From Brevibacillus brevis (GTDB taxonomy: Bacteria; Bacillota; Bacilli; Brevibacillales; Brevibacillaceae), in the NCBI RefSeq assembly GCF_022026395.1, contig NZ_CP041767.1, positions 360,001 to 424,000 on the forward strand: a stretch of DNA of 64,000 nucleotides. The letters are read 5' to 3'. A program made the position numbers and the translations under genes. The notes beneath the pieces are model-generated. The model saw only the letters and a program-made list of their open reading frames with translations, was not told the DNA's origin and did no database searches. Of this stretch, positions 1 to 64,000 are shown piece after piece. Numbering within the stretch: position 1 is the stretch's first letter; every line of letters begins with the position of its first letter.

Positions 1-730
1 TGGGTGGTTTTTGGCGAGAAGGGCACTAATCCCGATCCAAGTCTCGTGGGAAAAACAGCAGCAGTTTATTGCTGATGCTTCCCATGAGCTGAGGACGCCG
101 CTCACGGCCATCATGGTCAATCTGGAGAGGCTTTTCAGACACCCGGATCATACAATTGAGCAGGAAAGCGAAAAAATCATGATTGGGATGCAGGAGGCCA
201 AGCGCTTGAGCAGGCTCGTGTCGGATTTGCTCACACTGGCTCGCAGTGATTCGAACGAGTTGCAGATCATGAATCAGACGTTGCGCTTAGACGAAGTAGC
301 GATCAAATGCACCCAGGTTTTTGCGCAACTTGCCATCGCACGGGAAATTCGTCTCGAAACAGACATCCAGCAACCCATTGAGATGGTGGGGGACCAAGAA
401 CGTCTGCATCAGCTCATGGTCATCTTGCTGGATAATGCCTTGAAGTACACCAACGAAGATGGCCAGATTTATGTTTCTTGCAAAAAGGAAGGCGGCCGCG
501 TTTCGATTCTCGTAAAAGACAGTGGGGTCGGGATTTCCAAAGAGGATATTCCGTATTTGTTCGATCGCTTCTTTCGAGTGGATAAAATGCGCTCTCGAGC
601 GACAGAAGGAACCGGCTTGGGACTTTCCATTGCCAAATGGATCGTGGATGCGCACCACGGAAAAATTCAGGTCAGCAGTGAGGTAGGTATCGGAACGAGT
701 TTTTTGGTTACACTTCCAATAAAGCCGTAA
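1..730 (+). CDS. Sensor histidine kinase, C-terminal part
   Basis: The 5' end lies outside the window; the frame is open from base 2. What remains is a complete transmitter module: a HisKA dimerisation helix with the phospho-accepting His in ASHELRTPL, followed by a HATPase_c domain with N box (DNALKYT), G1 box (VKDSGVGI), F box (LFDRFFRVD) and G2 box (GTGLGLSIAK). This is the catalytic half of an EnvZ/PhoR-class membrane kinase that autophosphorylates and passes phosphate to a response regulator. The sensor and HAMP parts and any partner regulator are upstream of the window, so the stimulus cannot be inferred. A hairpin terminator follows directly, so this is the last gene of its operon. Confidence 0.93.
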   Translation, partial: GWFLARRALIPIQVSWEKQQQFIADASHELRTPLTAIMVNLERLFRHPDHTIEQESEKIMIGMQEAKRLSRLVSDLLTLARSDSNELQIMNQTLRLDEVAIKCTQVFAQLAIAREIRLETDIQQPIEMVGDQERLHQLMVILLDNALKYTNEDGQIYVSCKKEGGRVSILVKDSGVGISKEDIPYLFDRFFRVDKMRSRATEGTGLGLSIAKWIVDAHHGKIQVSSEVGIGTSFLVTLPIKP

Positions 731-741
731 CAAGATGGAAA

Positions 742-779
742 GGACCGTTTTCCTAAGCGTAGGGAATCGGTTCTTTTTT
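742..779 (+). terminator. Rho-independent terminator of the kinase operon
   Basis: GGACCGTTTTCC pairs with GGGAATCGGTTC around the loop TAAGCGTA, with one mismatch, and is followed by six T residues. Confidence 0.8.
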
Positions 780-871
780 CAAATAGTGGAGCAATTCCAT
801 TTAACATACTTTTATGTTTCAAATATCTCTAAATTAAGGTAAACTATAAGCAGAGAGGAGTGGTTGTACGA

Positions 872-1159
872 ATGAACATGACGATCACTAAAGCAGCGGT
901 AGCATGGTTTCGCGAAGAATGGGGATGCAAAGAAGGAGACAGCATTCGTTTTTTTGTCCGATACGGAGGCGTTAGTACGGTTCAGGATTCATTCTCGATG
1001 GGGATTGCCAAAGAGTTGCCGAATGAAATCGGCATTTCGACAGTAGAGGATGGCATCACTTTTTATATGGAAAAAGATGAGCTGTGGTATATGAATGGAA
1101 GAGGATTGATTGTTGATTATCGGCCGGAGACTGACGAAGTAGATTTTAAGCTGGATTGA
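872..1159 (+). CDS. HesB/YneR-like small protein
   Basis: A 95-residue protein resembling the HesB/YadR/YfhF (YneR) branch of the Fe-S biosynthesis fold. It has the typical opening of this family (TKAAVAWF, then GDSIRFFVRYGG) and the ending DEVDFKLD. Unlike true A-type Fe-S carriers (IscA/SufA) it lacks the three conserved cysteines; only one Cys (in WGCKEG) is present, so cluster delivery is doubtful and its role is unknown. The ATG at 872 is preferred: the purine-rich site AGAGGAG ends about 12 bases upstream, whereas the GTG at 860 overlaps that site. It stands alone, with terminator 742-779 before it and a repeat element after it. Confidence 0.75.
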   Translation: MNMTITKAAVAWFREEWGCKEGDSIRFFVRYGGVSTVQDSFSMGIAKELPNEIGISTVEDGITFYMEKDELWYMNGRGLIVDYRPETDEVDFKLD

Positions 1160-1246
1160 GCAAAGAAAATGGTAGAACATATCCCGTAGGCCAGATGGGG
1201 CCATAATAAGGGTGCTGCTTCGAGAATTTAGAATGGCTCACAAAAA

Positions 1247-1367
1247 GGGGCTGTCTCATAAGTCGATTTTTCGGCTTAGAGACGCCCCTTTTGCATTTCA
1301 CAAACGTTGATATATCCATGTTCCTGATGTTTAAATTTCAGCGGATTTGCCCTTTTGGGACAGCCCC
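1247..1367. mobile_element. MITE-like inverted-repeat element or IS remnant
   Basis: The segment starts with GGGGCTGTC and ends with the exact complement GACAGCCCC, spans 121 bp and contains no credible gene. Its first 53 bases are themselves a long hairpin (GTCTCATAAGTCG...CGGCTTAGAGAC), followed by CCCC and TTTT, and recur identically at 3469-3521. Short elements with such ends are usually moved in trans by a related transposase; the ends resemble those of IS1182-like elements, but that assignment is from memory. Target-site duplications are not obvious. Confidence 0.5.
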
Positions 1368-1653
1368 CTCTTATTTGGCTGGCCAACCATTGTTCACTCC
1401 GCCAAAGGTATCGTTGTCCTCTTGGATGACTGCGGCTTGTGGTGTGAAAGGACCATCGTTGTTGACAACAATCGACGAAAATCACTTCCTAAGACCTAAG
1501 GAAAAATCAGGGAAAATAGCACTAAAACATGTAGATATATTTATATTTTGGAAATATATTCAATATAGTAATATTATCTTCCAAAGTATCTAGTGAATTC
1601 TGGCTGGATATCTACTTTGCCTCATCTGGTTTATGAGAGGATGGCTTGATCAC
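1368..1653. other. Intergenic stretch with a possible micro-ORF on the minus strand
   Basis: There is no normal gene here. On the minus strand, 1472 down to 1371 reads as 33 sense codons ending in GGVNNGWPAK and a TAA. The only plausible start is ATT, placed 9 bases after the SD-like AGGAAGTGA. The rest (1473-1653) is AT-rich, with several TATA-like runs around 1530-1575 that could contain the promoter of the next gene. I could not pick a single convincing -35/-10 pair. Confidence 0.3.
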
Positions 1654-2619
1654 ATGAAAAAACGAAGAACATGGCTTTATTTATTTGTACCGATTGGTTT
1701 CCTGGGAGTCATTTTTCTGTATGCGGCTTTGATGTACCAGCCCCTTCTTTTTGTTTTCGGCGATCAATTTTTCCGCAGAGACGATTGGGAAAGAATAAAG
1801 CCCAAGTATTTCCAAGGGGTAGCGTACTCAGCGGACGAGGAGGTAAGGCTGCTGGAACAACTGAGCTTGGAAGAATTGATCCTTGATATTGGAAAACAGA
1901 TGGGGGTGAAGACGGATGAGCGTCTGATTGAAGAACATTTAAAACAATTGGGCAGCACGAAAGCGGAGCGTGAAGAAACGTTGCGCCAGATGAACATGAC
2001 GGAAGAGGACAGCATTCAAAACATAAGACGGGCGATGATTGGTTTTGAAGTGAAAAAGATCGTGACTCGGGATGTTGTGGTGACACAAGAAGAAGTAGAG
2101 AGATTTTACCGGGAACAAATCGAGTCTTTTCGCATTCCCGAACTGCGCACCATTTATTATGTACGGGCTAAAAATGGCGACAAGCTCTTGTTGGACAAGC
2201 TGAAAGCCGCATCAACGGAACGTTTTCAGTCCCTGCTGAAGCAATATGGCGAAGATCCCGAGGGGCGTGCCGGATTGCATGAACTGGTCGCTCAGTCCCA
2301 AATGTCCGAGAATTATAACGAGATGATTGCGAAGGCCGTGTTTCACTCTCCCGTAATGCGGATTGTTGGCCCTTTTGAGAGCCAGCAGTGGACCTATTGG
2401 TTTTTCCCTGCTGAAGTCATGCCACCAAGAACACAAACCCTCCCGGAAGTAAGCCAAAAGATACAGCAAATCATTTATCAAGAGAAAGAATCCGTGGTAT
2501 ACCGCAAGTGGCTCGAGTCACAGAAGAAATCTAACAATTACCTGTTTTTGCCTGAGAATTTGCAAAGGAATAAATTTTTGGCGTTTTGGAGTGACTTACG
2601 CCTTCTTTTCAATTCGTAA
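1654..2619 (+). CDS. Membrane-anchored PPIase-like (SurA/PrsA-type) protein
   Basis: A 321-residue protein with a positively charged start (MKKRRTWL) and one N-terminal hydrophobic segment at about residues 8-28, so it is anchored or exported. The long acidic helical region that follows resembles the SurA_N/PrsA chaperone domain, and the later part (about residues 150-280, starting near RIPELRTIYYV) resembles a divergent parvulin-type peptidyl-prolyl isomerase. There is no lipobox cysteine, unlike PrsA. The start is taken at ATG 1654 because GAGAGG lies 12 bases upstream; the in-frame ATG 1633 has no ribosome site. It is 40 bases upstream of an exported amidase, so a role in folding exported cell-wall enzymes is plausible but inferred. 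Confidence 0.6.
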   Translation: MKKRRTWLYLFVPIGFLGVIFLYAALMYQPLLFVFGDQFFRRDDWERIKPKYFQGVAYSADEEVRLLEQLSLEELILDIGKQMGVKTDERLIEEHLKQLGSTKAEREETLRQMNMTEEDSIQNIRRAMIGFEVKKIVTRDVVVTQEEVERFYREQIESFRIPELRTIYYVRAKNGDKLLLDKLKAASTERFQSLLKQYGEDPEGRAGLHELVAQSQMSENYNEMIAKAVFHSPVMRIVGPFESQQWTYWFFPAEVMPPRTQTLPEVSQKIQQIIYQEKESVVYRKWLESQKKSNNYLFLPENLQRNKFLAFWSDLRLLFNS

Positions 2620-2659
2620 GTCGTTTCGAATAAATAAAAATGATAAAGGAGAAATCACC

Positions 2660-3394
2660 ATGAAAGTAGGAAAAATGTTGTTGACTGCACTCATTTGCTG
2701 TAGCTTGACGGGGATGGCCGCTCCCGCATTTGCGGAGAATGAAATTGCCGACGAGCCTATGTGGGATAGCGCACCCGCACCCAAAAATTACAGCCCGGAA
2801 AAGAAGAAAGCAGCCGAAGAGATGGTTATTAATCAAAAATCGTTCACTCTTGCAGCGAATCCAATCATCGTGATCGACCCTGGACACGGTGGAGATGATC
2901 CAGGAGCATTGGGCAACGGTTTGAAAGAAAAAGACCTGACTTTGGACATAGGCCTTCGATCCAAAAATTACATCGTTGCCAACTATCCGGCTACGGTTTA
3001 CATGACGCGAAGCTCTGATACAACGGTAGCTCTGTCTACCCGAGCCTCTTATGCCAATTCCAAAAATGCCAATTTTTTTGTCTCCATGCATATCAATGCC
3101 GCATCCCTTTCCTCGGCCAATGGAGTAGAAACTTACAATTACCCCGGATCAACAACCAGCTTGCGATTGGCAACGGAAACGTACAACCAATTAAGAAATT
3201 CGTTTGCAAATGACAGGGGAGTCAAAGCAGCAGAGTTTTACGTATTAAAATACACAAACATGCCGGCATCTTTAGGAGAGACCGGATTTATTACGAATGC
3301 GAGTGACGCATCCCAACTTGCGCAAAGTTCCTTCCGTCAAACGCTTGCCACCCAATACGCTACCGGGATGCACCGTTACTGGTGGGGATTCTAA
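2660..3394 (+). CDS. Exported N-acetylmuramoyl-L-alanine amidase (Amidase_3)
   Basis: A 244-residue protein with a classical signal peptide (KVGKMLLTALICC, cleavage expected after APAFA near residue 27). From about residue 70 it is an Amidase_3 domain, the zinc enzyme that cuts the bond between muramic acid and the stem peptide. Visible ligands and catalytic residues are the His in VIDPGHGG, the Glu in LKEKDLT, the His in FVSMHINA and the Glu in GETGFITN. There is no SH3 or SPOR wall-binding domain. RBS AAAGGAG at 2645-2651 sets the start at ATG 2660. It is probably co-transcribed with the preceding PPIase-like gene (40-base gap). Confidence 0.9.
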   Translation: MKVGKMLLTALICCSLTGMAAPAFAENEIADEPMWDSAPAPKNYSPEKKKAAEEMVINQKSFTLAANPIIVIDPGHGGDDPGALGNGLKEKDLTLDIGLRSKNYIVANYPATVYMTRSSDTTVALSTRASYANSKNANFFVSMHINAASLSSANGVETYNYPGSTTSLRLATETYNQLRNSFANDRGVKAAEFYVLKYTNMPASLGETGFITNASDASQLAQSSFRQTLATQYATGMHRYWWGF

Positions 3395-3415
3395 ACAAAT
3401 GATTACAGCCAACCA

Positions 3416-3448
3416 TGCCTTGAAACGGGATCCAGCCGTTTAAGGCAC
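3416..3448 (+). other. Hairpin after the amidase gene
   Basis: TGCCTT-g-AAACGG and CCGTTT-a-AGGCA pair around a seven-base loop. No T-run follows, so it may be an RNA-stabilising or weak termination hairpin. Confidence 0.4.
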
Positions 3449-3468
3449 AAACCATTCGATTACGAAGA

Positions 3469-3521
3469 GGGGCTGTCTCATAAGTCGATTTTTCGGCTTA
3501 GAGACGCCCCTTTTGCATTTC
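3469..3521. repeat. Second copy of the 53-bp GGGGCTGTCTCATAAG repeat
   Basis: Identical over 53 bases to 1247-1299. It folds into a long interrupted hairpin ending CGCCCCTTTT, so it can also act as a terminator for the amidase gene. Unlike the first copy, no matching right end (GACAGCCCC) is found downstream, so this is a solo left end. Confidence 0.75.
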
Positions 3522-3594
3522 TCTCATCTGGAACAGCAATTTGGATCGGCCGCATTCGATAAAAAGAAGTTCTGGGATATTTTTCAATTTATAC

Positions 3595-3623
3595 TTAACA
3601 AACAAAAATGTTTGTTATATTAT
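3595..3623 (+). promoter_or_regulatory. Promoter with embedded palindromic operator
   Basis: TTAACA (3595-3600), a 17-base spacer and TATTAT (3618-3623) form a good sigma-A promoter. A perfect 7-6-7 palindrome, AACAAAC-AAAAAT-GTTTGTT (3597-3616), fills the spacer and overlaps the -35 box, the layout of a repressor site. The cognate repressor is not identified. Confidence 0.6.
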
Positions 3624-3657
3624 GAATACATACCAAATCGAAAAAGGAGGAAGTTAC

Positions 3658-4569
3658 ATGCGTTTACTTGATTCTTACTTGGAGCTTGGCATTACAGGAA
3701 TGACACGTGCAGCTGTAGCAGGATGGTTCGACGGTCATTATGGGGCAGCTTTATTGGCAGGGTACTTCATGGATCGTGAGCACGATCTCCCTGAACATGT
3801 AAAAGAGGGCATTGAGCGGACATGTCAATCCTTCCGCAAGCAAAAGCCTGAATGGTTTGTTCCACTAGATCAAGACGAGCAAGCTGACCCCTCCTTGTTA
3901 CAGCATGTTATCAATGGCCTCCAGCAAAATGTGAAGCAGCTTCGGACCTCAGGCCATGGACTAGCACTAGGTGTGTTGGCATTAAAAGCACTGCGCGAAC
4001 GCCCTGATATGATCACTCCGACTGTGGTGGATGGCCTGGTCAGAATTCTCCAAGCGACGACAGAAGACAGGAAAGACCGTTATTGGGGCATCGAGAATTA
4101 CCATGGCATGACGATTGATGATGTCAAAGACGACGAAGTTGCGCCTTACCATACAACGGCAGAGATGGCAGAGCGGGCGTTTGACGAGCTACGTTTGGTT
4201 ATACCGCCGCGTGATATTAACGGAGTACGCTATCATTTGGCGAGCGAGGTCGTCCATAACATCACACAGGCTCATGCGTTAACAGATCTGGAGCGATTCG
4301 GTTATGAGGATATAGTGAAGCCTGGTATCGTAAACCACCGTCTTCAAATCTATTTGAATCGCCATGTTCCTGAGTTTACTTTGGAAGATGAGGTGAAGGA
4401 GCCAGCGTTCGAGGAAATTTTCTCACCGTTGTACTGGGAAAGAACATACAGCGATCCGCATGCATTGAAGCTTCCATATGCTGCACTGGATCTGCTAAAG
4501 CGGTTTCCACCAGAGAAGAGAGCTCATGCAGAGCGAAATTTGTGCAAGCTTTTGACGATTACGGATTAA
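3658..4569 (+). CDS. Conserved hypothetical protein, function unknown
   Basis: 303 residues, mostly helical in appearance, with no signal peptide. I do not recognise the family. Visible landmarks are a small-residue-rich N-terminus (LGITGMTRAAVAGWFDGHYGA), a Trp-containing basic/acidic stretch (KQKPEWFVPLDQDEQ), a helix after SGHGLALGVLALKAL, a DRYWGIENYHGM segment, several histidines and a C-terminal PPEKRAHAERNL helix. The histidines could suggest a helical metal- or cofactor-binding enzyme, but no diagnostic motif is seen. RBS AAGGAGG lies directly upstream of ATG 3658. It is monocistronic: it has its own promoter with an operator and a bidirectional terminator after it. The promoter palindrome implies tight repression. 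Confidence 0.8.
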   Translation: MRLLDSYLELGITGMTRAAVAGWFDGHYGAALLAGYFMDREHDLPEHVKEGIERTCQSFRKQKPEWFVPLDQDEQADPSLLQHVINGLQQNVKQLRTSGHGLALGVLALKALRERPDMITPTVVDGLVRILQATTEDRKDRYWGIENYHGMTIDDVKDDEVAPYHTTAEMAERAFDELRLVIPPRDINGVRYHLASEVVHNITQAHALTDLERFGYEDIVKPGIVNHRLQIYLNRHVPEFTLEDEVKEPAFEEIFSPLYWERTYSDPHALKLPYAALDLLKRFPPEKRAHAERNLCKLLTITD

Positions 4570-4585
4570 TAAAATCGCACAAATA

Positions 4586-4625
4586 AAAAGAACAGGGAGG
4601 CCAATGGGCACTCTCTGTTCTTTTT
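4586..4625. terminator. Bidirectional terminator between convergent genes
   Basis: AAAAAGAACAG-GGAG and CTCT-CTGTTCTTTTT flank a short loop. T-runs on both strands serve the unknown gene on the left and the racemase operon on the right. Confidence 0.85.
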
Positions 4626-4644
4626 CACTTCGAATGAGTGTCGT

Positions 4645-5793
4645 CTACCAGGTAGGAATGACAGTCGTAGTAGATTCTCGATTTGCATAGTAGCTCTTAT
4701 GCTCGATCAGGGCATTGCGAATGGCAGACTCATTGATGTCAAAACCGATCCCTGGGGTTGTCGGTACAGCCAGCATACCAGGTGCTGCAAAATCGATGAC
4801 AGGTGTCACGATATCTTCCGCAAAGTAGCGATGGGAAGGGGATGTATCGCCGGCAATCGTGAAGTTGCTAAGCGAGGCCATCGCGATGTTGTGCGCGCGT
4901 CCAATTCCTGCCTCCAGCATTCCTCCGCACCATACAGGTACGCCGCGTGTCGCACACAGGTCATGAATCTTCTTGGCGTCGGTCAGACCACCTACGCGAC
5001 CGATCTTGATGTTGATAATCCGGCAACTGCCGAGCTCGAGTGCTTTGCGGGCATCTTCCACCGTATGGATACTTTCGTCGAGGCAGATCGGTGTTTTCAG
5101 CTCTCTTTGCAAGGTGGCATGGTCGATGATGTCATCATGAGCCAACGGCTGTTCAATCATGATCAAACCAAAGCCATCTAAAGCCTTCAGCATCTCCATG
5201 TCTGCCAGCGTATACGCAGAGTTTGCGTCCGCCATCAGTGGAACGTCTGGTCCAAATGTGTTGCGGATCGCACGCATTGGCTCGACATCAAAGCCCGGCT
5301 TGATTTTCACTTTGATCTTTTTGTAACCGTCACGGATGAAGCCCTCTACCCGTTGCAGCAGTTTTTCGATGGTCGGTTCAATTCCGATACTCACACCGAC
5401 GTCAATCGTCGTGCGAGTTCCGCCCAATGCTTGGGAGAGGGAGAGGCCGTTCATTTTGGCGTACAAGTCCCAGACGGCACCTTCCAAAGCGGATTTGGCC
5501 ATGTGGTTGCGGCGCATCCAGGAGAAGAGGCGGGATACGTCATCAGGATGCTCGATCTCCCGTGAAAACAGCTGCGGGATCAAATACTTTTCGAGCATGT
5601 ACCAGACCGTATCGACATCTTCCTCGTTATAGACGGGGACGTCCATCGCGACGCTTTCGCCGAAGCCGACATGAGCACCGCTGTATGCACGCACGAGAAT
5701 GCATTCCTTGTGGGTTTCAACTCCCATGCTCGTTTCAAAAGGGGAATTCAACGGAATTTTGATTCGTTGCAGGTCCACGCGTTCGATTTTCAT
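4645..5793 (-). CDS. N-succinylamino acid racemase / o-succinylbenzoate synthase family (enolase superfamily)
   Basis: 382 residues. Counting from ATG 5793, the catalytic set sits where it does in characterised N-succinylamino acid racemases: K161-V-K163 (KVK) and K263 (NIKIG) as the two acid/base lysines, and D189 (MADAN), E214 (IEQP) and D239 (LDES) as Mg2+ ligands. The GGMLEAGIGRAHN loop near the C-terminus is also typical of the NSAR/OSBS subgroup. ATG 5793 has a well-spaced GAGGAG; ATG 5799 is too close. It is the third gene of a transporter, M20 hydrolase, racemase operon with no menaquinone genes nearby, so racemisation of N-acyl amino acids (D to L salvage) is more likely than MenC activity. 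A promiscuous OSBS activity is possible. Confidence 0.85.
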   Translation of the reverse strand: MKIERVDLQRIKIPLNSPFETSMGVETHKECILVRAYSGAHVGFGESVAMDVPVYNEEDVDTVWYMLEKYLIPQLFSREIEHPDDVSRLFSWMRRNHMAKSALEGAVWDLYAKMNGLSLSQALGGTRTTIDVGVSIGIEPTIEKLLQRVEGFIRDGYKKIKVKIKPGFDVEPMRAIRNTFGPDVPLMADANSAYTLADMEMLKALDGFGLIMIEQPLAHDDIIDHATLQRELKTPICLDESIHTVEDARKALELGSCRIINIKIGRVGGLTDAKKIHDLCATRGVPVWCGGMLEAGIGRAHNIAMASLSNFTIAGDTSPSHRYFAEDIVTPVIDFAAPGMLAVPTTPGIGFDINESAIRNALIEHKSYYANRESTTTVIPTW

Positions 5794-5813
5794 GTTCATC
5801 TCTCCTCAACCGT

Positions 5814-6953
5814 TCATATGGATTGTCGCTCAAACGTTTTCAGTACCGTTCTTGCCAAAATCTCGATGCCGTCTAGCAGTGCTTCTTTTTCAAAAGTCAT
5901 CTGCGGATGATGAAGTCCTGGTGTCAGGCCACAGCCTAAACCAAGCATGGTCGCGCGAAGCTGTGGACGTTCTTTTGTGTAATAGTGGAAGTCTTCCGCG
6001 CCTGGTGTCTGGATCGGCGGTTCGAGCTTCTCTGTCCCCAAGGTTTGGGTAATGGCATCGGCCATGATCAGTCTCGCTTCTTCGTTCACTTCCGCCGCAT
6101 AGACGCGTTCGGTGATCTCGTAAGACAGCTCAACTTCATAGAGACGGGAAACGTGCTGCAAAATGTGCTCGACACGGGCAAAGAGGGCGTGAATGACTTC
6201 ATTCGTCTGTGCACGCAGGTCCAAGTGGAACTGTGCCGAGCCCGGAATGATATTGCTGCTTTTGCTACCGGCAGAAAGCTGCGTCATTTTGACAGAATAA
6301 GGGACGAGCGGGTCGAGATGAATGCCTTTTAACTGCTCGACAATCGCAGCGGCTACCTCGATAGCGTTGACTCCGAGGTGAGGTCGTGCACCATGAGCAT
6401 CGGCACCCTTGATTTGCCCGAATACTGTACCCGCCGCCCCGTGCAGGATAGCAGAAGCAGCTGTGCCGCACGGGATTTCCTGGATGGGACGAAGGTGGAC
6501 GCCGTACAGAAAATCAATATCGTCCACTACTTTCTTGTTCACCATCGCGAGTGCGCCATTTCCGCTTTCTTCTGCTGGTTGGAAAATGAGCTTCAGGCGC
6601 CCAGGGAGCTGGACGTCCATTGCTTGCAGCACCATCAGGACGCCTAATGCCATGGTCATATGCGCATCGTGTCCGCAGGAATGGTTCGCAGTAAAGACGC
6701 CGTTTACTTCTTGCCAGAGTGCGTCCATGTCTGCCCGTACGCCTACAGTGAATTTTCCTGGCGTCAGATCGCCCCATTCGCCAACAACACCCGTCACGTC
6801 GTCAAAGGTAGTGACGCGGCAATTGTGTTTTTTCAAGAAGTCAGCGATAAACGAGGTGGTTTGGATTTCCTCCCAGCTGATCTCTGGATGCTGGTGTAAA
6901 TGCTCGTATAGAGAAAAAATGGCGGGCTGCAATTGTTTGATCGTTGTGCGCAT
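5814..6953 (-). CDS. M20 family amidohydrolase (N-acyl-amino acid deacylase)
   Basis: 379 residues with the dinuclear zinc signature of the M20D hippurate hydrolase/aminoacylase group: GVRADMDAL and SCGHDAHM in the first catalytic half, QPAEESGNG with the catalytic Glu, and TPGAEDFHYY and LHHPQM near the C-terminus. The middle (about residues 180-290) is the dimerisation domain. It should hydrolyse the acyl-amide bond of N-acyl amino acids in the cytoplasm. RBS GGAGG lies four bases before ATG 6953, which is short but acceptable. Twenty bases separate it from the racemase gene. In known pathways an M20 deacylase with NSAR releases the free L-amino acid after racemisation. No GNAT succinyltransferase is found next to it, unlike the Geobacillus arrangement. 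Confidence 0.88.
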   Translation of the reverse strand: MRTTIKQLQPAIFSLYEHLHQHPEISWEEIQTTSFIADFLKKHNCRVTTFDDVTGVVGEWGDLTPGKFTVGVRADMDALWQEVNGVFTANHSCGHDAHMTMALGVLMVLQAMDVQLPGRLKLIFQPAEESGNGALAMVNKKVVDDIDFLYGVHLRPIQEIPCGTAASAILHGAAGTVFGQIKGADAHGARPHLGVNAIEVAAAIVEQLKGIHLDPLVPYSVKMTQLSAGSKSSNIIPGSAQFHLDLRAQTNEVIHALFARVEHILQHVSRLYEVELSYEITERVYAAEVNEEARLIMADAITQTLGTEKLEPPIQTPGAEDFHYYTKERPQLRATMLGLGCGLTPGLHHPQMTFEKEALLDGIEILARTVLKTFERQSI

Positions 6954-7048
6954 GGTTCCTCCATCGGTTTGTTCGTGAGTAGTCGGTAAGTGAAGCGAAG
7001 GCTACGCCAATCCAATTGACGCAGCCATTTTTGTGAAAAGCTTATTTG

Positions 7049-8458
7049 TTACGAAACGCCGATTGTCACTGCTACAATGAGCGCGATCGAAGCGATAATG
7101 GCCCAACCAGCTAGCAGCTTCCAAATGAATTTGACCCATTTCTCATACGGAATGCCTGCAACAGCCAGATAACCCATCAACGCAGAAGAAGTCGGGATAA
7201 TGGAGTTGGTTACCGCATCGCCGTATTGGAAGGCAAGAACCGCTATCTGACGTTGGATGCCGAGCAGATCCGCAATCGGCACCATGATCGGCATGGTTGT
7301 CGCTGCCTGTCCACTACCGGAAGAGATAAAGAGATTGAGAAAGGCTTGAATCACAAACATGGCCAGGACGTTAACGGCATCTGGCAAATGACCAATCGCT
7401 GAAGTCAGACTGTTAATCATCGTATCGATAATTTTTCCGTCTTCCAGGACGACCGTGATCGCGCGGGCAAAACCTACGATCAGCGCGCCAAACGTAACGG
7501 CTCTCGCACCAGCAACGAAGGAATCAAACAGCGTATTGACCGACAAACCTCCGACGAGACCAGCAACCAGGCCCATGATCAGGAAGGAAGCGGTAAGCTC
7601 TGTCAGGAACCATTCGTACTTGAATACACCGTATACGTTGAAGGCGAGGCCACAGACCATTACCAGGAACACGAGCTTGTGACGCGCATTCAAATCGGGG
7701 ATGTCTACTGCTGCCTGTTCTTGACTAGCGTGATTCTCTACGCCATATAGCACGCTCTTGGTCGGGTCAGCTTTGACACGATACGCATAACGCATGACGT
7801 ACCAGATGGCAAAAGCGAGCACGAAGACATACACAACAGCGCGGAAGGTAAGACCAGAGAAGAGCGGCAATTGCGCGAGCGACTGCGCCACCCCAACCGT
7901 AAATGGATTGATCATCCCGCCCATGAAGCCGGCTGCAGCTCCCATGGTGATCATGGCTGTCCCTGTTACGGCATCAAAGCCCATCGCACGAGCCAGCGCG
8001 ATACCGATTGGAACGAAGATGATGCTTTCTTCTGCCATTCCCATCGTGAAGCCACCGATGGAGAAGAGGAACATGGAAGCAGGAATGAGCAGCTTTTCCC
8101 GACCCTCCAAGTGTCGGACACCTTTATTGATCCCGGCCTCAATCGCTCCGGTCTGGCGGATGATTCCGAATACACCGCTTACAATAAAGATGTAGAAAAT
8201 GATTTGCGCTCCTTTTTGCATCCCTTCTGGAATCGCTTTGAACATGTCAAAGAACGAGACCGGATCACTTTCTACAGGATGGTAGCTGCCGTTGACGACG
8301 ATGGTTTTGCCTGAGGCAGCGTCCTTGACGCGATCGAACTCACCAGCCGGGAGCACGTAGGAAGCCAGGGCTGCCAAAATGATGATGATAAAGAGGATGG
8401 CATAGGTATGCGGCACAGAAAAACGTTTCTTTGCAGGTTTCAATGGATGTGTAGACAT
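7049..8458 (-). CDS. YfcC/DcuC-type membrane transporter
   Basis: 469 residues with about 12 hydrophobic segments. It matches the YfcC family (C4-dicarboxylate anaerobic carrier, PF03606), with GGFTMGMAEESIIFVPI, the GGMINPFTVGVAQS loop, and the late SSGSGQAATTMPIM and DAVTNSIIPTSS motifs. Members carry dicarboxylates, arginine or peptide-like anions in exchange or symport. The start is ATG 8458 (MSTHPLK) after GAGGTGACCTC, about 20 bases downstream of the sigma-54 start point. As first gene of the operon it probably imports the N-acyl amino acid or D-amino acid processed by the next two enzymes; the substrate is inferred from context only. Confidence 0.82.
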   Translation of the reverse strand: MSTHPLKPAKKRFSVPHTYAILFIIIILAALASYVLPAGEFDRVKDAASGKTIVVNGSYHPVESDPVSFFDMFKAIPEGMQKGAQIIFYIFIVSGVFGIIRQTGAIEAGINKGVRHLEGREKLLIPASMFLFSIGGFTMGMAEESIIFVPIGIALARAMGFDAVTGTAMITMGAAAGFMGGMINPFTVGVAQSLAQLPLFSGLTFRAVVYVFVLAFAIWYVMRYAYRVKADPTKSVLYGVENHASQEQAAVDIPDLNARHKLVFLVMVCGLAFNVYGVFKYEWFLTELTASFLIMGLVAGLVGGLSVNTLFDSFVAGARAVTFGALIVGFARAITVVLEDGKIIDTMINSLTSAIGHLPDAVNVLAMFVIQAFLNLFISSGSGQAATTMPIMVPIADLLGIQRQIAVLAFQYGDAVTNSIIPTSSALMGYLAVAGIPYEKWVKFIWKLLAGWAIIASIALIVAVTIGVS

Positions 8459-8489
8459 GAGGTCACCTCGCTTTTTTTTGCTTATGACA

Positions 8490-8505
8490 AGCAAGGGTCG
8501 TGCCA
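8490..8505 (-). promoter_or_regulatory. Sigma-54 promoter of the transporter-deacylase-racemase operon
   Basis: Read on the minus strand the sequence is TGGCACGACCCTTGCT, a full match to the -24/-12 consensus TGGCAC-N5-TTGCW. The predicted transcription start is near 8479, with a leader of about 20 bases before ATG 8458. Confidence 0.92.
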
Positions 8506-8576
8506 AGTGTCGAAATTTCCCGAATATAAGCGTTTTTAGTGGATTTTCATAGGCAAGGTAAGGGCAGAAAACGAGC

Positions 8577-8625
8577 TTTAGGAATGTTTATTAGGTTTTA
8601 TGCAGCCTAATACATCCTATTATTC
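8577..8625. promoter_or_regulatory. Upstream activator site for the sigma-54 activator
   Basis: An imperfect inverted repeat: TTTAGGAATGTTTATTAGG (8577-8595) and CCTAATACATCCTATTA (8606-8622), whose complement is TAATAGGATGTATTAGG. Centred about 120 bp upstream of the predicted start, where enhancer-binding proteins normally bind. It abuts the 3' end of the activator gene. Confidence 0.65.
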
Positions 8626-8637
8626 ATTGGGCGGAAG

Positions 8638-10662
8638 TTAAATCCGCCCGTGTTTTCGCAACAATTCAATACCCGCGGGGGTGATGGAGGTTCCTTGTCG
8701 GGTTGTGCCTGAACGCACCAAACCTTGCTGCTCTAGCAGTTTTAGCTTGTGTCGTAGTGCGCTCTCCGTCCAGCCTACGGATTGTAGCTCAGGGGAGTGC
8801 GCCAATTGATAACGACCGACTGGTTTGTTGGATACGTAATAATGATGCAAGCAATACAAAATATCCAGGTCGCGGTTGTCGTCCAATTTAGGGATAGAAG
8901 CTGTTTGCTGCTTTTGAAACAGGCTATCCGTCAATCGTTTGGGGAGGTCCTGAATGCCGATGACAGGATGCTCGCTGACTGTAATGGCATAGTCGACGAC
9001 ATTTTTCAGTTCGCGAATGTTCCCCCGCCAATCATGGCGATTGAATAGCTCCATCACTTCTGGCGACCATGTTTTGCGAATGCCTTGCTGCTCCAGATGC
9101 TCATCGATGAGAAGGGGAATATCGCTGATTCGCTCACGCAAAGCGGGAATTTGGATCGGCAGGACAGCTAGACGATAGAACAGGTCCTCACGAAAGCTTC
9201 CTTGGGAAACAGCGTCTTCCAAATTGCGATTGGTAGCTGCGATGATGCGGCAATCCACAGAGAGAATGCCTGTACCGCCCACGCGGATGACCTGCTTTTC
9301 TTGCAGCACGCGAAGTAGCTTGACCTGAATGGCTCCAGAGATGTCCCCGACCTCATCGAGAAAAATCGTCCCGCCGTCTGCTTGTTCAAACAGGCCGGGC
9401 TTTCCGCCTTTTCGTGCTCCTGTAAAGGCACCGTCTTCGTAGCCGAACAGCTCGCTCTCCAGCAGGTTTTCCGGCAAGGAGGCACAGTTGATTGCGACAA
9501 AGGGGCCGTTTTTGCGTAGCGAGTGCTGATGAATGGCATGGGCGAACAGCTCTTTTCCCGTTCCGTTTTCACCTGTCAGCAGGATCGTTTGATTGTTTTT
9601 TGCCATTTTTTTGCCGAGCTCGATGGCTTGGAGCAGTGGTTGGCTTTGTCCTTTGATATCGGAAAAGGAATAGGTGGCTGTATGGCCGCGCAAGGTGAGC
9701 GTGGTTCGCAACCGTTGGATTTCGGTCACGTCTTTTAGTGTACAAACGAAGCCTAAATGCTCATGCCTGCGGCGTATACTTTGACTGCTGACGATAAATT
9801 GCTTGTGATCAATGGTTACGAGAGCGTCCTCCAGATCTTCCTGCTCAAAAAAGGGCTGCAGCAAGCTGTGCTCCTTCAACACCGTGTACGGTTGTCCAAC
9901 AATTGAGGATGCCTGTGGACAAAACAACTCAACGGCGACGTCGTTAATAAACGTAATCAGACCTTGTTCGTTGCAAGCGGTCACGGGGTCTTTGACTGCC
10001 TGAAAGGTAGATTGCAGCTGGCTATTGAGCTTCTGTACCTCTGCGTAGGAGGTGCCGAGCATTTTCGCGAGCTCAGACATTTCTACGATGAAGGCAGACA
10101 AGTACTCGCGCTCCCATTCACTGGGCACGCCCACTTTACGACCGGTATCAATCAGGTCATGAATACTGATTTTGCGAAAACCGAGATCAATTACCTCTAC
10201 GTGAGGAGGAAGAGGTACGTCAGGAACGCTCATAATGATGGCGTATTGAAATTCGAGATCATCAAATGTGCAGCCAGGGTGAAAGGGGACGTAATTCAAA
10301 TGATCGACGTTCGCCTCCAATAGGTTTTGGATGACCTCCTGTGCGGAAACTGGCGAATTGTTCATGACAGGGACGGTCGTCCCCGGAGGAATCTGCATCA
10401 GCGCTTTCATTTTGCGCAGCTCGAAAAAACGATTTAAAACCGTGATGGGTACGGAGTCAGCAACAGCTTGACGGGCAACGGTGTATAGCTCTGGGGATTT
10501 GGTTGTGATAAAGACATGATCGACTCCGCTCAAATCGGGAATGTGCTCATGGCTGGCATAGCCGATGACTTTGCAATACGGCTCGAAATAAGCCCGCAGT
10601 TCTTTTAACAAAAATTCGAGAGTGTCCGTTCCTTTTGCAATCAAGACAATGGTGTGGTCCAT
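8638..10662 (-). CDS. Sigma-54-dependent transcriptional activator with PAS domain
   Basis: 674 residues. The N-terminal part (about 1-195) is an unassigned sensory region that begins like a PrpR/receiver-type fold ([13 protein letters not shown]). A PAS domain follows near residues 225-330, and then the AAA+ domain with Walker A (GENGTGKE), the sigma-54 contact loop GAFTGA, Walker B (GGTIFLDEV) and the R-finger region ([14 protein letters not shown]). The last 80 residues look like a winged helix (YHLAHS... [19 protein letters not shown]) rather than the usual Fis-type helix-turn-helix. Start ATG 10662 has GGCGGTG upstream. It is transcribed in the same direction as the sigma-54 operon, with the operator and promoter between them. 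It most likely senses the operon's substrate. Confidence 0.9.
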
Positions 10663-10855
10663 GCTGCACCGCCTTTGCTCAAACAATCGTGAATGTTTTG
10701 TAATCTCATGATAGCACAATGCCTGGCTGTAATCGGATGGATTCGCTTGTATAGAGAGGAAAGACAAGGATTGATTTGCGGGTGGGGAAATGTGTTTTAA
10801 TAGAAATTAGAAGTAAGAACATAGGAAAGCAATAACAGGAGCAGGAGGAATCAGC

Positions 10856-11527
10856 ATGGAGGACAGATTGGTTCCAGAGGTGCTGCAAATGATTGGGGAA
10901 GTCTTGCCGGACGGGGTATCGATTGCGATCTCGGACGGCTCACAATACTTGTACTATCAACCGAGTTCCAATATTGACTTGAAAATTACGCCAGGGGATC
11001 TCGTTCCCATTGGCTCGGCTACACATCAAGCGCTCATGGAAATGGGAAAAGTGGGGCATCAGGTGGAAAGTCGTATTTTTGGCGTGCCGTACTACGGACT
11101 CTCGCTTCCATTAGTGCGAAATGGTCAGGTCATGGGCTGTATTACCGCCATCTATCCACCTCAAAACGTTCCGCTCACAAATCCGGAGCCGCGTCTATCG
11201 TTTTTGATCGGAAAAGGGGAGGACGGCTGGCTGCCCATACCATTAACGGAGATCGTCTATATCAGCTCTCATGAAGGAAAAACGCTTCTGCATACGGCTA
11301 GCGGATCATATGCGAACAAATACAACATGGCTGAACTCGAGTACATGCTCCCGAAAGAGCGATTTGTGCGCTGTCATCGGTCGTATTTCGTCAATATGGA
11401 ATCGATCGGCTTTATTCACCCGCATTTTCATTCGACGTTTTTATTGGAGATGAAGGACAAGCAAAAGACCAGAGTTCCTGTGAGTCAGTCGTATGCCAGC
11501 TCGTTTCGGCAATTGCTCGGCTTCTGA
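10856..11527 (+). CDS. LytTR-domain transcriptional regulator with ligand-sensing N-terminus
   Basis: 223 residues. The C-terminal half (about 120-223) is a LytTR DNA-binding domain: ITEIVYISSHEGKT-like opening, then LPKERFVRCHRSYFVNMESI and the closing VSQSYASSF. The N-terminal half has no receiver domain; it contains DGVSIAISDGSQYLYYQ, a conserved pattern of small ligand-sensing (PAS/GAF-like) modules. It is therefore a one-component regulator. RBS GCAGGAGG precedes ATG 10856. It lies 139 bases upstream of, and in line with, a CoA-transferase gene, so that gene is the likely target. Confidence 0.8.
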   Translation: MEDRLVPEVLQMIGEVLPDGVSIAISDGSQYLYYQPSSNIDLKITPGDLVPIGSATHQALMEMGKVGHQVESRIFGVPYYGLSLPLVRNGQVMGCITAIYPPQNVPLTNPEPRLSFLIGKGEDGWLPIPLTEIVYISSHEGKTLLHTASGSYANKYNMAELEYMLPKERFVRCHRSYFVNMESIGFIHPHFHSTFLLEMKDKQKTRVPVSQSYASSFRQLLGF

Positions 11528-11665
11528 AATATCTGACAAATGAGAATGATTCGCTGCCGTTTTTTCTTGATAGCCGCGTAAAAATTCTGTTTTGTTGAAA
11601 ATCGAGTGCCCGCTCAGAATCCTTGTGCTAGTGTAAAGGCAATAAAGATGGCATGGGAGGTCACA

Positions 11666-13180
11666 ATGATGTGGGAGCGCTTACGCGATAAACGACTGGC
11701 AGATAAAATCGTGACGGCTGAGGTAGCAGCAGGATGGATTGAGGATGGCATGACGATCGGGTTAAGTGGTTTCACGCGTGCTGGTGATGCCAAAGTCGTG
11801 CCGCTCGCATTGGCTGAGTTGGCGAAAAAAGAGAACAAGCCTTTTGGCGTAAACGTATATACAGGAGCATCACTCGGCTCCGATGTAGATGCCGTTATGG
11901 CGGAAGCGGGGATCATCAACAAGCGATTGCCTTTTCAAGCAGATCCGGTTATGCGCAAAAAAATCAACGATGGTAGCATGATGTTCGTTGACCAGCATTT
12001 GTCGCATACAGCGGAAGCAATTCGTCAGGGAGCGATTGACGCAATCGATTACGCGATTGTGGAAGCGGTTGCAATTACAGAAGAGGGTATGATCATTCCG
12101 GCTACGTCCGTGGGGAACTCCAATATTTTCGTGGAAAATGCCAAGCATGTCATCATTGAGTTGAATATGGCTCAATCGGTGGAATTGGAAGGCATTCATG
12201 ATATTTATACACCCGCAAAACAAGGAGAGCGTGAACCGATTCCGCTCACGTCTGTGGATCAGCGCATAGGCACAGCAGGGATCCCGGTCGATCCGAATAA
12301 AGTAAAAGGGATTGTCCTGACGAATCAGTTGGATTCTCCGTCGACAATTGTGGAGCCGGACGAAGAAACGGCGCAGATTGCGGCACATCTGATCGAGTTT
12401 TTGCGTCAGGAGGTAAAAGAGGGGCGCTTGCCGAACAATCTCGCGCCATTGCAATCAGGAATCGGATCGGTAGCGAATGCGGTTTTCAACGGATTTTTGG
12501 ATTCGGAATTCACGGATCTGACAGTCTTCTCGGAAGTGTTGCAGGATGCGGTGTTTGATTTGCTTGATGCAGGTAAAATTTCGTTTGCCTCAGGCTGTTC
12601 GATCACGCTGACGGCTGACAAGATGAAGCATGTCACCGAAAATTTTGCCCAATACCGTGACAAGCTGCTGTTGCGTCCGCAAGAAATCACGAACCATCCG
12701 GAGCTGATTCGCCGCCTCGGTCTGATTGCGATCAATACAGCGATTGAAGCGGACATCTACGGCAACGTCAACTCGACCAACGTGTCGGGTACACGAATGA
12801 TGAACGGCATCGGCGGCTCTGGTGATTTTGCTCGTAACGCACGTCTGGGCATCTTCGTAACCAAGTCGATTGCCAAAGGTGGAAACATTTCGAGCATCGT
12901 TCCGTTTGCCTCCCATGTGGATCATACCGAGCACGATGTCGATATTATCGTCACTGAGCAAGGCTTGGCTGACTTGAGAGGCTTGGCTCCGCGTCAAAGA
13001 GCCATCAAAATTATCGAGAATTGTGCGCATCCGATGTACCGCGATCAATTGATGGCATACTATGAGGAAGCACTCACACGTGGCGGGCACACCCCGCATG
13101 TACTGGAAAAGGCATTCTCCTGGCATGTACGTTACGCGCAGGAAGGCACGATGCTTGCGAAAAAGCCAGCGTTGGTTTAG
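11666..13180 (+). CDS. Acetyl-CoA hydrolase / succinyl-CoA:acetate CoA-transferase family
   Basis: 504 residues, full length for the AarC/Cat1/ScpC family. The enzyme moves CoA between acyl donors (for example succinyl-CoA and acetate) through a glutamyl-CoA intermediate; the candidate active-site Glu is in TVFSEVLQD. The C-terminal signature GGSGDFARNA, then VPFASHVDHTEHDVD and VTEQGLADLRG, is characteristic. GGGAGG precedes two adjacent ATGs (11666 and 11669); the first is used here. It is likely controlled by the LytTR regulator upstream and ends at a hairpin. The role is presumably acetate re-activation or short-chain acid metabolism. Acyl specificity cannot be read from the sequence. Confidence 0.88.
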   Translation: MMWERLRDKRLADKIVTAEVAAGWIEDGMTIGLSGFTRAGDAKVVPLALAELAKKENKPFGVNVYTGASLGSDVDAVMAEAGIINKRLPFQADPVMRKKINDGSMMFVDQHLSHTAEAIRQGAIDAIDYAIVEAVAITEEGMIIPATSVGNSNIFVENAKHVIIELNMAQSVELEGIHDIYTPAKQGEREPIPLTSVDQRIGTAGIPVDPNKVKGIVLTNQLDSPSTIVEPDEETAQIAAHLIEFLRQEVKEGRLPNNLAPLQSGIGSVANAVFNGFLDSEFTDLTVFSEVLQDAVFDLLDAGKISFASGCSITLTADKMKHVTENFAQYRDKLLLRPQEITNHPELIRRLGLIAINTAIEADIYGNVNSTNVSGTRMMNGIGGSGDFARNARLGIFVTKSIAKGGNISSIVPFASHVDHTEHDVDIIVTEQGLADLRGLAPRQRAIKIIENCAHPMYRDQLMAYYEEALTRGGHTPHVLEKAFSWHVRYAQEGTMLAKKPALV

Positions 13181-13202
13181 TCGATGGAATGATGAAAAAA
13201 GT

Positions 13203-13239
13203 AAACCCGCTCGGGCGTTAAAGCCTTGGCGGGTTTTTC
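13203..13239. terminator. Terminator between convergent CoA-transferase and MFS genes
   Basis: AAACCCGC and GCGGGTTTTT pair around a loop of 18 bases. T-run on the plus strand; the A-rich flank gives some function on the minus strand. Confidence 0.75.
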
Positions 13240-13265
13240 TCGTCTCCAATGCAATGTTTACGTTT

Positions 13266-14432
13266 TTACGCTTGCAAGCTTTCCTGCCTTTTTTCCTGAG
13301 CAAACGAAGCCCATGCAAAGCCAAAGCCGACGAGGACGAGCAGACCGCCGACCCAGCTGATGTGAGCAATACCTACATGGTCTACGATCACCCCACCGAG
13401 ACCTGCACCTAGCGCCAGTCCAAGCTGAAAAACCGAGGTGTTCATGCTGAGGGCCACCTGCGAAGAGTGAGGAGACAGCGTGATCAAATAATACTGCTGG
13501 GCTGGAACGGTGGTTTGCACGGCAGCGACCCAGAACATAACGGTGATGATTGCCCCCATGAACAGTTGCGAAGACAGCGGCAGGATCAGCAGGATGACTG
13601 CGTGAAGAAGCAAGCTGACATACAGCGTAGGGCGAATCCCCCTTTTGTCGGTGGAGACGCCTCCGATCCGCGAACCAGCCACACTAGCGAGGCCTGCCAA
13701 GAAAAGCGTGGTGCTTACCCAAGCAGTCGTCATGGCGGAAGTGCTCTGTAGAAGCGGAGTAATGTAGGTATAGACGGTGGAATACCCTGTGACAAAGAAC
13801 AAAGAGATAAATAGCGCATGAATCACCCGTTTGTTGCGGAGTGCGGCCAACTGTTTGCGTAGCGGGACAGCCTCTTCCCCCTGCTGCTTCGGCAAATAGG
13901 CCAAGATAGCGAAGAAGGGAACGAGCGTCAGGACGGCAATGAGCGCGAAAACAGGGCGCCATCCCCAGATGTCTCCCAGCATGGTGCCAAGTGGAACCCC
14001 AAGCACGAGCGAGAGGCTGAAGCCCATGAGGATGATCGCGATGGAGCTGCCTTTTTTCTCTGGGGAGGCCATATTGGCTGCTTGCGAGAGAGCTACCACG
14101 GTGTAGATGCCTCCACAAAGCCCCAGCAGAATGCGGGATACCATCAACAGCGAGAAGCTCGGGCTTATGGATGCGAGCAGGTTTGCGGCTATAAATGAAA
14201 ACAGCGTCCAAAGGATGAGCTTTTTGCGTTCTACTCCGGCGGTGAGCGCGATCAAGACCGGAGCTCCAAAGGCAAAGGCAAGGGAAAAGGCGGTCACTAA
14301 CTGACCAGCGAGAGAGAGGGAGACATGGGTGTCATCTGCGATCATGCCGATGATTCCGGTTACGATTGATTCAGCTGTGCCAATCATGAATTCTCCCAAG
14401 GCCAGTAATAGGATTAAAAATTTTTTAGACAA
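13266..14432 (-). CDS. MFS drug/sugar efflux transporter (DHA1, AraJ/NepI type)
   Basis: 388 residues with 12 predicted membrane helices. The start MSKKFLILLLALGEFMIGTAES and the helix-2/4 pattern (LAGQLVTAFSLAFAFGAPV, LLMVSRILLGLCGG) are those of the DHA1 proton-driven efflux group. The start codon is TTG 14432 with GAGGAG ten bases upstream; no ATG is better placed. It is divergent from a Lrp/AsnC regulator 157 bases away, an arrangement that usually means the regulator controls the exporter. The substrate is unknown (amino acid, nucleoside or drug). Confidence 0.82.
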   Translation of the reverse strand: MSKKFLILLLALGEFMIGTAESIVTGIIGMIADDTHVSLSLAGQLVTAFSLAFAFGAPVLIALTAGVERKKLILWTLFSFIAANLLASISPSFSLLMVSRILLGLCGGIYTVVALSQAANMASPEKKGSSIAIILMGFSLSLVLGVPLGTMLGDIWGWRPVFALIAVLTLVPFFAILAYLPKQQGEEAVPLRKQLAALRNKRVIHALFISLFFVTGYSTVYTYITPLLQSTSAMTTAWVSTTLFLAGLASVAGSRIGGVSTDKRGIRPTLYVSLLLHAVILLILPLSSQLFMGAIITVMFWVAAVQTTVPAQQYYLITLSPHSSQVALSMNTSVFQLGLALGAGLGGVIVDHVGIAHISWVGGLLVLVGFGFAWASFAQEKRQESLQA

Positions 14433-14589
14433 GGTGGTTCACTCCTCGAGCTAACAAAATTGATGTAGTGACATTTTACGAAACGATTTCTATAATTTAC
14501 ATACATGAACCAAGGTGTTTATGATGAATGGCTTTCTATATACAAGTTATTTGGCAGGAAACGCTTATGGATTTGAAAGGATGATCTGC

Positions 14590-15030
14590 GTGGACCAAAT
14601 CGATTACAAAATCATGAGCTTGTTGCACGAAAATTCGCGGATACCATTCGCGGAGCTGGGGAGAATCATCGGGATGACGCAGCCTGCCGTGAAGGAGCGG
14701 GTCCGTCGTCTCGAGGAGCAGGGAATCATTACGGGCTACCACGCGTCGATCTCTCAGGAAAAACTCGGTAAGCACACGACTGCTTTTGTCATGTTCCGCA
14801 CCAAGCAATGTGCGGCGTTCATCGATTTCTGCAAGCAATCGCCGGAAGTGACAGACATGTACCGGATCAGTGGGGAGTATAACTACATGCTGAAAGTGGT
14901 AACAAGGTCGACGGAGGAATTGGTTGCCTTCTCGGAACGCACTGGGGATTTCGGCTTCTCCTATACATTGATCGTGCTAACGGCGCCGTTTGAACAAAAA
15001 GTGATGCTGGAGGAAGAGAAAATCTTCTGA
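14590..15030 (+). CDS. Lrp/AsnC family transcriptional regulator
   Basis: 146 residues counted from GTG 14590, which has AAAGGA eight bases upstream and yields the family-typical opening DQIDYKIMSLLHENSR. The HTH occupies about residues 1-55 (FAELGRIIGMTQPAVKERVRRLEEQGII); the rest is the RAM/AsnC effector fold with GEYNYMLKV in place of the usual GxxDxxL. It probably regulates the divergent MFS exporter in response to an amino acid or similar ligand. Earlier in-frame ATGs at 14521 and 14581 lack a properly spaced ribosome site. Confidence 0.88.
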   Translation: MDQIDYKIMSLLHENSRIPFAELGRIIGMTQPAVKERVRRLEEQGIITGYHASISQEKLGKHTTAFVMFRTKQCAAFIDFCKQSPEVTDMYRISGEYNYMLKVVTRSTEELVAFSERTGDFGFSYTLIVLTAPFEQKVMLEEEKIF

Positions 15031-15050
15031 TCGTGCTTCTGACTGAACAA

Positions 15051-15092
15051 AAAAAAGGGGCTCCGCCATATCAGGGCGAAGCCTCTTTCCTT
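15051..15092. terminator. Bidirectional terminator
   Basis: GGGGCTCCGCC-ATATCA-GGGCGAAGCCTC with an A-run before and a T-rich run after. It separates the convergent Lrp-type gene and the cydAB operon. Confidence 0.8.
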
Positions 15093-15110
15093 TTGCGTAT
15101 CGCGAAAATG

Positions 15111-16142
15111 CTATTTTTGCCGTACATACTGCTCGTCCCTCATAAACAGACGCCAGAAATAAATAAAACCGGGTACGAGAATCGCAAAGCCGACCAAGTA
15201 ACAAATGAACAGAGCGTGGAACGTATCCGGATGTGTAAAGCTGGACTCAATCGTCACATGGGGATAGACGATGTAGGGGAGGCGTGCTGCACCGTAGGCA
15301 TAGCTGGCGAGCAGATATTGCGTTGTGGCGACAATGACCGCAATCCGCGGAAGATGGATGCCGAAGTATCGACGGTCTTGAGGCAGCAAAAGAGCGATAT
15401 AACTAATGAAAAAACAGACCGCCGATGCAATAAGCCACGGCAAATAATCGAGAATGCGATCATATAGCCATTTTGCCTCTATCTGCATCGTCAGCACGGT
15501 AACCAATGCCGCTAGCAGCGTAATCGGCCCCAGAAGCACCGCATCCCGGCGGTAGACGGCGAAGGCTTGCTTTTCACCTGCGACGAAGGAATAGTCCGCG
15601 AGAAGCAGCGACGAGAGGTAGAGTGTGCTGCTGACGGCAAGACCAATAAAAGAATAGACATGCGGGCTGGTCAAAAAGAGTCCCCAATCGAGAGACTCCA
15701 CACCATTGACCGTTCGAGACAACCCGCCCTGTGTCACAGGAAGTACGCTAATTAACAGAGCTGGCACCAATATCCCGGTAACGCCTGAGACGATGCTGAG
15801 CATCTTGTCATACCTGTAAATCAGATGAGAAAACACCATGAACGTACTGCGAATCAACATCAATAACACCACGAGACATCCGGGAACAAGCAGCAGGCTT
15901 GCCAATGTGTAGGTCGCGCCAGGGAAAAAGGTAACGAGCGCGACTACAATTAACACGATAAAGACATTCACGACCTCCCAGGAGGGCGAGAGGTAGCGAT
16001 TGGCGATTTGGGTGGCTTTGGTTTTTTCCCGATTCAAATAGATCATCGACCAAAAACCAGCACCGAAGTCGAAGGAGGCTGCGACGGAATAGATGACGAC
16101 GAAAATCCAGAGCAGCGTAATGGCAATAATCGTGTCGGTCAT
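15111..16142 (-). CDS. cydB: Cytochrome bd oxidase subunit II
   Basis: 343 residues with eight to nine hydrophobic helices, matching CydB, the partner of the haem-bearing subunit I. Typical points are the early motif SFDFGAGFWSMIYL (a variant of the family's FDLG start) and the RYLSPSWEVVN loop. The start ATG 16142 has GGAGG upstream and overlaps the cydA stop by four bases (ATGA), showing translational coupling. No cydCD transporter genes are adjacent. It has no known catalytic residue of its own but is needed for assembly of the quinol oxidase in the membrane. Confidence 0.87.
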   Translation of the reverse strand: MTDTIIAITLLWIFVVIYSVAASFDFGAGFWSMIYLNREKTKATQIANRYLSPSWEVVNVFIVLIVVALVTFFPGATYTLASLLLVPGCLVVLLMLIRSTFMVFSHLIYRYDKMLSIVSGVTGILVPALLISVLPVTQGGLSRTVNGVESLDWGLFLTSPHVYSFIGLAVSSTLYLSSLLLADYSFVAGEKQAFAVYRRDAVLLGPITLLAALVTVLTMQIEAKWLYDRILDYLPWLIASAVCFFISYIALLLPQDRRYFGIHLPRIAVIVATTQYLLASYAYGAARLPYIVYPHVTIESSFTHPDTFHALFICYLVGFAILVPGFIYFWRLFMRDEQYVRQK

Positions 16143-17488
16143 GCCGTTCCTCCGTCCACTTTCGGCTGTTCTGGCGGATCGAGCTGTAAGGGATGGCGGC
16201 CAAAATAGCTGCGGAATACGAGCAGGGTGACGATCGCGAAAAATACGTACACCGAGAGAAAAATCCAAAATAGAGTAGAAATGCCTGCTGCTTGGGTAGC
16301 AGCGTCAACTGTTTTCATCACGCGATACACCACCCATGGCTGGCGTCCTGTGCAGGCAAAAATCCAGCCGAATTCGATGCCTAGCAAGGCGAGCGGTCCA
16401 CTCGCGACAAAGATCCAGAGAACCCAACGGGGAAACTGAGATCGTTTTAGGAGCTTCTTCCAAGCGAAGCCGATGAAACCTACAAAGATCAACAAGCTAC
16501 CGATGATGACCATCCCGTTAAATAACGTATGGATGTAGAGTGGAGGCCACAGCTCCTTTGGAAAGTCGTCCAGACCGACTACGACCTCGTCAAAGCGATT
16601 GGCTGCAAGGAAGCTGAGCGCCCATGGAATCTCGATGGCGTATTTGACTTCTTTTGTCTCGGGATCGGTAAAGCCGCCAATCGCGAGTGGGGCATATGCT
16701 TGTGTTTCAAACAGTCCTTCCGCAGCGGCCAGCTTTTCCGGCTGGTATTTATGCAAAAGCTGCGCGGATTCATGCCCGTTCAAGGCAGTTAATAGGGAAA
16801 AGGTGCCTCCCACGATTAAACCGGCCAAGAGTGCTTTTTGATGATACAAATAAACCCGACTGCCTTTTTCAGCGCGCAGCATTTTCCACGCTGCTACACC
16901 AGCGACGATGAATGCCCCCGTCATATAAGCAGAGACAGTTACATGACCTGCCGTCACGAAAAAGCTGGGATTAAAAAAAGCTTTCCAAGGGTCCACGTCG
17001 ACGATTTGCCCATCGACCATCCGAAAGCCAGTTGGCGTGCCTTCAAAGGCGTGGACATTCGTAATCAGGATCGCGGACGCCGTCGCACCAAGCAAAACCA
17101 TGAACAAGCTCAACAAACGCATGTTGCGGGATAAGCGGTGAGCCGCGTAAACGTAGATGGACATAAATAAGGCTTCCACGAAGAAAGCGAATATTTCGAT
17201 CTGAAAAGGTAGCGAGATCACCTTGCCGACAATCTCCATGAATCCAGGCCATAATAGGGAAAGCTGGACTCCAGCAATCGTACCAGAGGGGATCGCGACG
17301 CCTAATAAGATCGCCTGGGCTTTTGTCCAGCGTTTGGCCATCATCTCGTAATCTCGGTCACGCGTCCGCCAAAAGAGGAGCTCCACCAGCAAGATCATGA
17401 GCGGGAGACCAACACCCATGGTCGCAAAAATAATGTGAAAGGCCATAGTCGTCCCGAATATGGCTCTGGTCATCACGATATCTTCCAC
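16139..17488 (-). CDS. cydA: Cytochrome bd-type quinol oxidase subunit I
   Basis: 449 residues with about nine helices. It carries the axial haem ligand His near residue 18 (MAFHIIFATM), the conserved GRQPW motif, and the Q-loop signature as KYQPEKLAAAEG. The Q-loop is short, as in Gram-positive and cyanide-insensitive (CIO) enzymes. The reaction is four-electron reduction of O2 to water with quinol as donor, with high oxygen affinity. GTG 17488 is chosen because AAGGA is eight bases upstream; TTG 17494 directly abuts that site. The palindrome at 17523-17541 probably regulates the operon. Confidence 0.92.
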   Translation of the reverse strand: MEDIVMTRAIFGTTMAFHIIFATMGVGLPLMILLVELLFWRTRDRDYEMMAKRWTKAQAILLGVAIPSGTIAGVQLSLLWPGFMEIVGKVISLPFQIEIFAFFVEALFMSIYVYAAHRLSRNMRLLSLFMVLLGATASAILITNVHAFEGTPTGFRMVDGQIVDVDPWKAFFNPSFFVTAGHVTVSAYMTGAFIVAGVAAWKMLRAEKGSRVYLYHQKALLAGLIVGGTFSLLTALNGHESAQLLHKYQPEKLAAAEGLFETQAYAPLAIGGFTDPETKEVKYAIEIPWALSFLAANRFDEVVVGLDDFPKELWPPLYIHTLFNGMVIIGSLLIFVGFIGFAWKKLLKRSQFPRWVLWIFVASGPLALLGIEFGWIFACTGRQPWVVYRVMKTVDAATQAAGISTLFWIFLSVYVFFAIVTLLVFRSYFGRHPLQLDPPEQPKVDGGTA

Positions 17489-17522
17489 GTTCAACTTCCT
17501 TTCTGATCGGCACCAAAAATTG

Positions 17523-17541
17523 TTAACGATTTCCTCGTTAA
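17523..17541. promoter_or_regulatory. Palindrome upstream of cydAB
   Basis: TTAACGA-TTTCC-TCGTTAA, a perfect 7-5-7 inverted repeat about 30 bases before the cydA start. A candidate operator for an oxygen- or redox-responsive regulator; it does not match the Rex consensus that I know. Confidence 0.45.
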
Positions 17542-17574
17542 TGTCCCATGAGGAGGCGGAGTTTATACGAAAAA

Positions 17575-17598
17575 GACCGTCACAAAAATGTGACGGTC
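17575..17598 (-). terminator. Terminator of the doxX-pirin unit
   Basis: Perfect 10-bp stem GACCGTCACA / TGTGACGGTC with an AAAA loop. On the minus strand it is followed by TTTTT. Confidence 0.85.
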
Positions 17599-17636
17599 GG
17601 GCTTGATGATAGGATAAGGACGTTTAGAAGAGTAGA

Positions 17637-18410
17637 TTATTTACGATAGAGTGGATAATCAACCTCAGTTGGTACTTGAATCAACACCAGGCGGAGTGGA
17701 GCATCCGTTGATGCCGTGTAGATGGCTGTGCTGCTTTCCTCGGAGGAGAGAACGACAAAGTCACCTTTGGTTGCCGGGGTGTGGTTCTCGCTGACAGTTG
17801 CTTTCTCTGCAACGCTTCCGTTCCCTTCCACTATGACGACTGCGTGAGCATAACCAGCCGGGAGTTCTTTTTCATACGACTTTCCAGCGGGAATCGTGAT
17901 ATCGCTCATCAAGGAATCCGTGACCAACTGAATGGGAGCAGACGATCCGATGATGTGTTTTACTTGGACACCATCGACATCCTCAGACGGAAACTCCTCA
18001 TGATCATACTGATTGTAAGTAGGCGGTTGCTTCGTTGTCTGCGCAAGATGCGGTTCAAACCAGATTTGAAACATTTCTGTATCCTTGCCGAGCTCTTCTG
18101 CATGGTACGCGCCTGAACCGGTTTGCATGATCTGCGCGCCGCCTGTCGACACCTCTTGAAGATTTCCGAGCGTGTCCCGATGTCCGACTGTCCCTGTGAG
18201 GACATACGACAAAATTTCAAAGCCGGAGTGAGGATGCAGCGGAATTTCAAATGTCTTCAGCGATTTTGCCCATGCCCAGTAAAAAAGCGGTCCTACCCGT
18301 TTGACAACGGAGCCTTCATGAGGGAAGCCAATTGGTTTATTCTCTACGATTTCACCGTCGCCAAAATGTCCTTTTGCTTGCTCGTTCTGTGTGTAGACGC
18401 GGATTTCCAT
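17637..18410 (-). CDS. Pirin family bicupin protein
   Basis: 257 residues with the N-terminal pirin cupin: HPHSGFEILSYVLTG carries the two metal-binding histidines, and GSGAYHAEE carries the third His and Glu. YhaK/YhhW-type pirins bind Fe or Ni and some cleave quercetin with O2. The second cupin half (about 150-257) lacks an evident metal site, as usual. The gene lies 54 bases downstream of doxX with no promoter or operator between, so it belongs to that transcript and to the quinone/electrophile-stress group. A dioxygenase role on an aromatic or quinone is plausible but unproven. Confidence 0.85.
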   Translation of the reverse strand: MEIRVYTQNEQAKGHFGDGEIVENKPIGFPHEGSVVKRVGPLFYWAWAKSLKTFEIPLHPHSGFEILSYVLTGTVGHRDTLGNLQEVSTGGAQIMQTGSGAYHAEELGKDTEMFQIWFEPHLAQTTKQPPTYNQYDHEEFPSEDVDGVQVKHIIGSSAPIQLVTDSLMSDITIPAGKSYEKELPAGYAHAVVIVEGNGSVAEKATVSENHTPATKGDFVVLSSEESSTAIYTASTDAPLRLVLIQVPTEVDYPLYRK

Positions 18411-18464
18411 CTGATGTTCCTCCCTTAGTACGATTGCTGGCTTACGGGGTGTGAGGAGTTGCCA

Positions 18465-18851
18465 TTAAAACAAAACGTATGCGCCTGGACCGATCAACGC
18501 TACACCAATAACAACTGCGATTAATGTCAGGTTGTATTCGAATCCGTTTTGTGTGACCCAATATCCATTTTGACCGTGTACCTTCAGAATGGCAACCAGC
18601 ATTGTGAAAGCAAGCAGAATAGCACTTGGCCAGATACCTACGCCTGTGGCAAACATGAGACCGCCAACGAGTTCAGACAATCCAGCGACAAAAGCCATTG
18701 CTACGCCAGGTTTCACTCCGATAGACTCCAGCCAGCCGCCTGTTCCTTTCAAACCATAACCGCCAAACCAGCCAAACAGCTTCTGTGCACCATGACCTGC
18801 AAACGTCAAACCAATGACCAAACGAATCAACAACAATCCAGTATCCAACAC
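18465..18851 (-). CDS. DoxX family membrane protein
   Basis: 128 residues with four hydrophobic helices and the DoxX hallmark [13 protein letters not shown] near residues 19-31. The start is GTG 18851 with AAGGAG nine bases upstream. In Bacillus subtilis a DoxX protein (CatD) is induced by catechol and quinones together with azoreductases, and its gene is under MarR-type control. Here a perfect ATATCTT-N6-AAGATAT operator lies just upstream, shared with the azoreductase and MarR genes. The probable role is membrane-side redox defence; its biochemical activity is not settled in the family. Confidence 0.85.
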
Positions 18852-18883
18852 TTTTCATCTCTCCTTAATTACTTTTAATTAGT

Positions 18884-18903
18884 ATATCTTTATTTTAAGA
18901 TAT
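18884..18903. promoter_or_regulatory. MhqR/YodB-like operator A (doxX-pirin)
   Basis: ATATCTT-TATTTT-AAGATAT, a perfect 7-6-7 palindrome directly upstream of doxX. The pattern ATCTT-N6-AAGAT repeats at 19605 and 20166. Confidence 0.8.
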
Positions 18904-18909
18904 TTGTCC

Positions 18910-18945
18910 AAAAAAGGCTGGCGGGCCTTAGAAGGATTCCGCCAG
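18910..18945 (-). terminator. Terminator overlapping the azoreductase stop codon
   Basis: CTGGCGG / CCGCCAG stem whose loop contains the TAA of the azoreductase gene. On the minus strand it is followed by six T residues. Confidence 0.75.
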
Positions 18946-19554
18946 TTTTACTGCTTTTTCTACACCAGCTGCAACGAGCTCAGCTGCTTTGTCTTGGAAT
19001 TGGTTGTGACCTTCTACGATCACTTCGGTTACATTGCTAACGCCCCAGAAGCCGAGGATCGTGCGAACGTATTTGTTTGCCATTTCCATCTGAGCCATAG
19101 GCCCTTCGGAATAAACACCACCGCGTGCGCTCAACAGAGCTACTTTTTTGTCGCCCATCAGACCAACTGGACCTTCAGCTGTGTACTTGAATGTTTTACC
19201 TGCTTGGGAGAGGTAATCCATGTACGAGTGCAGAACAGCAGGAACAGTGAAGTTCCACATTGGGAAAGCAAATACGATTTTGTCTGCTGCTGTAAACTGG
19301 TTCAGGTATTTGTTAACCAAGTCAGCGCGTTTTTGCTCATCAGCAGACAGCTCGATGCCGTTTCCTGCTTTCCACATAGCAGTCAGCATGTCGTTACCGT
19401 AATAAGGGAGGTTTTCAGCAAACAGATCCAACTCAACGATTTCGTCGTTTGGGTGTGTTTCTTGGTATGCTTTCGTGAAAGCTTCGTACAGCTTTACACT
19501 TGTAGCCTGCTCAACTGGGCGATCGTTTGCTTTAATAAAAAGTACTTTACTCAT
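18928..19554 (-). CDS. azoR: FMN-dependent NADH azoreductase
   Basis: 208 residues, a flavodoxin-like AzoR. Recognisable are the FMN phosphate site near the N-terminus (FIKANDRPVEQATS), the PMWNFTVPAVLHSYMD motif that packs on the isoalloxazine, and SARGGVYSEGP. The enzyme reduces azo dyes and, more relevantly, quinones by two electrons, preventing semiquinone formation. ATG 19554 is the start. Operator B lies 51-68 bases upstream, identical in form to those of doxX and the MarR gene, so it should be derepressed by electrophiles. It is monocistronic. Confidence 0.92.
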   Translation of the reverse strand: MSKVLFIKANDRPVEQATSVKLYEAFTKAYQETHPNDEIVELDLFAENLPYYGNDMLTAMWKAGNGIELSADEQKRADLVNKYLNQFTAADKIVFAFPMWNFTVPAVLHSYMDYLSQAGKTFKYTAEGPVGLMGDKKVALLSARGGVYSEGPMAQMEMANKYVRTILGFWGVSNVTEVIVEGHNQFQDKAAELVAAGVEKAVKLAESF

Positions 19555-19604
19555 GAAAATTTCATTCCCCTTCCGTTTAGTAAGTCGCTAACTTTTAATG
19601 TGTA

Positions 19605-19622
19605 AATCTTGATTTTAAGATT
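19605..19622. promoter_or_regulatory. MhqR/YodB-like operator B (azoreductase)
   Basis: AATCTT-GATTTT-AAGATT, a perfect 6-6-6 palindrome upstream of the azoreductase gene. Confidence 0.78.
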
Positions 19623-19688
19623 ATTACGTATCAGATCTTTTGTCAACACTTTTTTAAAACGATTGTGGTGAAGAGAGGGGCTGCTCAT

Positions 19689-20135
19689 CTAATAAGTAGC
19701 TTGAGCAGTGCGGCCCAATTTTTTTAGCAGTTCGATTGCTTGACGTTGTTCTTCTGGTGTGAGACCTTCCATCGCTTTCTCAATAGCGAGTTGATGAGGA
19801 GGGAAGATTTCAGACAAAAATTGATGCCCTTTTTCAGTGAGTTCCGCAAAAATGACGCGGCGGTCTGCTGAACAGGGCTTGCGAATGAGCAGTTGCTTCT
19901 TTTCGAGTTTGTCCACAACGTATGTGATGTTTCCGCTGGAGATCAATATTTTTTCGCCAATTTGCTGCAATGGTTGAGGACCTTTATGAAATAATACCTC
20001 TAGTACGCCGAATTCAGTTGGATTAAGTCCATGCTCGCGAATGTGACGATTGGAGTGAGCGGTAACCCAGTTGTATGACCTTGATAAAACGACAAAAAGA
20101 TCGAGGGGATCATTTCGAAGTGGTTTGTCAGACAT
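19689..20135 (-). CDS. MarR family repressor, MhqR-like
   Basis: 148 residues with the MarR winged helix: LNPTEFGVLEVLFHKG, IGEKILISSGNITYVVDKLEKKQLL and the wing RKPCSADRRVIFAELTEKG. Length, the single well-placed wing Cys and its genetic company (azoreductase, DoxX) resemble MhqR of B. subtilis, which is inactivated by hydroquinones. ATG 20135 follows AAGGAGGG. Operator C sits in its own upstream region, so it is autoregulated and probably represses all three transcripts in 17.6-20.2 kb. Confidence 0.85.
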   Translation of the reverse strand: MSDKPLRNDPLDLFVVLSRSYNWVTAHSNRHIREHGLNPTEFGVLEVLFHKGPQPLQQIGEKILISSGNITYVVDKLEKKQLLIRKPCSADRRVIFAELTEKGHQFLSEIFPPHQLAIEKAMEGLTPEEQRQAIELLKKLGRTAQATY

Positions 20136-20165
20136 AATGGACCCTCCTTTACATCGAAATTTCGA

Positions 20166-20183
20166 TATCTTTAATTTAAGATA
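20166..20183. promoter_or_regulatory. MhqR/YodB-like operator C (marR autoregulation)
   Basis: TATCTT-TAATTT-AAGATA, a perfect 6-6-6 palindrome 31 bases upstream of the repressor start. A separate TCGAAATTTCGA palindrome (20154-20165) abuts it, and a half site ATTAAGATA occurs at 20215. Confidence 0.8.
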
Positions 20184-20246
20184 ATCCTACATGATCGTGT
20201 TCCTGTTTGTCAAATTAAGATAAAAATAAAATGAAAAACACGCCTG

Positions 20247-20283
20247 TACAAACAGTTGTCTTAGTGATAAACTTTTGTTTGTA
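20247..20283. promoter_or_regulatory. Inverted repeat upstream of psuK
   Basis: TACAAACA (20247-20254) and TGTTTGTA (20276-20283) are exact complements with centres 29 bp apart, bracketing a probable promoter (TTGTCT near 20257, TGTAAA near 20280). A candidate operator for the kinase's own HTH or another regulator. Confidence 0.45.
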
Positions 20284-20323
20284 AACGAGCTGTGAAAGCG
20301 TAACAAAAGAAAGGAGGATGACC

Positions 20324-21424
20324 GTGGAAAAAGACATGCAGATCCTTCATCATATCCGGCAAAATCCTTTTATCACGCAGCAGGAGCTGGCTGATCTGAT
20401 TGGAATCTCACGTTCAGCGGTAGCTGGCTACATCGCACAGTTGACCAAACGCGGGGAAATCAAGGGACGGGCTTATGTACTTCGTGATGAAGGAATGATT
20501 GCTTGTATCGGTGGGGCCAACCTGGACCGCAAAGCACGCGGCAAGCAACAGGTGCGTCTACATTCATCCAATCCCGTAACGATTATGGAATCGTGTGGAG
20601 GGGTGGCACGGAATATCGCGGAGAACCTCGGTCGTCTTGGCTGCAATACGTCCCTCATTACGAGCGTTGGTGAGGACAAAGAAGGCGAATGGCTCTTGCA
20701 GGAGACGAAAAAGCACGGGGTGCACATCAGCCAGGTGTGGAGACTTCCTACACAGCGGACGGGAACGTATACGGCGCTTCTCGATATTGATGGCGAGATG
20801 GTTGTTTCCCTGGCGAACATGGATATTTACGATGCTCTCACACCGGAGATGTTTGCGGAGAAATGGTCGCATATTGCAGCAGCCCACGTGGTTTTCATCG
20901 ATACAAACATTCCGGCGGACTGCTTGGCCTACATCATCGAACGCTGCCGGGAGGAAAACATCCTGCTCTTCGTTGACCCGGTCTCATCCATTAAAGCAAA
21001 GAAGCTCCCACAGCAATTGGACGGAGTAGAAGCGATTTTGCCGAATCGCGAAGAAGCCGAGCTGATGGCTGGCATGAAGATCACGACGATCGAAGAATGC
21101 GCCGAGGCTTGCCGCAAGATCAGGGAACGAGGCGTCAAGCACGTCATTGTGACCTTGGGCGAAGAAGGCATTTACTATCAATCCGAGGACGTTGAGGAGC
21201 ATATGCTTCCATATCCAACAGAAGTAGTAGATGTAACGGGTGCGGGAGATGCGTTCGCGTCGGGACTACTGTATGGCATTGTAAACGGAGAGTCTTTCCA
21301 GAGAGCGTGCCGTCTTGGATTGGCAGCATCCGCTCTGACATTGCAAACAGAGCAGTCCGTATCTCCTCTATTAAAAGCAGAACAATTGGAAATGGCCGTA
21401 GAACAATTCGAAAAGGAGCGATAA
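20324..21424 (+). CDS. psuK: Pseudouridine kinase with N-terminal helix-turn-helix
   Basis: 366 residues. Residues 1-55 form a winged HTH (ITQQELADLIGISRSAVAGYIAQLTKRGEI). From residue 60 it is a PfkB/ribokinase-family kinase: CIGGANLDRKARG at the start, GGVARNIAENLGRLG for substrate binding and VDVTGAGDAFASG with the catalytic Asp and anion hole. It phosphorylates pseudouridine at the 5' position. GTG 20324 is preferred (AAAGGAGG six bases upstream); ATG 20318 abuts the site. It is followed after three bases by psuG, which fixes the assignment. The fused HTH suggests a bifunctional enzyme and regulator. Confidence 0.9.
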   Translation: MEKDMQILHHIRQNPFITQQELADLIGISRSAVAGYIAQLTKRGEIKGRAYVLRDEGMIACIGGANLDRKARGKQQVRLHSSNPVTIMESCGGVARNIAENLGRLGCNTSLITSVGEDKEGEWLLQETKKHGVHISQVWRLPTQRTGTYTALLDIDGEMVVSLANMDIYDALTPEMFAEKWSHIAAAHVVFIDTNIPADCLAYIIERCREENILLFVDPVSSIKAKKLPQQLDGVEAILPNREEAELMAGMKITTIEECAEACRKIRERGVKHVIVTLGEEGIYYQSEDVEEHMLPYPTEVVDVTGAGDAFASGLLYGIVNGESFQRACRLGLAASALTLQTEQSVSPLLKAEQLEMAVEQFEKER

Positions 21425-21427
21425 GAG

Positions 21428-22354
21428 ATGAAACAATATTTGACCTTTACTGAGGAAGTACGCCACGCATTGGAGAACAACCTGCCGGTAGTTGCACTGG
21501 AGACGACGATTATTTCGCACGGTATGCCATATCCGCAAAACATCGAAATGGCAAAAGAAGTAGAGCAAATCATTCGCGACAACGGTGCTGTACCAGCTAC
21601 GATCGGGATCATGGACGGCAAAATCAAAATCGGTTTGTCTGACAGCGAGCTGGAGGAGTTTGCAACGAATAAAAACGTAGCAAAAGTAAGTCGCCGGGAC
21701 TTCGCTTACATTTTGGCTAGCGGTAAAATCGGTGCGACTACAGTAGCCGCTACCATGATCGCAGCTGAGATGGCTGGCATCCACATGTTTGCAACTGGTG
21801 GTATCGGCGGGGTACACCGTGAAGGCGAAATCACTTGGGACGTATCTGCTGACCTGACTGAGTTGGCTCAAACAGATGTAGCTGTAGTATGCGCGGGTGC
21901 GAAATCGATCCTCGATATCGGCCGCACACTCGAATATTTGGAAACACAAGGTGTACCAGTTGTGGGCTACCGCACGGATGAATTCCCATCCTTCTTCGCT
22001 CGCGAAAGCGGATTTGGTGTAGACATGCGTATCGATACACCAGAAGAAGTCGGTAAGATGATGAATACCAAATGGGATCTGGGACTCAAAGGCGGTATGA
22101 TTATCGCAAACCCAGTACCAGAATCCGATGCACTCAACCACCAGGAAATCGAGGCTGTGATCCAAAAAGCACTTGCAGAAGCAAAAGAAAACAACATTGC
22201 AGGTAAACAGGTAACGCCATTCATGCTCGATAAAGTGAAAAAGCTGACAGAAGGCAAGAGCTTGGCAACAAACATCGCGCTGGTGAAACACAATGCTGAA
22301 GTAGCTGCAAAAATCGCGGTAGCTTATCAGAAAGAAGCGAATCACGGTAAATAA
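21428..22354 (+). CDS. psuG: Pseudouridine-5'-phosphate glycosidase
   Basis: 308 residues, full-length PsuG (YeiN). It splits pseudouridine 5'-phosphate at the C-C glycosidic bond into uracil and ribose 5-phosphate with Mn2+. Family landmarks are [15 protein letters not shown] with the conserved Glu, the [12 protein letters not shown] segment with the Schiff-base region, [13 protein letters not shown], and NPVPESDAL late in the chain. It starts three bases after the psuK stop, in one operon for recycling pseudouridine from RNA turnover. No dedicated nucleoside transporter gene is adjacent. Confidence 0.96.
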
Positions 22355-22387
22355 GAGAGATTGAACAACAAAATAGTCAAAGAAAAA

Positions 22388-22420
22388 CGAGCCGCTAGAA
22401 TTGCTTCTAGGGCTCGTTTC
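22388..22420. terminator. Bidirectional terminator, psuKG and VanZ
   Basis: CGAGCC-GCTAGAA...TTCTAG-GGCTCG stem with T-rich flanks on both strands, between convergent genes. Confidence 0.82.
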
Positions 22421-22431
22421 GTTTATTTTAC

Positions 22432-23343
22432 TCACTCCCACCAATGCTGCATTCCACGGACTCCAACATCCCACAGCTTAGCGTTTCCGGAAACGATAAT
22501 GGTAATTTCGTTTACCTCGTTAAAAGGCAACTCCCTTAAAGCCTCTGCCCCTTGATAGGATTGTTCGTTTAACTGAGATATTTCTTGTCCATCTACGATG
22601 ATTTTGGCTTCACCCGTTGAGTCTCCGTTGTCGGGAATGCCGAAATAGAAAGAAAGCCAGACATTTTCTTTGTTCCCCAGAATATAGGTGTATGTTTTGG
22701 TTGGTTCACCTTCACTGCTATACACGTTCATTTTCGGTTCTATTCGCTCACCTGCTACGGTGAAGCTTGGGAGGTTCTCCGTCATAGGTGTAGTTCCTGT
22801 CATTTCTTTCATAACCGTTAATGATTGGACAGGGCCTTCTCTTTTTTTGAGGATTTCAGAGACTACCATGACTCCAAATATAAGTACAACAATCGTTAGA
22901 GCCGAAGCAATGAGCTTTTTATAAGAAATATTTGAAGAAAATCCTACTCGATAGGCAACATAGCCAATGGCTGCACCTAATGTATTGGATATCACATCAT
23001 TGATATCAAAGCTGCCAAGATACGTTAAAGCCTGAATCGTTTCTAAAACGAGAATCGCTATGACAAACAAGGATATGAACTTCCCAAATCTGACACGATA
23101 CAACAGGGGAAATAATATTCCAAAAGGGATAAAAGCAGCAACGTTTCCGAAATCAACAATCCAGGAATAAGTTAGTTCCGGAAATTTAAGTGGTACTCCT
23201 TCTGGGACAAGGATAAAGGTATATCCTTCTACACTAGTTGCACCGTCGAGCCTGTTAAACGCAAAGAACATAAAAAATAAAATTAAAATCGTATAGCAGA
23301 TGGTGCCAACTAAGATGACTTTCCGTGATTTCGTTTCCATCAT
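22432..23343 (-). CDS. VanZ family membrane protein with extracellular extension
   Basis: 303 residues. The first 170 form a VanZ-like domain with several helices: the NVAAFIPFGILFPLLYR and SFDINDVISNTLGAAIGY motifs are those seen in VanZ/teicoplanin-resistance relatives and phosphotransbutyrylase-linked proteins. A final helix (about 155-180) is followed by a polar domain of about 125 residues with a beta-rich look (WLSFYFGIPDNGDSTGEAKIIVDG), probably outside the membrane. Adjacent ATGs at 23343 and 23340 both suit AAGGAG. Its function is not established; most chromosomal VanZ proteins have no proven role in glycopeptide resistance. Confidence 0.72.
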   Translation of the reverse strand: MMETKSRKVILVGTICYTILILFFMFFAFNRLDGATSVEGYTFILVPEGVPLKFPELTYSWIVDFGNVAAFIPFGILFPLLYRVRFGKFISLFVIAILVLETIQALTYLGSFDINDVISNTLGAAIGYVAYRVGFSSNISYKKLIASALTIVVLIFGVMVVSEILKKREGPVQSLTVMKEMTGTTPMTENLPSFTVAGERIEPKMNVYSSEGEPTKTYTYILGNKENVWLSFYFGIPDNGDSTGEAKIIVDGQEISQLNEQSYQGAEALRELPFNEVNEITIIVSGNAKLWDVGVRGMQHWWE

Positions 23344-23483
23344 TTCAATCTCCTTAAAGCAATTGTTTCTGAATGATTTAACTCTCAATAAATACGTAAG
23401 TGATTAGTTGTTAGTCACATCCTTCATTTCTCCCGGTATTTTCAGCACGTAACGCCCATTTAGAAAAAAAATGAAAAAAGCAC

Positions 23484-23513
23484 TTGATATACCCTGAGGG
23501 GGTATTGTATAGT
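23484..23513 (+). promoter_or_regulatory. copA promoter overlapped by CsoR-type box 1
   Basis: TTGATA (23484-23489), an 18-base spacer and TATAGT (23508-23513). ATACCC-TGAGG-GGGTAT (23489-23505) occupies the spacer and fits the copper-repressor CsoR operator of Bacillus. Confidence 0.8.
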
Positions 23514-23559
23514 AAAGGTGTGATCAGGAAACAACGTTAGGGAAACGATACGATAAAAT

Positions 23560-23576
23560 ATACCCCATAAGGGTAT
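23560..23576 (+). promoter_or_regulatory. Second CsoR-type box
   Basis: ATACCC-CATAA-GGGTAT, a second 17-bp box 71 bp downstream of the first, immediately before the copA ribosome site. It could act as a roadblock or reinforce repression. Confidence 0.75.
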
Positions 23577-23590
23577 TTGGAGGGATGATA

Positions 23591-26011
23591 ATGAGTGCCA
23601 AAACAGCAGAGGCAACAGTCGCAATTTCAGGGATGACTTGCGCAGCTTGTGCACTGCGCATCGAAAAGGGCTTGGGAAAAATGGAGGGAGTCGAGACCGC
23701 CAACGTCAATCTGGCTTTGGAAAAATCCACAGTCGTGTTCGATCCAACGAAAACGAACATCGACGACATCCGCTCCAAAATCGAATCGCTCGGCTATGGC
23801 GTCGTCACTGACAAGGTGGAGCTAAACATCTCGGGAATGACATGTGCGGCTTGCTCCACACGGATCGAAAAAGGCTTGAACAAAACAGCCGGGGTTCTGA
23901 AGGCAAACGTGAACCTGGCGATGGAAACCGCCACTGTTGAGTACGATTCCTCACAGGTAAGTGTGACGGACATTATTCAAAAGGTAGAAAAGCTAGGGTA
24001 TCAGGCCACTCGCAAGGAAGAAGGAAAAGAAGAAGAGAAAGTAGATCGTCGCCAGGAAGAAATCAAACGGCAGACCCGCAAGTTCTGGATTTCCGCGATT
24101 CTTTCGCTCCCGCTGCTCTGGTCGATGGTGAGCCACTTTTCCTTCACCTCATTTATCTGGCTGCCTGAAATCTTGATGAATCCGTGGGTACAGCTCGCAT
24201 TGGCAACACCCGTACAATTCATCATCGGAGCACAGTTTTACGTGGGAGCTTTCAAAGCCCTTCGCAACAAGAGTGCCAACATGGATGTGCTGGTGGCTCT
24301 CGGTACCTCGGCTGCTTATTTCTACAGTTTATGGGTCGCGATCAACTCCATCGGTGCTCATGGTGGCCACATGCTGGAGCTGTACTTTGAGACCAGTGCG
24401 GTACTGATCACGTTGATCGTTTTGGGTAAACTGTTTGAGATGAAAGCAAAGGGGCGCTCTTCGGAAGCGATCCGCAAGCTGATGGGCTTGCAAGCAAAAA
24501 CAGCCGTAGTCGTACGGGATGGCGTCGAAATGACCATTCCTGTAGAAGAAGTAAGACTGGGCGACGTCGTTCACGTGAAGCCGGGCGACAAAGTACCTGT
24601 AGATGGCATCGTCATGGAAGGACAGTCCGCAGTTGATGAGTCCATGCTGACTGGTGAAAGTATTCCGGTGGATAAAGCCGCAGGCGATACCGTCATCGGC
24701 GCTACCTTGAACAAAAACGGTTTCTTGAAGGTCCAGGCAACCAAAGTAGGAAAAGAAACGGCACTGGCGCAAATCATTAAAGTAGTGGAAGAAGCACAAG
24801 GAACAAAAGCACCGATTCAGCGTGTAGCTGACAGCATCTCCGGGATTTTTGTCCCAATCGTAGTAGGGATTGCTATTCTTACTTTCTTGATCTGGTACTT
24901 CTTCGTTATACCTGGCAACTTCGGTGAGGCTTTGGAAAAAGCAATTGCCGTACTCGTAATCGCTTGCCCATGCGCCCTCGGTTTGGCAACACCGACCTCG
25001 ATCATGGCGGGCTCTGGACGCGCAGCTGAGCTGGGCATCCTGTTCAAAGGCGGGGAGCATCTGGAGACGGCTCACCACCTGGATACGATCGTCCTCGATA
25101 AAACAGGAACCGTAACCAAAGGCGAGCCAGAACTGACAGACGTCATCGCCATTGATATCGAAGAGCAAGAGCTGCTCTCTTTGGTTGGTGCCGCTGAGAA
25201 AAACTCTGAGCACCCATTGGCTCAAGCTATCGTTCGTGGTATTGCGGATAAAGGAATCACTCTGTCGGATACAGGTTCATTTGAAGCTATTCCTGGTTTT
25301 GGTATCCGGGCAACCGTCGCTGGCAAAGAAGTACTCGTCGGTACCCGCCGCTTACTGGAAAAACATCAAATCTCGTACCATGCAGTGTCTGATACCATGC
25401 TGGCACTGGAGCGCTCCGGTAAAACGGCGATGCTCGCAGTCGTCGAAGGCAAGCTCGCTGGCCTGATTGCCGTAGCGGATACGATCAAACCAACCTCCAA
25501 GCAAGCTGTTCAACGCATGAAAGCAATGGGATTGACTGTGATTATGATGACTGGTGACAACCGTCAAACTGCCGAGGCCATTGCCCGCGAAGCAGGAATC
25601 GATCACGTCATCGCAGAAGTCCTGCCTGAAGGCAAAGCCGCAGAAGTGAAAAAACTGCAAGAACAAGGCAAAAAAGTCGCGATGGTCGGCGATGGTATCA
25701 ACGATGCTCCTGCACTCGCTACCGCTGACGTCGGTATGGCAATCGGTACAGGTACAGATGTGGCTATGGAAGCAGCCGATATTACCTTGATGCGCGGCGA
25801 ACTGACCAGTGTCGCAGACGCTATCGAGATGAGCAAACTCACCATCCGCAACATCAAGCAAAACCTGTTCTGGGCATTGGCCTACAACACCTTGGGCATC
25901 CCGATTGCCGCAATCGGCTTCCTCGCTCCATGGCTTGCCGGTGCTGCAATGGCCTTCAGCTCCGTATCCGTCGTACTCAACGCACTGAGACTGCAACGAG
26001 TGAAGCTGTAA
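23591..26011 (+). CDS. copA: Cu(I)-exporting P1B-type ATPase
   Basis: 806 residues. Two N-terminal heavy-metal-associated domains each carry GMTCAAC (near residues 14 and 82). Then come eight membrane helices, the actuator motif TGES, the transport site CPC in [11 protein letters not shown], the phosphorylation site DKTGT, the SEHPLA motif of the nucleotide domain and [10 protein letters not shown]. This is the Cu+ class (IB-1), pumping copper out of the cytoplasm. ATG 23591 has GGAGGG six bases upstream; ATG 23585 overlaps it. Two CsoR-type boxes upstream imply induction by copper, and the chaperone gene copZ follows. Confidence 0.96.
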
Positions 26012-26075
26012 TAACAGTAATAAGCGGCTTTGTCCGCCTTACCTATACAACATAAAATGCAAGGAGAGATTGATC

Positions 26076-26276
26076 ATGACAAATATCACATTGAACGTAG
26101 AAGGTATGTCTTGCAACAAATGCGTAGCGCGCATTGAGAACACATTGAAAGATCTGGGTGCAGAAGGCAAAGTAAACCTGGCTGAAAAAAAGGTTGAGGT
26201 TTCCTATAACGAGAGTAACTTGACTCTGGATACAGTAAAAGAAGCAATCGAAGACCAAGGCTACGACGTCGTTTAA
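26076..26276 (+). CDS. copZ: Copper chaperone CopZ
   Basis: 66 residues forming one HMA (ferredoxin-like) domain with the metal motif GMSCNKC at residues 10-16; the usual central residues between the cysteines are N and K. It delivers Cu(I) to the HMA domains of CopA. ATG 26076 follows AAGGAGAG. The gene is 64 bases after copA and ends at a terminator, so the two form one copper-induced unit. The repressor gene csoR is not in the window. Confidence 0.93.
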   Translation: MTNITLNVEGMSCNKCVARIENTLKDLGAEGKVNLAEKKVEVSYNESNLTLDTVKEAIEDQGYDVV

Positions 26277-26291
26277 TCATCGTGCCTATCC

Positions 26292-26326
26292 AAAAGCTCC
26301 TGCCTGATTGAGGCGAGAGCTTTTTT
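26292..26326 (+). terminator. Terminator of copAZ
   Basis: AAAGCTC-c-TGCCT-gattg-AGGC-ga-GAGCTTTTTT stem followed by a T-rich run. Confidence 0.85.
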
Positions 26327-26523
26327 CTTTTTTGTAAAGAATTCGTAAATCGTTAATCAAACGTACATATTTCAACGGATGAACGAAACAAAATCGCATG
26401 AACACCTGATTTTACTTTTATCAAACCTTGTTAGGTGCTTTATATGGCCTTAAAAAAGGGGATTTAGAATGAAATCAAACAGAGAACACAGCAATGTCTG
26501 ATAGTGAAACAGGAGGAATGGTC

Positions 26524-27345
26524 ATGCTGGATTTGCATATGCACACGACTGCTTCTGACGGAAAGCTGTCACCTCGGGAATTACTCATAGAGGCCAAAGA
26601 GCGTGGTGTGAATTATTTAGCTATTACCGACCATGATACCGTGGATGGTTATCTGCTTGCCCGTGAGGATGCCGAACAGCTCGGCATACAGCTTATACCG
26701 GGAATTGAGTGGAATACAGACGGATCGGAGGACGAACTACATATTTTGGGGTACGGCTTAGATATATCCGATGCTCGTTTGCTTCATGTCATGGAAAGAC
26801 GGCAACGGGAGCGTATCGAGTGGATCAATGAGATAGTTGTGGGCTGCAATCGACAGGGGCTGTCCATTTCTATGGAAGAGTGCATGGCACGGGCGAACGG
26901 CGGAGTGATGGTTCGCACGCATGTTGCCGAGGTCATTGCCGACCGGGGCTACTGCTCAACTCCCCAGTCTGCCTTTGAGACGTATTTGCGCAAAGGGTGT
27001 GCCGCTTACGTGCCCCGTCCTATCTTTTCTGCACGGGAAGCAATTGAAATTACCCATGAAGCGGGCGGAATTGCTGTACTGGCTCATCCTGGCATCTACC
27101 CTTTTGAGGTTCAGCTTGATGCGTTGCTTGAATACGGAATCGACGGCATTGAGGTATATTATCCGAGACATTCTGCAGCAAAGATGGCTTTTTGGGAGAG
27201 ACAAGCCAAAGCCCATCATCTCATCCGTTCGGGAGGAAGCGACTTTCACGGTCATCGCTCACGCAACCCATATCCGGTCGGTAGCGTGCCAATCCCGGCA
27301 GAGGTAAAGGAGTGGTGGAAATGCTGTATGTTTCATCAACACTGA
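26524..27345 (+). CDS. PHP-domain phosphoesterase (TrpH/YciV type)
   Basis: 273 residues. PHP metal motifs are complete: DLHMHTTASDG at the N-terminus, ITDHDTVDGY, IPGIEWN, AHPGIYP and GGSDFHG near the C-terminus. YciV/RnaAM relatives hydrolyse 3',5'-nucleotide bisphosphates or act as 5'-3' exonucleases on short RNA. ATG 26524 has AGGAGG seven bases upstream; the ATGs at 26494 and 26518 do not. It is the first gene of a six-gene run and overlaps the next gene by 25 bases, so the phosphoesterase is tied to the SurE nucleotidase and the ABC importer downstream. Confidence 0.88.
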   Translation: MLDLHMHTTASDGKLSPRELLIEAKERGVNYLAITDHDTVDGYLLAREDAEQLGIQLIPGIEWNTDGSEDELHILGYGLDISDARLLHVMERRQRERIEWINEIVVGCNRQGLSISMEECMARANGGVMVRTHVAEVIADRGYCSTPQSAFETYLRKGCAAYVPRPIFSAREAIEITHEAGGIAVLAHPGIYPFEVQLDALLEYGIDGIEVYYPRHSAAKMAFWERQAKAHHLIRSGGSDFHGHRSRNPYPVGSVPIPAEVKEWWKCCMFHQH

Positions 27346-28103
27346 TGTGGGCTTACCCGGTAGAGGCGGCTGTCTTGATTGCACGTCAATACGGATTTGC
27401 GGGTATGGAGGTATGGGCGGAGCACGTCTGGTGTTACCAAAGTGACCCGAAAGAAATCCAACAGGCGGCAAAACGAGCGGGAATGAAGCTGACCTTGCAT
27501 GCAGCTAGCTGGGATTTAAATTTGTGTTCGCTGAATCATGGCATTCGCAAGCAATCCATTGAAGAAGTGAAGCGTTCCTTGACGCTAGCAAGTGAAATCG
27601 GAGCCAAAAGTGTAACCATCCATCCGGGACGAGTGACGCTGTCTCCCAGAAACCGAAGCTGGCATGAGCCGATTCTGATTGAGAGCGTGAATGAGCTGGC
27701 GTACGAAGCAAGGAAAAAAGACTGTATGTTGTCTATCGAGCACATTGAGCCTCTGCCGAAGGAAATGATCGTGACACCGCAAGATATGAATCAACTGAGA
27801 ATGGCATTGGAATACCCGACGACAACCACGTTTGATATTGCTCATGTTCCTCTTTCCTGTTCCTTGTCGCAATTTTACAGCGAGCTAGAGGGGATCGATA
27901 AAATTCATGTGAGCGACGCTACGGCAACCAAGCTGCATGTGCCATTAGGAACAGGAGAGATTGATTTGCCAGGCATTTGGCCGTTGTTGTTTGAAGAAAA
28001 GAGACCCGTTGTTGTAGAAGGCTTCGATGATGCGAGGAGCTTGTCTCAGCTTAAGCAAAACATGGTTTATTTACGGCAAGAGGATTGTGTTTCATTTGGA
28101 TAG
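27321..28103 (+). CDS. Sugar-phosphate isomerase/epimerase-like TIM-barrel protein
   Basis: 260 residues of the AP endonuclease-2/xylose isomerase-like barrel (PF01261). Visible metal- and substrate-site elements are FAGMEVWAEH, LTLHAASWDLN, the VTIHPG strand, LSIEHIEPLP with the catalytic-type Glu, FDIAHV and IHVSDA. Members isomerise sugars or sugar phosphates, or nick abasic DNA; the compact length argues for the sugar type. ATG 27321 follows AAAGGAG inside the PHP reading frame, so the two are translationally coupled. The substrate is unknown; context suggests a carbon skeleton released by the phosphatases of this operon. Confidence 0.8.
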   Translation: MLYVSSTLMWAYPVEAAVLIARQYGFAGMEVWAEHVWCYQSDPKEIQQAAKRAGMKLTLHAASWDLNLCSLNHGIRKQSIEEVKRSLTLASEIGAKSVTIHPGRVTLSPRNRSWHEPILIESVNELAYEARKKDCMLSIEHIEPLPKEMIVTPQDMNQLRMALEYPTTTTFDIAHVPLSCSLSQFYSELEGIDKIHVSDATATKLHVPLGTGEIDLPGIWPLLFEEKRPVVVEGFDDARSLSQLKQNMVYLRQEDCVSFG

Positions 28104-28118
28104 GAGGTCCGTATTATT

Positions 28119-28898
28119 TTGAATATTCTCGTAACCAATGACGATGGAATTTTTTCAAGTGGAGTGCTTTGTCTGGCACAGGCACTTCAGCCCTTTGGCA
28201 ATGTATCCATTGTCTGCCCGGATCAAGAACGTAGTGCGATCAGCCATGCCATTACGTTGAAATCGCCAGTCAAAGCAAACAAAGTAAACTTTTTTGAAAC
28301 CTCGCTGGAAGCATGGGCCGTCAATGGCACACCGGCTGACTGCGTCAAGATGGCGATTGAGGTCATTCTCAAGGAAAAGCCAGATGTAATTGTATCTGGA
28401 ATCAACCGTGGACCGAATCTGGGACGGGATGTCTTTTATTCAGGTACGATCTCAGCAGCGATTGAGGGGGCGATGTACCAGATTCCTTCCATCGCTATAT
28501 CTCTCGCTACGCTGAAGCCAAACCCGAATTTTTCAATCGTCGAGCCGCTTGCCTACGAAATATTTGAAACCCTGCTCAGACACAAGCTCAGTCCCGAAAC
28601 GGTTCTGAACATCAATCTCCCGTATTTGTCCAGGGAAATGGTAAAAGGAGTAGCAGTCACGCCGCTGGCAATGGATGTTCTGCGCTATCAATATGTGGGC
28701 TTGAACGATCCACAAGGGTATATGTGCTACTGGCTCTCCGACCACTTGAGTGAGCTTCACTTTGAGGACGAGGAGTCCGATTATTACAAGCTTCGCGACG
28801 GTTATATCACTATTACTCCTTTGCAATTAAACATGACGAATACTGCCATGAAGGCAAAAATCGGCAAATGGTTTCAAGGCGCGAAGCAAAGCACTTAG
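28119..28898 (+). CDS. surE: 5'/3'-nucleotidase SurE
   Basis: 259 residues. The SurE metal site is clear: NILVTNDDG at the N-terminus (two Asp ligands), CPDQERSAISHAITL with the conserved Ser, and VSGINRGPNLGRDVFYSGT with the Asn ligand. The enzyme removes phosphate from nucleoside monophosphates and short polyphosphates. The start codon is TTG 28119, preceded by AGGAGG that overlaps the stop of the upstream gene. Here surE is not next to pcm or nlpD as in proteobacteria but inside an uptake operon, implying catabolic rather than stationary-phase repair use. Confidence 0.94.
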   Translation: MNILVTNDDGIFSSGVLCLAQALQPFGNVSIVCPDQERSAISHAITLKSPVKANKVNFFETSLEAWAVNGTPADCVKMAIEVILKEKPDVIVSGINRGPNLGRDVFYSGTISAAIEGAMYQIPSIAISLATLKPNPNFSIVEPLAYEIFETLLRHKLSPETVLNINLPYLSREMVKGVAVTPLAMDVLRYQYVGLNDPQGYMCYWLSDHLSELHFEDEESDYYKLRDGYITITPLQLNMTNTAMKAKIGKWFQGAKQST

Positions 28899-28935
28899 CT
28901 GTTAACCACTCATGATTTTTAGGAGGAATGAACAA

Positions 28936-30012
28936 TTGAAACGTGTTCTTAGCCCAAAATGGACCCTTTCTTTATTCGCAGCCGTTGCTGTCTTCGGACT
29001 GGCAGCCTGCGGTTCCCAGCCTTCTTCCACATCACCAACCCCGGCGGCGAACACTGAAGCGACATCTGAGTCTGCCCCTGCCCCAGCCAAAATCGCAGGG
29101 TCGCTGAGCTTTTATACCTCCCAGCCAGATGCAGACGCGCAAGCATTGATCGAGGGTTTTTCGAAAAATTATCCGGAGGTAAAAGTAGAGCTGTTCCGAT
29201 CCGGTACAGAGGAAGTGATGAGTCGCTTGCAGGCGGAGGCACAAGCTGGGCAGGTAAAAGCAGATGTGCTTTTGGTTGCGGATGCACCGACCTTTGCTAG
29301 CCTGAAAAAACAGGATTTGCTCATGCCGTATGCTTCGCCCGAGGCTAAGGACATTCCGGCGGAGTGGAAGGATGCAGAGGGCGCCTATACGGGAACCAAA
29401 GTGATGGCAACCGTTCTTGCAGTCAACAGCAGCAAGGTTGCCGCTCTTCCGGACAGTTGGAAGGTTCTGACCAGTCCGGAAGCCTCGAACAAAACGATTA
29501 TGCCAAGTCCACTCTACTCTGGAGCAGCAGCCTATAACATAGGCGTACTTACTCGGCAGGCTGATTTTGGTTGGGACTACATAGCTGGACTCAAAGCAAA
29601 CCAGATGACAGTCACTAAAGGCAATGGTGCCGTATTGAAAAGCGTCGCAGGCGGCGAGAAGGGATATGGGATGGTTGTGGATTACCTCGTAGCTCGGGCG
29701 AAAAAAGACGGCTCTCCAGTCGAGCTCATCTATCCAAACGAGGGTGTTCCTGTCATAACCGAACCAATCGGGATCATGAAAGCAACGAAAAATGCAGAGG
29801 CAGCAAAAGCGTTTGTCGATTATGTGCTCTCGGAAGAAGGACAGCAGCTTGCAAGCAGTCTCGGGTACACTCCGATCAGAAAAGGCATCGCTGCTCCGGA
29901 AGGGCTACGCGCTCAAGACCAGATCAAGGTGCTTTCTGCGAATACAGATGAACTTGAAGCGAACAGAGAGGCGGACAAAAAGAAATTTGGAGAGATGATG
30001 GGTGCAAAGTAA
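28936..30012 (+). CDS. ABC transporter substrate-binding lipoprotein (Fbp/2-AEP type)
   Basis: 358 residues. The lipoprotein signal is KWTLSLFAAVAVFGLAAC with Cys near residue 19, then a flexible Ser/Pro/Ala/Glu linker. The binding fold resembles the Fe3+/2-aminoethylphosphonate (FbpA, PhnS/AepX) group: SLSFYTSQPDADAQAL, LFRSGTEEVMSRLQAE, NSSKV and ITEPIGIMK. The start is TTG 28936, nine bases after AGGAGG; the nearby ATG 28928 is out of frame. It overlaps the permease gene by 11 bases. The Fbp iron tyrosines are not clearly conserved, so an anionic organophosphate is at least as likely as iron. Confidence 0.85.
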   Translation: MKRVLSPKWTLSLFAAVAVFGLAACGSQPSSTSPTPAANTEATSESAPAPAKIAGSLSFYTSQPDADAQALIEGFSKNYPEVKVELFRSGTEEVMSRLQAEAQAGQVKADVLLVADAPTFASLKKQDLLMPYASPEAKDIPAEWKDAEGAYTGTKVMATVLAVNSSKVAALPDSWKVLTSPEASNKTIMPSPLYSGAAAYNIGVLTRQADFGWDYIAGLKANQMTVTKGNGAVLKSVAGGEKGYGMVVDYLVARAKKDGSPVELIYPNEGVPVITEPIGIMKATKNAEAAKAFVDYVLSEEGQQLASSLGYTPIRKGIAAPEGLRAQDQIKVLSANTDELEANREADKKKFGEMMGAK

Positions 30013-31744
30013 CTGGCAAGCAGCAGTGTCCGAGCGCAAGATGGGGGAACGGCGAAAAATAGCCGTGCCCCTGTCGTTGGAAAAGGCGGCCACATGGATC
30101 GTGCTGGTGCCGGTCGCCTTCTTTTTTATGTATCCGTTGTGGAAGTTGATCGCTCTTAGTGTGCAAACAGAAGCAGGGATCGGTCTTCGATACTTTGCGG
30201 ATGTGATCACACATGAACGCACGTGGAACGCTATCGGTCACAGCGTTACGGCGGCAGGAGCTTCTACGCTCATCGCGTTAGTCATTGGCGTGTCGTTGGC
30301 TTGGTTATGCGCCTATACAGACATACGCTGGAAGTCTGCCATTCATGTACTTGCCCTGTTGCCATTGCTGATTCCCTCGTACGTGATGACCTTGGCCTGG
30401 ACACAACTGGCAGGTCCGCAAGGGGTATTGAACCGGGCAGCGAGCTGGCTTTATGGTGGGCCTTTGGAGCTGTGGGACGTCTATGGCTTGGACGGGATCA
30501 TTGTTGTAATGGGTCTAACGCATTATCCGTTGGTCTACATGCTCACGCTGTCCGTTCTGTATCGGATTCCCAAAGAACTGGAATGGGCGGCTCATTCTTC
30601 AGGGGCTACGGCTACGACCGTATTTCGCAAGGTGACACTCCCACTCGCCTTACCGGGAATTGCAGGAGGCGGACTGCTTGCTTTTATTTCCGGACTCGAT
30701 AATTTTGGTGTCCCTGCGTTTCTCGGGATCCCGGAAAATATCCCTTTATTGAGTACGTTGATTTATGAGGAGGTCATCGGATTTGGGCCGAGCGCTTTTG
30801 CGAGGGCATCTGTCTTGTCTATTTTGCTTGGCGTGATAGCATTGGCGGGAACAGGAGTACAGTGGCTCTTTTTGCGTAAAAGCCGGGTGGACCAGACCAG
30901 TGCCGAGGACAAATCGATTCGCCGTCACTTGGAAAGATATCGACGGGGTGTGGAGGTTCTTGTTGGACTCTTTTTGTTGGTGACGAGTGTGCTTCCTCTC
31001 TTGTCCATGGCAGCGAACGCTTTCATCAAGGCGTATGGGTTGCCTTTTGTTCCGCAAAATCTGACATGGAAGCATTTTGCGTTTGTATTGTTTGACCATG
31101 TTGGAACGAGAGCGGCCATCGGCAATAGCCTGATGCTGGCCTGCTTGACTGGCGTCTTGTGCGTGGTGGCTGGAACATGGTTCGCTTACTGGCGCATCCA
31201 TCGGCCTTCCTTTATGGGAAAAGTAATGGAAGGGGCTGTCGCTTTGCCGTATGCTTTGCCCGGTATGGTGCTTGGTCTGGCGATGATTTTAACGTGGATC
31301 GAGCCGATTCCCAGCTGGCAGCCAGGAATATATGGAACGGTTTGGCTCATTTTGATTGCGTATGTGACTCGCTTTTTGATCTTGCAAGTAAAAAGCAGTA
31401 CGGTCTCCATTATGCAGGTGGGCAAGGAAGTAGAAGAAGCAGCACGGATCAACGGTGGTCGATTTTGGACGAGGTGGTCTCGGATATTGCTCCCGCTCTA
31501 TGCACCGGGAATGGCAACAGGCTTGTTTCTAGTGTTCCTGACAGCATTTACTGAATTGACAATATCATCGCTTCTGTGGTCATCCGGTTCGGAAACGATC
31601 GGTGTCGTTATTTTTAGCTTTGAGCAGGCGGGATCAACGACTCATAGCACGGCCCTTTCTTCGTTGATCGTAGTGGCCATCCTGCTGGCTTTGACAATGG
31701 GCGGTTTATGGAAACGATATTGGCAACGGAGGATACAGGGATGA
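30002..31744 (+). CDS. ABC transporter permease, fused double-domain FbpB type
   Basis: 580 residues with about twelve helices: two BPD_transp_1 domains in tandem, each with the EAA-type cytoplasmic loop that contacts the ATPase (ELEWAAHSSGATATTVFRKVTLPLALPG and EVEEAARINGGRFWTRWSRILLPLYAPG regions). A single polypeptide thus supplies both halves of the channel, as in FbpB/SfuB/PhnU. GTG 30002 overlaps the end of the binding-protein gene, and the stop overlaps the ATPase start as ATGA. Its substrate is set by the binding protein. Confidence 0.92.
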   Translation: MQSNWQAAVSERKMGERRKIAVPLSLEKAATWIVLVPVAFFFMYPLWKLIALSVQTEAGIGLRYFADVITHERTWNAIGHSVTAAGASTLIALVIGVSLAWLCAYTDIRWKSAIHVLALLPLLIPSYVMTLAWTQLAGPQGVLNRAASWLYGGPLELWDVYGLDGIIVVMGLTHYPLVYMLTLSVLYRIPKELEWAAHSSGATATTVFRKVTLPLALPGIAGGGLLAFISGLDNFGVPAFLGIPENIPLLSTLIYEEVIGFGPSAFARASVLSILLGVIALAGTGVQWLFLRKSRVDQTSAEDKSIRRHLERYRRGVEVLVGLFLLVTSVLPLLSMAANAFIKAYGLPFVPQNLTWKHFAFVLFDHVGTRAAIGNSLMLACLTGVLCVVAGTWFAYWRIHRPSFMGKVMEGAVALPYALPGMVLGLAMILTWIEPIPSWQPGIYGTVWLILIAYVTRFLILQVKSSTVSIMQVGKEVEEAARINGGRFWTRWSRILLPLYAPGMATGLFLVFLTAFTELTISSLLWSSGSETIGVVIFSFEQAGSTTHSTALSSLIVVAILLALTMGGLWKRYWQRRIQG

Positions 31745-32796
31745 ACAGTGCAAGAGTGAAGGGCGTTTCCAAAAAATTCGGAGATGTGACGGTGCTCCAC
31801 CATCTGGATCTACAAATTGGACAAGGGGAATTCGTTGCTTTGCTCGGGCCGAGCGGCTGCGGAAAAACGACACTGCTTAGGCTATTGGCGGGTTTTGAAT
31901 CGCCTACCAGCGGAGAAATCTGGATCAATCAAGAGTGCGTAGCGGACCAGGCAAGAAGAAAGCCGCCAGAGGAGCGGCGGATTGGTATGGTGTTTCAGTC
32001 ATTCGCACTTTGGCCGCATTTGACTGTCTATGAGAATGTCGTGTTTCCGTTGCAACATCAAAAGCACGTGCCTGCCGCTTACAAAGATAATCCAAAGGTA
32101 CGGGTGGCACAAATGCTGGAGATGGTCGGTCTTGGAGGAATGGAAGAGAGATTTCCCAATCAGCTCTCTGGTGGACAAAAGCAGCGCGTTGCTCTGGCGC
32201 GGGCCATCGTGTTTAACCCTACGCTGCTTCTGATGGACGAGCCATTGAGCAGTCTCGATGCAGAGCTGCGTATGCAAATGCGCAAGGAAATCCAATTTAT
32301 TCACCGCGAGCTGGGGACTTCCATCGTCTACGTCACACACGATCAGTCAGAGGCACTGGCTATGGCGGATCAGATCGTCGTAATGAAAGGAGGCAGGGTG
32401 GAACAAGCAGGTAGCCCGCAGGATATATACTATTCGCCCCAATCGCCTTTTGTCGCCAAGTTTGTGGGACGGGCTAACTTCTTAAAAGGAAACTGGGCTT
32501 GCCCCAATACCTTTCTGTTGGAGAGGCAAGGAGAGCCAGCGGTACCGATTGCTGTTTCCCGCGACTTTTCTTCCTTTCACGCTCAGCAAATATTGCCGGT
32601 TCGTCCCGATCAGTTGAAGCTCGCAGCGTGGCAGCAAGGAATGGAAGGCGTTATCGGAAAGGTATCTCATGTGCAATTTCAGGGGCGAGAACTGCTTTAT
32701 TCCATCCGGGTCGGGGAGGATGACTGGGAGGTTGTCACGGACATCAGTCAGCGCTTTTCCTATGAGGAGCGTGTATGCGTAGAGGTTTGTGTATAA
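31741..32796 (+). CDS. ABC transporter ATP-binding protein, FbpC/PotA type
   Basis: 351 residues. Walker A GPSGCGKTT, Q-loop VFQSFALWPHLTV, signature LSGGQKQRVALARAI, Walker B LLLMDEPLSSLD and H-loop VTHDQSEA are all intact. The C-terminal ~110 residues form a TOBE-type regulatory domain. ATG 31741 has ACGGAGG eight bases upstream; the ATG 33 bases earlier is inside the permease gene and lacks a site. It ends the PHP, TIM-barrel, SurE, ABC operon; no terminator is evident directly after it. Confidence 0.92.
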   Translation: MNSARVKGVSKKFGDVTVLHHLDLQIGQGEFVALLGPSGCGKTTLLRLLAGFESPTSGEIWINQECVADQARRKPPEERRIGMVFQSFALWPHLTVYENVVFPLQHQKHVPAAYKDNPKVRVAQMLEMVGLGGMEERFPNQLSGGQKQRVALARAIVFNPTLLLMDEPLSSLDAELRMQMRKEIQFIHRELGTSIVYVTHDQSEALAMADQIVVMKGGRVEQAGSPQDIYYSPQSPFVAKFVGRANFLKGNWACPNTFLLERQGEPAVPIAVSRDFSSFHAQQILPVRPDQLKLAAWQQGMEGVIGKVSHVQFQGRELLYSIRVGEDDWEVVTDISQRFSYEERVCVEVCV

Positions 32797-32905
32797 AAAG
32801 GGAAAGATAGCCAAGTGATTCTTCAATTGGATGAGCATGAACCATCTAAATCAATGCGACTCATTAAGAAAGGCGCTATTCTGTTTGATTCAACGAAAAT
32901 GAACG

Positions 32906-32934
32906 TTCACAATAACTGGAAGCGAGCGTATAAT
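32906..32934 (+). promoter_or_regulatory. Promoter of the opuA riboswitch transcript
   Basis: TTCACA (32906-32911), 17-base spacer and a perfect TATAAT (32929-32934). The expected start near 32941 is about 35 bases before the aptamer. Confidence 0.72.
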
Positions 32935-32975
32935 CAAAGTCACAATCACGATCAAATAAGCAACAAAACACAATA

Positions 32976-33098
32976 CGGCCTAGTTCCGATATTCTCGGAA
33001 GCGGGGGAACCAATCTTTTGGGGTTAATCCTGAGTGATCAGGAGGGATGAGGAAATGTCTTCTCTGCCATCCTACCCGTCAGCTAACCTCGTCGGCCA
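32976..33098 (+). ncRNA. Cyclic-di-AMP riboswitch (ydaO/yuaA) upstream of opuA
   Basis: Conserved ydaO aptamer blocks are present in order: GGGGGAACC after a hairpin TTCCGA...TCGGAA, GGGGTTAATCC (33020-33030), GGAGGGATGAGG, a variable stem, then CCCGTCAGCTAACCTCGTCGG (33075-33095). Closing pairing is GGCC (32977-32980) with GGCC (33094-33097). The family binds two c-di-AMP molecules and normally turns expression off when the nucleotide is high. Downstream lies a strong terminator (33172-33240) and then the glycine-betaine importer genes, a typical target class. Confidence 0.93.
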
Positions 33099-33171
33099 AA
33101 GCAGGGAAGGTCATGAATGGATAAAGTCTAGGCATATAATGCGCAACAAGGGGATTCCTTGCGGGCGTGTG

Positions 33172-33240
33172 ATAGGTCGATACAGGCTTTTTCTTTGGGA
33201 CCTTTGTTCTGGAGAAAAAGAATGGATCGGCCTATTTTTT
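33172..33240 (+). terminator. Riboswitch expression-platform terminator
   Basis: ATAGGTCGATACA (33172-33184) pairs with TGGATCGGCCTAT (33222-33234), an inner CTTTTTCTTTGG stem pairs with CTGGAGAAAAAG, and TTTTTT follows. An alternative hairpin GCAACAAGG...CCTTGC at about 33142-33161 could be part of the switch. Confidence 0.8.
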
Positions 33241-33505
33241 ATGGAAATACCGACGAGCAGCTTACGCCGATACAACGTGAAGGGAATGGTGTGGATCGCT
33301 GAGAGGCAGTCGGTACGACATAAACCGCTGACAATCGAAATCAGGAAGACAGAGTACAGGGAGTCCTGAAAATGGACGCCAGGTATTACGTAAGCCTGCG
33401 GATTTTCAACACGAGTAAACTCAAGCGTGCCTGCTTGGTTTTGCTGGAGTGTCGAAACTTCGCGGGCTTTTTACATTTACGAAAAAACGAAGGATGAGGG
33501 ATATC
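33241..33505 (+). other. opuA leader between terminator and first gene
   Basis: No gene is seen. This is the distal part of a leader of about 565 nt running from the promoter to opuAA. Short open frames across the aptamer and here lack ribosome sites and cut through RNA structure. Confidence 0.5.
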
Positions 33506-34732
33506 ATGTCCAAAATGAAAGTCCACCAACTCACAAAAGTGTTCGGCAAGCAGCCCGAACTGGCCTTGAAGCTGCTGGCGGAAGGACGGACAAAAGAACA
33601 AATTTACAAGCAAACTGGCCAGTCCATCGGTGTCAATCAGGTCAGCTTTGAAGTCGAGGAAGGTGAAATCTTTGTCATTATGGGCCTGTCAGGCAGCGGC
33701 AAGTCCACCTTAATCCGACTGTGTAATCGACTGATTGACCCAACGAGCGGAAGCATCGAGATCGATGGGGAAGAGATCGTGGACATGAAGGCAGCAGCTT
33801 TGCGTGAGGTGCGGAGGAAGAAGCTCGGGATGGTTTTTCAAAATTTCGCCCTGTTTCCGCAGCGGTCGGTACGAGAAAACGTGGAGTTTGGTTTGGAGAT
33901 TCAGCAAGTACCGCCAGGACTCCGGCAAGAAAGAGCACGGGAAGCACTTGCGCTCGTTGGATTAACCGAGTGGGAAAATGCGCACCCGGATCAATTGAGC
34001 GGAGGGATGCGCCAGCGGGTCGGTCTGGCGCGGGCGTTGGCTAATAATCCAGATATTCTCTTGATGGACGAAGCGTTCAGTGCACTGGACCCACTCATTC
34101 GAAAAGATATGCAGGATGAGCTGCTGGAGCTCCAGATGACGATGAAAAAGACGATCCTGTTCATTACACATGACTTGCATGAGGCGTTGCGACTGGGCGA
34201 TCGGATTGCCTTTATGAAAGACGGGCAGATCATTCAGATCGGCCGCCCGGAAGAAATTATGGCAGACCCAGCGGATGAATTCGTGCGGAAGTTCGTGGAG
34301 GATGCCGACCTGTCCAGGGTGCTCGTTGCTGAAAATGTGATGAAACGGGCAGAAGCAATCACGCCTGACAAAGGGGCCCGAGTGGCGCTGCAACTCATGA
34401 TGGATAATGGCGTGTCCAGCTTGTACGTCGTGGACAAAAAGCGCACACTGCTTGGCTTGATTACGGCGTATGACGTATCACTTGCGATTGGTACGGGAGA
34501 TTCGCTGGAGGCAATCATGAAAACCGACCTCCCTACCGTTTCGCCTGACGCACGTCTGCACAGCTTGTTCCCGATGATGGCAGACCTGCACGTCCCGATT
34601 GCGGTAGTGGGCGACCAGCAGCGATTATTGGGTGTCATCGTAAAAGGAGCGGTGCTAGGCGGGCTGGTAGGCAAAGTCAATGTACAAGAGCATCAGAGAG
34701 CAGAGGTGATGAGTGATGGACGTCGTGCCTAA
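33506..34732 (+). CDS. opuAA: Glycine betaine/proline ABC transporter ATPase with CBS domains
   Basis: 408 residues. The N-terminal extension (FGKQPELALKLLAEGRTKEQI) is specific to the OpuA/ProV group. ATPase motifs are GLSGSGKST, VFQNFALFPQRSV, LSGGMRQRVGLARAL, ILLMDEAFSALD and ITHDLHEA. Residues about 290-408 are a tandem CBS pair (VMKRAEAITPDKGARVALQLM... VSPDARLHSLFPMM). In other Firmicutes CBS domains of OpuA-type ATPases sense ionic strength or bind c-di-AMP. ATG 33506 follows GAGGGA. Its mRNA starts with a c-di-AMP riboswitch, so import of compatible solute may be blocked at both RNA and protein level. Confidence 0.93.
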   Translation: MSKMKVHQLTKVFGKQPELALKLLAEGRTKEQIYKQTGQSIGVNQVSFEVEEGEIFVIMGLSGSGKSTLIRLCNRLIDPTSGSIEIDGEEIVDMKAAALREVRRKKLGMVFQNFALFPQRSVRENVEFGLEIQQVPPGLRQERAREALALVGLTEWENAHPDQLSGGMRQRVGLARALANNPDILLMDEAFSALDPLIRKDMQDELLELQMTMKKTILFITHDLHEALRLGDRIAFMKDGQIIQIGRPEEIMADPADEFVRKFVEDADLSRVLVAENVMKRAEAITPDKGARVALQLMMDNGVSSLYVVDKKRTLLGLITAYDVSLAIGTGDSLEAIMKTDLPTVSPDARLHSLFPMMADLHVPIAVVGDQQRLLGVIVKGAVLGGLVGKVNVQEHQRAEVMSDGRRA

Positions 34733-35555
34733 GCTACCGATTGGCAGTTGGATGGAAGGGTTCGTGGAGGTGCTGGGCCACTACAAAGGGGTATTGTTTG
34801 ATCCGGTGGCTATCGTCATTTCCACGATGGTGACTTACTGTTCTACGGTTTTGGCAGAGATACCTTCGCTGATTCTCATCTTGTTGCTGGGGGCCGCTGC
34901 GTGGGTTTTTGCAGGGAGAGCGTCCATGGTCTTTACGGTTGTTGGACTTTCTCTCATCCACAACTTGGGGTACTGGGATGAAACGATGGAGACATTGGGA
35001 CTCGTCCTCACTGCTACCATGATTTCGATCGTCATCGGGATTCCGGTGGGCATTCTTTGCGCGAGACACGATACGTTTCGCAATCTGGTTACGCCAGTAC
35101 TGGATTTGATGCAGACGATGCCCGCGTTCGTTTATTTGATTCCCGCGATCTTTTTCTTCGGTTTGGGCGAGGTGCCGGGAGTTATTGCCTCCGTTATTTT
35201 TGCTTTGCCGCCAATCGTGCGTCTCACGAACTTAGGCATACGTCAGGTCCCAGCGGAAATGGAGGAAGCGGCGGACGCCTTTGGCGCAACTGGGTGGCAA
35301 AAGCTCGTGAAAGTACAACTGCCATACGCGAAATCGACGATCTTGGCGGGAGTCAATCAGTGCATCATGCTCGCCCTGTCGATGGTGGTCATAGCGGCTA
35401 TGATCGGGGCGAAAGGCTTGGGTGCAGACGTATATCGCGCCGTATCGCAAGTGGATATAGGAAGAGGATTCGAGGCGGGGCTATCCATCGTGATCATCGC
35501 TATCGTCTTGGATCGACTTACCCAACATGCAGGAAAAAAGGAGAGAAATACATGA
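34716..35555 (+). CDS. opuAB: Glycine betaine ABC transporter permease
   Basis: 279 residues with about seven helices and the ProW/OpuAB permease pattern: ALVLTATMISIVIGIPVG-type helix, LDLMQTMPAFVYLIPAIFFFGLG and the EAA loop EEAADAFGATGWQKLVKVQLPYA. Start ATG 34716 has GAGGTGAT upstream and overlaps the opuAA end by 17 bases. Unlike lactococcal OpuA, no substrate-binding domain is fused; a separate binding lipoprotein follows. It forms the membrane channel for betaine-type osmolytes. Confidence 0.93.
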   Translation: MDVVPKLPIGSWMEGFVEVLGHYKGVLFDPVAIVISTMVTYCSTVLAEIPSLILILLLGAAAWVFAGRASMVFTVVGLSLIHNLGYWDETMETLGLVLTATMISIVIGIPVGILCARHDTFRNLVTPVLDLMQTMPAFVYLIPAIFFFGLGEVPGVIASVIFALPPIVRLTNLGIRQVPAEMEEAADAFGATGWQKLVKVQLPYAKSTILAGVNQCIMLALSMVVIAAMIGAKGLGADVYRAVSQVDIGRGFEAGLSIVIIAIVLDRLTQHAGKKERNT

Positions 35556-36487
35556 TGAACAAAATGATTCCAGCTATATTGGCAGTCATGATGGGAGCGA
35601 CAGCTTGGCTCGCAGGATGCTCTAGTCAAAACACAAACACACAAATACCGACAGCAACGGTGGTCGGTCCGATTCCTTCTGAGACGTCGGACAACGCGCT
35701 AGGAGAAAAGCTCGACTACAAAATCATCGGAATCGACGCAGGAGCAGGCTCGATGGTAAAGACAGAGGAAGTCATGAACCTGTATGGCTTGGATAAATGG
35801 CAGCTTGTCGAAGGCTCAGATGCCGCTATGACAGCAGCTTTGATCAAGGCGTACGAAGCGAAGGAACCAATTATCATAACGGGCTGGACGCCGCACTGGA
35901 TGTTTAAAAAGATGGATTTGAAATACTTGGCGGACCCAAAGAACGGCTTTGGCGGAGCGGAACAAATCCATACCATCGTGCGCAAAGGGCTGAAAGAGGA
36001 TCAGCCTGCTGCCTATCAATTTCTGGATAAGTTCTGGTGGGAGCCAGCCGATATGGAGTCGGTCATGGTTCAAATGATTGACGGAAAAGATCCGGAAGTG
36101 GCCGCTGCGGAATGGATAAAAAACAATGAAGTCAAAGTAGCGAAATGGGTGGAGGGCATACAGCCTGTCCAAAAAGAGAAGCTGACTCTCGCTTATGTAG
36201 CATGGGATTCCGAGATTGCCAGCTCGCACGTCGTAGAGCATGTGCTTGAGCAGAAGCTGGGGTATGAAGTCGAGTTGAGTCAGGTGCAGACTGGACCGAT
36301 GTGGGCAGGTGTGGCCATTGGGGATGTAGATGGGATGGTTGCGGCGTGGCTGCCGTCTACAGATACGAGCTATTTGAAAAAATTCGGTGGGCAAATCGAG
36401 GATTTGGGTCCGAATCTCGACGGAACCAAAATCGGACTCGTGGTTCCTTCGTACATGAACATCTCGTCCATTGAGGATCTCCAATAA
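35552..36487 (+). CDS. opuAC: Glycine betaine-binding lipoprotein
   Basis: 311 residues. Lipoprotein signal with lipobox LAGC (Cys near residue 23). Mature protein is an OpuAC fold (PF04069) with repeated lobes; Trp-rich segments such as ITGWTPHWMFKKMDLKYL and VAAWLPSTDTSYLKKFG provide the aromatic cage for the quaternary ammonium group. ATG 35552 overlaps the opuAB stop as ATGA, after AAGGAGAG. The much longer upstream in-frame extension runs through opuAB and is not coding. Located outside the membrane, delivering betaine to OpuAB. Confidence 0.93.
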   Translation: MMNKMIPAILAVMMGATAWLAGCSSQNTNTQIPTATVVGPIPSETSDNALGEKLDYKIIGIDAGAGSMVKTEEVMNLYGLDKWQLVEGSDAAMTAALIKAYEAKEPIIITGWTPHWMFKKMDLKYLADPKNGFGGAEQIHTIVRKGLKEDQPAAYQFLDKFWWEPADMESVMVQMIDGKDPEVAAAEWIKNNEVKVAKWVEGIQPVQKEKLTLAYVAWDSEIASSHVVEHVLEQKLGYEVELSQVQTGPMWAGVAIGDVDGMVAAWLPSTDTSYLKKFGGQIEDLGPNLDGTKIGLVVPSYMNISSIEDLQ

Positions 36488-36506
36488 GGGAAGGGGAGGT
36501 GCTGCT

Positions 36507-36917
36507 ATGAAGCATTATCTCGTATTAGGCAAGGGGGAAGCTTTCACTTCTTTTGTCCAGACACTATGCTGTGACAGTTTGCCTGCGTTTTGGGGAAGGA
36601 ATCCAGGTGCCTTTTCATTGAAAGCGGGGTCTGGAGATAAGACGATTCAGCGTTTTTTGCCCATCTCATTTGACGAGTGCTACCGCGATCAGGAATCCTT
36701 GCTGATATACCAATCCGTCTACATCTTTCCCGATGAGTGGGCGGAGGGACGCGACTTCGTTACACTGTTCAAGCAGCTGGGCACCTGCCGGATTTTTGTG
36801 ATGACGCAGGAGCATCGGAACGCGATGTTATACAAGGCGCTCGGGGCGAATCACGTCATCGTGAGTCAGCCCGGGTATAAAGGCTACGGCTGGTTGGCCG
36901 AACAGATGAGTGGCTAA
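36507..36917 (+). CDS. Unknown small protein at the end of the opuA operon
   Basis: 136 residues, no signal peptide, not recognised. GGGGAGG lies upstream of ATG 36507, 19 bases after opuAC, so it is co-transcribed under the c-di-AMP riboswitch. It starts MKHYLVLGKGEAF, a beta strand and Gly-rich turn reminiscent of nucleotide-binding folds, contains a CC pair at residues 21-22 and ends with an alpha/beta pattern (CRIFVMTQEHRNAMLYKALGANHVIVSQ) like a Rossmann- or response-regulator-like half. A regulatory accessory to the osmolyte importer is possible; nothing in the sequence proves it. Confidence 0.75.
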   Translation: MKHYLVLGKGEAFTSFVQTLCCDSLPAFWGRNPGAFSLKAGSGDKTIQRFLPISFDECYRDQESLLIYQSVYIFPDEWAEGRDFVTLFKQLGTCRIFVMTQEHRNAMLYKALGANHVIVSQPGYKGYGWLAEQMSG

Positions 36918-36926
36918 GAGAGAAAT

Positions 36927-36966
36927 AGAAAAGGCTCCGCCTGCAAATGAGGCGGAGCCTTGTTTT
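36927..36966. terminator. Bidirectional terminator after the opuA operon
   Basis: Perfect 11-bp stem AAGGCTCCGCC / GGCGGAGCCTT with a nine-base loop, T-rich after and A-rich before; it also ends the convergent MpsC-like gene. Confidence 0.9.
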
Positions 36967-36975
36967 CGTGAAAAT

Positions 36976-37344
36976 TTAGCCCAACATTTTTTCGAGGTCC
37001 TTGTCCAATACATAAACCTCGATCCGTTCACCCATTTTCGTGCTGATGTCGCTATGACTCGATAGTACCTTGCAGGTTGTCAGCTTTTCTACGATTTCTT
37101 CCGATTCTTCACTGTACATTTCACGGAGAACCTCGCGCATTTCTTTGACGATGCGGCGACCTTTATCGTGACTGGACAGATGCTTTTCTTCGACGGTAAG
37201 AACACCCTTGAACCTGGCGATGACCATATCACCGACGATGTAGGTCTTGGCTTCCTGCGGACCTCGTCCAATTAGTTCGCGTTGAAATTTTATGAATGCT
37301 TCGCTGATTTCAGCTTCCAGCTTTTTTTTGTTAGAGATGGCCAA
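36976..37344 (-). CDS. DUF2294 / MpsC-like protein
   Basis: 122 residues of the DUF2294 family: GRGPQEAKTYIVGDMVIARFKGVLT, EEKHLSS, GRRIVKEMR and CKVLSSHSDISTKMGERIEVYVLD are its characteristic blocks. The family is now often named MpsC after a protein linked to the MpsAB bicarbonate/Na+ uptake system; the molecular role is unclear and no mpsAB genes are visible here. The start is TTG 37344 with GGGAGG eight bases upstream. It is a single gene, convergent with opuA and divergent from kdp. Confidence 0.85.
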   Translation of the reverse strand: MAISNKKKLEAEISEAFIKFQRELIGRGPQEAKTYIVGDMVIARFKGVLTVEEKHLSSHDKGRRIVKEMREVLREMYSEESEEIVEKLTTCKVLSSHSDISTKMGERIEVYVLDKDLEKMLG

Positions 37345-37537
37345 ACGCCATACCTCCCATAATTATCATTGTGCCTAATATTACTCAGCTGTCCAGAGGC
37401 TGTCAAACAAATAGGCTGATAATGTGAAAACGCAAGAGAAACGATGAAATATCATGATCGGATGAGGCCTGATAGGTTTAAATCGCTTACACGGATAAAG
37501 AATGCAGAAATCGTGTGAAAAAGACAGAAATAGGACA

Positions 37538-37566
37538 TTAACATCCGATTATGCCAGACGTATAAT
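37538..37566 (+). promoter_or_regulatory. Promoter of the kdp riboswitch transcript
   Basis: TTAACA (37538-37543), 17-base spacer, TATAAT (37561-37566). Predicted start near 37573, about 20 bases before the aptamer. Confidence 0.8.
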
Positions 37567-37593
37567 GAGATTCGTAACCAACAATTGCAAATA

Positions 37594-37717
37594 TGGCCAA
37601 ATCCCGAGGCACTCGGGAACGGAGGACCCAATCAGTAGGGGTTAATCCCACGAATGAATCGTGGGAGGGATGAGATACTCTTTCGCCATCCTACCCGTCA
37701 GCTAACTTCGTCGGCTA
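37594..37717 (+). ncRNA. Cyclic-di-AMP riboswitch (ydaO/yuaA) upstream of kdp
   Basis: Same block order as at 32976: a CCCGAGGC-ACTCGGG hairpin, GGAGGACCC, GGGGTTAATCC (37638-37648), GGAGGGATGAG, then CCATCCTACCCGTCAGCTAA (37686-37705) and CTTCGTCGGC. Closing stem TGGCC (37594-37598) with GGCTA (37713-37717). It precedes a K+ pump operon; ydaO riboswitches controlling potassium importers are well known. High c-di-AMP is expected to shut off kdp. Confidence 0.93.
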
Positions 37718-37735
37718 AAGCGAGGGAGGTCTAAA

Positions 37736-37761
37736 GACCGCCTATTTGAGGAGGCCTTTTT
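37736..37761 (+). terminator. Candidate terminator of the kdp riboswitch
   Basis: CCGCCT-ATTTG-AGGAGG stem with one mismatch followed by CC and five T residues, 19 bases after the aptamer. Confidence 0.6.
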
Positions 37762-38184
37762 GTTATCCGTACGGGACGACAAAGGTTGACTCGAAACGTT
37801 ACGCAGGTCTTTTCGTTTTGCTCAAAAACGGCCAATGACCGTTTTACTCACAAGTAAATAGCTGTTTTCGGAAAAAGGAAACGGGAGACAAAACGCAAAG
37901 AAGGCAACTTCAAGTCGGCTGGGCGTTAGGTAGACCAATGAGTACTTTTTCTCCGATACAAAGGATCGTTTTATTTGCCGCGGGATGCGGGCGACTTCGT
38001 TCGTCTGTTCATCTTCAGCTCGGTCAAATGCGGCGGTCTTTCGGGGAAATCGTAAGCATTGGTCTATTTTTTTCCCAAATGGCAGGTTTTTTTCAAAAAA
38101 GGAAGCCTGTACAGGGGAAGCGAGAGAGACGAGTCGGCCAGACTTCACGGAATAGTTAGTACAACAAAAAAGGAGGGACATGGC
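37762..38184 (+). other. Long kdp leader without a convincing gene
   Basis: The mRNA leader between riboswitch and first small ORF is over 400 nt. It holds a second hairpin AAAACGG-CCAATGA-CCGTTTT (37825-37845) and a T-rich/A-rich foldback CAGGTTTTTTTC...AAGCCTG (about 38083-38110). Short open frames on either strand have no ribosome sites. The length suggests a further layer of RNA control. Confidence 0.45.
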
Positions 38185-38292
38185 ATGGACGTGGTTTCCA
38201 TACTGCTCTTGGCGCTTTCATTCGGTGTATTTTTTGCACTCATCAAATTTTGTGACGCCGTAGTAAGAGAACAGGGAGGGAAAGAGAAATGA
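38185..38292 (+). CDS. 35-residue membrane protein preceding KdpF
   Basis: 35 residues with a single transmembrane helix (MDVVSILLLALSFGVFFALI) and a charged tail (KFCDAVVREQGGKEK). RBS AAGGAGGG at 38171 is nine bases before ATG 38185, and the stop overlaps the kdpF start as ATGA, so it is translated and coupled to kdpF. I do not know a characterised homologue. By position and topology it may be an additional small subunit or assembly/regulatory factor of the KdpFABC pump. Confidence 0.75.
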   Translation: MDVVSILLLALSFGVFFALIKFCDAVVREQGGKEK

Positions 38293-38366
38293 TCTGGTTG
38301 CTTTTGATTATGGCAGGGCTTGCGATGTACCTGTGCCACGCATTGATTTACCCGGAAAAATACTAG
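38289..38366 (+). CDS. kdpF: K+-transporting ATPase small subunit KdpF
   Basis: 25 residues, one transmembrane helix and the family ending ALIYPEKY, which matches the KdpF pattern (YL..AL..PEKF). It stabilises the KdpFABC complex at the lipid interface of KdpA. ATG 38289 overlaps the preceding stop codon. It is 61 bases before kdpA. Confidence 0.88.
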   Translation: MIWLLLIMAGLAMYLCHALIYPEKY

Positions 38367-38427
38367 GGGTTACCCGGATCATTCGTTTATTTGGAACCAT
38401 TTTTTAGAGGAAGTAGGAGGAACTGTC

Positions 38428-40101
38428 GTGGACTTTATACAAATAGCGCTGGTTTTGGTGGTGCTTTTCGTGCTCGCCATACCGATGGGAAAATATTTGG
38501 CACGCTCCTTTTCGCTGGAGACGACCCGATTGGACCGTGTTTTTGGCGGGTTGGAAAAAGCGATATACAAGCTGTCTGGCATTCGCGTAGCAGATATGAC
38601 CTGGAAGCAGTACGCAATGGCTGTTCTGGTCAGCAACATTTCAATGGTGGCGATTGCGTATCTCTTGCTTCGTTTGCAAGGGATGTTACCTGGAAACCCG
38701 AGTGGAATTGCGGCGATGGAGCCGTTGCTTTCCTTTAACACAGCCGTCAGCTTTTTGACGAATACGAATCTTCAGCATTACAGCGGGGAGAGCGGATTGT
38801 CGTATCTATCGCAGATGCTGGTCATTATTTACCTGATGTTTACGACACCAGCGACAGGGATCGCGGTCGTAATGGCTTTCATGCGCGGGCTGACAGGGCA
38901 GCGTAGCATCGGTAACTACTACGTTGACCTGGTGCGTGCTCATACACGGGTGTTGATTCCACTGGCAATTGTTGTGACACTGCTCTTGGTGTCCCAAGGC
39001 GTGCCGCAGACGATGGAGCCGACAGCGACAGCAACAACGATTAGCGGAACGGAGCAACAAATCGCTCGCGGTCCCGTTGCTTCACTGGTATCGATTAAGC
39101 ATTTGGGAACAAACGGGGGAGGATTCTTCGGAGTAAACTCTTCGCATCCGTTTGAAAACCCGACACCGCTAACAAACGTGATCGAAATTTTGTCGATGTT
39201 CTTGATCCCGGCGGCACTGCCATTCGCGTTCGGCTTCATGGCGAAGAGCCGCAAGCAAGGCTGGGTTATTTTTGGAGCGATGTTCGTGATGTTCCTGGCG
39301 TTTCTGATTACGGCGTATGCCAATGAAGGAAACGGCAACCCGGCGCTGGAACGGGCTGGCCTGTCACAAGAAATGGGCAGCATGGAAGGAAAAGAAGTCC
39401 GTTTTGGTATCGCACAAAGCGCCTTGTTCACCGCCGTGACAACAGCGGCAACGACAGGAACTGTGAACAACATGCATGATACATTGACACCACTTGGCGG
39501 CTTGGTTCCGCTCGGTGAAATGATGCTCAACTGCGTATTCGGCGGAGATGGCGTCGGAACGATTAACATTTTGATGTATGCGATTTTGGCTGTATTCTTG
39601 GCGGGCTTGATGGTAGGGCGTACGCCTGAATTCCTTGGACGCAAGATCGAAGGGAAAGAGATGAAGCTGATCGCCATCGCGATTCTCGTTCATCCCCTGA
39701 TTATTTTGGCGCCAACCGCTATTGCATTGGCAACTGAAATGGGATCGTCCGCAGTGTCGAACCCAGGCTTCCATGGTATTTCACAAGTGTTGTACGAGTA
39801 CACTTCTTCGGCAGCCAACAACGGTTCCGGTTTTGAAGGATTGGGCGACAACACGCCATTCTGGAACATTTCTACCGGACTCGTCATGCTGTTCGGTCGA
39901 TACGTCTCGATCATTACGATGCTGGCGGTAGCAGGCTCCTTGCTCGCAAAAACGCCGGTACCGGAAACGATGGGTACGCTGCGCACAGACAATAGTGTAT
40001 TCACGGTGATTTTGATTGCGACTGTGGTGATCGTAGGCGCACTGACATTCCTGCCTGTGCTTGCTCTTGGCCCAATCGCCGAGTGGCTCACAATCCGATG
40101 A
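38428..40101 (+). CDS. kdpA: K+-transporting ATPase subunit KdpA
   Basis: 557 residues with about ten helices, the channel-like subunit of the high-affinity K+ pump. Selectivity-filter type loops are visible: FNTAVSFLTNTNLQHYSGE, KHLGTNGGGFFGVNSSHPFENP, TTGTVNNMHDTLTPLGG and TSSAANNGSGFEGL. The start codon is GTG 38428 after TAGGAGG. Complete length for the family. It takes K+ from outside and passes it by an internal tunnel to KdpB. Confidence 0.97.
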   Translation: MDFIQIALVLVVLFVLAIPMGKYLARSFSLETTRLDRVFGGLEKAIYKLSGIRVADMTWKQYAMAVLVSNISMVAIAYLLLRLQGMLPGNPSGIAAMEPLLSFNTAVSFLTNTNLQHYSGESGLSYLSQMLVIIYLMFTTPATGIAVVMAFMRGLTGQRSIGNYYVDLVRAHTRVLIPLAIVVTLLLVSQGVPQTMEPTATATTISGTEQQIARGPVASLVSIKHLGTNGGGFFGVNSSHPFENPTPLTNVIEILSMFLIPAALPFAFGFMAKSRKQGWVIFGAMFVMFLAFLITAYANEGNGNPALERAGLSQEMGSMEGKEVRFGIAQSALFTAVTTAATTGTVNNMHDTLTPLGGLVPLGEMMLNCVFGGDGVGTINILMYAILAVFLAGLMVGRTPEFLGRKIEGKEMKLIAIAILVHPLIILAPTAIALATEMGSSAVSNPGFHGISQVLYEYTSSAANNGSGFEGLGDNTPFWNISTGLVMLFGRYVSIITMLAVAGSLLAKTPVPETMGTLRTDNSVFTVILIATVVIVGALTFLPVLALGPIAEWLTIR

Positions 40102-40176
40102 TAAGGGGAAGTTCAAAAGCTGACTTTTTGAACATTGATTTGAACATGAATACTAGAGGCAAAGGAGTAATTTTCC

Positions 40177-42216
40177 ATGAGTAGAACGCGCACGGTTGCG
40201 CTTCCTAAAGATTTGTACCAGCGGGCCTTTGTCGAGTCTTTCAAAAAACTGGACCCGCGTGTGATGATGAAAAATCCAGTCATGTTCGTGGTAGAGATCG
40301 GGTTCTTCATTACGCTTCTCTTGACGTTTGTGCCCAATTTGTTTGGGGGAGCTTCGGACCCGTTCTACAACGGTGTCGTCAGCTTTATCCTGTTCGTGAC
40401 GATTCTGTTCGCCAACTTCGCAGAAGCCTTGGCAGAAGGTCGCGGCAAAGCACAGGCAGAGAGCTTGAAAAAAACGAAGCAGGACACGCAAGCAAAAAAA
40501 GTGGGGAAAGATGGTCGCATTCAAGTCGTCAGTTCCACAGAACTGCGAAAAGGCGATCTGGTGATCGTGGAAGCAGGCGAGCTGATTCCATCCGACGGGG
40601 AAATCGTCGAGGGTGTCGCCTCTGTGGACGAATCAGCAATTACGGGTGAATCTGCTCCGGTCATTAAAGAAGCAGGTGGCGATTTCAGCTCTGTCACGGG
40701 AGGCACACGTGTAGTCAGTGACCGGATCCGTGTCCGTGTGACGACTGATCCCGGCGAATCGTTTTTGGACCGCATGATTTCGTTGGTAGAGGGCGCGAAG
40801 AGACAGAAGACTCCGAATGAAATCGCGTTGAATACGCTATTGGTCAGCTTGACGTTGATTTTCCTGATTGTCTGCACGACCTTGCTGCCTATTGCCAACT
40901 ATGTAAATGCAGCCATTCCGGTTGCGACACTGATTGCTTTGCTCGTTTGCTTGATTCCGACTACGATTGGCGGACTCTTGTCAGCGATTGGGATTGCGGG
41001 TATGGACCGGGTCACGCAGTTTAACGTCATCGCTATGTCTGGTAAAGCCGTAGAGGCATCCGGTGACATCAACACCATTATTTTGGATAAAACGGGAACG
41101 ATCACGCATGGTAACCGGATGGCTGCCGAGTTTGTCACCGTAGGCAACAGCAAAAGCACGGAATTGAACCGAGTAGCTGCACAAAGCTCGGTCCATGACG
41201 AAACACCGGAAGGACGCTCTGTTGTAGAGCTGGCGAAAAAACAAGGTCTGGCACCCGCTGAACTGGAATTGCCTGGTTCCGAAGGCGTGGAGTTCCGCGC
41301 TGAAACAAGAATGAGCGGGACGAATTTGGCAAGCGGCGTCCTCATCCGCAAAGGGGCCGTCGACGCCATCAAAAAATACGTGGTAGAGCAAGGGGGCAAC
41401 ATCCCTGCTGATTTGGATGAAAAAGCAAACCGGATTGCAACGGCGGGCGGCACGCCATTGGCTGTAGCAGAAGGCAATGCGATTCTCGGGTTGATTTACC
41501 TGAAAGATACCGTAAAGCCAGGGATGCGCGAACGCTTTGAAGAGCTGCGCCGCATGGGTATTCGTACGGTCATGTGCACGGGAGATAACCCGCTGACAGC
41601 CGCGACGATTGCCCGCGAAGCAGGTGTGGACGATTTCGTAGCGGAAGCCAAGCCGGAAGACAAGATTGCGCTGATCCGCAAAGAACAAGCGGCAGGCAAG
41701 CTCGTCGCCATGACGGGTGACGGTACGAATGACGCGCCAGCTCTCGCACAAGCCGATGTCGGTTTGGCGATGAATACGGGTACGGTAGCGGCGAAAGAAG
41801 CAGCGAACATGGTCGATTTGGATTCTGACCCGACCAAAATTATCGAGGTCGTTGCGATTGGCAAGCAGCTTTTGATGACGCGCGGTGCATTGACGACGTT
41901 CAGTATCGCCAATGACGTAGCGAAATACTTCGCGATCATTCCTGCGATGTTCATGCTGGCGATCCCACAAATGAGTGCGCTCAACATCATGGGTCTGGCT
42001 ACACCGGAAAGTGCGATTTTGTCCGCGTTGATCTTCAATGCGATTATTATCCCGATCCTGATTCCGTTGGCGATGAAAGGTGTGAAATACACACCGATGA
42101 GCGCGACGAAGCTACTCAGCCGCAATCTGGTGATCTATGGCTTGGGGGGAATTATCGTCCCGTTCGTGGGCATCAAGCTGATAGACTTGATTTTGGTAGG
42201 ATTGAATCTGGTGTAA
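40177..42216 (+). CDS. kdpB: K+-transporting P-type ATPase subunit KdpB
   Basis: 679 residues. P-type motifs are TGES (actuator; ITGESAPV, with a Ser that is the inhibitory phosphorylation site in E. coli KdpB), the [15 protein letters not shown] transport helix, [10 protein letters not shown] (phosphorylation), KGAVDAI in the nucleotide domain and [18 protein letters not shown]. It hydrolyses ATP to drive K+ import through KdpA. RBS GCAAAGGAG precedes ATG 40177; 75 bases separate it from kdpA, with no other gene between. Confidence 0.97.
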
Positions 42217-42251
42217 CTCATATTGAAAAAAGAAAGCTCAGGTGAACCGAT

Positions 42252-42815
42252 ATGATATGGAAAAATTTGCGTCTCAGCCTCGTTTTGCTGCTGATTTGCG
42301 GCGTTGCCTACCCGCTGGCGATGACAGGGGTTGCACAGGTTGTCATGCCCGCACAAGCAAGTGGCAGTCTCATCACCGATGCGAGCGGCAAGGTAGTCGG
42401 CTCCGAGCTGATTGGGCAGACCTTCACCGATCCGAAGTACTTCTGGGGACGCATTTCTTCTATTGATAACAATGCGTCAGGCTCTGGCTCGAACAACTAC
42501 GCGCCATCTAACCCGGCCCTGATCGAACGTACACAAAAAGATATCGCCGCATTTCTGGCAGCGAATCCTGGCGTGAAGCAGGAAGACATCCCGGCTGATT
42601 TGTTGACGAACTCCGCTTCCGGTCTGGATCCGCATATCTCGCCAAAAGCTGCTCAGATACAAGTGGAGCGTGTAGCCAAGGTGCGCAATCTCGAACCAGT
42701 ACAACTACAGGCTCTGATTGAAGCGAATACAGAGGGAAGAAGCTTGGGGGTATTCGGAGAGCCGCGTGTCAATGTAGTCAAGCTGAATATAGCTTTGGAT
42801 GAATTGGATAAGTAA
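42252..42815 (+). CDS. kdpC: K+-transporting ATPase subunit KdpC
   Basis: 187 residues: one N-terminal transmembrane helix (LVLLLICGVAYPLAMTGVAQ) and an outside domain with the conserved blocks GSELIGQTF, YFWGRISS, SGSNNYAPSNPAL, SASGLDPHISPKAA and EPRVNVVKLNIAL. KdpC caps the complex on the outer face and raises K+ affinity. ATG 42252 follows AGGTGA. It completes kdpFABC. Confidence 0.96.
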   Translation: MIWKNLRLSLVLLLICGVAYPLAMTGVAQVVMPAQASGSLITDASGKVVGSELIGQTFTDPKYFWGRISSIDNNASGSGSNNYAPSNPALIERTQKDIAAFLAANPGVKQEDIPADLLTNSASGLDPHISPKAAQIQVERVAKVRNLEPVQLQALIEANTEGRSLGVFGEPRVNVVKLNIALDELDK

Positions 42816-42836
42816 AGAATGAAGGAGGGCTGCGAG

Positions 42837-45167
42837 ATGGTAGAGCAGTTTCGGCGAAAGTCCCCGGAGGAAATCTTGCAGTCCATCTCCAGAATGCACC
42901 GGGGCAGGCTGAAAATCATTCTGGGGGCAGTCAGTGGTTCAGGTAAAACCTATCACCTGCTAATGGAAGGGCAGTCGCTTAAGAAAAAAGGGATTGATGT
43001 GGTCGTAGCTGGCTCAGGCGAGGCCACTCATCCCAAGCTGGCGCAAAAGCGGGAGGGCTTGGAGCAAATCCAGCCAATCATCTGGTATTCCCTCGGGGAA
43101 GCGAGACATGATCTGGACGTTGCAGCCATTATCGAGCGTGATCCGGAAGTGGTTCTCGTAGACGGTTTGGCTCATCGCAATCGTCCAGATGCCCAGCGTG
43201 TAACCCGGCTCGACGATGTTCAGTATTTGTTGAATCACAATATTAGTGTGATTGCGACGGTCAACATTTACGAATTGGCGGGGATGAAAGAAATGGCGGA
43301 GCGACTGACGAAGGCAGAAGTGCGTATCGACCAGTGTGTACCTGAGGATACGCTTGCCATGGCTGACGAGGTGAAATTGCTCGACGTCACGCCAGAAGCC
43401 ATTCTGAAAAGGCTGCAAGAAGATGATCGCAACCCGACTCGAACCAAGCATCCGTTGTTTCGCAGAGACAATCTGCATATGCTGCGAGAACTCGCTCTTC
43501 GGTTCGTAGCTACAGGCGTAAACGAGGATTTGGAGGATTATCGAGAGAAGCACGGTATGGTAGGGGCTTCCGGAGCCACAGAGAAGGTGTTGGTTTCTGC
43601 CCAGTATCATTGGAACGGGTCGATATTGGTTCGGCGAGGACAACAGGTTGCCAAGCGGCTCGGCGGAGAGCTCTTGGTCGTCTGTTTTCTCCCTTTATCC
43701 AAGAAACTGACGAAGGAAGAAGCGACTTTTAAGAGATCCATCGGAAAGCTCGTGGACAAAGTCGGAGGTACCTTTGAAGAGCAGATGCTTGCACATGAAA
43801 AGGGCGTAGCAAACGAGCTCGTCGCTTATGCGATGGAGAATAATGTGACCCGAATCGTCATGGGGCAGTCCAAGCGTACGCGCTGGGAAGAGATATGGTA
43901 TGGCTCCATCGTCCATAAGATTCTTCGGCAAACGAAAAATATTGATATCCTAATCGTAGCGGACCGTTCTGAGCGGGACGGTGAGCGCGTTATGCCGACC
44001 AAGCGTGAACAAGCGGTAACGCCCAATCCGTACCGCCGACTCTCTGATGAGGAGATGCAGCAGAAAATCGGGAAAATCAAGCGCGGTACGCTAAAAGTAT
44101 ATGTGGGAGCCGCACCTGGTGTCGGCAAGACGTACACGATGCTCCGAGAAGGCAACGAGCTCGCCGAAAATGGCATCGACGTGGTGATTGGGCTTTTAGA
44201 AACGCATGGACGAAAAGAAACCATTGAGCAGGTAGGGGGACTTCCTCTTATCCCGCGCAAGCGTATTCCGTACAAAAACGTGACGTTGGAAGAAATGGAT
44301 ACGGACGAAATCATCCGGCGAAATCCGGAGGTCGTACTGGTGGATGAGCTGGCACATACGAATGTGCCGGGGAGTGCCTATGAGAAGCGATACCACGATG
44401 TCGAGAAGATTTTGGCTGCGGGTATTTCCGTCATATCCACGATGAACATTCAGCACCTGGAGAGCTTAAACGACAGCGTCGAACAAATCACGGGAATCCG
44501 CGTGCGAGAGACGGTACCAGATCATATTTTGCATCAGGCAGATGAGGTCGAGCTGATCGATATTTCACCCAAAGCACTGCGTCAGCGGATGCGGGAGGGC
44601 AATATTTACGCGATGGAAAAGGTAGAGCAGTCGCTGACCAACTTTTTCAAAACAGGGAATTTGATCGCGCTACGGGAGTTGGCCTTGCGTGAAGTGGCGG
44701 ACGACGTCGACGAACGCTTGGAGGCGTGGGAGCGACGAACGCTTCGCGGGCCTTGGCGGCAGCAGGAAGTCATTTTTGTCTGTGTGAATTTGCGCGCAGA
44801 CAGTGAACGATTGATTCGCCGAGGATTCCGAATTGCCTATCGGCTGAAGGCGTCCTGGCATGTAGCTTACGTGCAGGATCATTCGTCGCTGACAGAAGAG
44901 GAAGAGACGCAGTTGGCGAAGCTGAAGGCACTAACAGAGCGGCTCGGAGGTCGCTTCGAACAATACGAAGCCCCTTCTCGGCGCAAGGTTTTCACCAAGC
45001 TGGTTTGGCATATGAACGAAAAAGGAACGACGCAGGTCGTCATCGGGCAGTCGGCGCGGACCCGCTGGAAGGAAATTCTCGAGGGTTCGGTCATTCAGCG
45101 ATTATTGAGGGAGGTCCGACACATGGATGTGCTGGTCGTGGCCGATCACGCATCCGAAATGATGTGA
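42837..45167 (+). CDS. Tandem-duplicated KdpD sensor module lacking the histidine kinase
   Basis: 776 residues made of two KdpD N-terminal modules in a row. Each has the KdpD P-loop domain followed by a universal-stress (USP) domain. Module 1: Walker A GAVSGSGKT (30-38) and VDGLAHRNRPD; it looks divergent. Module 2: Walker A GAAPGVGKT (424-432) and VDELAHTNVPG, close to canonical KdpD. Both USP parts end with the ATP-loop-like GQSKRTRWEEI/GQSARTRWKEI. No transmembrane 4-TM block, HisKA or HATPase follows, and no kdpE is in the window. ATG 42837 follows AAGGAGGG. It is part of the riboswitch-controlled kdp operon and may sense K+, ATP or c-di-AMP and act directly on the pump or on a distant kinase. 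Confidence 0.9.
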   Translation: MVEQFRRKSPEEILQSISRMHRGRLKIILGAVSGSGKTYHLLMEGQSLKKKGIDVVVAGSGEATHPKLAQKREGLEQIQPIIWYSLGEARHDLDVAAIIERDPEVVLVDGLAHRNRPDAQRVTRLDDVQYLLNHNISVIATVNIYELAGMKEMAERLTKAEVRIDQCVPEDTLAMADEVKLLDVTPEAILKRLQEDDRNPTRTKHPLFRRDNLHMLRELALRFVATGVNEDLEDYREKHGMVGASGATEKVLVSAQYHWNGSILVRRGQQVAKRLGGELLVVCFLPLSKKLTKEEATFKRSIGKLVDKVGGTFEEQMLAHEKGVANELVAYAMENNVTRIVMGQSKRTRWEEIWYGSIVHKILRQTKNIDILIVADRSERDGERVMPTKREQAVTPNPYRRLSDEEMQQKIGKIKRGTLKVYVGAAPGVGKTYTMLREGNELAENGIDVVIGLLETHGRKETIEQVGGLPLIPRKRIPYKNVTLEEMDTDEIIRRNPEVVLVDELAHTNVPGSAYEKRYHDVEKILAAGISVISTMNIQHLESLNDSVEQITGIRVRETVPDHILHQADEVELIDISPKALRQRMREGNIYAMEKVEQSLTNFFKTGNLIALRELALREVADDVDERLEAWERRTLRGPWRQQEVIFVCVNLRADSERLIRRGFRIAYRLKASWHVAYVQDHSSLTEEEETQLAKLKALTERLGGRFEQYEAPSRRKVFTKLVWHMNEKGTTQVVIGQSARTRWKEILEGSVIQRLLREVRHMDVLVVADHASEMM

Positions 45168-45179
45168 GGGAGGGTAATG

Positions 45180-45905
45180 ATGGGCACAGAAAAAGAAGGG
45201 CAATGGGACCAAAGCGTGGCAGACGCCTATAGCCGTTTGGAGTGCCTGATACTAGAGCCAACTACGGAGGCAGATTTGTTTTCCAGGCTGATACGGGTCT
45301 ACCTGGAGGAAGAAGAAGTGCGCATACGGCAAAAGCTAAAGCGCAAATCCTCGCAGCGAATCTCTCGCGTCATGCATGAACGGGTGGGTGAGTTTTTGTC
45401 TGGGCAGTTGACCGGGCTTTCGTTTCAAGTGATTGACGGTCTCTTGTTTATAAAGAGGCAAGAGCAGCTAGTCGGGGCACTCAAATGCATCCCAGATCTC
45501 GGCAGCTACGATACTCCGTCCTGGAATGCAACACTTGCCCGTTTTGCCAAGCAGTATCAGAAGCGGTTCCAGCTGGCGCCAGAGAAGCTGCTGTTCTTTG
45601 TCTGCTCGCTCGCCAAAAGCTTGGATGCAGCTCATGCCAAGGCGTTGACCGGAATTGATGTGTGGTGTGGTGCGGCATTAACGACTCCCGCTTATCGGGA
45701 TGCGCTGCAAACGTATGTCAGCAAATGTGTGGAGGTCATGGACGCTCTCCCGCAGCCTGTGCACCAAGTGTATTTTTTAAGTGCAGATGTCCATCCGAAT
45801 GCGCTTGCTTGCCAATTGCTGCGCGGGGAAAAAGCATCCATGCCAGATCGTTGGTTGCGACCGTCCGTCGGTGATCTCATCCAATTACTGCAAGCGAAGC
45901 TGTGA
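45180..45905 (+). CDS. Unknown protein at the end of the kdp operon
   Basis: 241 residues with no signal peptide or membrane helix; not recognised. The N-terminal third is acidic and basic helices (EEEEVRIRQKLKRKSSQRISRVMHERVGEFL, coiled-coil-like), the middle is beta-rich (LSFQVIDGLLFIKRQEQLVGALKCIPDLG) and the end is alpha/beta. GGGAGGG precedes two adjacent ATGs (45177, 45180), 10-13 bases after the KdpD-like gene, so it belongs to the kdp transcript. A regulatory partner of the duplicated KdpD protein is a reasonable guess only. Confidence 0.75.
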   Translation: MGTEKEGQWDQSVADAYSRLECLILEPTTEADLFSRLIRVYLEEEEVRIRQKLKRKSSQRISRVMHERVGEFLSGQLTGLSFQVIDGLLFIKRQEQLVGALKCIPDLGSYDTPSWNATLARFAKQYQKRFQLAPEKLLFFVCSLAKSLDAAHAKALTGIDVWCGAALTTPAYRDALQTYVSKCVEVMDALPQPVHQVYFLSADVHPNALACQLLRGEKASMPDRWLRPSVGDLIQLLQAKL

Positions 45906-45955
45906 TATACTTTTAGGGATGGTCATACGATGAATTTCCTTGGGAGGGACTTTTT

Positions 45956-46810
45956 ATCAAAGTAAAAGTAGCTGGTATCCCGCATTTCACAGGGGCTTAC
46001 ATTTCGGGCACACAGCTTGCTCCAGATGCATTGCGGAGCGCAGGATTGATCGAGCATTTGCAGCAGCGTGGTCTGAGCGTGCAGGACGTAGGGAATCTGA
46101 AGCTTCCGGATGATTTGCCTCGCCACAATATTCCACCAGTTCGTAACTGGCCGGCACCGCGCATGTTCTGGGATTTGCTGCAAAAGGACGCGCAAGAGTG
46201 GCTCGATACAGACGACTTTGTCTTGATGCTCGGCGGCGATTGCAGCTTGGTCGTTGCAACAGCACAGGCTCATCAGGCTCAGTATCAGGAAAAAGGGTAT
46301 TTGCTCGTGCTTGACGGTCATCTCGATGCAGTAGTGCCATCCGCTTCTCGCTGTATTGGGGCGGCAGGGATGGGTTTGTGGTTTTTGCTTCAGGATCGCG
46401 GACAATGGATCGAGCCAAGCGGCTGGGATGCAGAGCGAATCCGCCTCATCGGCTGCCAGCAGATGCCTGGAGAGACTTTCGGCGTTGACGTCATGACCTT
46501 GGCTCAGCTCACAGAGGGAAGCATCGTGGAACGAGTTTCTCATATGCTCCAATCGATCCCGCCTGATGCCAAAATCCTCGTTCATTTCGACGTAGATATC
46601 ATGCACAAAGACGCGATGCCAGCGGCCTATTCCCCAAGCGAGACAGGATTGTCGCTGTCCGAAGCGGAGGCATTACTGGCAACTGTCTTGCGAGATTCGC
46701 GCGTGACAAGTATGGAAGTGACGGAATTCTCAAGGGTAAGGGATACCACTGGCGAGTATGCGCAGAGGCTGGTAGAGTTGCTCGCCCGGGCACTAGCTGC
46801 ACGTGTTTAA
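45956..46810 (+). CDS. Arginase/agmatinase family protein with apparent ATC start
   Basis: 284 residues when read from ATC 45956. The reading frame from an upstream stop at 45914 contains no ATG, GTG or TTG before 46031, yet the coding similarity starts earlier (VKVAGIPHFTGAYISGTQLAPDALRSAGL is a normal family N-terminus) and GGGAGGG lies seven bases before the ATC. Ureohydrolase motifs: GGDCS (the usual His ligand replaced by Cys), LDGHLDA (DAHxD variant keeping D, H, D) and FDVDIMH (DxD). The metal site is thus altered, and the substrate may not be arginine or agmatine. A strong terminator follows. Confidence 0.78.
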   Translation: MKVKVAGIPHFTGAYISGTQLAPDALRSAGLIEHLQQRGLSVQDVGNLKLPDDLPRHNIPPVRNWPAPRMFWDLLQKDAQEWLDTDDFVLMLGGDCSLVVATAQAHQAQYQEKGYLLVLDGHLDAVVPSASRCIGAAGMGLWFLLQDRGQWIEPSGWDAERIRLIGCQQMPGETFGVDVMTLAQLTEGSIVERVSHMLQSIPPDAKILVHFDVDIMHKDAMPAAYSPSETGLSLSEAEALLATVLRDSRVTSMEVTEFSRVRDTTGEYAQRLVELLARALAARV

Positions 46811-46849
46811 AGTACTCCCATTCGAAAAAGAATAGATTTGTTAGCAAGT

Positions 46850-46893
46850 GAGCTCGGCAGTCCTGATTTGTTCAGGCTGTCGAGCTCTTTTTT
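46850..46893 (+). terminator. Terminator after the arginase-like gene
   Basis: GAGCTCGGCAG-t-CCTGA...TCAGG-CTGtCGAGCTC long stem followed by six T residues. Confidence 0.9.
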
Positions 46894-46940
46894 GGGCGAT
46901 CTTCCTAAGTTTTTAAAGGTACCGATTAGCCAAGAAAGCT

Positions 46941-47157
46941 GGTGAAAAGAAAAAGCACAGGGCTCGCAGACCTTGACAACGCCTACCCAGTCGGAACTTT
47001 AAAAAGAGGTCCACGCTTGTCGAACACTTCTTCTCAGAGAAACGTCCGCCCGTAGGGTGGCTTTGGCTCGACGGTCCTCTTTTTAAAGTGGAGACGGACA
47101 GTCAATCCCCCACGCTGGCGTGTCAGAGTCGAAGAGACCTGTGCTTTTTCTTCTCCT
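46941..47157. ncRNA. Candidate rod-shaped structured RNA, possibly 6S-like
   Basis: The ends pair perfectly over 15 bp: AAGAAAAAGCACAGG (46947-46961) with CCTGTGCTTTTTCTT (47138-47152). Inside, CTC, GAC and TGACA-a-CGCC pair in register with GGCG-TGTCA, GTC and GAG. After an asymmetric internal loop, ACTTTAAAAAGAGG (46995-47008) pairs perfectly with CCTCTTTTTAAAGT (47076-47089), and GTCGA/TCGAC closes an apical region. The outline (closing stem, central bubble, long terminal stem, about 205 nt) is that of 6S RNA, but I cannot confirm the family. T-runs exist at both ends, so the strand is undecided; a weak TTCAAA/CATAGT pair favours the minus strand. Confidence 0.5.
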
Positions 47158-47227
47158 CCACTATGTTGACTCAAACAAATAGCTTTGAAGCCCTCTTATG
47201 ACAGGAAAATAAATTTTTTAAAATAAG

Positions 47228-47254
47228 GAGAAAGGATTTTCCCGCTCATTCGTA
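47228..47254 (+). promoter_or_regulatory. Candidate ECF-type autoregulated promoter, copy 1
   Basis: GAGAAAGG (47228) and CGTA (47251) occur with identical spacing in front of both duplicated sigma genes (the other copy is at 49628/49651). A conserved -35/-10 pair used by the sigma factors themselves is likely; CGTA is a common ECF -10 core. Confidence 0.5.
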
Positions 47255-47261
47255 TTAGTGT

Positions 47262-47297
47262 TGAATCAACCAAAACGGAAGCTGCGCAGCATTCCCC
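47262..47297 (+). repeat. 36-nt leader repeat, copy 1
   Basis: Identical to 49663-49698. It contains the palindrome GCTGCGCAGC flanked by GGAA and TTCC, giving a stable leader hairpin upstream of the sigma gene. Confidence 0.85.
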
Positions 47298-47333
47298 AAA
47301 GGCTGATCGGTGATAGATGGAGGAGTAGTAGAA

Positions 47334-47900
47334 ATGCCGGACGATCGGGAATTGATCGAGCAAATCCTGGCTGGCAATCACCAGCTGTACAGTCAGATTA
47401 TCGACAGGTACAAGGGCAAGATCGTGACCTACTTGTACAAAATGATCGGCAACATGCCAGACGCACAGGATTTGGCTCAAGACGTGTTTACCAAAACCTT
47501 TTACCTATTGAAAGACTATCGGCCTGAGCACAAGTTTTCTTCATGGCTGTATCGAATCGCGAGCAATCATTGTCTCGATGAAATACGAAGACGCAAAAGG
47601 ACGGAGCAGACCGCAATTGTGGAGGAACAGATCGTTGATCCAGAGACACCAGAGACCGCCCTGTTAAAAAAGGAGCGAGACGCCCAGCTAGAACGAAGTA
47701 TCATGCTGCTGGATGAGGAGTATCGCGAGGTGTTCGTCCTACATTACTTGAAGCGTCTGTCTTATCGGGAAATCAGCGAGAGACTGTCTCTTACGGAGAG
47801 CGCTGTTCAAATGCGCTTGTTCCGTGCTCGTAAAGAGATGAAGAAAAGCCTGACGAAAACAATGGGAGGGGGAGATGTTTATGACATGCTTCATGTTTAA
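47334..47900 (+). CDS. ECF RNA polymerase sigma factor, copy 1
   Basis: 188 residues. Region 2 is clear (YLYKMIGNMPDAQDLAQDVFTKTF and SSWLYRIASNHCLDEIRRRKR), then an acidic linker, and region 4 (LDEEYREVFVLHYLKRLSYREISERLSLTESAVQMRLFRARK). ATG 47334 follows GGAGGAG; the GTG 24 bases earlier overlaps that site. It overlaps the start of the anti-sigma gene by 20 bases, ensuring co-translation. About 35 of 188 residues differ from the second copy at 49735, so this is a fairly recent tandem duplication. No extracytoplasmic stress signal can be read directly. Confidence 0.93.
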   Translation: MPDDRELIEQILAGNHQLYSQIIDRYKGKIVTYLYKMIGNMPDAQDLAQDVFTKTFYLLKDYRPEHKFSSWLYRIASNHCLDEIRRRKRTEQTAIVEEQIVDPETPETALLKKERDAQLERSIMLLDEEYREVFVLHYLKRLSYREISERLSLTESAVQMRLFRARKEMKKSLTKTMGGGDVYDMLHV

Positions 47901-49545
47901 TCAATGGAAGCTCTATGCAAATGGCGAGCTCCCCCCTGCCGAAAGCAAAGGACTGGAGCAGCATGCAGTAGAATGCCCACAATGTCAAATCAAGCTGCAA
48001 GAGTGGGTAGATCACATGCTGGAAGAGGAATTTTCCACCTATCCGGAAGTTCCTGTACCCGATACCTTTACGGACGAGGTCATGAGTAAACTGTTCGAAG
48101 AGGTTCCCGTACGTACGGCACGGAAGCGCTCCTCCCGAACCAGAAGACAAAGGGGCTGGGATATTGTGAAGAAGACAGGACTGGTAGTAGCAGGACTAAC
48201 GGCTTTGGTCGTGACAGGTACGGTCGTTTCACCGACGTTTGCCAACTATGTGAATAGCTTGTTCCAGATTGAGAAGGATGCGGATAATGGCATGAAAAAT
48301 GCTGTTGATAAAGGTTTTGTCCAAAAGCTTGAGCAAAAAGTAACCGATCAAGGGATTACTTTCGAAGCAAAAGAGGTGATGGCAGACTCGATGAGAATCG
48401 CCGTGATCTATGATGTGTACGACCAGAACGGCAAGCAAATTAAAATTGGTGAAGATGGACACCTACTGAATGCTTATCTGATTGATTCAACAGGGAAAGA
48501 TTGGTTGGAAGACGATGGACCAACCTTGGGTGGTCACGGAAAGTATTTTATCGTAGAGCAGCCCTTAAACACTATTTTTGAATCCGCCGAAGCTACTCCG
48601 AATATGTTGACCTTAAAATTAGAACAGACCGAAATCGCAGGGAAAAAGGGAAAATGGTCAATGGAAATCCCGATCGATATGAAGAAAGCCAAGGAAGCGA
48701 CCAAAACGGTTACTTTCAAGGACACAGCTTTTCATTCACCACTGGGGATGGAGATCGAACTGGAAAAAATCGAATTTTCTCCGAGTGCGACCCGCCTGAT
48801 GCTAGAAACTACTCTTGTTAAATCAGCTTATGTAGAAGTTGAAGAGGAGCGAGTAGAAGTAACCCGCGAAGGGGCGCAAGTCAAAACAATGGAAAAAAGG
48901 CAGGTTCCCATTTTATCAGGAAACGATATTGCGTACGAAATCACAAACGAAAAAGGGGATGTTGTAGCTGCTCGGGATAAGGCGTCATTGGATGAGGGGA
49001 TAGCGAAGGAGAAAAACGTGCTCAATATATCTGGAATTATAGGAAAACGACAAAGTGAACATAGCCAGAAGTGGTGGCATTCTTTTGGCCCGATGCAGGG
49101 TGAACAAAAGTTAACGCTTCAGCTCCGAAAAATATATGAAATGAAACGCTCTTCTTCCAAAGTCAAAGTCGATCTGGTTCCAGCAGAACTAAACAAGAAA
49201 GCAGCGACTTTACAAGATGAAGCAGGCAGTACCTTTACGTTTTCTTCTTTTGCATGGGAACCCGGTAAAGACGAGGAGCTAGGTAAAGCTGTGATGACAG
49301 TAGAGGGGATATTAGGAAAAGACGTAGTCCAAACCAACTTTTGGTCTGCAAAGGATGAAAATGGAGATACCCACCAAGCGGACTTGGATGCAGAATACAA
49401 TAGAGACAAAGACGGACGCGTACACTTCAAAGGCACGTTGGAGATTTCGCGCATGGAGCAACAACCGAAAAGTCTCTCAATATCTTTTGCTGAATATACG
49501 GTGGAGCACCACGTGAATTGGGAAGTGCCATTTGAAATCAAATAG
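47881..49545 (+). CDS. Membrane anti-sigma factor with DUF4179, copy 1
   Basis: 554 residues. The N-terminal cytoplasmic part has the zinc-binding anti-sigma pattern (HAVECPQCQ, i.e. H-x3-C-x2-C, near residues 28-36). A single membrane helix follows (KTGLVVAGLTALVVTGTVV, about 97-120), then a 430-residue outside region beginning with a DUF4179-type segment (GFVQKLEQKVTDQGITFEAKEVMADSMRIAVIYDV) and continuing with beta-sandwich-like repeats. ATG 47881 is chosen because GGGAGGGGG is eight bases upstream and the second copy starts at the same place. It should hold the upstream sigma factor inactive until an envelope signal arrives. Confidence 0.88.
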   Translation: MTCFMFNQWKLYANGELPPAESKGLEQHAVECPQCQIKLQEWVDHMLEEEFSTYPEVPVPDTFTDEVMSKLFEEVPVRTARKRSSRTRRQRGWDIVKKTGLVVAGLTALVVTGTVVSPTFANYVNSLFQIEKDADNGMKNAVDKGFVQKLEQKVTDQGITFEAKEVMADSMRIAVIYDVYDQNGKQIKIGEDGHLLNAYLIDSTGKDWLEDDGPTLGGHGKYFIVEQPLNTIFESAEATPNMLTLKLEQTEIAGKKGKWSMEIPIDMKKAKEATKTVTFKDTAFHSPLGMEIELEKIEFSPSATRLMLETTLVKSAYVEVEEERVEVTREGAQVKTMEKRQVPILSGNDIAYEITNEKGDVVAARDKASLDEGIAKEKNVLNISGIIGKRQSEHSQKWWHSFGPMQGEQKLTLQLRKIYEMKRSSSKVKVDLVPAELNKKAATLQDEAGSTFTFSSFAWEPGKDEELGKAVMTVEGILGKDVVQTNFWSAKDENGDTHQADLDAEYNRDKDGRVHFKGTLEISRMEQQPKSLSISFAEYTVEHHVNWEVPFEIK

Positions 49546-49561
49546 ATGAAAGACAGACAGG

Positions 49562-49592
49562 GGAAGAGGTTGACAGAGGCCTCTTCTTTTTT
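49562..49592 (+). terminator. Terminator of sigma/anti-sigma copy 1
   Basis: GAAGAGG / CCTCTTC stem followed by TTTTTT. Confidence 0.8.
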
Positions 49593-49627
49593 ATTTGGAT
49601 AACTGATTATAGAATTTTTTAAAAGTA

Positions 49628-49654
49628 GAGAAAGGTTTTTCCAGCAAATCCGTA
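49628..49654 (+). promoter_or_regulatory. Candidate ECF-type autoregulated promoter, copy 2
   Basis: GAGAAAGG (49628) and CGTA (49651), the same spacing as copy 1, with diverged bases between. Confidence 0.5.
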
Positions 49655-49662
49655 ATAGCTTA

Positions 49663-49698
49663 TGAATCAACCAAAACGGAAGCTGCGCAGCATTCCCC
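49663..49698 (+). repeat. 36-nt leader repeat, copy 2
   Basis: Identical to 47262-47297, including the GCTGCGCAGC palindrome, although the flanks have diverged. Confidence 0.85.
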
Positions 49699-49734
49699 GC
49701 TGGCTTGATCTGTGATAGATGGAGGAGTAGCAAA

Positions 49735-50301
49735 ATGCCGGACGATCAGGAACTAATCGAGCAAATCCTGGCTGGCGATCATGAGCAGTACAGACAAATT
49801 GTCGACAGATACAAGGGCAAGATGGTCGGTTATTTGTACAGGATGATCGGAAACATGCCAGACGCACAGGATTTGGCTCAAGACGTGTTTATCAAAACCT
49901 TTTATCGTTTACACGACTATCGGCCTGAGTACAGGTTTTCGTCGTGGCTGTATCGAATTGCGAGCAATCATTGTTTCGATGAAATGCGAAAACGCAAACG
50001 GACAGAGCAGGTAGAAATCGATGAGGAGCAGCTGATTGACCCGGACACGCCTGAAACAACTTTGTTGAAAAAGGAACGGGACGCAGCGCTGGAACGCAGC
50101 ATTATGCTGCTGGATGAGGAGTATCGCGAGGTATTCGTCCTGTTTTACCTACAGCGACTGTCGTATCGGGAGATCAGCGAGCGACTTTCTCTATCGGAGA
50201 GCTCCGTTCAGATGCGATTATTCCGCGCCCGCAAAAAGATGAAGGACAGCCTAGAGAAAACGATGGGAGGGGGAGCTATTTATGAAATGCTTCATGTTTA
50301 A
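49735..50301 (+). CDS. ECF RNA polymerase sigma factor, copy 2
   Basis: 188 residues, same length and motifs as copy 1 (YLYRMIGNMPDAQDLAQDVF in region 2; LSYREISERLSLSESSVQMRLF in region 4), with about 81 percent identity by eye. Differences cluster in the linker and at the N-terminal face of region 2. ATG 49735 follows GGAGGAG. The end overlaps the anti-sigma gene by 20 bases exactly as in copy 1. Because DNA-recognition helices are nearly the same, the two factors probably read overlapping promoters but may answer to different anti-sigma factors. Confidence 0.93.
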   Translation: MPDDQELIEQILAGDHEQYRQIVDRYKGKMVGYLYRMIGNMPDAQDLAQDVFIKTFYRLHDYRPEYRFSSWLYRIASNHCFDEMRKRKRTEQVEIDEEQLIDPDTPETTLLKKERDAALERSIMLLDEEYREVFVLFYLQRLSYREISERLSLSESSVQMRLFRARKKMKDSLEKTMGGGAIYEMLHV

Positions 50302-51946
50302 TCAATTGAAGCTATACGTAAACGATGAGCTGGCCCCTGCCGAGAGCAAAGGATTGGAGCAACATGTGGAAAATTGCCCACAATGCCAGAAGCACCTGCA
50401 AGAGTGGGGAGAAGGCATGCAAGAAGTGGATTTTTCCGACATTCCAGAGGCTCCTGTACCCGATACGTTTACAGATGAGGTCATGGATAAGCTGTCTGAT
50501 GCAGTTCCTCCACGTTCTACGCGAAAGCACTCCTCCCGAACCAGAAGACAAAGGGGTTGGGATATTGTGAAGAAGACAGGATTGGTAGTAGCAGGACTTA
50601 CGGCGTTGGTGGTGACCGGAACGGTTGTATCACCTACGTTTGCGAATTATGTGAATAGCTTGTTCCAAATGGAAAAAGATGCGGATAGCGGTATGAAAAA
50701 TGCCGTCAATAAAGGCCTTGTTCAAAAGCTGGAGCAGAAGGCAACCGATCAAGGAATTACTGTCGAGTTAAAAGAGCTGTTGGCTGACTCGATGAGAATC
50801 GCAGTCATCTATGATGTGTACGACGAGAGCGGCAAGAAGATTGAAGATCATAATTTGAATGCGAAGCTGATTGATCAGAACGGTAAGGATTGGTTTGAGG
50901 ATGATGGAGGAGATAATTGGGGAAGTCATGGAGAGTTTTTCATCACAGAGCGATATTTGAATGAAATCTTCAAATCACCTGATACGACTCCTGACAAACT
51001 AACCTTACATTTAGAACAGACAGAAATCGCAGGTAAGACAGGGAAATGGTCATTGGAAATTCCGATCGATATGAAGAAAGCCAAGGAAGCGACGAAAACG
51101 GTTGTCTTCCAGGATACGGCCTTTCAATCGCCACAAGGTCTAGGGATTGAGCTGAAAAATATCGAATTTTCCCCAAGTGCGACACGGGTCATGCTAGATA
51201 CTATTTCCCCAAAATCAGCTTATTTGGAGGTTGAACGAACGTCGATCCTGTACGATCGGAAAAATCCGCAAGGCGCCATTATCACAGAAAAAGAGCGTGA
51301 TTCTGCTTTTTCGGGAGAGAATATGATGTACGAAATCACCAATGAAAAAGGGGAAGTGGTAGCAGCTTGGGATATGAAATCATTGGATGATGGGCTTGAT
51401 AACAAGGAGAATGTTCTTTTCACACCAAGAACAGAAGAAGAAGCGGAAGAAAGACCAGAAGGCGATGTCTTGAATTGGTGGCATACATTTGGCCCGATAC
51501 AGGGAGAGCAAAAATTAAAGCTTGAGCTAAAGAAAATTTATGAGAAAAAGCTGGCTTCGCCTAAATTTGATCTGGTTCCAACAGAACTGGAGAAGAAAGC
51601 TGCGACTTTCAAGGATGAGACAACAGGCAGTACCTTTACATTCTCTTCTTTTGCATGGAAGCCAGGTAACGGTGAAGATCTAGGTGAGGTCGTAATGACC
51701 ATAGAGGGTACATTAGGAAAAGGCATAGTTGATAACCACGATTGGTTTGTAAAGGATGAAAATGGGAAGAATTTCGCTGCGTCAGTGAGCACGGAAAGCA
51801 CCAGAGACAAGGACGGACGGGTACAGATCAAAGGTGAGATCACGATTCCGCGCTTGAAGCAACAACCGAAAAAGCTCACGGTATCCTACGCTACCTATAT
51901 GGTGGAACACGACGTGAAGTGGGAAGTGCCGATTGAAATCAAATAG
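50282..51946 (+). CDS. Membrane anti-sigma factor with DUF4179, copy 2
   Basis: 554 residues, the same length as its paralogue. N-terminal HVENCPQCQ keeps the H-x3-C-x2-C zinc pattern, and the transmembrane helix (KTGLVVAGLTALVVTGTVV) and the RTRRQRGWDIV segment before it are identical. The outside domain has drifted much more than the cytoplasmic and membrane parts (for example loops after KLIDQNGKDWFEDD), which suggests divergence in signal sensing while sigma binding is kept. ATG 50282 follows GGGAGGGGG. Confidence 0.88.
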   Translation: MKCFMFNQLKLYVNDELAPAESKGLEQHVENCPQCQKHLQEWGEGMQEVDFSDIPEAPVPDTFTDEVMDKLSDAVPPRSTRKHSSRTRRQRGWDIVKKTGLVVAGLTALVVTGTVVSPTFANYVNSLFQMEKDADSGMKNAVNKGLVQKLEQKATDQGITVELKELLADSMRIAVIYDVYDESGKKIEDHNLNAKLIDQNGKDWFEDDGGDNWGSHGEFFITERYLNEIFKSPDTTPDKLTLHLEQTEIAGKTGKWSLEIPIDMKKAKEATKTVVFQDTAFQSPQGLGIELKNIEFSPSATRVMLDTISPKSAYLEVERTSILYDRKNPQGAIITEKERDSAFSGENMMYEITNEKGEVVAAWDMKSLDDGLDNKENVLFTPRTEEEAEERPEGDVLNWWHTFGPIQGEQKLKLELKKIYEKKLASPKFDLVPTELEKKAATFKDETTGSTFTFSSFAWKPGNGEDLGEVVMTIEGTLGKGIVDNHDWFVKDENGKNFAASVSTESTRDKDGRVQIKGEITIPRLKQQPKKLTVSYATYMVEHDVKWEVPIEIK

Positions 51947-51957
51947 TTCAAAGAAAA

Positions 51958-51987
51958 GGAAGAGGCCGACAGTGGCCTCTTCTTTTT
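51958..51987 (+). terminator. Terminator of sigma/anti-sigma copy 2
   Basis: GAAGAGGCC / GGCCTCTTC stem with loop GACAGT and a T-run; closely related to the copy-1 terminator, so the duplication includes it. Confidence 0.85.
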
Positions 51988-52005
51988 CTTTTCAGGAGCT
52001 GGTTT

Positions 52006-52635
52006 TTATGATTTGTGTACGTAAGGCCCCAACTGTTGACGAGTAAAGGTATAACGGGAATTTTCGTCCTTTAGCCACATATTCCCCTTCACAATGAGAA
52101 TATACACTGCAACGATGAAGTAGCCCGTCCCAATGATCCAGTCTGACGTCGTTACCATGCCAGTGGAGATAATGTGCCGGATATACCATACCCCGATCGG
52201 GATGTGGAAGACGATAACGGCGAACAAGCCCGGATTGTAGAGCGTTTTCGCTTTTAGATTCGCAAAAATTCCATGCCAGATAAACTGGAAGAAGCCCATT
52301 AGAATCGGTGCCAAGCCGAGCCAGACGACAGTTGGGAACAACAGGGGAACCAGATAAAAGACATAGGCAATGACCAGGTTGATGATCATCGCAGACTGTG
52401 GATTCAGCGGGTATCGTTCTGGATGGCTGCTTTTGAAAATCAAACCATTAAACAGGCCGGCAAAATATCCGGGCCAACGATACTCTTCATACTGATGAAC
52501 AAGGATGGCGATGAAGCTTAGCCACAACAGCCGCTCGATAACAGGAATGGTACTCCATTGCAGCATGACATGCAGACCAACACCTACTGCCACCAACAAC
52601 CCGAGGTCAGGCCAATATTTTCGCAAAAAGCCCAT
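52006..52635 (-). CDS. HXXEE-domain membrane protein
   Basis: 209 residues with five to six hydrophobic helices. It holds the motif that names the family, HQYEEYRWPG (H-x2-E-E) near residues 47-56, and conserved later positions HGIFANLKAKTLYNPGL. The family's activity is unknown; buried His/Glu suggests a metal or proton site in the membrane. It is 12 bases downstream of a TetR gene and in the same direction, so it is probably the regulated partner. The plausible role is resistance or lipid modification, by analogy only. Confidence 0.78.
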   Translation of the reverse strand: MGFLRKYWPDLGLLVAVGVGLHVMLQWSTIPVIERLLWLSFIAILVHQYEEYRWPGYFAGLFNGLIFKSSHPERYPLNPQSAMIINLVIAYVFYLVPLLFPTVVWLGLAPILMGFFQFIWHGIFANLKAKTLYNPGLFAVIVFHIPIGVWYIRHIISTGMVTTSDWIIGTGYFIVAVYILIVKGNMWLKDENSRYTFTRQQLGPYVHKS

Positions 52636-52647
52636 TTGTCTCTCCCC

Positions 52648-53238
52648 CTATTTTTCATGAAAATAGCGTGCGAATAACAAATCAATCTGTTGGTCTACCG
52701 AAGCGACCTCGATGCCAGCCCCTGTAGACAATATCGATTTGAGCAAGGCAGGAAGAAATATCGCTCCAAACAACTGCATGATCATCATCATGAGAACCTC
52801 ATGGTTTTCTTCGTGGGTAATTTCCTTCAAAACTCCCGCAATCTTCACAAACCCGATGCTTTTGAGAAATTGACCGTATTCATATTGAGCGGTAAATACA
52901 GCGCCACCAAGTGAGAAGATTCGGGAAACCAGCTCGGGATATTGCTGGATGATCTGCACGTAGCTCATTAAAAACTGCTTGAGTCGTTCTTGGGGAAGCA
53001 GTGAGGTGTTATCCAAGATATCAAATGTAGGTGTAAAGCTTCCTAGAAAGGCACTGAGGGCTTCATTGATGAGCCTATCCTTGGAACCGAAATAGTAGTT
53101 AACCAAAGCTACGTTTGTACCGGAATCCGCTGCGATTTTCCGCACTGTCACACTCTCGAAGCCTTCCATCTTGATTAAATCAAGTGTCGATTGCAAAATT
53201 TTTGCTTTCGTTTCGCTGTTTTTATCTGCCTGTGACAT
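52648..53238 (-). CDS. TetR family repressor
   Basis: 196 residues. The HTH is at about 10-55 (KAKILQSTLDLIKMEGFESVTVRKIAADSGTNVALVNYYFGSKDRLINEAL), a textbook TetR domain, and the ligand domain is helical with no recognised subfamily. ATG 53238 follows AAGGAGG; the longer reading frame upstream passes through the operator. An inverted repeat at 53278-53300 just upstream is the probable operator for autoregulation and control of the HXXEE gene. Confidence 0.9.
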   Translation of the reverse strand: MSQADKNSETKAKILQSTLDLIKMEGFESVTVRKIAADSGTNVALVNYYFGSKDRLINEALSAFLGSFTPTFDILDNTSLLPQERLKQFLMSYVQIIQQYPELVSRIFSLGGAVFTAQYEYGQFLKSIGFVKIAGVLKEITHEENHEVLMMMIMQLFGAIFLPALLKSILSTGAGIEVASVDQQIDLLFARYFHEK

Positions 53239-53277
53239 GACCAACCTCCTTTTTATTGAAAGTAAGAGTGTTTTGTC

Positions 53278-53300
53278 AAACAACGTTTTAAACATTGTTT
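53278..53300. promoter_or_regulatory. Probable TetR operator
   Basis: AAACAACGTTT-t-AAACATTGTTT, an 11-1-11 inverted repeat with one mismatch, 40 bases before the TetR start codon. Confidence 0.7.
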
Positions 53301-53437
53301 AATTTAATGGTAACAGTTCCTAAGTGGTATGGCAATATTCGTTTTCAACATTCGTAGTCAAACCTTATTCGTTTCTTGGCACATCAGCGGAGCTTTTCGC
53401 GTATACCTAATAGGCAATGGGAAAGAGGTGACCACAT

Positions 53438-54115
53438 ATGAGCGGATGGCTCGCACTCCTGCTCGTTTCCCTGGCCATCAGCATGGACAGTGTCAGTGTA
53501 GGATTGACGTATGGTTTACGGAACATGAGAATGCCCTTTTTGTCGCTCGTTGTCGTTTCCGGTTGTTCGTTTGCTGTTGTATATGGTGTCATGCTCGTAG
53601 GCTCATCCCTCACCGAATGGTTAACACCCGAGATTGGCCAGTATATTGGAGCCGCGGTCTTGATCCTCATGGGTTTGTTTACTCTGTGGCGGCTCATTGC
53701 GACACGGTCGGGGACAGAGGATCAGGAGTCTACTGCTGTTGTAGCCGCAGAAAAACAGGAAGAGCAGGAGCCCATCGTATTATTGTCGCAGTTCCGCATT
53801 TTTGGTGTCATGATTCAGATTTTAAAAGATCCATCCAAAGCCGATGCTGACCGTTCTGGGCATATTATGGGCTGGGAGGCCGTCATGTTGGGGCTGGCCC
53901 TGTCATTGGATGCTTTCGGCGCAGGCATTAGCCTTACGTTTTTGGGATACTCACCACTGCTCGTCGCTCTCTGTATTGCGGTGATGAGTGCCTTGCTTCT
54001 TGTGATAGGAATTGCCCTCGGCAGGCGCGCCGGAAAAGCCAGATGGCTGACGCGACTCACCTGGCTGCCGCCGATTTTGTTGATTTGCATTGGTGTAGCC
54101 AAAAGTTTGAAATAA
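53438..54115 (+). CDS. ytaF: Sporulation membrane protein YtaF (MntP/DUF204-like)
   Basis: 225 residues, six helices in two inverted halves. Each half begins with the conserved DxxxxG motif: LAISMDSVSVGLTYG near residue 14 and LALSLDAFGAGISLTFLG near residue 155, as in MntP manganese exporters. The insert between halves (QESTAVVAAEKQEEQE) is a charged loop. YtaF is required for normal sporulation in Bacillus; its transport substrate is not settled. GAGGTG precedes ATG 53438. Confidence 0.88.
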   Translation: MSGWLALLLVSLAISMDSVSVGLTYGLRNMRMPFLSLVVVSGCSFAVVYGVMLVGSSLTEWLTPEIGQYIGAAVLILMGLFTLWRLIATRSGTEDQESTAVVAAEKQEEQEPIVLLSQFRIFGVMIQILKDPSKADADRSGHIMGWEAVMLGLALSLDAFGAGISLTFLGYSPLLVALCIAVMSALLLVIGIALGRRAGKARWLTRLTWLPPILLICIGVAKSLK

Positions 54116-54132
54116 TCGACAAACTAACGCGG

Positions 54133-54168
54133 ACCCGTCCAGATAAATGGACGGGTTGTTTTATTTTC
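54133..54168 (+). terminator. Terminator of ytaF
   Basis: Perfect stem ACCCGTCCA / TGGACGGGT around GATAAA, followed by a T-rich stretch. Confidence 0.85.
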
Positions 54169-54222
54169 GAGCTCGTCTGCATACACATGAAAATGAGTGA
54201 GATGTGGATGGAGGAGATGTAG

Positions 54223-57027
54223 GTGGATACACAGCCAATTCGAAAATGGTACACGCTGGCGGCGGCCGACGTGACCGAAGCCCTTCATAGTGATGCTGCG
54301 CAAGGGTTGACTCAGCAGGAGGCGGAGCGGCGACTGGCTAAACAAGGTGCCAACCAGTTGGCTGAACAAAAGCGAAAGCCTCTCTACTCGGTCTTTGTTG
54401 ATCAGTTCAAGGATTTTATGGTACTCATCCTGTTCATCGCAACACTGATCTCGTACTTCCTCGGAGAGTACTTGGATGCGATTGCGATCATCGCGATCAT
54501 CCTCATTAACGGCATCCTCGGTTTTATTCAGGAGGCCAAGGCTGAGCGATCCTTGCAAGCGCTAAAGGAGCTGGCATCCCCGATGGCGCGGGTCATCCGG
54601 GGTGGGAACATTTCCATGATACCGGCTTCGCGGCTGGTACCTGGTGACCTGGTGCAATTGGAGGCCGGGGATCGTGTTCCCGCAGATTTGCGCTTGCTTT
54701 CGGCCAATCGGCTAGAGGTAGAGGAGTCTGCGTTGACAGGGGAGTCTGTCCCCGTCGGAAAAAACGTGAAAAGACTGGAGACAGCCCAGGCCTCCACTGT
54801 ACCGCTTGGCGACCAAAAAAATCTCGCGTTCATGGGCACGATGGTAACCGGAGGAACAGGGAGCGGTATCGTTGTCGCGACAGGGATGAGCACGGAAATC
54901 GGGAAAATCGCGCACTTGATGAATACAGCGGAAGAAGCAGAAACCCCTTTGCAGCTGCGATTGGAGCAAATGGGCAAAATTCTCGTGGTCGTCGCACTGC
55001 TGTTGACGATTGTGGTCATTGCTGCTGGTGTCTGGCATGGTCATGAGCTGTTTACGATGTTCCTCGCCGGGGTGAGTCTCGCAGTGGCGGCGATCCCGGA
55101 AGGCTTGCCGGCGATTGTGACTGTCGCGCTAGCGCTTGGCGTCCAGCGGATGATCCGCCGCAATGCCATCGTACGCAAGCTCCCATCAGTCGAGACGTTG
55201 GGCTGCGCTTCTGTTATTTGCTCTGATAAAACTGGGACCCTGACTCAAAATAAAATGACCGTTACCCAAGTGTGGCACAGCGATTCCACGTATGAGGTGA
55301 GCGGCAGCGGCTACGCACCTGAGGGAGCCTTTCACTACCTGGGGAAAATGGTATCTCCCGCCCGTGACGGAGCGCTCTCGCAAATCATCCGAATCGCAGA
55401 CAGATGCAACAATGCCCGTTTGACATGCGAGGAGCAAAGCACGCGCAATCTGCTTGGGATGGGCAAGGCGTCACGCTTTTGGCAAGTTGTAGGCGACCCG
55501 ACCGAAGGTGCTCTCAAGGTGCTTGCCGCGAAAGCATTGGGCGGCGATACAGAGCGTAGCAACCAAAAGAATCAGGGACAGCGTGTGGAGGAGCTACCCT
55601 TTGATTCTGACCGTAAAATGATGTCGGTCGTTGAAAAGGGGACGGACGGTGTGTATTCCCTGCTGACCAAAGGCGCGGCGGAGGCATTGCTGGCGAGATC
55701 GACACACATTTTGTGGAAGGGAGAGCTCATGCCACTCTCCGCGACGCTTCGCCACCAAGTACTGGAGCAAACGGAACGGATGGCAGGCAAAGCATTGCGC
55801 GTATTGGGCTTCGCCTATAAGACACTGCAAGGCTATCGTCCGGGACAGCCGATCGGCTCCCTGGAAAACAATCTCGTCTTTGTCGGATTGGCCGGGATGA
55901 TCGATCCGCCGCGTGAAGAGGTCCGTCCAGCTATCAATCTTTGCCATCAAGCAGGAATCAAGACGGTCATGATTACAGGCGACCACAAGGTGACAGCAGA
56001 AGCAATCGCCCGGCAGATTGGTTTGATGCGTGGCTACGGAGAAGTATTGGAGGGGCGGGAGCTGGATGGCATGTCAGATGAGCAGCTCGCAGAGTATGCG
56101 GAGCGAGTCACTGTCTATGCCCGTGTGTCTCCTGAGCACAAGCTGCGGATCGTCCGTGCTCTGCAAAGCCAAGGCCATGTTGTCGCCATGACTGGAGACG
56201 GTGTCAATGACGCGCCTGCGATCAAGACCTCAGACATTGGGATCGCGATGGGGATTACCGGTACGGATGTGACGAAGGAAGCCGCCGATCTCGTGCTGCG
56301 CGACGATAACTTCGCCACGATTGTCGCCGCAGTAGAGGAAGGGCGCAACATCTATGACAACATTCGAAAATTCATCCGTTATTTGCTGGCATCCAACGTA
56401 GGTGAAATTCTCGTCATGTTTTTTGCAATGCTCCTCGGGCTTCCCTTGCCTTTGGTGCCGATCCAGATCTTATGGGTCAATCTCGTGACGGATGGCTTAC
56501 CAGCCATGGCGCTGGGCATCGATCAGGCGGAAAAAGATACGATGTATCAGAAGCCGCGCAACAAGGCAGAGAACATATTCAGCCGAGGGTTGGGCTGGAA
56601 GATTATTAGCCGCGGCTTTCTCATCGGGGCCATGACGCTCTTGGCGTTCTGGCTGACACTCAAAGAGAATCCGAATGACTTGGTGCACGCCCAGACTGTC
56701 GCTTTCGTCACATTGGTTATGGCGCAGCTGATTCACGTCTTCGATTGCCGGAGTCAATACAGCGTTTTTCACCGCAATGTATTTGAAAATAAATATCTCG
56801 TTTGGGCGGTACTTTCGTCGATTGTGCTCGTGATCGGTGTCGTGTACATGGAGGCGCTCCAGCCGATCTTTAAAACAACGGATCTCAATCTGCGCGATTG
56901 GGCATTAATTTTGGTCGCGGCGGGAGTTCCTACGTTTGTCGCGGGAATCGGCGGGGTGCTTACCGGCAGCAGACAGCGCACAAGCAAAGAAAAACGCCCA
57001 GCTATGCGTACGGTTCGTCCTGACTAA
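54223..57027 (+). CDS. Calcium-type P2 ATPase (YloB-like)
   Basis: 934 residues. Order of motifs: N-terminal cation-ATPase domain ([14 protein letters not shown]), TGES (LTGESVPV), the transport helix [37 protein letters not shown] in the nucleotide domain, and [18 protein letters not shown]. The transport-site sequences in M4 (AAIPEGLPA) and M6 ([12 protein letters not shown]) are those of SERCA/PMCA-type Ca2+ pumps such as YloB, which supports heat-resistant spores in B. subtilis. GTG 54223 follows GGAGGAG. It is in the neighbourhood of two sporulation genes. Confidence 0.93.
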
Positions 57028-57057
57028 CCGAGCCGCAAAAGGGGAGAGGGAGCCATC

Positions 57058-57759
57058 GTGCGCTTGAGAAGGGGAGGCTGGAAAAGACGTAGACGGAGAA
57101 TTTTCGCGGGGTTCCTGCTGATTATTGTGGTATTGATCGTTTTGTTTATCGTTGTGGAACGCAGGGTAGAGCCGACGCTAATGTTGATTGCCCAAGCCAA
57201 GGCAGAGCAGGTTGCCAAGCTCGCCATTACCGATGCAGTCACCAAACGCATGACCCAGCAGGGTGTCGACGTCAACGAAGTTGTCATCATGGAGAAAGAC
57301 GAGAATGGCAGCATCAAAGCTGTGAATTTTAATTTCAAAGAGTACTCCCGGATTGTGGGGGAAACGACAGCCCGTATTCAAAATCGCTTGAAGGAATTCG
57401 AGCAGGAGCACGTCCAGACAACCATACCACTAGGCTTGGCTACGAAAAACGTCTTTCTGGAGCACTTTGGGCCTGATATTCCGGTGTCGTTCGTTCCGAT
57501 TGGAGCCGTCAAAACGAAGCTGGAAACAGGCCTGAAGCAAGCCGGGATCAACATGGTGCTGGTGACTGTCTACATTCATGTCGAGGTCGATTTGCGGGTC
57601 ATTATCCCGTTCGCGACTAAACAACAGACGGTCACCACACAAATCCCGGTCTCCGAAGCCCTGATTGTCGGCAAGGTACCGACTTATTTGTACGACAACC
57701 AGTCTGGTAAGCCCGATGTGCCGATGCCACAAAACAGCCAAATCCCAAGCCAGCCGTGA
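57058..57759 (+). CDS. yunB: Sporulation protein YunB
   Basis: 233 residues. Highly basic N-terminus (RLRRGGWKRRRRR), one membrane helix (FAGFLLIIVVLIVLFIVV, residues 15-33) and an outside domain with PLGLATKNVFLEHFGPDIPVSFVPIGAV and a VEVDLRVIIPF strand, matching YunB. YunB is a mother-cell (SigE-dependent) protein needed for efficient sporulation, with unknown biochemistry. GTG 57058 is 30 bases after the Ca2+-ATPase gene; the two may be co-transcribed. Confidence 0.9.
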   Translation: MRLRRGGWKRRRRRIFAGFLLIIVVLIVLFIVVERRVEPTLMLIAQAKAEQVAKLAITDAVTKRMTQQGVDVNEVVIMEKDENGSIKAVNFNFKEYSRIVGETTARIQNRLKEFEQEHVQTTIPLGLATKNVFLEHFGPDIPVSFVPIGAVKTKLETGLKQAGINMVLVTVYIHVEVDLRVIIPFATKQQTVTTQIPVSEALIVGKVPTYLYDNQSGKPDVPMPQNSQIPSQP

Positions 57760-57885
57760 TGTTTTTCGCTTTTACGCGAACGATTTACACATCTATGAAA
57801 ATTAATTTGAAACGTTTCTGAAAGGGTGCCGTCCAATGAATAGAGACACACAAAAACAAGCAAGCACATTGGAGGCATAAACAAT

Positions 57886-58860
57886 ATGAAAACATTCCGT
57901 ACAGGTATGATGACAATCGCGGCACTGGCCGTTTTGGGAACTAGCGTGGCATCTGCAACCTCCGAACCAGTAAAAGAACTTTCTGTTAACATTAACGGTC
58001 AATCAATCGCACAAGATGCGATCTTCGATAAAGGTCAACAAACCGTACTGGTTCCACTTCGTCCTGTTGCTGAAGCCCTTGGTTTCAAAGTAAGCTGGAA
58101 CGACAAGGAAAAAGCAGCAGAAGTGCAAAGAGGCGCGATCACCAGCTACGCAAAAGAAGGAGAGGATCGCTATCCTTTCGCAAAAATGTACAAAACGCTG
58201 GGAGCAGAGCCTCGCGTACTGAATGGCAGCACCTATGTGCCAGTTAAATTCGTAGACGAAATCCTGCAAGCAGACGTGAATGTAACCGATGATACAGTGA
58301 CAGTAGTGGAGGACGAAATCGCTCCTATGCGCACAGGTACCATTACGAACATCAACAAATCCGATAAAGGCTACTCGGTTACACTGAACATCTATGAGTC
58401 TGGCATCATCCTGCACCTGACAGAAGACACCAAAATTACGGATGAAGCTGGTAAAGTGCTGAAGCCAGAAGATTTGAAGCTGGGTATGGCTGTAGATGCT
58501 ACGACCGAAAAATTCATGGCGATGAGCTTGCCGCCACAAACGAGCGCGCTCAGCATTACAGTAAAAGGTGGACTGGAGACTCAGGACGTCCTGGGGACAG
58601 CGGGAAAAGTAGCGAGCATCTCTGCTGACAAAGACGGCAACTACAAAATGCTCGTAGAAGGTCGCGGTATTACTGCCACCTCCCAAGAAAAAATCAACCT
58701 GAACATTACCGAGAAAACGGTGATCATCAATGCGCGAGACAACAAAGTACTCTCGCCAGCTGAACTGAAAGAGGATATGCAAGTAGTGGCCTTTTACGGC
58801 CCAATGATGACAAAGAGCCTGCCGCCTATCGGCACAGCTGAGAAAATCGTAGTAGAGTAA
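57886..58860 (+). CDS. Exported copper-amine-oxidase N-domain (stalk) protein
   Basis: 324 residues with a signal peptide (cleavage after SVASA near residue 24) and the Cu_amine_oxidN1 stalk domain: VNINGQSIAQDAIF, TVLVPLRPVAEALGFKVSWNDKEKAAEV and NGSTYVPVKFVDEIL. This domain, common in Paenibacillaceae secreted proteins, is a beta-rich module with no oxidase activity. The later part (from about residue 145) has two GTITNINKSDKGYSVTLNI-type repeats (compare KVASISADKDGNYKMLVEG), a small beta-barrel-like unit. Function is unknown; a wall- or matrix-associated structural protein is likely. Confidence 0.82.
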   Translation: MKTFRTGMMTIAALAVLGTSVASATSEPVKELSVNINGQSIAQDAIFDKGQQTVLVPLRPVAEALGFKVSWNDKEKAAEVQRGAITSYAKEGEDRYPFAKMYKTLGAEPRVLNGSTYVPVKFVDEILQADVNVTDDTVTVVEDEIAPMRTGTITNINKSDKGYSVTLNIYESGIILHLTEDTKITDEAGKVLKPEDLKLGMAVDATTEKFMAMSLPPQTSALSITVKGGLETQDVLGTAGKVASISADKDGNYKMLVEGRGITATSQEKINLNITEKTVIINARDNKVLSPAELKEDMQVVAFYGPMMTKSLPPIGTAEKIVVE

Positions 58861-58867
58861 GAGAAAG

Positions 58868-58896
58868 AACGGGATGGCATTTGCTGTCCCGTTTTT
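58868..58896 (+). terminator. Terminator of the stalk-protein gene
   Basis: AACGGGA / TCCCGTT stem followed by TTTTT; convergent with the GNAT gene. Confidence 0.75.
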
Positions 58897-58900
58897 ATGT

Positions 58901-59422
58901 TCATGACTGGATCGAGTATTTCATACAGATGACGCGACCGATCTTTTCCGTCTCTCTTTCCTCGTAGACAGCAAAACCGTATCTCTCGTAAAAAGGCACG
59001 ACCCGGCTATTCTTCTCCAAAACGGCCAGATGCAGAGAGGTGTAGCCGTTTTCCCGGTACCAGGCAATTAATGTATCCAGGAATTCTCTAGCGTAGCCGT
59101 GACTCTGGTAGGCGCTGTGCAGCATGATGAGGCCGAGCCAAGGCTGGCCATCCCGCGGATTACGCAAAATGAACTGGGCGATCCCGATGATTTCGGTACC
59201 GTGTACTTCTCTTATCGAAAAGCTGTAGGAGTCCGCAAAAGCCAGATTATCTTGATGGTCATCTTCTACTGTTTGCAAAGTGACGACTCGTTTTCCGAAG
59301 GCAAACTCCATATAATCGGGGTTTGAATTGTACACCGTCAGCAGTTCGGGGAAATCGTGTTCCGTGACGGGCTGAAAAACCAATCGAGCGCTATAGGCTG
59401 GGAAGGGAGTAGTGCTAGGCAT
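58901..59422 (-). CDS. GNAT family N-acetyltransferase
   Basis: 173 residues of the RimJ/GNAT fold: RLVFQPVTEHDFPELL at the N-terminus, LGLIMLHSAYQSHGYAREFLDTLIAW giving the acetyl-CoA pyrophosphate loop (Q/R-x-x-G-x-A/G as QSHGYA) and NSRVVPFYERYGF at the C-terminus. The acceptor is unknown. ATG 59422 has AAAGGAG nine bases upstream; the longer frame above it runs into the upstream palindrome. A perfect inverted repeat (59459-59478) suggests regulation. Confidence 0.87.
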   Translation of the reverse strand: MPSTTPFPAYSARLVFQPVTEHDFPELLTVYNSNPDYMEFAFGKRVVTLQTVEDDHQDNLAFADSYSFSIREVHGTEIIGIAQFILRNPRDGQPWLGLIMLHSAYQSHGYAREFLDTLIAWYRENGYTSLHLAVLEKNSRVVPFYERYGFAVYEERETEKIGRVICMKYSIQS

Positions 59423-59458
59423 GTCAAAAGCTCCTTTCAGTGAATTTGTCATTAATCT

Positions 59459-59478
59459 AATTAGATGATATTCTAATT
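59459..59478. promoter_or_regulatory. Palindrome upstream of the GNAT gene
   Basis: AATTAGA-TGATAT-TCTAATT, a perfect 7-6-7 repeat, 37 bases before the GNAT start. Candidate operator of unknown protein. Confidence 0.45.
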
Positions 59479-59505
59479 TCATAAAAAGTCAATCCGATGA
59501 TGTTC

Positions 59506-59517
59506 AGGGAATTCCCT
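59506..59517. promoter_or_regulatory. NreC/NarL-type site upstream of the sensor kinase
   Basis: AGGGAATTCCCT, i.e. GGG-N4-CCC, centred about 44 bp before the start expected from TACAAT (59543-59548). The same core occurs twice upstream of the ba3 oxidase genes. Confidence 0.6.
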
Positions 59518-59581
59518 GATACACTTTCTTTTATGGAAACTTTACAATAACGTTAGGATGATTGTCTCAAAAGGAGGAGCC

Positions 59582-60652
59582 ATGGGTACGTCGAGTGAAG
59601 TGCTTTCCCTGATGCAGTCCATTTTTGCCAACGTCAGCGATGCGATCCTGGTGATTGATCAGGAGGGACGAATCGTAAAGGCCAATGCTGCGTTTGAGCA
59701 GATGACGGGCTGGACAGAAGAAGAGCTGATTCGAGATAAACATATTTGCGAGCTGTGTCTCGGAATGGCAACGTGTATGGAAGAAACGAGCTGCACGGAT
59801 TGCTTTTTTAAGCGCGTGCAAATGCCTTCATTCGAAATGAGGCTCCGAACGAAATCGGGTGTGGATTACCCTGTCGCTGCCAGCTCTGCGAGACTAGAGG
59901 ATGAATCGCAGGGGAAGCTGGTCATGATTTTGCGTGATATGTCTGCGCAACAGCGAGTGGAAAAAGAGCGCTATCAGTATAAGCTGACGAATTTTGCGAT
60001 CCAGGCACAAGAAGAAGAAAGAAAGCGCATCGCCCGAGAGCTGCATGATGGCGTAGGGCAGGCGCTTTATAGTATTTTAGTGGGACTAAACGTAGTCAGA
60101 CAACGAGAATTGAGCGAGCCAGTTATGCAGCATGTCACGGAACTGGTGAATATGACTTCGAAGGCGATGGAGGAAGTGAAGCGCATGGCGCTGGAGCTGC
60201 GTCCGTCTGCACTGGATGATCTCGGTTTACTGCCTGCATTACGTTCGTTGATGAAACGGGTAGAAAAGACGTTTCATATCCAGGTGGAGCTGCATGTTCA
60301 GGGGGAGAAACGCAGATACTCCGCTGCGATGGAAACAGCGTTATACCGGATTGTACAGGAAGCCATGACCAATACGGCAAAATACGCAAAGGCGAGCCAT
60401 CTGGGAATCATGTTCGAGAATCGGGAGAAGGAAATTGTCGTCACGATTGTGGATGACGGCGTAGGGTTTGAAGTAGAGAAAACATTGAACATCGGCAAAG
60501 GTCTCGGTGTGTTTGGCATGAAGGAGCGTGCCCAGTTGCTTGGTGGTACCGTTGATATTCGCTCCGCACCCGAGGAAGGAACGACGGTGATCGTCCGAAT
60601 TCCGGTGCCGAAGGAGGGGGTAGAGGATGAGCATTCGCGTCTTGATCGCTGA
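59582..60652 (+). CDS. Cytoplasmic NreB/DegS-type histidine kinase with five-cysteine PAS domain
   Basis: 356 residues with no membrane segment. A PAS domain (about 10-125) begins FANVSDAILVIDQEGRIVKANAAFEQMTGWT and contains the insertion C56-x2-C59-x5-C65-x5-C71-x2-C74, a likely Fe-S or metal site. A HisKA_3 dimerisation domain follows with the phospho-acceptor in RIARELHDGVGQ, then HATPase_c with N box EAMTNTAKYAKA and G box GLGVFGMKER. The arrangement resembles NreB, an oxygen sensor with a [4Fe-4S] cluster, but the Cys spacing differs. ATG 59582 follows AAAGGAGG. It overlaps the response-regulator gene by 26 bases. Confidence 0.88.
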   Translation: MGTSSEVLSLMQSIFANVSDAILVIDQEGRIVKANAAFEQMTGWTEEELIRDKHICELCLGMATCMEETSCTDCFFKRVQMPSFEMRLRTKSGVDYPVAASSARLEDESQGKLVMILRDMSAQQRVEKERYQYKLTNFAIQAQEEERKRIARELHDGVGQALYSILVGLNVVRQRELSEPVMQHVTELVNMTSKAMEEVKRMALELRPSALDDLGLLPALRSLMKRVEKTFHIQVELHVQGEKRRYSAAMETALYRIVQEAMTNTAKYAKASHLGIMFENREKEIVVTIVDDGVGFEVEKTLNIGKGLGVFGMKERAQLLGGTVDIRSAPEEGTTVIVRIPVPKEGVEDEHSRLDR

Positions 60653-61283
60653 TGATCATGCAATTGTACGCTCTGGGCTGGGGATGCTGATCAACGCCCA
60701 GGAGGACATGGAAGTCGTCGGTTATGCAGCTGACGGAAAAGAGGCATGTGAAAAAGCATGGGAAGTCCGTCCCAACGTCGTTCTGATGGATTTGAGCATG
60801 CCGCCTGGGGAAAACGGCTTGACGGCAACAGCCAGACTGAAGGAAACGGCACCAGACATTCAGGTGCTTGTACTTACGATGCATGATGACGAGGAATACT
60901 TGTTTCGGGTACTGCAAGCCGGTGCTGCCGGCTATATTTTAAAAAGCGCCCCAGACCTCGATTTGATCACGGCGATTCGCTCGGTCAATCAGGGCATGGC
61001 CTATTTGTATCCATCTGCGACGAAATCGCTGATCGAGGAATTCCTGCAAATGGTCAAGAACGGTGAGGAGCAGGCCAAGTACGACATCCTGACAGATCGG
61101 GAAAAAGAAGTGCTGGTCTTGATCGCAAAGGGCTTCAGCAATAAGGAAATTGCGGAGCAGCTCACTGTTTCCGTCAAGACTGTAGAATCGCATAAAGCGC
61201 ATATTATGGAAAAGCTCCACCTGCGCACGCGGCCTGATTTGGTGCGGTATGCGATTAAGAAGGGCTGGCTGGATTTTGAGTAG
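60627..61283 (+). CDS. NarL/FixJ (NreC-like) response regulator
   Basis: 218 residues. Receiver domain 1-120: acidic pocket DDH near residue 10, phospho-accepting Asp in VVLMDLSMPP, conserved Thr in VLTMHDDEEY and Lys in GYILKSA. The C-terminal LuxR-type HTH is LTDREKEVLVLIAKGFSNKEIAEQLTVSVKTVESHKAHIMEKL. It is translationally coupled to the kinase. NreC/NarL proteins bind short inverted repeats, and GGG-N4-CCC sites before this operon and the oxidase genes at 63.3 kb are good candidate targets. Confidence 0.95.
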   Translation: MSIRVLIADDHAIVRSGLGMLINAQEDMEVVGYAADGKEACEKAWEVRPNVVLMDLSMPPGENGLTATARLKETAPDIQVLVLTMHDDEEYLFRVLQAGAAGYILKSAPDLDLITAIRSVNQGMAYLYPSATKSLIEEFLQMVKNGEEQAKYDILTDREKEVLVLIAKGFSNKEIAEQLTVSVKTVESHKAHIMEKLHLRTRPDLVRYAIKKGWLDFE

Positions 61284-61834
61284 ATATGGATTTGGTTTGT
61301 ATTTTGTCGATTGGATTTTATCAAAATCGCTGATGGAAAATTAGGCGTGAAAAACCTGAATAACGATGATTCCTGTTCATCCGTCTGCTATTATTCCGAT
61401 TGATATTGCCAACATAGCTGATCACAAATATCAACAATGGCTGTTGAAACCGTAATGTTTCTGTTGTTACAACCGGGGAAGTTGCAACTGCGGTTGAAGA
61501 GCAAAAATCAAGTGAATAATCGGTGAAAGCAAATAAGACTCGCTAGCTGCGAGTCTTATTTGCTTTCAGCCGTAACAGAAAGTTTCCATTGTGGGGGAGT
61601 AGTTCGGTACTCTAGCACTAATCATAAAGACCCTATTTTACAAATTCACTAGATGAAAGTACACGTCAACGCAATGATATGTTATTATTTATGAAAAATG
61701 GGTAATAATTCCTTTTTATTCTAACATAAGTATCACATCTTCCTCACATTATGCGCTGAAATAGAACATTTAGAACCCTTTTTGCGTCATAACAAACAGA
61801 GCCAACTATCAAAAGAAGGGTAAGTGGTCATCAA
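61284..61834. other. Gene-free, AT-rich stretch with hairpins
   Basis: No gene is seen. Features are a weak stem CGATT...AATCG just after the response regulator (about 61309-61331), a foldback CAACC...AGTTGCAACT...GGTTG (61470-61496), and the long perfect hairpin listed at 61525. The segment from 61620 on is strongly AT-rich and should contain the promoter of the first exported-protein gene. Confidence 0.5.
61525..61567. repeat. Perfect 19-bp inverted repeat
   Basis: GAAAGCAAATAAGACTCGC and its exact complement flank the loop TAGCT. No T-run follows on either strand, but the outer arms are A/T-rich; it could be a bidirectional terminator or an element of another kind. Confidence 0.75.
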
Positions 61835-62239
61835 ATGAAAAAAAAGGTATTTATTGGTGCTGCACTGGTCGTAATTGGTCTCGTGGCTGCGCTTGTAATA
61901 AATCAGAGCGGGGCTTTGTTTTCTACGATGAATTACAAAGGTGCATTAAGTCAAAACACTCCTAACTATCCAATAAACGAGCAGGGACAAACTTATGGAG
62001 AAGGACCTTACCCTGTGGGCACAACACAAGTACCAGATTTAATTAGTGCAACTGGTGAAAATGGTGTCAATGGATATGTAAAAGCCTCTGATTTGAATAC
62101 AAATGTTTCTTCACCTGAAGAAGCCTATGCTTACCAGAAATCGATGGAGGAGCTCGGTTATAAATCAATACCTTTGTATAAATCAGATGGCAAAACTGTC
62201 ATTGGAGAATTTAGACTGTATTCTTCAAGAAGGGATTAA
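61835..62239 (+). CDS. Exported or anchored protein with a YG-PDLI-GYV domain, 134 residues
   Basis: 134 residues: N-terminal hydrophobic helix (KVFIGAALVVIGLVAALVI, residues 4-22) acting as signal or anchor, then a polar region. From about residue 48 it carries blocks shared with the next protein: NEQGQTYG, VPDLISATGENGVNGYVKASDL and SIPLYKSDGKTVIGEFRLY. I recognise this domain from uncharacterised secreted proteins of Bacillales but know no function. AAGAAGGG upstream of ATG 61835 is a fair ribosome site. Local base composition is more AT-rich than the surrounding genes, suggesting acquisition. Confidence 0.75.
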   Translation: MKKKVFIGAALVVIGLVAALVINQSGALFSTMNYKGALSQNTPNYPINEQGQTYGEGPYPVGTTQVPDLISATGENGVNGYVKASDLNTNVSSPEEAYAYQKSMEELGYKSIPLYKSDGKTVIGEFRLYSSRRD

Positions 62240-62285
62240 TGTAACACAACATAAATCCAACTAAATATGGTGAGGAGAGCGAAAA

Positions 62286-63068
62286 GTGAAAAAGAGCAAT
62301 ATCTTATTAGGCTCAGCTTTGTCATTGTTTCTGATAACCACACCAGCATCCGCAGACACTTCTTCAGATCCGTATAATGTAACGGTAAAGGGAATTGACT
62401 ATTCGTTTACATCTGCAGTATGGGAGCGTTTTGGGACGGGTGGACGTGATGATTCAGTGGAAGCCGTTGTCTCTATCGATACCGCTCGGAGTGTACCTAT
62501 CGGTTATATGGGTGGACAAGCATTTCTGTATGATGATAATGGAACTTTGAAAACAGCAAGTAGTATGGAGTACAATGACTCCAAAGTTGCAGGTTGGATT
62601 GGATATTCCCCTCGTATAATAACTCCTGGAAGATACTATGCCCAAAGTAGAGCGGAGTTCTATAATGGGAATGGATATACCAAAGTGACTGGATATAAAT
62701 CTCCCAAACAAGAACTAATAGGGTCTTCTTTTGCAAAAGAAACTGAAACTTCACCAATTATAGAGGAATTGCTATCACGGGATGAATACGATGTAAACGA
62801 GAACGGCGAAACTTACGGTTCTGGATTGTCTGAAGAGTCAGTAGGCGAATTCCCAGATCTGATTTCTGCGGTCGGCACAAATGGGGAAGAAGGGTACGTA
62901 CGAGCAGAGGATTTAACCCCAAAAGTCAAGACAATTCAAGAAGCGCTTGAACAGAATCACGATAAGGGCAATGTTCAAATTATCCCCCTTTATGACGTGG
63001 ATGGAGAAACTCAAATTGGAGAATTTGAATTGATCTCCAATCATGAGGCAATCGAGGATAAAGAATAA
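62286..63068 (+). CDS. Secreted protein with the same C-terminal domain, 260 residues
   Basis: 260 residues with a signal peptide (KKSNILLGSALSLFLITTPASA, cleavage near residue 23). The first half has a beta-rich unknown domain (YNVTVKGIDYSFTSAVWERFGTGG, GYMGGQAFLYDDNGTLKTA). The C-terminal 80 residues repeat the domain of the preceding protein: NENGETYG, FPDLISAVGTNGEEGYVRAEDL and IPLYDVDGETQIGEFELIS. The start is GTG 62286 with GGAGAG upstream. It follows its paralogue by 46 bases, so the two are probably one operon acting at the cell surface. Confidence 0.78.
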   Translation: MKKSNILLGSALSLFLITTPASADTSSDPYNVTVKGIDYSFTSAVWERFGTGGRDDSVEAVVSIDTARSVPIGYMGGQAFLYDDNGTLKTASSMEYNDSKVAGWIGYSPRIITPGRYYAQSRAEFYNGNGYTKVTGYKSPKQELIGSSFAKETETSPIIEELLSRDEYDVNENGETYGSGLSEESVGEFPDLISAVGTNGEEGYVRAEDLTPKVKTIQEALEQNHDKGNVQIIPLYDVDGETQIGEFELISNHEAIEDKE

Positions 63069-63127
63069 GAGACTTGAAAATAAATAGGCCAGAGTGCTGA
63101 AACGCTCTTGCTACAACAAGTCCAAGG

Positions 63128-63156
63128 ACGACCCCCATACGGGGTCGTCTTTTTTT
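63128..63156 (+). terminator. Terminator after the exported-protein pair
   Basis: GACGACCCC / GGGGTCGTC stem with a loop of about four bases, followed by seven T residues. Confidence 0.9.
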
Positions 63157-63201
63157 GTGTCGAACCTGTGACCAAAAATGGTCATAAAACGGTCGAAATC
63201 A

Positions 63202-63233
63202 GGGGTTTCCCGGAACATTTTAGGGGATTTCCC
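63202..63233. promoter_or_regulatory. Two NreC/NarL-type sites upstream of the ba3 oxidase genes
   Basis: GGG-GTTT-CCC (63202-63211) and GGG-ATTT-CCC (63224-63233), centres 22 bp apart, two helical turns. Their centres lie about -66 and -44 from the start predicted by the promoter at 63238-63266. Confidence 0.6.
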
Positions 63234-63237
63234 CGAA

Positions 63238-63266
63238 TTACTTCCAAGGGGTTCCAGCGTTAGAAT
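63238..63266 (+). promoter_or_regulatory. Promoter of the ba3 oxidase operon
   Basis: TTACTT (63238-63243), 17-base spacer, TAGAAT (63261-63266). The weak -35 fits an activator-dependent promoter, with sites just upstream. Confidence 0.6.
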
Positions 63267-63322
63267 GAAGGCGTGAAAACTACACCGCGCCCATGAGGCA
63301 CGTAGGAAAGGAGATGAGCGCG

Positions 63323-63490
63323 ATGGAGACGCAAGTTGACAAGGCGGAGAAAGGCAAGAAATTAAAATCCAGCAAGCTGCAAACGGAACAGGAAGACTTG
63401 AAGGGAACGTTTGTCGCGGTTCTGATCGTCGGAGGTATCATTCTAGTCGGTTGGTTGGGTGTATTCGGGCTTTTTCTGGATAGGGCGTAA
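63323..63490 (+). CDS. ba3-type cytochrome c oxidase small subunit IIa
   Basis: 55 residues. Basic, Lys-rich N-terminus (DKAEKGKKLKSSK) and one C-terminal transmembrane helix (GTFVAVLIVGGIILVGWLGVFGLF), the pattern of CoxIIa (subunit 2A), which replaces a helix missing from subunit II in ba3 oxidases. ATG 63323 follows AAAGGAG at nine bases; the ATG at 63314 overlaps the site. It is 23 bases upstream of subunit II, in the order IIa-II-I usual for this enzyme. Confidence 0.85.
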   Translation: METQVDKAEKGKKLKSSKLQTEQEDLKGTFVAVLIVGGIILVGWLGVFGLFLDRA

Positions 63491-63513
63491 TAAGGAAGTA
63501 AAGGAGGGTACTT

Positions 63514-63981
63514 ATGCATTTGCATCGATATGAAAAAATCTGGTTGATGCTTGGCGCAGGCGGTTTGGCCTTATTTATTGTATTGTTGTGCGTCAATGCG
63601 TTTGCCATGGGGATGGCTCCGCCAAGTAATATGGAAATGATTGATCCGGAGAAGGTTACGGAGACGCCTCCTTTTGATAAACCAGGTTTGAAACAGGTGG
63701 GGGACAACGAATACGACGCTTATATGACAGCATTTGCGTTCGGCTTCTCTCCGACCAAGATGGAAATACCAGTTGGCGCAACGGTGAATTTCCACGTTAC
63801 GAGTCCAGACGTTATTCACGGATTCCAGATTCCAGAGACCAACATTAATTTCATGGTTCTGCCTGGACACATCAGTTCGGCGACACACACGTTTGACGAG
63901 CCAGGTGAGTATTTGATCCTTTGTAACGAATACTGTGGCGCAGGTCATCAGGTTATGGCGACCACGATTATTGTGAAATAA
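63514..63981 (+). CDS. ba3-type cytochrome c oxidase subunit II
   Basis: 155 residues. One N-terminal helix (WLMLGAGGLALFIVLLCVNAFAMG) and a cupredoxin domain with the dinuclear CuA site: the His in VIHGF, then CNEYCGAGHQVM with two Cys, the Glu carbonyl, His and Met. It receives electrons from cytochrome c outside the membrane and passes them to subunit I. RBS GGAGGG precedes ATG 63514. The short length is typical of ba3 (B-family) enzymes. A new gene starts 16 bases later. Confidence 0.94.
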   Translation: MHLHRYEKIWLMLGAGGLALFIVLLCVNAFAMGMAPPSNMEMIDPEKVTETPPFDKPGLKQVGDNEYDAYMTAFAFGFSPTKMEIPVGATVNFHVTSPDVIHGFQIPETNINFMVLPGHISSATHTFDEPGEYLILCNEYCGAGHQVMATTIIVK

Positions 63982-63996
63982 AGGTAGGTGAATCCT

Positions 63997-64000
63997 ATGG
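63997..64000 (+). CDS. Start of the next gene, expected oxidase subunit I
   Basis: ATG at 63997 preceded by AAAGGTAGGTG, cut off by the window end. By gene order it should be the haem-copper subunit I of the ba3 oxidase, but no coding sequence is visible to confirm this. Confidence 0.5.

Follow-up and report, generated by a model that had tools for sequence, protein, structure and literature searches.

In a 64,000-nucleotide stretch of a Brevibacillus brevis genome (the window; NZ_CP041767.1), the kdpD gene encodes a protein that consists of two fused KdpD P-loop/Usp modules and contains no histidine kinase. At about even chances, the protein is a fused, asymmetric short KdpD/Usp serine kinase, in which module 1 would sense, module 2 would phosphorylate KdpB, and the two Usp domains would pair. 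The kdp region contains the following features:

37538..37566, plus strand: sigma-70-like promoter TTAACA-17-TATAAT (11 of 12; a consensus match only)
37585..37731, plus strand: c-di-AMP (ydaO) riboswitch aptamer, Rfam RF00379, upstream of kdpF
38185..38292, plus strand: small open reading frame of 35 amino acids with a hydrophobic N-terminal half, upstream of kdpF
38289..38366, plus strand: kdpF, 25 amino acids, named from position and sequence
38428..40101, plus strand: kdpA (PF03814, 806 bits)
40177..42216, plus strand: kdpB, with the TGES serine S159, the presumed phosphorylation target, at 40651-40653
42252..42815, plus strand: kdpC (PF02669, 261 bits)
42837..45167, plus strand: kdpD, tandem protein of 776 amino acids without histidine kinase (Pfam, NCBIfam, open reading frame)
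42903..43547, plus strand: P-loop domain of module 1, predicted ATP-binding pseudokinase (residue alignments); Walker A at 42924-42950, Walker B D109-G110 inside 43146-43181
43578..43976, plus strand: Usp domain of module 1, with the conserved beta1-alpha1 loop VSAQYHWNGS at 43593-43622
43977..44045, plus strand: linker between the modules (residues 381-403), partly disordered in the model (379-397 with pLDDT <50)
44085..44729, plus strand: P-loop domain of module 2, predicted active serine kinase (residue alignments; structural match 2r8r, Z 29.4); Walker A at 44106-44132, Walker B D503-E504 inside 44328-44363
44763..45152, plus strand: Usp domain of module 2, with the degenerate loop VCVNLRADSE at 44778-44807 (structural match 7ji4, Z 15.6)
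45177..45905, plus strand: open reading frame of 242 amino acids, 9 bases 3′ of kdpD, kdp-linked in Brevibacillus

Anatomy of the tandem KdpD

The ATG at 42837 is preceded by a good ribosome site and opens a reading frame of 776 amino acids plus stop. A Pfam search of the protein retrieved KdpD (PF02702) twice, with 518 bits in total, and Usp (PF00582) twice, and the Walker A motifs were located at residues 30-38 (GAVSGSGKT) and 424-432 (GAAPGVGKT). Neither a transmembrane nor a HisKA or HATPase family was retrieved at E <=1. Thus, the anatomy was the same as that given in an earlier note on this DNA, i.e. two P-loop plus USP modules and no block of four transmembrane helices, HisKA, or HATPase. 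The NCBIfam model KdpD_non_kinase (NF038185) matched both modules, each over nearly all of its 373 positions. The whole protein scored 776 bits, above the cut-off of 550 bits, while module 1 (307 bits) and module 2 (482 bits) on their own both stayed below it. The earlier note had allowed that a profile search might show the first module not to be KdpD; this was not observed, and module 1 also scored 203 bits against PF02702. The protein is not the single module of about 370 amino acids of the short KdpD/Usp class, but has two modules.

A single-sequence AlphaFold model of the tandem protein reached a pLDDT of 35 and was dropped. In the alignment-based model, in which the placement of the domains is uncertain (pTM 0.41), both Usp domains jointly superpose on the tandem USP 3loq (Z 20.6, 247 residues, rmsd 3.4), and one Usp domain alone aligns 124 residues on 7ji4. 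This model, which is of moderate confidence, pairs Usp1 with Usp2 inside a single chain, as in tandem USPs. Such a pairing is not a given, because the Usp domain of S. aureus KdpD is mainly monomeric in solution, according to the available part of PMC8214093.

Assignment of roles to the two modules

For kinase-less short KdpD, the P-loop domain has been described as a serine kinase acting on KdpB, the phosphorylation of which shuts the pump, the kinase of Deinococcus geothermalis short KdpD is driven by c-di-AMP, and in E. coli KdpD the Walker A motif, D109/E110, and W39/R190 are each required for the phosphorylation of KdpB (PMC11018627, available parts). Two groups of tandem proteins were distinguished, type A, which includes the window protein, and type B. 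An alignment of 80 type A proteins was made up of 79 loci, near copies included, and the window, and omitted one locus with a broken frame (L212); some of the named loci stem from the same genomes as the numbered loci. A further alignment (A5) comprised 62 loci plus the window and left out 17 of the 79 tandem proteins. In module 2, K431, T432, D503, E504, and R584 are present in 80 of the 80 proteins, and position 433, the equivalent of the E. coli Trp, is occupied by Tyr (77/80) or Phe (3/80). Module 2 looks like a serine kinase that switches the pump off, and its target would be KdpB, the TGESA motif of which is kept in 131 of 134 KdpB reading frames scoring more than 700 bits.

Module 1 has K37, T38, D109, and R192 in all 80 proteins, the conservation of D109 in this set, like that of Q256, Y257, and N260, being biased because the 80 named loci had been retrieved with the module 1 motifs [AVT]QY[HY]WNGS and PEV[VL]L[VT]DxLA. 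The Walker B residue Glu110 has been lost in 76 of the 80 and is kept in only 4; the window protein has Gly110. In a set of 26 proteins drawn by profile, the Glu is lost in 24 and kept in 2, and Asp is found in 4. Judged by these residues, the loss of activity is not clear-cut for all first modules. In the window protein, the motifs ETHGR, QHLES, and RETVPD are also found in the second module but not in the first, and the identity of the P-loop domain was lower in module 1 than in module 2 in 252 of 253 pairs (23 proteins, three type A rows of f48 omitted). The earlier note had taken the diverged first Walker A motif as a sign that one copy became regulatory. A regulatory role fits the evidence; the Walker A change is not telling, because the ATP-binding residues are intact, and the telling change is the replacement of the Walker B Glu by Gly. 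Module 1 looks like a pseudokinase partner that would still bind ATP.

The beta1-alpha1 loop of the Usp domain had an entropy of 0.58 bits in module 1 vs 1.24 bits in module 2, in 26 proteins retrieved by the family profile without the module 1 motifs; this loop was chosen post hoc, once the alignment had been seen, and the 12-residue windows with the greatest excess of variability in module 2 start at 5-9 and 288-290, not in the loop. The mean Usp identity differs little (0.566 in module 1 vs 0.534 in module 2); 188 of 253 pairs had the higher value in module 1 and 65 did not (23 proteins), and the dN/dS of Usp1 was below that of Usp2 in only five of eight Brevibacillus pairs. The c-di-AMP motif of S. 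aureus KdpD, (A/G/C)XSXSX2N(Y/F) in the available part of PMC8214093, was matched by module 2 at two of five positions (C649, Y678) and by module 1 at none, and is absent from both, as had been noticed before for SxS. Its absence does not exclude c-di-AMP, because the D. geothermalis KdpD responds to it and the motif is also missing from 14 of 14 sampled one-module KdpDs of Bacilli and from D. radiodurans KdpD. Three diadenylate cyclase domains are encoded in the genome. Taken together, the Usp domain of module 1 is the likely sensor, probably for c-di-AMP.

In the proposed mechanism, the c-di-AMP riboswitch would set the transcription of kdpFABC-D, as is suggested by the riboswitch family and by B. 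thuringiensis, and KdpD would act post-translationally. Module 2 would bind ATP and phosphorylate S159 in the TGES motif of KdpB, which would shut the pump once K+ is sufficient. Module 1, with its catalytic Glu lost, may still bind ATP as a pseudokinase partner, and Usp1, with its conserved nucleotide loop, would be the likely sensor, most likely of c-di-AMP. Pairing of Usp1 and Usp2 within the chain, similar to that of tandem USPs, would enable a ligand of Usp1 to alter the state of module 2. The suggestion of the earlier note that the retained sensor half may regulate the pump directly fits the evidence as well as the published account of the KdpD P-loop domain as a serine kinase (PMC11018627, available parts). 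It is tempting to speculate further that the pseudokinase half reads c-di-AMP with its Usp domain and ATP with its dead P-loop and gates the KdpB-phosphorylating half, and that Bacilli gave rise to fused KdpD pairs that divide the roles differently (types A and B); this extended version is tentative, and somewhat doubtful as a whole.

Alternatively, module 2 could be a lone c-di-AMP-driven serine kinase and module 1 a docking or autoinhibitory domain, the loop of which binds AMP, ATP, or another protein. This would be in line with the missing S. aureus motif in both Usp domains and with the binding of E. coli UspC to the Usp domain of KdpD (PMC11018627, available parts), and module 1 has kept its ATP-site residues apart from the Walker B Glu. 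However, the loop of module 2 is degenerate, and sensing by that module could not rely on it. This possibility appears unlikely, if well worth considering. Serine kinase activity in both modules, with the duplication merely adding dosage or avidity, is quite improbable for the window protein, given the Gly at the catalytic position of module 1 and the three missing motifs. It would better suit those type A proteins that have Glu or Asp in module 1, and type B tandems, which have the Walker B Glu in both modules. In type B the conserved Usp loop is found in module 2, and because of these two features the split of roles of type A is not general.

The kdp operon and the distribution of the tandem protein

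The aptamer upstream of kdpF scored 74.2 bits against a gathering cut-off of 38, in agreement with the earlier note, which had placed kdp under a c-di-AMP riboswitch. Of the 75 named loci that could be tested, 63 have a riboswitch upstream of kdpA, a tally that omits three rows of <=30 bits. The count of riboswitch loci of type A excludes L104 (no kdpA upstream in the stretch) and L105 (aptamer elsewhere). Sigma-70-like matches are not in excess in the region overall (8 vs a shuffle mean of 8.0). A terminator just after the aptamer was considered and rejected, since its fold energy was no better than that of shuffles (z 0.34) and the scan yielded none there. For the 35-amino acid reading frame and for kdpF alike, matches (E <=0.1) were located upstream of kdpA at 60 or more of the 129 loci examined. 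The 242-amino acid reading frame may or may not be a member of the kdp system; a Pfam scan of seven members of its family gave nothing stronger than E 0.04, and the single NCBIfam match, at E 0.18, was far below the cut-off.

A direct effect of the tandem KdpD on kdp transcription, or service to another transporter, might be considered for one named locus (L175), at which a tandem kdpD is located 3′ of two riboswitches without kdpABC in the 17-kb stretch. Yet kdpA is found within the stretch at 75 of the 80 named loci, and the Pfam search of the tandem KdpD revealed no DNA-binding family. A transcriptional role is also disfavoured because a knockout of the short kdpD of B. thuringiensis left kdp transcription unaltered, as stated in the available part of PMC6488665. 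This alternative is therefore very improbable.

In the order, the tandem fusion was found in 27 of 39 genomes (28 loci), together with one fragment of 155 amino acids. Among the best matches listed by a search across Bacilli, which yields no total of tandem loci, two-module KdpDs occur in several families, and the named carriers include Paenibacillus, Cohnella, Neobacillus, and Peribacillus; the form is present in many Brevibacillus, Paenibacillus, and relatives. The tandem KdpD is neither an artefact nor unique to one genome, and the earlier view that known short KdpDs have one module has to be corrected. What kinase-less short KdpD does has already been published; nothing was found in print on the fused pair. 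The open-licence PMC literature searched yielded no description of a tandem or duplicated fused KdpD, and the available parts of PMC11018627 do not contain the wording "two KdpD" or "duplicat". The available part of one endophyte genome paper has only the phrase "KdpD-like non-kinase".

In a quick tree, which omitted L113 (nearly a copy of L109) and the degenerate N-terminal domain of the L081 kinase, type A and type B each contributed two clades, one for the first and one for the second modules. A tree constrained to keep both type A clades together surpassed the free search by 20 log units (p 0.78), showing that the free search was not optimal, and one clade of the first modules of both types was not rejected (p 0.38). 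The type A module 1 is more diverged than module 2, with a stem branch of 0.71, as might be expected of a functionless, decaying remnant of a recent duplication. However, the first modules form one clade across six family codes, and the Walker A Lys-Thr, Asp109, and Arg192 are invariant. The P-loop domain of module 1 had dN/dS values of 0.029-0.086 (8 of 45 Brevibacillus pairs, dS <1.3), and because of this strong purifying selection module 1 is not decaying; a remnant is highly improbable.

The earlier note had stated that kdpE is absent from the window and had considered that a frameshift or assembly join might hide a normal KdpD kinase. Genome-wide, neither a histidine kinase KdpD nor KdpE, and thus no KdpDE two-component system, was found: DUF4118 had no match, PF02702 had none above the cut-off elsewhere (one partial match with 24.7 vs 26.1 bits), and the best match to E. 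coli KdpE reached 152 bits, compared to 214-250 bits in three genomes with kdpE. Although a separate kinase and kdpE adjoin the tandem kdpD elsewhere in Bacilli, including 2 of 12 genomes searched of family f1, a hidden kinase, or a separate KdpD kinase with KdpE that runs the operon, is hardly conceivable in this single-contig genome, and the recurrence of the identical fused frame in the order argues against a frameshift.

Relation to known systems

The 2024 finding of serine kinase activity in the KdpD P-loop domain does not explain how c-di-AMP bound to Usp turns the kinase on. The tandem proteins look like a natural separation of function, in which the kinase residues and the conserved Usp loop sit in different halves, while the second tandem group keeps catalytic residues in both halves. 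They would allow sensing and kinase roles to be tested apart in proteins free of membrane domains from several families of Bacilli. If the proposal is true, one second messenger would govern the synthesis of the pump as well as its activity, via riboswitch and KdpD.

Like DgKdpD of Deinococcus geothermalis (PMC11018627, available parts), the tandem protein has P-loop and Usp domains without transmembrane or histidine kinase domains, and module 2 shares the known catalytic residues of this serine kinase, with Tyr for the E. coli Trp. In contrast to DgKdpD, there are two modules per chain, module 1 lacks the catalytic Glu, and the conservation of the Usp domains is role-specific. The truncated KdpD of B. 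thuringiensis (365 amino acids; PMC6488665, available part) resembles the present case in having a c-di-AMP riboswitch before kdp, a kinase-less kdpD downstream, and no kdpE, but it comprises one module only. The NF038185 model likewise describes a single module, which is present twice here, with neither copy alone at the cut-off. The N-terminal P-loop and Usp domains are shared with the full-length histidine kinase KdpD of E. coli, but its four transmembrane helices and its GAF, DHp, and CA domains are missing, and no KdpE was found. The predicted pairing of two Usp domains within one chain would be similar to that of the tandem USPs UspE, Rv2623, and A. fulgidus 3loq, whereas in the tandem KdpD each Usp domain is joined to a KdpD P-loop domain.

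The kdp operon and its tandem KdpD

In the window the operon comprises, all on the plus strand, a riboswitch, a 35-aa ORF, kdpF, kdpA, kdpB, kdpC and kdpD, with the following features:

37585-37731, + strand: c-di-AMP riboswitch aptamer (Rfam RF00379, ydaO)
42837-45167, + strand: kdpD, 776 aa

The ATG at 42837, which is preceded by AAGGAGGG, was taken as the kdpD start; the ORF finder's ATG further upstream (42819) lacks such a site and was rejected. A Pfam analysis revealed the layout KdpD P-loop, Usp, KdpD P-loop, Usp, and no further domain over the cut-offs. The single-module NCBIfam family KdpD_non_kinase (NF038185) covers each half, hereafter modules 1 and 2, nearly end to end.

The genome is a single contig of 6.16 Mb. 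Elsewhere in it no other KdpD domain over the cut-off was found (one partial match, 24.7 bits), and no match to DUF4118. A KdpE-grade regulator was not found in the genome either: the top match to E. coli KdpE scored 152 bits (41% identical), compared with 152 and 160 bits in two sister genomes without kdpE and 214-250 bits in genomes with kdpE. KdpDs without histidine kinase domains are described as occurring mainly where KdpE is absent (Silberberg et al., 2024, PMC11018627). Three diadenylate cyclase domains are encoded in the genome.

The 35-aa ORF (38185-38292), located upstream of kdpF, has a hydrophobic first half; of 129 loci examined, at least 60 have a match to it (E up to 0.1) upstream of kdpA. 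A 242-aa ORF of unassigned family (45177-45905) follows kdpD in Brevibacillus loci, and a counterpart with 29% identity lies after kdpC in another family (L104, 2751-3644). A second c-di-AMP riboswitch (32967-33113, 78 bits) precedes a three-gene ABC transporter (33449-36487), whose ORFs suggest an OpuA-type glycine betaine importer.

Distribution and types of tandem KdpDs

Tandem KdpDs were found in 27 of 39 genomes of the order of the window's genome, and all 28 full loci were fused; one extra match was a 155-aa fragment. NF038185 matched in 192 of 398 Bacilli genomes, and one-module, full-length and tandem forms in several further families were among the matches listed. Sixty loci were taken as stretches and dissected, which revealed two tandem groups. 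Type A, to which the window's protein belongs, has a diverged first module; the 26 proteins used come from f1, the family code that includes Brevibacillus, and from five further family codes. Type B occurs in three family codes (L083-L097, L099, L101, L103, L133 and L134; L098 is type A) and comprises 18 fused proteins and two loci, L091 and L092, with the modules as neighbouring separate genes. A separate DUF4118 frame of 510-662 aa was present in 16 of 17 type B genomes searched. Each of the four module sets (module 1 and module 2 of either type) formed a clade of its own, with a support of 99-100, in a quick tree built from 107 modules; one and two duplications are both compatible with the tree tests.

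A named genome collection was scanned with type A module 1, and the best 80 of 556 candidate loci were kept. These belonged to Brevibacillus, Paenibacillus, Cohnella, Neobacillus, Peribacillus, Gottfriedia, Bacillus methanolicus and others, and 79 of the 80 had both modules in one frame. In a phylum sample, type A module 1 (>600 bits) was found in six of 299 genomes, one of them outside the class, and the other matches listed reached at most 351 bits. A near-identical kdp locus (807-aa ORF, similar scores) was present at L199, L203, L210 and L113, which come from records named Paenibacillus, uncultured Brevibacillus MAG and Siminovitchia terrae and from a genome that shares the window's genus; this may reflect transfer or mislabelled or contaminated assemblies. 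In Bacillus methanolicus PB1 (L105/L154) kdpA and kdpB matched only partly; the tandem kdpD next to them is intact, and a second kdpC piece lies close by.

Divergence of the P-loop and Usp halves

The N-terminal domain of KdpD is an atypical serine kinase acting on KdpB Ser162, and this phosphorylation requires Walker A, the Walker B residues Asp109 and Glu110 and the adenine pair Trp39/Arg190 (PMC11018627); the residue numbering was verified on the E. coli record. Module 2 of the window's protein contains all required residues, with Tyr in place of Trp, and its Lys, Thr, Asp, Glu and Arg were kept in all 80 aligned type A proteins. The same held for Lys37, Thr38, Asp109 and Arg192 of module 1, but Glu110 was kept in only 4 of 80 (Gly in the window). 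In the 26 type A proteins, drawn by the family profile alone, residue 110 was Gly in 17, Asp in four, Glu in two, and Ser, Gln and His in one each. None of the module 2 motifs ETHGR, QHLES and RETVPD is present in the window's module 1, and Tyr145, replacing the Gln, is invariant in type A module 1s. Of 45 Brevibacillus pairs, eight had dS < 1.3, and in these dN/dS was 0.029-0.086 for the module 1 P-loop and 0.007-0.085 for module 2, and thus the module 1 P-loop is under strong constraint. Because the ATP-site residues are kept, Glu110 is lost and constraint is strong, module 1 reads as a predicted ATP-binding pseudokinase and not as a ruin. In type B the kinase residues, including the Walker B Glu, are intact in both modules. 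The presumed KdpB target motif TGESA was kept in 131 of 134 ORFs, was TGEIA in one and was missing from two.

In the full-length-type KdpD kinase (12375-14699) that lies next to the tandem KdpD of L081, the P-loop domain is degenerate: its Walker B reads VDRLEARN and lacks the Glu, as though the serine-kinase role had moved to the neighbouring tandem protein.

The Usp halves of type A showed the opposite conservation pattern. In 252 of the 253 pairs among 23 proteins, module 1 had the less conserved P-loop of the two modules, whereas in 188 of 253 it had the more conserved Usp, albeit with a small gap (means 0.566 versus 0.534). The beta1-alpha1 loop, which in S. aureus KdpD carries contacts to the nucleotide (PMC8214093), was picked after inspection of the alignment. 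Its mean entropy across 26 type A proteins was 0.58 bits for module 1 and 1.24 bits for module 2; alignment windows near residues 5-9 and 288-290 showed a larger difference in the same direction. Tyr257, Asn260 and Gly261 of module 1 were invariant in these 26 proteins. In type B the conserved loop sits in module 2 (0.27 versus 1.33 bits). An alignment to PDB 7ji4 revealed that the S. aureus c-di-AMP motif is present in neither Usp of the window's protein: A242, S244, S246 and N249 correspond to S, Q, H and G in module 1 and to C, N, R and S in module 2. The motif was also missing from all 14 sampled one-module Bacilli KdpDs and from D. radiodurans KdpD, and therefore it is no fair test outside its own group.

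An AlphaFold model of the tandem KdpD (63 sequences) had a mean pLDDT of 75.3 and a pTM of 0.41. The modelled module 2 P-loop matched P. syringae KdpD (2r8r, Z 29.4), and the module 2 Usp matched 7ji4 (Z 15.6, 124 residues). Both modelled Usps jointly superposed on tandem-type USPs, including 3loq (Z 20.6; rmsd 3.4 over 247 residues), UspE and Rv2623, and thus they are placed in the model roughly as a USP pair; at this pTM such pairing is a hypothesis. The isolated S. aureus Usp is reported to be mainly monomeric (PMC8214093).

Riboswitch context and a proposed division of labour

RF00379 was found with Rfam in 10/10 f1 loci searched, 4/8 loci of family f4, 1/4 further type A loci, 10/10 one-module loci and 1/6 type B loci, where the match was in the split locus and not in the five fused ones. 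The named loci were scanned with a purpose-built model, and 75 of the 80 stretches include kdpA. In 63 of these 75, the 1.8 kb upstream of kdpA contained at least one aptamer, and in 25 there were two or three (three once). Loci with multiple aptamers include L107, L110, L076, L078 and many of the named loci from Paenibacillus and Cohnella; the second aptamer in L203 and L210 scored only about 33 bits. Eleven of the 75 combined an aptamer with a local KdpD-type kinase and/or KdpE (phmmer; L151, L195, L198, L199, L203, L205-L208, L210 and L215), in another 11 a kinase and/or KdpE was present but no aptamer, and one locus had neither. The 11 loci with both are at odds with a statement in PMC6488665 that riboswitch and KdpD-type kinase/KdpE are mutually exclusive. 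The same article reports that kdp transcription in B. thuringiensis is not influenced by the short kdpD.

In the complete chromosome of Paenibacillus sp. H1-7 (L175) a tandem kdpD directly follows two ydaO aptamers, and the 17-kb stretch yielded no match to kdpA, kdpB or kdpC. At L184 the tandem kdpD is accompanied by two aptamers and a weak match to kdpC.

Taken together, the best-supported account of the tandem KdpD is a fused kinase/pseudokinase pair with divided labour, in which module 2 would phosphorylate KdpB and module 1 would sense and gate. The kinase role is proposed because of homology to the tested family, the catalytic loss because one residue that is essential in E. coli is gone, and a c-di-AMP input because c-di-AMP stimulates the short KdpD of D. 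geothermalis (PMC11018627) and because of the riboswitch context. Three points count against this account: the S. aureus motif is absent, the pTM is low, and type B tandems are split differently. In the open-licence PMC literature searched, no description of a fused asymmetric KdpD was found. Kinase-less KdpD itself was already known; new are the fused asymmetric form and its spread.
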